Assembly: GCA_934249275.1 (NCBI GenBank)
Contig: CAKQKT010000061.1
Location: 1-12,021 of the forward strand
Direction of reading: 5' to 3'
Length of the DNA stretch: 12,021 bases
From: an uncultured Sutterella sp.
GTDB taxonomy: Bacteria > Pseudomonadota > Gammaproteobacteria > Burkholderiales > Burkholderiaceae_F
Part shown: piece by piece, positions 1 to 12,021 of the stretch
Numbering within the stretch: position 1 is the first letter of the stretch
How the letters are laid out: each line of letters opens with the position of its first letter
Program-made: the position numbers and the translations under genes
Notes under the pieces: model-generated
What the model saw: the letters and a program-made list of their open reading frames with translations, nothing else
What the model was told of the DNA's origin: nothing
Databases searched by the model: none

Positions 1-372
1 GCCTTCAAGATCCCGGTCGAACAGCTCAAGAAGACGATTGCCGACTACAACAAGGCGCTTGCCGCCAAGTCCGGCGACGAAATGGGCCGCGGCTTCTTCC
101 CGAAGGCCGTTCCGATGGGCCAGGGCCCGTGGTACTGCTCCATCCTGTCGCCGAAGGTCCATCACTGCATGGGCGGCCTCCAGACCGACAGCGAAGCCCG
201 CGTCATCGACATCCTGAACGACAAGCCGATTCCGGGCCTCTTCGCCGCCGGCGAAGCCACGGGCGGCGTCCACGGCGCAGTTCGCCTCGGCTCCTGCGCA
301 ACGCTTGACTGCCTCGTCTACGGCCGCATTGCAGGTCGTGCTGCCGCCAAGTCGAAGTCCTGGGTCGCTTAA
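1..372 (+). CDS. Fumarate reductase / flavocytochrome c-type flavoprotein, C-terminal part
   Basis: Only the last 123 codons are in the window; the reading frame is open from base 1 and stops at TAA 370-372. Seen: HHCMGG (visible residues 54-59) followed by a C-terminal FAD-contact stretch with GLFAAGEATGG (79-89) and VHGAVRLGS (90-98). In the FAD_binding_2 fumarate reductase family these two places supply the substrate-binding His and Arg, and both are kept here (H54/H55, R95). This supports a 2-enoate reductase acting on fumarate or a similar electron acceptor, usually fed by a haem or FMN partner domain in the periplasm. The true substrate, the N-terminus and any haem domain cannot be judged from this fragment. 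The family has many paralogues with different acceptors (fumarate, urocanate, methacrylate), so 'fumarate reductase' is a family name here. A hairpin follows the stop. Confidence 0.85.
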   Translation, partial: AFKIPVEQLKKTIADYNKALAAKSGDEMGRGFFPKAVPMGQGPWYCSILSPKVHHCMGGLQTDSEARVIDILNDKPIPGLFAAGEATGGVHGAVRLGSCATLDCLVYGRIAGRAAAKSKSWVA

Positions 373-440
373 ACAACCCATTCCTCCTAGAACAACAACT
401 CTCCCATCTCAGACGTTAGTGCTTGACGCCTGACTTTAAA

Positions 441-479
441 GCTCTGCCGGATCGGATCAGTTCGGCAGGGCCTCTTTTT
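441..479 (+). terminator. Intrinsic terminator between convergent genes
   Basis: CTCTGCCG pairs with CGGCAGGG (one T-G wobble) around a loop of about 12 bases, and CCTCTTTTT follows on the plus strand. It sits about 70 bases past the flavoprotein stop. On the minus strand the same hairpin is followed by only TTTAAA, so it may also stop nsrR transcription, less efficiently. Confidence 0.7.
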
Positions 480-528
480 ATGTTGATTATCGAATTCGAT
501 TCGGGCGTAGAGAACCCGATCGAAAACG

Positions 529-981
529 TCAGCGTCCTGCGGGCATCATCATTGAAATCAGCGGCGAGACGCTCTTGCCGTCGCAGCCATGGCGCAGATC
601 CGCGACGGTGTAGTTGTTGAGCACTTCGTAGAAGGCCTCGTTCGCATCCCTGAGAGCGCCAATGAGAACGCACCCGCCAATGAACGGACACCTGGGCTCG
701 GCGCAGTCGACGAGCTGCTCGTCATCCTCCAGAGCCCTGACGATGTCGCCGATGCGAAGCTTGTCGGCGTCCTCCGCCAGCATGATCCCGCCGTTGCGGC
801 CGCGAACGGAGTCGAGCCAGCCGGCCTTTACCATGAAGTGAGCCGACTTGATGACAAGGTTGGGGTTCCAGCAAAGGATTTCAGACAGTTCGGGGACCGA
901 AAAGGTCTTGGTGCGGTCAGGCTGGTTTGCCAGGAACATAAGAACTCTCAGACCGAGATCCGTATATCGCTTCAGGTGCAT
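529..981 (-). CDS. nsrR: NsrR-type Rrf2-family iron-sulfur transcriptional repressor
   Basis: A 150-aa protein of Rrf2 length. Seen: N-terminal winged-helix region (about 1-70) with a recognition-helix segment around residues 39-54 and the typical wing SVRGRNGGIMLA (58-69). It has three cysteines, C93, C98 and C104, spaced C-X4-C-X5-C as in NsrR, and an Asp at position 8. In NsrR of other bacteria the three Cys bind an Fe-S cluster that reacts with nitric oxide, and an Asp near residue 8 is the fourth ligand in the Streptomyces protein. Known targets of NsrR include hmp, and a clear hmp lies 1.2 kb upstream on the same strand, which supports NsrR over IscR or RsrR. An extra Cys (C37) lies in the helix-turn-helix region. 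No strong Shine-Dalgarno is seen before the ATG at 981, so the start rests on the family-typical MHLKRYTDLGLR opening. Confidence 0.82.
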   Translation of the reverse strand: MHLKRYTDLGLRVLMFLANQPDRTKTFSVPELSEILCWNPNLVIKSAHFMVKAGWLDSVRGRNGGIMLAEDADKLRIGDIVRALEDDEQLVDCAEPRCPFIGGCVLIGALRDANEAFYEVLNNYTVADLRHGCDGKSVSPLISMMMPAGR

Positions 982-1018
982 GACTTTTTAGAAATGGATG
1001 AAACAGAAAAACTTAGCC

Positions 1019-1036
1019 TTGAATGACTCAATCATA
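1019..1036 (-). promoter_or_regulatory. Possible nsrR -10 box with overlapping dyad
   Basis: On the minus strand TATGAT (1031-1036) is a good -10 hexamer, but no good -35 is seen at 16-18 bases. Directly downstream, TTGAGTCATTCAA (1019-1031) is an imperfect palindrome (TTGA/TCAA arms, 5-base centre) that would cover the transcription start, a usual place for a repressor site. It does not match the published NsrR consensus or a correctly spaced FNR box. Autoregulation is therefore only a suggestion. Confidence 0.35.
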
Positions 1037-1060
1037 CAAGAAAGGAATACCGCACGGCGT

Positions 1061-2005
1061 TCATCCGGCAAGGCCGGCAAGAATCATCGTGATCCAGACA
1101 GGCAGCGTCAGCATGGAGACAAGCGTCTGGGCCGTCGTGACATCCGCCACCGCAGCGGCGTTCCCGCGCATCGCCGCCGTCATCACGTAGCACGATTGGG
1201 CCGTCGGCAGGGCGGCAAAGAGAATCATGACGCCCGCTTCAACCGAGCTGAGTCCGGCGAACGTGGCGACGCCAAGGGCGACCAGCGGCACCACCAGCAG
1301 GCGGTTCACGGTTGAAACGGAAATGAGCTTCCAATGCTCGCGAAAGTCCTCGCGCCTCAAGCCCGCTCCGATGCAGAGAAGCCCAAGCGCGAGCGACGCG
1401 CTTCCAAGATGCTTCAAAAGCGTCATGCCTGCTTCGGGAAGCTTCAGTCCGCTGAGATTGACGATGAGCCCGAGAACCGTCGCGATGATCAAAGGATTGG
1501 TGAGTACCGCTCGAAGCGTGGGCAGAACGGCTCCCTGAGACTCGGTCGAATCTCTCTGGGCCACGGCGCGCGCGAGCACGCTCACCGCGATCGCGTTGCT
1601 GATCGGAACCCAGAATGCAATGAGGAGCGCCAGAAGCGCAAAGCCGTCATTGCCGAAAAGGCGCAGGCATACGGCAAAGCCGATGTAGGTGTTGAAACGG
1701 AAGCCGCATTGAAAGACCGAAGCGTGCGTGACCGGATCGTCGCGGACAACATGTCGAACGAGATGCGCAATCAGTACGGCCGTCAGCATGGCGCCGATGC
1801 CGGCCGACAGAAACCGTGCAGCCTCGGCAATGGAAATCGTGCTCGTTGCAATCGACGTAAAGAGAAGCGGCGGGAAAAGCACATAGAAGACGAGCCGCTC
1901 GGCATTCTTCCAGAAATCGCGCCCGTATCCAAACCGGCGCGCCAGCAGCAAGCCGAGAAGGATGATCAGGAAGTCCGGAAGAATGATGAGAAGGCTGTCT
2001 GTCAT
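1061..2005 (-). CDS. AEC-family (auxin efflux carrier-like) permease
   Basis: A 314-aa, very hydrophobic protein, the normal size for bacterial AEC carriers (Mem_trans family). I count about ten membrane segments, roughly at residues 3-22, 38-56, 62-84, 103-118, 120-145, 162-185, 197-215, 228-252, 256-277 and 290-312. Family-typical stretches are NPLIIATVLG in the middle and LPTAQSCYVMTAAM followed by TTAQTLVSMLTLPVW near the end. Members move organic anions such as malate or malonate, or related compounds, across the inner membrane; the substrate cannot be read from sequence. It lies between nsrR (79 bases downstream) and the hmp terminator. Upstream, TATACT (2035-2040, minus) could be a -10, without a clear -35. 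No good Shine-Dalgarno precedes the ATG at 2005. A link to nitric oxide is not evident from the protein itself. Confidence 0.85.
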   Translation of the reverse strand: MTDSLLIILPDFLIILLGLLLARRFGYGRDFWKNAERLVFYVLFPPLLFTSIATSTISIAEAARFLSAGIGAMLTAVLIAHLVRHVVRDDPVTHASVFQCGFRFNTYIGFAVCLRLFGNDGFALLALLIAFWVPISNAIAVSVLARAVAQRDSTESQGAVLPTLRAVLTNPLIIATVLGLIVNLSGLKLPEAGMTLLKHLGSASLALGLLCIGAGLRREDFREHWKLISVSTVNRLLVVPLVALGVATFAGLSSVEAGVMILFAALPTAQSCYVMTAAMRGNAAAVADVTTAQTLVSMLTLPVWITMILAGLAG

Positions 2006-2057
2006 GTCTAAGCGAGTATCTTTGCCGTGCAGTCAGTATAACGCTGAACAACGAATG

Positions 2058-2089
2058 AAAAAAACGGGAATCCCGGATAGAGATTCCCG
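2058..2089 (-). terminator. Intrinsic terminator after hmp
   Basis: Perfect 8-bp stem CGGGAATC / GATTCCCG (2065-2072 and 2082-2089) with a 9-base loop, followed on the minus strand by seven T. It lies about 100 bases past the hmp stop and just before the permease gene, so it should separate the two transcripts. Confidence 0.85.
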
Positions 2090-2185
2090 CAAACGTGAGG
2101 AAGAGAAGAGTCGCTTGAACTGTTACTACCTCCTCTCTTCTTCCACCTCTCTGGATCAAAATCGTTCAGGAAGCTTGAAAACTTC

Positions 2186-3406
2186 TCAAGTCAGATTACC
2201 CGTGCCGAAGGCTTCCGTATGGATGCGTTCATTGGGCACGCCGGCTTCGGCAAGCGCTTCGCGCAAGTCGTTCATGAAGGCTGCGGGACCGCAGATGTAC
2301 GCGTCGGCATCGGCCGCCGGCGCAAGCGCCTTGATGTCAGCAGCCGTCGGACGAACGCCGAGCTTGACGCACGAGCACTTGATCTGCTTGTCGGCCTCGT
2401 CGGGCTGCGTGATGTAGGCCGTCATGCGGGCGTTCTTAAGCTTGGCGGCTTCGGCATGAACTTCCTTCACAAGGGCGAGTTCGCTGCCCGTGCGGGCTAC
2501 CTGCACGAACGTCACGGGACGTTCGGGCGTCTTTTCGGCAATCTGCTGGAGCATCGCAAAGATGGGCGTGATGCCGATGCCGCCGGCCACGAGAATGACG
2601 GGATTCGTGCCTTCGGCAAGATAGAATTCACCCGTCGGCGCGGAGACGTCGATCGTGTCGCCTTCCTTGAGGCATTTGTGCAGATGGTTGGACATGAGGC
2701 CTGCGGGAACGCCGTCCTTCCCGTCAACGCGCTTGACGGAAATGCGCAGACCCTTGTCGCAAAGCGGCGCGGCGGAGAGCGAATACTGGCGCGGCTGCAC
2801 GAGCTTCACTTCCGGAAGATAGGCGCGCACCGAGACGAACTGGCCGGGCTTGTAAGCCGGGACCCTGCCCCCGTCGGCGGGCTTCAGATAGAAGCTCACG
2901 ACATCGGGCGTTTCCTCCACGCGCTTCTCCACGATGAACGGACGCCAGCCGGACCAGCCGCCTTCGGCATTGGCCTGTTCCTTGTAGATGTCGCCTTCGA
3001 CCTTGATCAGCAGATCGGCAAGCTGGCCGTAGGCAGCAGCCCAGGCTTCGATGAGTTCGTCGGAGGCTGCGTCGCCAAGAACTTCCTTGATGGAGGCGAG
3101 AAGGTGCTTCCCGACAATCGGATAGTGTTCGGCACGAATGCCGATCGTGGCGTGCTTCGACGCGATGAACTTGACGGCGGGCAGAAGAACGGCGGGGTTT
3201 TCGATGTTTTCCGCGTAGGCCAGAACGGCGCCGGCAAGCGCCTTCTGCTGGTGGCCGCGAGCCTGGTGAACCTGGTTGAAGACGTTGCGCAGTTCAGGAT
3301 TGTGGCTCAGCATGCGCTTGTAGAAATGCGTCGTGAGCGCGACGCCGTGTTCGCGAAGAACGGGAACGGTGGCCTTGACAAGCTCGATCTGTCGGGTGGT
3401 CAGCAT
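2186..3406 (-). CDS. hmp: Flavohaemoglobin (nitric oxide dioxygenase)
   Basis: A 406-aa protein, close to E. coli Hmp (396 aa). It oxidises NO to nitrate with O2 and NAD(P)H in the cytoplasm; under anoxia the family can slowly reduce NO. Seen: globin domain (about 1-140) with Y29, Q53, the proximal haem ligand H85 and Y95, all at the positions known from E. coli Hmp; FAD domain (about 152-260) with RQYSLS at 206-211; NAD-binding domain (about 265-406) with GGIGITP at 275-281, CGP at 372-374 and a C-terminal EAFG. All three domains are complete, so the enzyme should be active. The start is supported by GAGGAG (3416-3421) nine bases upstream of the ATG. A strong promoter lies about 100 bases upstream and a terminator downstream, so it is probably transcribed alone, likely under the nearby NsrR. 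Confidence 0.96.
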   Translation of the reverse strand: MLTTRQIELVKATVPVLREHGVALTTHFYKRMLSHNPELRNVFNQVHQARGHQQKALAGAVLAYAENIENPAVLLPAVKFIASKHATIGIRAEHYPIVGKHLLASIKEVLGDAASDELIEAWAAAYGQLADLLIKVEGDIYKEQANAEGGWSGWRPFIVEKRVEETPDVVSFYLKPADGGRVPAYKPGQFVSVRAYLPEVKLVQPRQYSLSAAPLCDKGLRISVKRVDGKDGVPAGLMSNHLHKCLKEGDTIDVSAPTGEFYLAEGTNPVILVAGGIGITPIFAMLQQIAEKTPERPVTFVQVARTGSELALVKEVHAEAAKLKNARMTAYITQPDEADKQIKCSCVKLGVRPTAADIKALAPAADADAYICGPAAFMNDLREALAEAGVPNERIHTEAFGTGNLT

Positions 3407-3448
3407 GGCGGAAGTCTCCTCAAAAATTGGGAAATGCAGTAATTCGGT

Positions 3449-3465
3449 CGCATGTCTTGCATGCG
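3449..3465. promoter_or_regulatory. Inverted repeat in the hmp leader, candidate operator
   Basis: CGCATG - 5 bases - CATGCG is a perfect 6-bp inverted repeat located between the predicted hmp start of transcription (near 3502) and its ribosome binding site (3416-3421). A repressor bound here would block elongation; alternatively it forms a small RNA hairpin. It shares a GCATG core with NsrR-type sites (ATGYATTT half-sites) but does not match the full consensus. Confidence 0.4.
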
Positions 3466-3508
3466 GTCAAACACCGTTGCGGGCCCGCTCGATGTCTGGT
3501 GTGCGTCA

Positions 3509-3538
3509 ATCATATATTTGCGTTATTTGTATTGTCAA
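3509..3538 (-). promoter_or_regulatory. Sigma70 promoter of hmp
   Basis: On the minus strand TTGACA (-35, 3533-3538) and TATGAT (-10, 3509-3514) are separated by 18 bases of AT-rich spacer. Only one base in the -10 differs from consensus (TATAAT). The expected transcript starts near 3502 and has a leader of about 95 bases. Such a strong promoter fits a gene kept off by a repressor. Between it and the peptidase terminator (3539-3711) I see no gene. Confidence 0.75.
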
Positions 3539-3712
3539 CGCACTTTCGTCCGCTTTTGCAACAAAATTCGATATTTTTTGTACTTGTTTTGCCGCCCGTC
3601 ATCCGCGATCGGCGTTTGACGAGTCGAAAGCATTCCGCTCGAGATTGACCTCTTTTCATCCACTTGCTTGCAGGAGAGGCAATTCCGACCTACCAATGCT
3701 TTTCGAAAACCC

Positions 3713-3750
3713 AAAAATAGAACAGCCCCGGGGCAATTTGCACCGGGGCT
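3713..3750 (-). terminator. Intrinsic terminator after the P1-family peptidase gene
   Basis: Perfect 8-bp stem AGCCCCGG / CCGGGGCT (3724-3731 and 3743-3750) with an 11-base loop, followed on the minus strand by CTATTTTT. It lies about 45 bases past the stop and isolates the peptidase gene from hmp. Confidence 0.8.
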
Positions 3751-3792
3751 ATCGGGTTCATAGTTTGGGACCTTTAGAGGGCCCTGAGACTA

Positions 3793-4953
3793 TTACTTGG
3801 CGGCAGGAAGCTTGTTTTCAGCGCGGAGCATGTCAAGAACCTTGTCAACCGGGAGGGCCTTGTGGACCTTGCCGTTGTAGCCGGTAACGTCATGAGCCTT
3901 GAAGAGCGAGTTGATGATGGCTTCTTCCGTAGCTTCGATGGTGGCCATGAAGATCGGGGTCATGTCGTCGTTGGCGACGTTGACGTTGTTCAGCTTTTCA
4001 AGCTGCTTGGTATTGTGCGGAACGCGGTTTTCCTTGGCGGTCGAGAAGGCGATCGCGAAGTCGCCGGAACCGTTGGAGGCGATGCCGCCGGCCTTGGCGA
4101 GCCCCATGAAGGCGCGCTTGGCAACGCGTTCGAGGTTGCGGGAGTCGATCGGAGCGTCGGTGCCGACAACCATCATGATGGAGCCGTCAGCGCATTCGAT
4201 TTCCTTCTGCCACGGATAGCCGCCGAGCTTTTCGCCAACGGCGACGCCGTCAACGTTCAGGAAGCCGCCGAAGTTCGTCTGAACGAGAACGCCGACCGTG
4301 TAGCCGCCCATGGAAGCCGGGAGCTTGCGGGAGGACGTGCCGATGCCGCCCTTCCAGCCGAAGGCCTTCGTGCCGGAGCCGGCGCCGACGACGCCTTCTT
4401 CAACAGGACCGGACTTGGCGGACTTGATGGCCTTGAGAACGTCCTTGGCCGTCAGGAAGCGGGCGCGGATGTCGTTGATGCCGCCGTCGTTCGTTTCACC
4501 GACAACGCCGTTCACGGAGCGGCAGTCGCCGTTTTCCTTGAAGGAGAACGTGTAGTCGATAATGCCGTCGAGACCGGCAGCAACGTTAAGCGTGTTGACG
4601 AGGACGATCGGGGTTTCGATGTTGCCGAGTTCCTTCACCTGCGGGTAGCCGGTCATCTTGCCGAAACCGTTGGCGAGGAAAATGCCGGCCGGAACCTTTT
4701 CCTTGAAGAGGTTGCCGCCGTGCGGAAGAATGGCGGTCACGCCGGTGTGGGCGCCCTTCTTGTCGTCATGGACGTTGACCTGGCCGACGAGCACGCCCGG
4801 AACGTCGGTAATGGCGTTGTTCTGACCGGTATGCAGAACGCCGAACTGGATGCCGTATTCACGCGGGCGCAGCGAGTCTTCCTGAGCGGAAACTGCACCA
4901 ACCATCATTGCACCGGCCACGGAGGCGGCAACCAAAGTCTTCAAAAAGTTCAT
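3793..4953 (-). CDS. P1-family (DmpA/BapA-like) self-processing aminopeptidase, exported
   Basis: A 386-aa protein of peptidase family S58/P1 (L-aminopeptidase/D-esterase, beta-aminopeptidases). Seen: signal peptide with K5, a hydrophobic core to about residue 20 and a VSA-Q cleavage site after A23, so the mature enzyme is probably periplasmic. The family opening ITDVPGVLVGQVNVHDD (48-64) is present, as is the self-cleavage motif NGSGDFAIAFSTA (294-306). In DmpA the chain is cut between Gly and Ser of this motif and the new N-terminal Ser is the nucleophile, here G295/S296. VGAGSGTKAFGWKGGIGTSS (189-208) and PIDSRNLERVAKRA (268-281) are also typical. It removes N-terminal residues from peptides or amides; D-amino-acid or beta-amino-acid substrates are known in the family, and the substrate here is unknown. 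The start is supported by GAGGAG six bases upstream. It is a single-gene transcript with its own terminator. Confidence 0.92.
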   Translation of the reverse strand: MNFLKTLVAASVAGAMMVGAVSAQEDSLRPREYGIQFGVLHTGQNNAITDVPGVLVGQVNVHDDKKGAHTGVTAILPHGGNLFKEKVPAGIFLANGFGKMTGYPQVKELGNIETPIVLVNTLNVAAGLDGIIDYTFSFKENGDCRSVNGVVGETNDGGINDIRARFLTAKDVLKAIKSAKSGPVEEGVVGAGSGTKAFGWKGGIGTSSRKLPASMGGYTVGVLVQTNFGGFLNVDGVAVGEKLGGYPWQKEIECADGSIMMVVGTDAPIDSRNLERVAKRAFMGLAKAGGIASNGSGDFAIAFSTAKENRVPHNTKQLEKLNNVNVANDDMTPIFMATIEATEEAIINSLFKAHDVTGYNGKVHKALPVDKVLDMLRAENKLPAAK

Positions 4954-4971
4954 TTCATTCTCCTCTGTATT

Positions 4972-4986
4972 CGGCAGGTCCTGCCG
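4972..4986. promoter_or_regulatory. Perfect palindrome in the peptidase leader, candidate operator
   Basis: CGGCAGGTCCTGCCG is a perfect 7-1-7 inverted repeat, six bases upstream of the Shine-Dalgarno of the P1-family peptidase gene. A weak -10-like TATATC (4997-5002, minus) would place it just downstream of the transcription start. It could bind a repressor or form a leader hairpin; no T-run follows, so it is not a terminator. Confidence 0.45.
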
Positions 4987-5025
4987 TTCAGTGAAGGATA
5001 TAGACGATGCTTAAAAGCGACCACT

Positions 5026-5051
5026 CGTAGTTCCCCGCATCGTAGTTCCCC
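5026..5051. repeat. Two 11-bp direct repeats, 15-bp period
   Basis: CGTAGTTCCCC occurs at 5026-5036 and again, identical, at 5041-5051. Relative to the possible -10 of the peptidase gene (4997-5002, minus) the copies fall at and just upstream of the -35 region, where tandem activator sites are often found. No known regulator motif is recognised. Confidence 0.5.
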
Positions 5052-5393
5052 CTACCATCAGCACGAATATGACGCATTCGGAGAGCGCAGATTCACGCCT
5101 TTCCCTACCCTGCAGGCCGTTTGCAATGACACAACAGTAGCTGCGATTCTTGAAATTGCTGTCACATAGAAACGACTTGAAACAACTTAAACGCGAACCG
5201 TTGCCGAAATCCCCTAGTCGCGAGGCGCTTGATAAACGGCGATACCTTAAGGCGGCGCAGCAATTTCTATCAACTTGCGCAATTTCGACATGAATGATGT
5301 TCATCCAACCGGCCGACACGCTAGCCGAATGTGCCTGCTGAGACGCCACTACAATCGGATAAAGAAGCACAACCTTCACTCATGTAGAGACTC
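5052..5393. other. Intergenic stretch without recognised gene
   Basis: This stretch lies between the divergent peptidase (-) and antitoxin-like (+) genes. A minus-strand open frame of about 120 codons crosses it, but its protein is rich in Cys, Ser and Arg, without recognisable domains, and lacks a ribosome binding site; I judge it non-coding. The promoter of the antitoxin-like gene should lie here, but no convincing -35/-10 pair is seen. Confidence 0.5.
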
Positions 5394-5666
5394 ATGACAA
5401 CAGAACTCTTTACCATGCAGCTGTCCGCGGAAGAACAGCGACTTCTGACGACCGCCGCTGCAATTGCCAACCGCTCGGAAGAAGACCTTGTTCGCTCGAT
5501 CCTCTTCCCGCAGCTCAAGGCTTTTCTCAACGAACACCTGATGGTGGTCGACGATCCGGAAGTGTTCAAGCAAATCCTCGACGATCTCGCCCGAGGCCGG
5601 ACGCCCGAAGACGCGGCCTTCCAGAAGAAGTTGTTCGAGGAAGAAGAGAAGTTCTGGGCACGGTAG
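5394..5666 (+). CDS. TacA/DUF1778-like antitoxin, apparently without its toxin
   Basis: A 90-aa protein. Its layout resembles DUF1778 antitoxins such as Salmonella TacA: a short N-terminal strand (MQLSAEEQ), a helix with LLTTAAAIANRSEEDLVRSI (about 17-36, the ribbon-helix-helix part), then a linker with VVDDPEVFKQILDDL (51-65) and an acidic tail ending EEEEKFWAR. In the family the N-terminal part binds operator DNA and the C-terminal part wraps a GNAT acetyltransferase toxin. No GNAT gene follows; after 83 bases comes a broken ATPase gene. It is therefore either an orphan antitoxin left after toxin loss, or a stand-alone small regulator. The start at 5394 has no good Shine-Dalgarno; ATG 5415 is an alternative that keeps the domain. 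The family call rests on pattern resemblance only. Confidence 0.6.
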   Translation: MTTELFTMQLSAEEQRLLTTAAAIANRSEEDLVRSILFPQLKAFLNEHLMVVDDPEVFKQILDDLARGRTPEDAAFQKKLFEEEEKFWAR

Positions 5667-5749
5667 GCCCTCGTGCTTTCCGGTTTTGTGCAAGCCTGCC
5701 CGGACAAGCAGCCGGCAAGTTGCAAGACCTTATCAATATTGTTGAACCC

Positions 5750-6850
5750 ATGAAGTTTTACGGACGATCCAACGAAATCGCAGTCCTCAAGCGAGAGCTC
5801 GCTCTTTCCGAAGCTCGTGCGCGGTTTGCCATCGTTTCAGGCCGAAGGCGCATCGGCAAAACGACGTTGATTCGCGAAGCAGTGAAAGACTGCGGTCGTC
5901 CGGTGTTCTACTTTCAGTGCACCTCCAGCTGCACTGAAGAGATGCTTGCCCGGGTCTGGCTCGATGAAATCCGCAGGACCTTTGACCTTGCAACGGACGC
6001 CGGTCCTCGCAGGTTGACGGCGGCCAATATCGTCAGGCTTGTCATGAGGCTTTCGAAAGAAAAGCCGTGCGTGATGATTCTCGACGAATGCCAGGCACTG
6101 TCTTTTGCTGCGCCCGCGTTTTAGGCCGACCTGCAAGGCATTTGGGATCTCGAGAAGGATGACTCGCACATCCTTCTGATTTTTTCCGGACCTTCGTCCG
6201 AAGGCATGAAGGAAATCTTCGACAATGCCCGGGCGCCGCTCTTCGGACGGTGTGATTTGTCCTTGTCGCTACGTCCTTTTCAGCCGCATGATCTGCGAGA
6301 GATCTTTCTGGAAAACTATCCTCACGTGACACCCGCAGACCTTCTGACGCTCTACTCAACAACCGGCGGCGTGCCCGGCTATGTCTCGCATCTTGTCGAA
6401 TCGACGCCGTTGACGCGCGAAGGCATCCTCGGCCATGTCTTTTCCGAATCAGGCCGATTTCTACGTACGGACGCCGAGGACATTCTCAACCGATGCGGGA
6501 TCTCGGATTCGTGCGGTTGCATGAGCATTCTCAGAAGAATGGCCTTCAGCGCCAAACTGCAGAGCGAATTCGACGAGAGCTCGTGCATCCGGAACATGGC
6601 TGAGTGCTTGAACCGTCTCGAGAAGCGATGCAGCTTGATCAGACGAATGGCGTCGCTCATCACGGTCAGTCCTCGCGAAGCCGCATATGTGTTCACGGAT
6701 TTCTACTTCAGGTTTTGGTTCCGATTCATCGAGCCATTGCGGCTTCAGGCTGATGACGCGCGCCCTGCCTGGCCGGTATTGAAAGGCGACTGTCTCCGGA
6801 ACCTTGATGCATTCGAAGCGGGTAGAACCGTTGCGGCAGAAGGGCTATAG
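5750..6850 (+). pseudogene. ATPase_2/DUF234-type ATPase, broken by in-frame TAG and 3' truncated
   Basis: One reading frame from ATG 5750 to TAG 6848-6850 is interrupted by a single TAG at 6122-6124. Before the stop: MKFYGRSNEI opening, Walker A GRRRIGKT (31-38) and Walker B VMILDE (108-113). After the stop the same frame goes on with LQGIWD, LLIFSGPSS, an APLFGRCDLSLSLRPF stretch and YVFTDFYFRFWFRFIEP, all typical of the prokaryotic ATPase_2 family (PF01637) with its C-terminal DUF234-like part. The residue at the stop could well have been Gln (CAG to TAG by one change). The frame also ends about 40 residues after the FRFWFRF motif, whereas full members are roughly 450-480 aa, so the 3' end is missing too. 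As it stands only a 124-aa N-terminal fragment would be made. The function of intact members is poorly known (some are mobile-element or defence associated). An upstream in-frame TTG at 5720 is a less likely start. Confidence 0.8.
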
Positions 6851-6950
6851 AGGGTGATTCTAAAAAATCACACACATATTCATACAACGGAATAGTACCA
6901 CAAATCCGCGCCGACGCAACTGTGCTTGAGGGGACAGAAGTAAAGGCATA
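6851..6950. other. Junction between truncated ATPase gene and prophage-like region
   Basis: An AT-richer 100-base stretch. It holds a small inverted repeat GTGATT / AATCAC (6854-6859 and 6866-6871). Chromosomal-type genes lie to the left and phage tail genes to the right, and the ATPase gene loses its 3' end here, so a prophage or deletion end is plausible. No att duplication can be tested because the other end is outside the window. Confidence 0.35.
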
Positions 6951-7133
6951 GTGAAACAACGCCCAGAGGGCGCTTGGTTCAAAGTGGAACCCGGCTCGCT
7001 TGGGGAAGCAACCCTTTCAAAAGTCTGTACGAACAGCGCCGACGACCAGATCTTCTTCGGAGACTTCGACACAATGGAAGATGCCGCTAAGGCTACGAGA
7101 AAGGTAGCCAAAGAGCGCGGCCTCTGGAAGTAA
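6951..7133 (+). CDS. Small protein of unknown function (60 aa)
   Basis: GTG start at 6951, TAA at 7131-7133. The product opens MKQRPEGAWFKVEPG, has an acidic middle (ADDQIFFGDFDTMEDA) and a basic end (ATRKVAKERGLWK). It looks like a compact alpha/beta domain rather than a random translation. Family not recognised. A weak AAAGG lies just upstream and GGGGACAG further up; neither is ideal. It is the only plus-strand gene next to a minus-strand phage tail cluster and meets it tail to tail at the hairpin 7142-7162. It could be a phage morphogenetic or regulatory cargo gene, or a host gene; position alone cannot decide. Confidence 0.5.
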   Translation: MKQRPEGAWFKVEPGSLGEATLSKVCTNSADDQIFFGDFDTMEDAAKATRKVAKERGLWK

Positions 7134-7162
7134 AAGTAAAACCCCGGGCGCGAGGCTCGGGG
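7131..7162 (-). terminator. Terminator at the end of the phage tail gene cluster
   Basis: CCCCGGGC (7142-7149) pairs with GCTCGGGG (7155-7162, one G-T wobble) around a 5-base loop. On the minus strand TTTTACTTTTAC follows, a good T-rich tract, and the hairpin begins six bases after the last tail-cluster stop codon. In the plus direction only CTGGGTTT follows, so it would work weakly for the 60-aa gene. Confidence 0.7.
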
Positions 7163-7168
7163 CTGGGT

Positions 7169-7618
7169 TTATGACAAGCCTATTTCTATCGTAATAGTTT
7201 TGCCTTCGTCCGCTGACGTTATGAACGACTGCCCCGCGCTTGCGCCTTTTGACACTTGCGAAGCCAAAGCATAGCAACTTAGCCCAAGTTGTGGTAACGC
7301 GGTTATTTCGATGGGTACAGAAACCCCCGTATCAAGCCGCTTTGCGTAACCGCGTTTCCCTAGGTCTTCTTGAGGCCAAGGATAAGCTAGGATTGCTAGA
7401 CTCCAGTCGCGTATGGCATTCAAATAACCACAAAACCTGACAAACGTCTCGCCTTTATAGGCGCTTGGCATAACGTTTCCGAGCATCTGTGAAGACATAT
7501 AGTTGTTTCCCAGCCCGTACCCGTCGTCATCCCTTCCCGACCATCGAGCCACTGTTAGTTCAAATCGAGCAACTTCTACGGGGGCGCCCTGCGCCAAGAG
7601 GAGTTCCTTATTAAGCAT
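7169..7618 (-). CDS. MLNKE-type phage tail-end protein, copy 3 (149 aa)
   Basis: It starts MLNKELLLAQGAP and ends EGKTITIEIGLS. The first 8 or so residues match the two genes upstream; the middle (YGLGNNYMSSQMLGNV, WSLAILAYPW) and an RLDTG motif (92-96) also resemble copy 1. The start at 7618 is chosen because GAGGAG lies six bases upstream and because it restores the shared MLNKE opening; a GTG at 7639 would place that Shine-Dalgarno inside the gene. The protein is rich in beta-type residues with Gly and aromatic residues, as in small phage surface domains. Family and function are not recognised; last gene of the tail cluster, so a role in virion tip or host contact is inferred from position. 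Confidence 0.65.
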   Translation of the reverse strand: MLNKELLLAQGAPVEVARFELTVARWSGRDDDGYGLGNNYMSSQMLGNVMPSAYKGETFVRFCGYLNAIRDWSLAILAYPWPQEDLGKRGYAKRLDTGVSVPIEITALPQLGLSCYALASQVSKGASAGQSFITSADEGKTITIEIGLS

Positions 7619-7645
7619 CAGCAACTCCTCTGTTTTCACTTTTCA

Positions 7646-7990
7646 CTAGTCGTACTGATACTCCGCGTAGGCATCTTGAGAGGTATCTATCACTGCGTAA
7701 TAGATAGTCCGAGATCCGTACCGATCGTACTCCGTTTCCGTTTCTTCTATATTCTCCAGATTTACTAGTGCTGTCCGCATCTTCCCCTCCCCAGTGCTCC
7801 AGAGCTTCGCCACCTCTGCTACGAGAAGGATCACTGTATCGCCTTCGGTGGCATCTATTCGATGGTCCGTCCCGGAGAAGTCTGTGTATCCAGCGCCGCA
7901 CGTACCGCCATTGAACGATTGTTCGGTTATTGCCAGCGTGATCTTCGGAGGGTCGCCCGCCCCACCTAAAAGCATTTCCTTGTTCAGCAT
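7646..7990 (-). CDS. MLNKE-type phage tail-end protein, copy 2 (114 aa)
   Basis: It starts MLNKEMLLGGAGDPPKITLAITEQ, then a Gly/Thr-rich stretch, and ends in an acidic, Tyr-rich tail (AYAEYQYD). It has the strongest ribosome binding site of the group, AAAGGAGG (8000-8007), nine bases before the ATG, showing that it is translated on its own and not as part of the frame that runs over it from copy 1. Spacing to copy 3 is 27 bases. It is shorter than the other copies and lacks their RLDTG motif. Function unknown; the shared N-terminus suggests a common docking or assembly signal, with the rest of the protein diverged. Confidence 0.68.
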   Translation of the reverse strand: MLNKEMLLGGAGDPPKITLAITEQSFNGGTCGAGYTDFSGTDHRIDATEGDTVILLVAEVAKLWSTGEGKMRTALVNLENIEETETEYDRYGSRTIYYAVIDTSQDAYAEYQYD

Positions 7991-8037
7991 TTACCACGCC
8001 CTCCTTTCGAGAGCGGGTAAACACCGACTTGACCTTG

Positions 8038-8426
8038 CTACACGTAGGATGTAGGGGGGGGGGAAACCTTAATGGAATTTCCTTACCGACGTCATCATCT
8101 CCAAAAAACGGAGTAGCTCCTTTCTCCCCAGAAAAGACTTCTGTCTTTCCCGTATCCAGCCTAGTTACGCTGATCGACGAAGTCAGCTCTTCTGTAGCCG
8201 AACACACATTAGTGTATGCGTAAACGCCCTCGTCGTATGCACGGGTATAAAGATACAATAGTTGCGCCAGCCCCCAACACGGTCTACGGCTTATTGAGCC
8301 TATCTCAATATCCCCCATGTATCCATACGTGAACAGCGTCCCGTACTTCTCTCTATAGCCTACCGTAAGAACGACGTGCGGCTCGCCACCCGCCGCCACT
8401 GCTAGCATCGTCTCCTTATTCAGCAT
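8038..8426 (-). CDS. MLNKE-type phage tail-end protein, copy 1, with frame-deciding C10 tract
   Basis: It starts MLNKETMLAVAAGGEPHVVLTVGY at 8426, with AAGGGGG upstream, 10 bases after the chaperone stop. It shares with copy 3 the N-terminus, a GYMGDIEIGS-like middle and an RLDTG motif. Near the end, after GKEIPLRF, the coding strand has ten C (8054-8063). As written (C10) the frame misses nearby stops and runs out of frame over copy 2 to 7611, giving a 271-aa product whose last half is not credible. With 8 or 11 C the protein ends PTSYV at TAG 8038-8040, closest to the end of copy 3 (GKTITIEIGLS). With 9 C it ends at TAA 7991-7993, abutting the ATG of copy 2. The coordinates given use the first reading (one C more, 129 aa). 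The tract is either a real length switch or a sequencing/assembly slip. Confidence 0.6.
8054..8063. repeat. G10/C10 homopolymer in a tail-end gene
   Basis: Ten G on the plus strand (C on the coding strand) inside the 3' part of the copy 1 MLNKE gene. I noticed no comparable run elsewhere in the window. Runs of this length are prone to slipped-strand errors in replication and to length errors in sequencing. Confidence 0.9.
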
Positions 8427-8436
8427 CTCAACCCCC

Positions 8437-8811
8437 TTACTTGGAAATGCAGGACGGGAATTCAGGCCATTCAATCTGGCGCGGGAAGCCCGTCTGCTCG
8501 GGAACATCTCGGAGTGCCTGACGATACGCCTTGACCTCAGCCAGTGCCTCAGCCGTCATGCCGGGGTAGTCGGAGAGAAGGTAAACGTCCGTGGCGCGAA
8601 GACGAGCATCGCGGTCTCGGCGCACGGTCGCAGCGACCTCCTCGTCCGTGTAGTCGCGTTCGGCATACGCCACGCCGTGCTTTTCCCAGAACTCAGCCTT
8701 GCCCTCCTCGGGAGCCGCACCGAAGGACACGCGGTCCTTCTTGAAAATCTCTTGGCGCACCTGCCATTCAGACTGGTAGGTGACGCCGTTAAAAGTCCAA
8801 GTCTTAACCAT
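8437..8811 (-). CDS. Phage tail assembly chaperone-like protein
   Basis: A 124-aa protein. The C-terminal third carries the pattern of the phage tail assembly chaperone family (Phage_tail_APC-like): RDRDARLRATDVYLLSDYPG, a LAEVKAYRQALRDVPEQTGF segment, then an IEWPEFP ending. The N-terminal part opens MVKTWTFNGVTYQSEWQVRQ, short strands typical of tail-fibre-linked small proteins. Members sit next to tail fibre genes and are thought to help fibres fold or assemble without necessarily being in the virion. The ATG at 8811 is two bases past the stop of the collagen-like gene, and its Shine-Dalgarno (GGGAG) lies within that gene's last codons, so the two are likely translationally coupled. Confidence 0.75.
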   Translation of the reverse strand: MVKTWTFNGVTYQSEWQVRQEIFKKDRVSFGAAPEEGKAEFWEKHGVAYAERDYTDEEVAATVRRDRDARLRATDVYLLSDYPGMTAEALAEVKAYRQALRDVPEQTGFPRQIEWPEFPSCISK

Positions 8812-8813
8812 TC

Positions 8814-9599
8814 TCAGCTCCCAAACTTAGTGAACGTAGCGACGCCGAACGTGCCGTACCATGCGCACGTGACAAGCCCCTTGGCAAGCGTCGGAGCCAA
8901 GCCGCTCCACGACCATGCGCTGCCCAGATTAACCGTGGCGGATCCCGCCAGTGCGACAACCGTAATCCACGATGCGCTTGCAGAGCCGTCGTTGACCGTG
9001 AGCGTTCCACCGTCGGCAAGGCTCATGGAGCGGGCGGACGTATCGGAGACCGTGGTCGCGGTGACAAGCGTTTCGTAAGTCGTGATCGAACCCGTACTGC
9101 CAGCCTTCGGGATGGCGTTCTTAGCGCCGTCTGCACCAGCGGGGCCTTGCGGACCAGTATCGCCCTTGTCGCCCTTAGCACCAGCCGCGCCCGTCGGACC
9201 CTGCGGGCCAGTAGCCCCCGTCTCGCCCTTCATGCCGCTGAAGGCAAGGGTGAAGGTGCGGGCAGTCGACGTGCCGCCAGTGGTGACTTTCACGGACGGA
9301 GTGCCCGTCGTCTTGTCGACCGTAGCGGTGATGCTCTCGATGGTAGCGGAGGTGCCAGCAGGGCCCTGTGCGCCGGTAGCACCCTTGGCGCCAGCCGCCC
9401 CCGTTTCACCCTTGTCGCCCTTGTCGCCCTTCGGGATGTTGAACGTGTATTTGAGTTTGCCGTCGGTCTGCTTCGTGACGGACACGGATGCGGCAGAGCC
9501 TGCGGCAATCGTGTTGACCGCCGCACCGGGCGCTTCCAGATTCAAAAGCCGCGTGGCAATGTCCTCGCCAAGCTCGGCCATGTTAGGCATTTGTGCCAT
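8814..9599 (-). CDS. Collagen-like phage tail fibre protein
   Basis: A 261-aa protein. Seen: N-terminal part (1-57) with VTKQTDGKLKYTFNIPKGDK, a phage fibre lead-in to collagen segments; first Gly-X-Y block at 58-81 (8 triplets, rich in Lys-Gly-Asp and Ala); a 40-residue beta-type spacer with TTGTPSVKVTTGGTSTARTF; second Gly-X-Y block at 122-160 (13 triplets); and a C-terminal globular part (about 165-261) with WITVVALAGSATVNLGSAWSW, probably the trimerisation and/or receptor-binding tip. Gly-X-Y blocks in phage fibres form trimeric rods. The start overlaps the end of the 102-aa gene by 17 bases, with AAGGAG inside that gene. Repeats in the DNA here can recombine and change shaft length. Confidence 0.85.
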   Translation of the reverse strand: MAQMPNMAELGEDIATRLLNLEAPGAAVNTIAAGSAASVSVTKQTDGKLKYTFNIPKGDKGDKGETGAAGAKGATGAQGPAGTSATIESITATVDKTTGTPSVKVTTGGTSTARTFTLAFSGMKGETGATGPQGPTGAAGAKGDKGDTGPQGPAGADGAKNAIPKAGSTGSITTYETLVTATTVSDTSARSMSLADGGTLTVNDGSASASWITVVALAGSATVNLGSAWSWSGLAPTLAKGLVTCAWYGTFGVATFTKFGS

Positions 9600-9891
9600 T
9601 GATCACTCCTTCATACGCCGAACCAAAGGCGTAGAAACTGTCGAGATAGTCCTGCGTCGGCCTGTCGAGATAGTCTCTGTAGTCGAGGCTTTCTCCCGTG
9701 TATCCGTTGCGGAACCCAATTAATTGCTGGCAGAGTTCTGTCGTGTCAGCGCCCGCGGTAGCTTCGATCTCCACGTTGCCGGATTGATCCGGCTTGGTGC
9801 CGTTAACCGTCTCAACGGCACCAGTCCATGGGACGATGTAGCGCCCGTCGAGATCCTTGAGAAGAACTTTTCTCGCCTCAACCTGAGCCAT
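9583..9891 (-). CDS. Small phage tail/fibre linker protein (102 aa)
   Basis: It opens MAQVEARKVLLKDLDGRYIVPWTGAVETVNGTKPDQSGNVEIEA; the VNGTKPDQSGNV string is a short module often seen in phage fibre and baseplate-linked proteins. The C-terminal half is Tyr/Asp-rich (GYTGESLDYRDYLDRPTQDY). No named family is recognised. The start has GAGGGGG about six bases upstream. Its last codons contain the Shine-Dalgarno and start of the collagen-like fibre gene, so the two are probably translationally coupled. An adaptor or neck role in the fibre is an inference from position. Confidence 0.65.
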   Translation of the reverse strand: MAQVEARKVLLKDLDGRYIVPWTGAVETVNGTKPDQSGNVEIEATAGADTTELCQQLIGFRNGYTGESLDYRDYLDRPTQDYLDSFYAFGSAYEGVINGTNA

Positions 9892-9906
9892 ACGTCCCCC
9901 TCGTCT

Positions 9907-10659
9907 TTAGACGATCTCTTCGTAGGTGAGAGCGTCGGTGATGCCGTAGCCTGCGAGAGTCGTAGCCTTATCAGCCTTACCGGCAAGACCTGAAGTAAGA
10001 GCAGAAGCATCAGCCTTCTTGTCGAGAGCGGTATTGACTTCCGTCTTCGTATAGGCATCGGTGATGCCGTAGCCGGCAAGCGTCGTGGCCTTCTTGGCGA
10101 AGGTGGTTTCAGCCCAAGACTTCGTGGCAAAGACGGCGTCGTCAACGGAAATGGCGCGGCCAGTGATCTTCACGCCGGTGCCAGCTGTGTACACGTCGAC
10201 GAGATCGTTGACGAGGATGTAGATGTGCTGGTCGTCAGCGTTGGCAAGGACGAGGTCGATGTACTTTTCGCCAACCTTGTAGCCCTTGACAGGCGTGTCG
10301 GCAGTCGCGACCGTCTTGACCGAGCCGCTCTGGACCACCATGTCCTTGGGGATGTTGATGGCGGCGCCTTCAACGGCACCGTTCTTCTTGAGGTGGTAGG
10401 TGGCGGCAAAGCCCGTTTCAGCGGTCTCAGCCTTTTCAACGGTGTAGGTGTCTGCGGCGGGAATGTTGATGTCGACGACCTTCGTCTGCGGGGTGACGAC
10501 CTGACCGTTGACCTTGATCTGTTCGATGACGTTGACCTGAGCGCCCGCTTCAACGGTGCCGAGGTTGCCGCCGTCGGCAGTCACCACCATGGCGGCCTTG
10601 GTCTTCGGGTAGAGAAGATCGCCAGCCGCGTTCTTAATCTGAATGTTCTTATCGGTCAT
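9907..10659 (-). CDS. Phage tail fibre / upper baseplate-like protein with GYGITDA modules
   Basis: A 250-aa protein. Seen: an N-terminus MTDKNIQIKNAAGDLLYPKTKA of the kind found in proteins attached to the phage baseplate; a middle with IKVNGQVVTPQTKVVDINIP and INIPKDMVVQSGSVKTV strands; and a C-terminal part with two copies of ATTLAGYGITDA separated by a DAYTKTEVNTALDKKADASAL-type helical segment. The last is a widespread tail fibre module (AGYGITDAYTKTEV). It ends soon after the second copy, without a distal tip domain, so it may be a short fibre or the proximal segment of a multi-protein fibre. AAGGAG overlapping the upstream stop supports the start at 10659. Confidence 0.78.
   Translation of the reverse strand: MTDKNIQIKNAAGDLLYPKTKAAMVVTADGGNLGTVEAGAQVNVIEQIKVNGQVVTPQTKVVDINIPAADTYTVEKAETAETGFAATYHLKKNGAVEGAAINIPKDMVVQSGSVKTVATADTPVKGYKVGEKYIDLVLANADDQHIYILVNDLVDVYTAGTGVKITGRAISVDDAVFATKSWAETTFAKKATTLAGYGITDAYTKTEVNTALDKKADASALTSGLAGKADKATTLAGYGITDALTYEEIV
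9931..10092 (-). repeat. Two copies of a GYGITDA-coding module
   Basis: About 38 bases at 9931-9969 recur with a few changes at 10055-10092. Both encode ATTLAGYGITDA near the C-terminus of the 250-aa fibre protein. The spacing is about 124 bases, so the unit includes an intervening helical linker. Such modules allow shaft shortening or fibre swapping by recombination. Confidence 0.7.
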
Positions 10660-10671
10660 TTTTCAAACTCC

Positions 10672-12021
10672 TTAAATGACGTCGTAAGTAATGGCTTTCA
10701 GCTGGAGCGTTACGGACGCCCCCTCTGCCAGCTCCTCGAAGCTCGCCAAGGCGGGCTTGTTCTGAACCTGTTCCCACTCGACGGAATCCGCCATGCCGCC
10801 GCCGATGGAGAGTTCGCCCGAAGCGACCCACTTGCCTTCGGTGGCGGACCATACGTAGATCTTGTTTCCGACGAGAACGCTCTGACCTTCCGTGCCAGTC
10901 GGGTATGCCTGCAGGAACTCGTCCTCCGTGTCGAAAGCGTCGGTGATCTTCACGCCATCGCCCCGAGGGCCTTTCTCGCCCTGTACGCCTTGGGGCCCCT
11001 GCGGGCCTCGGATGTTCGCGTACTGAGCGCCGACCGTGAACGTCGAGGCGTCGAGAGAGACGATGGGGTAGACCTTGCCCTCGGCATCGACCACAGCGTC
11101 GCCGACCTTGATGTTATCCATGGGGGATACCGCGGCGAGGGGTGCGCTTGCAGAGTCCGTCAGGATGAGAGAGCAAATGCGGATGGCGAAGGCCGCAGTC
11201 TTCGCGGACTGGGCGGCGGCTTGCGCCGATGCCGATGCGCCAGAAGCGGATGCACTCGCTGCCTCCGAGGACGCTTGGGCGCTTGAAGCCGAGCGGTCGG
11301 CGGATTCAGCGGACGATGCGGCGGCGCTCGCCTGCGCCTTTGCGCTGTCGACGATGGTCGCGCCCGCGGCATTCACCGATTCGATCTGCTCCTGCGCCGC
11401 GGCCTGCATCTGCTCGGAAGCAGACTGGACCTGTGCACCCTTCTCCGCTTCCATCTGGGCCTTGGCTTCCGCCACCTGCGCCCGACACTCGTCGGACACG
11501 GCGCTAATCTGGTCGGAGCCGGTCGTTACGATCCTGTCCTTCCACGATTCGCCCAATGTGCCGATGGCTGTCTTCTGCGCTTCACCAGCCTCGACAACTG
11601 CCGCGGCCTGCTTCTCGCCCTCCGCGGACACGGAGGCGACCTGCGCGGCGCCCTCGCTCTGGAGAGTGCTCTGCCACGCGGAGCCGCTGGCACTGACGGC
11701 CTGCGTCTGATCTGCACCAGTCTGAGAGATCGCCGCCACCTGCTTCTCGCCTTCCGCAGTCACGGCGGCAAGGCGCGCTTCGCCTTCCTTGGCGATAGCG
11801 TCGACGGCGGATTTGCCTTCGGTCTTTACGGACTCAAGGGTGTCGACCGCCGTTTGTGCGGCTTCTGTTGCGATCTCCGCCTGCTTCGTGGATTCGGCCT
11901 CAGACTGAGCCGCGGCTGTCGCGGCATTGACGGCATCGTCGCGAGCGGTGAAAAGCGCCTCGGTAAACTCTGCAGGCGTAATGTCGGAGAAGTCGGGAAC
12001 GGTGACGGCTCGGGCCACCTG
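10672..12021 (-). CDS. Long phage side-tail-fibre protein with hendecad shaft, probably 5'-incomplete
   Basis: At least 448 residues. The frame is open to the right edge; a GTG at 12016-12018 could be read as a start, but the upstream codon is sense (CAG) and no ribosome binding site is visible, so the gene likely begins outside. Seen (numbered from that GTG): helical start VPDFSDITPAEFTEALFTARDDAVNA-type (7-32); Ala/Glu/Gln-rich coil; ten to eleven 11-residue repeats (64-184); Ser/Ala-rich stretch (226-278) like the shafts of lambda Stf-type fibres; beta-type domain (about 280-335); collagen triplets at 338-355 (six Gly-X-Y); C-terminal domain with SVLVGNKIYVWSATEGKWVA (380-399). All this fits a trimeric fibre. 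It is the first tail gene in the window and lies 12 bases before the next gene. Confidence 0.8.
   Translation of the reverse strand, partial: QVARAVTVPDFSDITPAEFTEALFTARDDAVNAATAAAQSEAESTKQAEIATEAAQTAVDTLESVKTEGKSAVDAIAKEGEARLAAVTAEGEKQVAAISQTGADQTQAVSASGSAWQSTLQSEGAAQVASVSAEGEKQAAAVVEAGEAQKTAIGTLGESWKDRIVTTGSDQISAVSDECRAQVAEAKAQMEAEKGAQVQSASEQMQAAAQEQIESVNAAGATIVDSAKAQASAAASSAESADRSASSAQASSEAASASASGASASAQAAAQSAKTAAFAIRICSLILTDSASAPLAAVSPMDNIKVGDAVVDAEGKVYPIVSLDASTFTVGAQYANIRGPQGPQGVQGEKGPRGDGVKITDAFDTEDEFLQAYPTGTEGQSVLVGNKIYVWSATEGKWVASGELSIGGGMADSVEWEQVQNKPALASFEELAEGASVTLQLKAITYDVI
11467..11829 (-). repeat. 33-bp-period coding repeats (11-residue hendecads)
   Basis: Residues 64-184 of the long fibre can be written as eleven consecutive 11-residue units of form [VIL]xxxG(x)5[A], for example IAKEGEARLAA, VTAEGEKQVAA and VSAEGEKQAAA. 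Gly stands at place 5 in ten units in a row; the next unit has Cys (C178) there. An 11-residue period is that of a hendecad coiled coil. Confidence 0.8.

What the first reader, a model, noticed from the sequence alone, without database searches (positions are those of the whole stretch)
8054..8063. C10 tract decides the end of a phage tail-end protein: possible phase switch
As written, the copy 1 MLNKE frame passes its natural end and reads 120 or so codons out of frame across copy 2, which has its own strong ribosome binding site. Removing one C ends the protein exactly at the ATG of copy 2; adding one C (or removing two) ends it at TAG 8038-8040, upstream of that ribosome binding site. So the tract length chooses among three C-termini. 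Slippery G/C runs are an established phase-variation device for surface proteins; their use in prophage tail genes is much less described. A homopolymer error is the main alternative.
Basis: partly seen in the sequence, partly recalled or inferred. Interest (0 to 1): 0.7.

Follow-up and report, generated by a model that had tools for sequence, protein, structure and literature searches.

The report
Frame switches in prophage tail genes
A run of ten identical bases at the end of a small viral tail gene in a gut bacterium looks like one of a recurring set of genetic switches whose length may decide which neighbouring gene the cell's ribosomes are led to next.

Summary
The C10 tract is real (8054-8063, minus strand). 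It is not an isolated oddity. It lies near the end of the first of three small tandem genes (A, B, C; all start MLNKE) behind a tail-fibre chaperone, in a prophage of a Sutterella wadsworthensis-like host. Three related prophage arrays, built from a gene family with no detectable similarity to MLNKE, carry G8-G9 tracts at the same kind of junction. At 7 of 7 such junctions, window included, the three frames after the tract do three things: one stops within 4 codons, one stops at B's start codon, one crosses all of B out of frame and stops at C's start codon. A junction with only six G matches; a C8 junction in G015 lacks the crossing frame. The crossing frame is stop-free in 7 of 7 of these B genes, against 0 of 26 listed and 1 of 68 automatic controls, while the peptide it would encode is not conserved. 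Best reading: a phase-variable translation router; the window, as assembled, is in the skip-B state. No reads were available, so switching within a population is untested and a homopolymer error in this assembly remains possible.

The parts
8054..8063 (-). C10 tract near the 3' end of gene A (copy 1)
8064..8426 (-). Gene A (MLNKE copy 1), part before the tract; 120 residues used as query (8067-8426)
7611..8426 (-). As-written reading of gene A: crosses gene B out of frame (146 codons after the tract) and ends at TAA 7611-7613 overlapping gene C's start
8038..8040 (-). TAG, early stop of one other frame
7991..7993 (-). TAA, stop of the remaining frame, directly before gene B's ATG
7999..8007 (-). 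Ribosome-site-like AAAGGAGGG before gene B
   Evidence: sequence
7646..7990 (-). Gene B (MLNKE copy 2), 114 aa; its +2 frame has no stop
7625..7631 (-). Ribosome-site-like AGAGGAG before gene C
   Evidence: sequence
7169..7618 (-). Gene C (MLNKE copy 3), 149 aa; 11 and 6 stops in its other frames
8437..8811 (-). Tail-fibre assembly chaperone (PF16778)
8814..9599 (-). Collagen-like tail fibre protein

Best explanation
The tract is a length-variable (slipped-strand) switch at the end of gene A in a tandem array of small tail-end genes. Its length sets the frame in which ribosomes leave gene A. In one frame they stop well before B. In the second they stop at B's start codon, beside its strong ribosome site, and can restart on B. 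In the third they cross B out of frame and stop at C's start codon: B's start is run over and B is skipped, while C still receives ribosomes and the message stays covered. The tract would thus be a three-position router that turns B up or down without silencing what lies behind it. The window, as assembled, is in the skip-B position. Shown: the tract, the three endings, their recurrence in two gene families without detectable similarity, and the stop-free crossing frame. Inferred: that tract length changes in a living population, that translation follows the frame as described, and that A, B and C are exposed tail-end parts.
For: Same three-way layout at 7 of 7 junctions with 8 or more G/C in the window, L036 (3), L037 (2) and L038 (1), and at a G6 junction of L038. 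Those arrays were found through the chaperone family PF16778, not through tracts. Crossing frame of B stop-free in 7 of 7; per-gene probability 0.00075-0.038 with phage codon usage and 0.003-0.127 with within-gene shuffling. Controls: 0 of 26 genes, 0 of 8 gene A parts, 1 of 68 automatic genes, which looks like a nested spanin pair. The open frame is +2 in the window and +1 in the others, each time the one not closed by B's own start sequence. The crossing-frame peptide is not conserved: 1 of 15 pairs of six B genes exceeds the recoding null at 0.05, so openness rather than a product seems to be kept. The window's family and the family of the other three arrays have no detectable profile similarity (E 0.53 over 6 columns). 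States differ as written: 5 of 8 junctions cross, 2 stop at B, 1 stops at once. Close relatives differ in tract length by one proline codon (P0012 and P0013), and P0001 (88% to gene A) reads the frame that stops at B. L036 and L037 each have a further G9 within the first 25 codons of the first array gene, both closed as written with 105-111 open codons in another frame, the usual layout of an on/off switch.
Against: No reads and no two states of one array from one population were seen. All seven tracts of L036 and L037 are exactly nine long, which free slippage would not predict. G015 (C8) has no crossing frame: 7 and 20 stops in its second gene. The length difference of P0012 and P0013 is a whole codon and keeps the frame. 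B genes have good ribosome sites of their own, so B may be translated whatever the state. The seven B genes are not independent (six are of one family), and one (L036, 6819) is unremarkable by within-gene shuffling (0.127). The frame count among P0003-P0020 is biased, since the query carried the crossing frame.
Confidence: 0.55

Rival explanations
1. Sequencing or assembly error: the real tract in this genome has another length, and the as-written crossing state is false.
For: C10 is a hard case for any sequencer; the only close relative, P0001, reads the frame that stops at B; the source of the window is unknown.
Against: 17 of 18 relatives of the as-written reading, from separate contigs, also read past B's start, and B's crossing frame is open in the window itself. 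An error would change the state of this one copy, not the layout.
Confidence: 0.15
2. Plain phase variation of gene A alone: the tract adds or removes a C-terminal tail on A, and the effect on B and C is incidental.
For: Homopolymer switches are common in these hosts, and two tracts lie near the start of a gene, as in ordinary on/off switches.
Against: It does not explain why B, but neither A nor most control genes, is kept stop-free in the crossing frame, nor the stop at C's start in 8 of 8 junctions.
Confidence: 0.13
3. Programmed slippage at a fixed tract: RNA polymerase or ribosome slips on the run, so that one genome makes all three readings at once without any DNA change.
For: Nine of nine bases in all seven tracts of L036 and L037; phage tail genes are known to use frameshifting, +1 on a proline codon in Listeria phage PSA among them (passages of PMC5009743).
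Against: The state at G9 differs from junction to junction, tract length differs between relatives (P0012 and P0013; C8, G8, G9, C10 between arrays), and the product of the crossing frame is not conserved.
Confidence: 0.12
4. Dual coding: the crossing frame encodes a useful protein extension of gene A that overlaps gene B.
For: Long open frames in 7 of 7; P0003-P0014 share a similar crossing-frame sequence.
Against: Identity of the crossing frame between six B genes is at the recoding null in 14 of 15 pairs; the likeness among P0003-P0014 is expected if their gene B is simply the same.
Confidence: 0.05

Closest known systems
Simple-repeat contingency loci (poly-G/poly-C phase variation, e.g. 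Campylobacter surface genes; passages of PMC10877375 seen)
   Same: A run of one base in a coding region; length sets the frame; hosts rich in such runs; states differ between relatives.
   Different: Here the run lies near the end of gene A in a phage array and the three frames lead to three places relative to two downstream genes, not to on or off of one gene.
Translational coupling of adjacent genes (passages of PMC3711429)
   Same: Stop of one reading overlaps the start of the next gene, with a ribosome site beside it.
   Different: Here the stop used, and so the gene coupled, depends on tract length; that paper sorts phase variation and coupling into separate classes.
Programmed frameshifting in phage tail genes (lambda G/GT, Listeria phage PSA; passages of PMC5009743)
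   Same: A slippery run near the end of a phage tail gene and a second reading frame behind it.
   Different: There the second frame carries a needed, conserved part; here it is open but not conserved, and tract length differs between relatives.
Diversity-generating retroelements and invertible tail-fibre segments (recalled; DGR papers seen in a listing only)
   Same: Would diversify tail-end proteins within a phage population.
   Different: Those use a reverse transcriptase or an invertase; a homopolymer switch would need neither. Neither enzyme was looked for here.

Membership tests
Simple-repeat contingency locus (homopolymer phase variation) | Homopolymer of 8 or more in or next to a coding region whose length changes the reading frame | tested here: met
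   C10 at 8054-8063; three frames with three ends
Simple-repeat contingency locus (homopolymer phase variation) | Tract kept at the same place in relatives, in different states | tested here: met
   8 junctions: 5 cross, 2 stop at B, 1 stops at once; P0001 against P0003-P0019
Simple-repeat contingency locus (homopolymer phase variation) | Length varies reversibly within a population | tested here: inconclusive
   Near-identical P0012 and P0013 differ by one proline codon at the tract, but the frame is the same; no reads available
Simple-repeat contingency locus (homopolymer phase variation) | Switching changes a phenotype | not testable with these tools
   Needs culture and expression data
Translational coupling | Stop codon overlaps or touches the next start, with a ribosome site | tested here: met
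   -1 to +13 of B's start and +3 to +7 of C's start at 7 of 7 junctions; ribosome sites
Translational coupling | Downstream translation depends on upstream termination | not testable with these tools
   Needs reporters
Programmed frameshifting of tail genes | Second frame encodes a conserved part | tested here: not met
   Crossing-frame identity at the recoding null in 14 of 15 pairs
Diversity-generating retroelement or invertible segment | Reverse transcriptase with template repeat, or invertase with inverted repeats | not tested
   Not searched for in the window or relatives

The most novel reading that the evidence does not exclude
Phages of gut Sutterellaceae carry arrays of small tail-end genes in which each homopolymer acts as a three-position translation router: tract length sends ribosomes to the next gene, past it to the one after, or lets them drop early. 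B genes are kept free of stops in a second frame only so that ribosomes can drive through them. Two gene families without detectable similarity have arrived at this. A few tracts would give many tail-end combinations with no dedicated enzyme and without cutting off downstream genes.
Probability: 0.42. Interest if true: 0.88.

Novelty: new variant of a known kind. Interest (0 to 1): 0.72.

Why it matters
If true, phages use the slippage-based bet-hedging known from bacterial surface genes on genes at the tail end that would meet those surfaces, and with a logic that none of the papers listed in my searches describes in title or abstract: a frame choice that addresses one of two downstream genes. 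It also gives a reason for long out-of-frame open frames that annotation would call errors or fusions, and a simple rule (tract, early stop, stop at B, stop at C) by which such arrays could be looked for in other phages.

Tried and rejected
Close relatives of gene A: one protein only, P0001 (1 of 6 candidates). No relative of gene A in 12 Sutterella genomes, in IMG/VR or in GTDB contigs by two peptide patterns. IMG/VR also gave nothing for gene B, the chaperone, the junction pattern, P0020 and P0004. No match of the region's DNA in phages or plasmids, nor of P0011 or an L036 array protein in phages. Gene C: only its own cluster, P0002, on 3 contigs.

Dual-coding protein in the crossing frame: rejected. 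L060 and L061 as independent isolates: rejected, 100% identical to L036 and L037 over 9.3 and 10.5 kb. My first background figure (0 runs of 7 or more G/C in 133,774 bases of L001-L007) was misleading; whole genomes hold 3 to at least 21 runs of 8 or more, and I use that instead. Of the 7 chaperone loci taken, 3 have tract arrays and 4 (L032-L035) have no run of 7 or more. In one search the starts of L036 gene 1 and L037 genes 1 and 2 were entered one base off, so their 'as-written' flags are wrong there; their states are taken. Of 27 control genes asked for one was not found and was dropped (26 counted); one search also tested G015's second gene, which is not open. The automatic caller kept 4 of the 7 B genes.

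Folds: the gene A model (mean pLDDT 70) has no usable match (best E 1.4). A gene of the L036 array (pLDDT 69) gives weak beta-sandwich matches in the PDB (none at E 0.001 or better; carbohydrate-binding modules of family 35 at E 0.007-0.013) and weak ones among viral models (7 at E 0.001 or better, TM of those at most 0.44); not used as evidence. Tracts outside the arrays: 0 of 12 distinct ones in the 30 loci returned show the crossing layout. A weak relative in G031 and four weak order-level hits led to regions without runs of 8 or more; a fifth hit, G329, was seen only as a 3.3 kb locus, also without.

Full report
What is there. The window joins host genes (a P1-type peptidase, name recalled, at 3793-4953; 88% DNA and 94% protein identity to Sutterella wadsworthensis 2_1_59BFAA) to the tail end of a prophage on the minus strand. 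The last genes in order are a collagen-like tail fibre (8814-9599), a tail-fibre chaperone (8437-8811, PF16778) and three small tandem genes that all start MLNKE: A (from 8426), B (7990-7646) and C (7618-7169). The C10 tract (8054-8063) lies near the end of A. No whole genome is held for the window.

What the frames do. After the tract, one frame ends after 4 codons (TAG 8038-8040) and one after 20 codons at TAA 7991-7993, touching B's ATG. The one as written runs 146 codons through all of B out of frame and ends at TAA 7611-7613, overlapping C's ATG.

Relatives by protein. The 120 residues before the tract have one close relative among about 5.8 billion proteins, P0001 (88%), from a 965-base contig; it reads the frame ending at B's start, and a threonine codon interrupts its tract. 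The as-written 271-residue reading has 18 relatives. They have several kinds of first domain but all 18 carry the junction read in the crossing frame (FTRSRKEGVV); 17 go on for 62-129 residues past it, one (P0020) for 3. 14 of the 18 end in E-V-x-Y-A-A, which by back-translation fits a ribosome site and the start of a further gene (inference). The query drew its words from that frame, so the share of frames cannot be counted from this search. Two near-identical relatives, P0012 and P0013, differ by one proline codon at the tract, so its length does change in nature. The set is modular: P0014 and P0017 share the first cassette but not the second; P0018 and P0019 have different first cassettes and a similar second one.

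Relatives by DNA. G015 holds three tandem genes starting MLNN behind its tail genes, with C8 at the end of the first, which ends overlapping the next start. Searching the chaperone family in 67 genomes (6 of 67 hold it) brought in three further arrays without any use of tract sequence: L036 (G061), eight genes and four G9 tracts; L037 (G064), six genes and three G9 tracts; L038 (G002, a canine Sutterella genome), five genes with one G8 and one G6 junction. Four other chaperone loci have no run of 7 or more. The proteins of these arrays have no match better than E 0.05 in Pfam or PHROGs among the seven given, and their profile shows no similarity to that of the MLNKE family. The profile finds matches in 4 of 67 genomes: these three and, once, G031, where no run of 7 or more lies in 14 kb.

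The common layout. At all seven junctions of this kind with 8 or more G/C, one frame stops 0-4 codons after the tract, one stops between -1 and +13 of B's start, and one crosses B for 136-151 codons and stops between +3 and +7 of C's start. The G6 junction of L038 does the same, although the gene in B's place is broken in its own frame. The C8 junction of G015 does not: it has no crossing frame. As written, five of the eight junctions are in the crossing state (window, two in L036, one in L037, one in L038), two stop at B (L037, L038) and one stops at once (L036). L036 and L037 also hold a G9 within the first 25 codons of the first array gene, both closed as written, with 105-111 open codons in another frame.

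Is the open crossing frame meaningful? Gene B has no stop in the crossing frame in 7 of 7 cases. Recoding with each phage's codon usage gives that with probability 0.00075 (window), 0.00625, 0.011, 0.0025 (L036), 0.00125, 0.00075 (L037) and 0.038 (L038); shuffling codons within each gene gives 0.003, 0.014, 0.127, 0.020, 0.012, 0.010 and 0.027. The cases are not independent, so I quote no product. Controls: 0 of 26 genes, among them the last genes of three of these arrays (6 to 12 stops per frame); 0 of 8 gene A parts (4 to 16 stops per frame); 1 of 68 genes of 90-180 codons, which looks like a nested spanin pair (name recalled). The frame kept open is +2 in the window and +1 in the others, in each case the one not closed by B's own start sequence. 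The peptide that the crossing frame would encode is not conserved: among six B genes, 1 of 15 pairs exceeds the recoding null at 0.05. So selection seems to keep the road open rather than a product.

Mechanism. The simplest account is that ribosomes leaving A are sent by tract length to B, to C, or stop short of both. In the crossing state they run over B's start, which should depress B, and arrive at C's start, so that C is still served and the message stays covered. This would make B's expression phase-variable without polarity on later genes. Coupling strength, slippage in a living population and place on the virion are inferred. The strongest points against are the uniform length nine of all seven tracts in L036 and L037, the absence of reads, the missing crossing frame in G015, and B's own good ribosome sites.

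Known or new? Poly-G/C phase variation is well known for bacterial surface genes. Ten searches of 5.39 million open papers listed no title or abstract on homopolymer-switched arrays in phage or prophage tail genes, and no paper with Sutterella, phase variation and prophage together; the one paper with Parasutterella and phase variation is a review on pain (listing only). Passages of four papers were read (PMC3711429, PMC10877375, PMC5301393, PMC5009743). Preprints and most subscription journals are not in that library. I rate it a new variant of a known kind.

Noticed in passing
L036:5244-5252 and L037:7016-7024: A G9 within the first 25 codons of the first array gene in two prophages, both out of frame as written: the layout of an ordinary on/off switch in a phage tail-end gene.
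   Followed up: partly
G001, G015, G061, G064 (whole genomes): Sutterellaceae genomes hold many runs of 8 or more G, up to G20 in S. wadsworthensis 2_1_59BFAA; most lie outside the arrays and were not annotated here.
   Followed up: partly
P0003-P0020: Cassettes of these proteins look shuffled: the same first cassette with different second ones and the reverse, joined at a nearly constant junction.
   Followed up: partly
L038:5998-6378: Gene broken in its own frame (2 stops) while its crossing frame stays open (0 stops).
   Followed up: partly
8671-9094 and L024: Tail fibre end and chaperone share 78% DNA with a prophage of S. wadsworthensis 2_1_59BFAA, which has one MLNTK gene and no tract in that place.
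   Followed up: partly
5720-6850: ATPase-like gene at the prophage edge with an in-frame TAG at 6122-6124; the prophage end seems to lie just beyond it.
   Followed up: no
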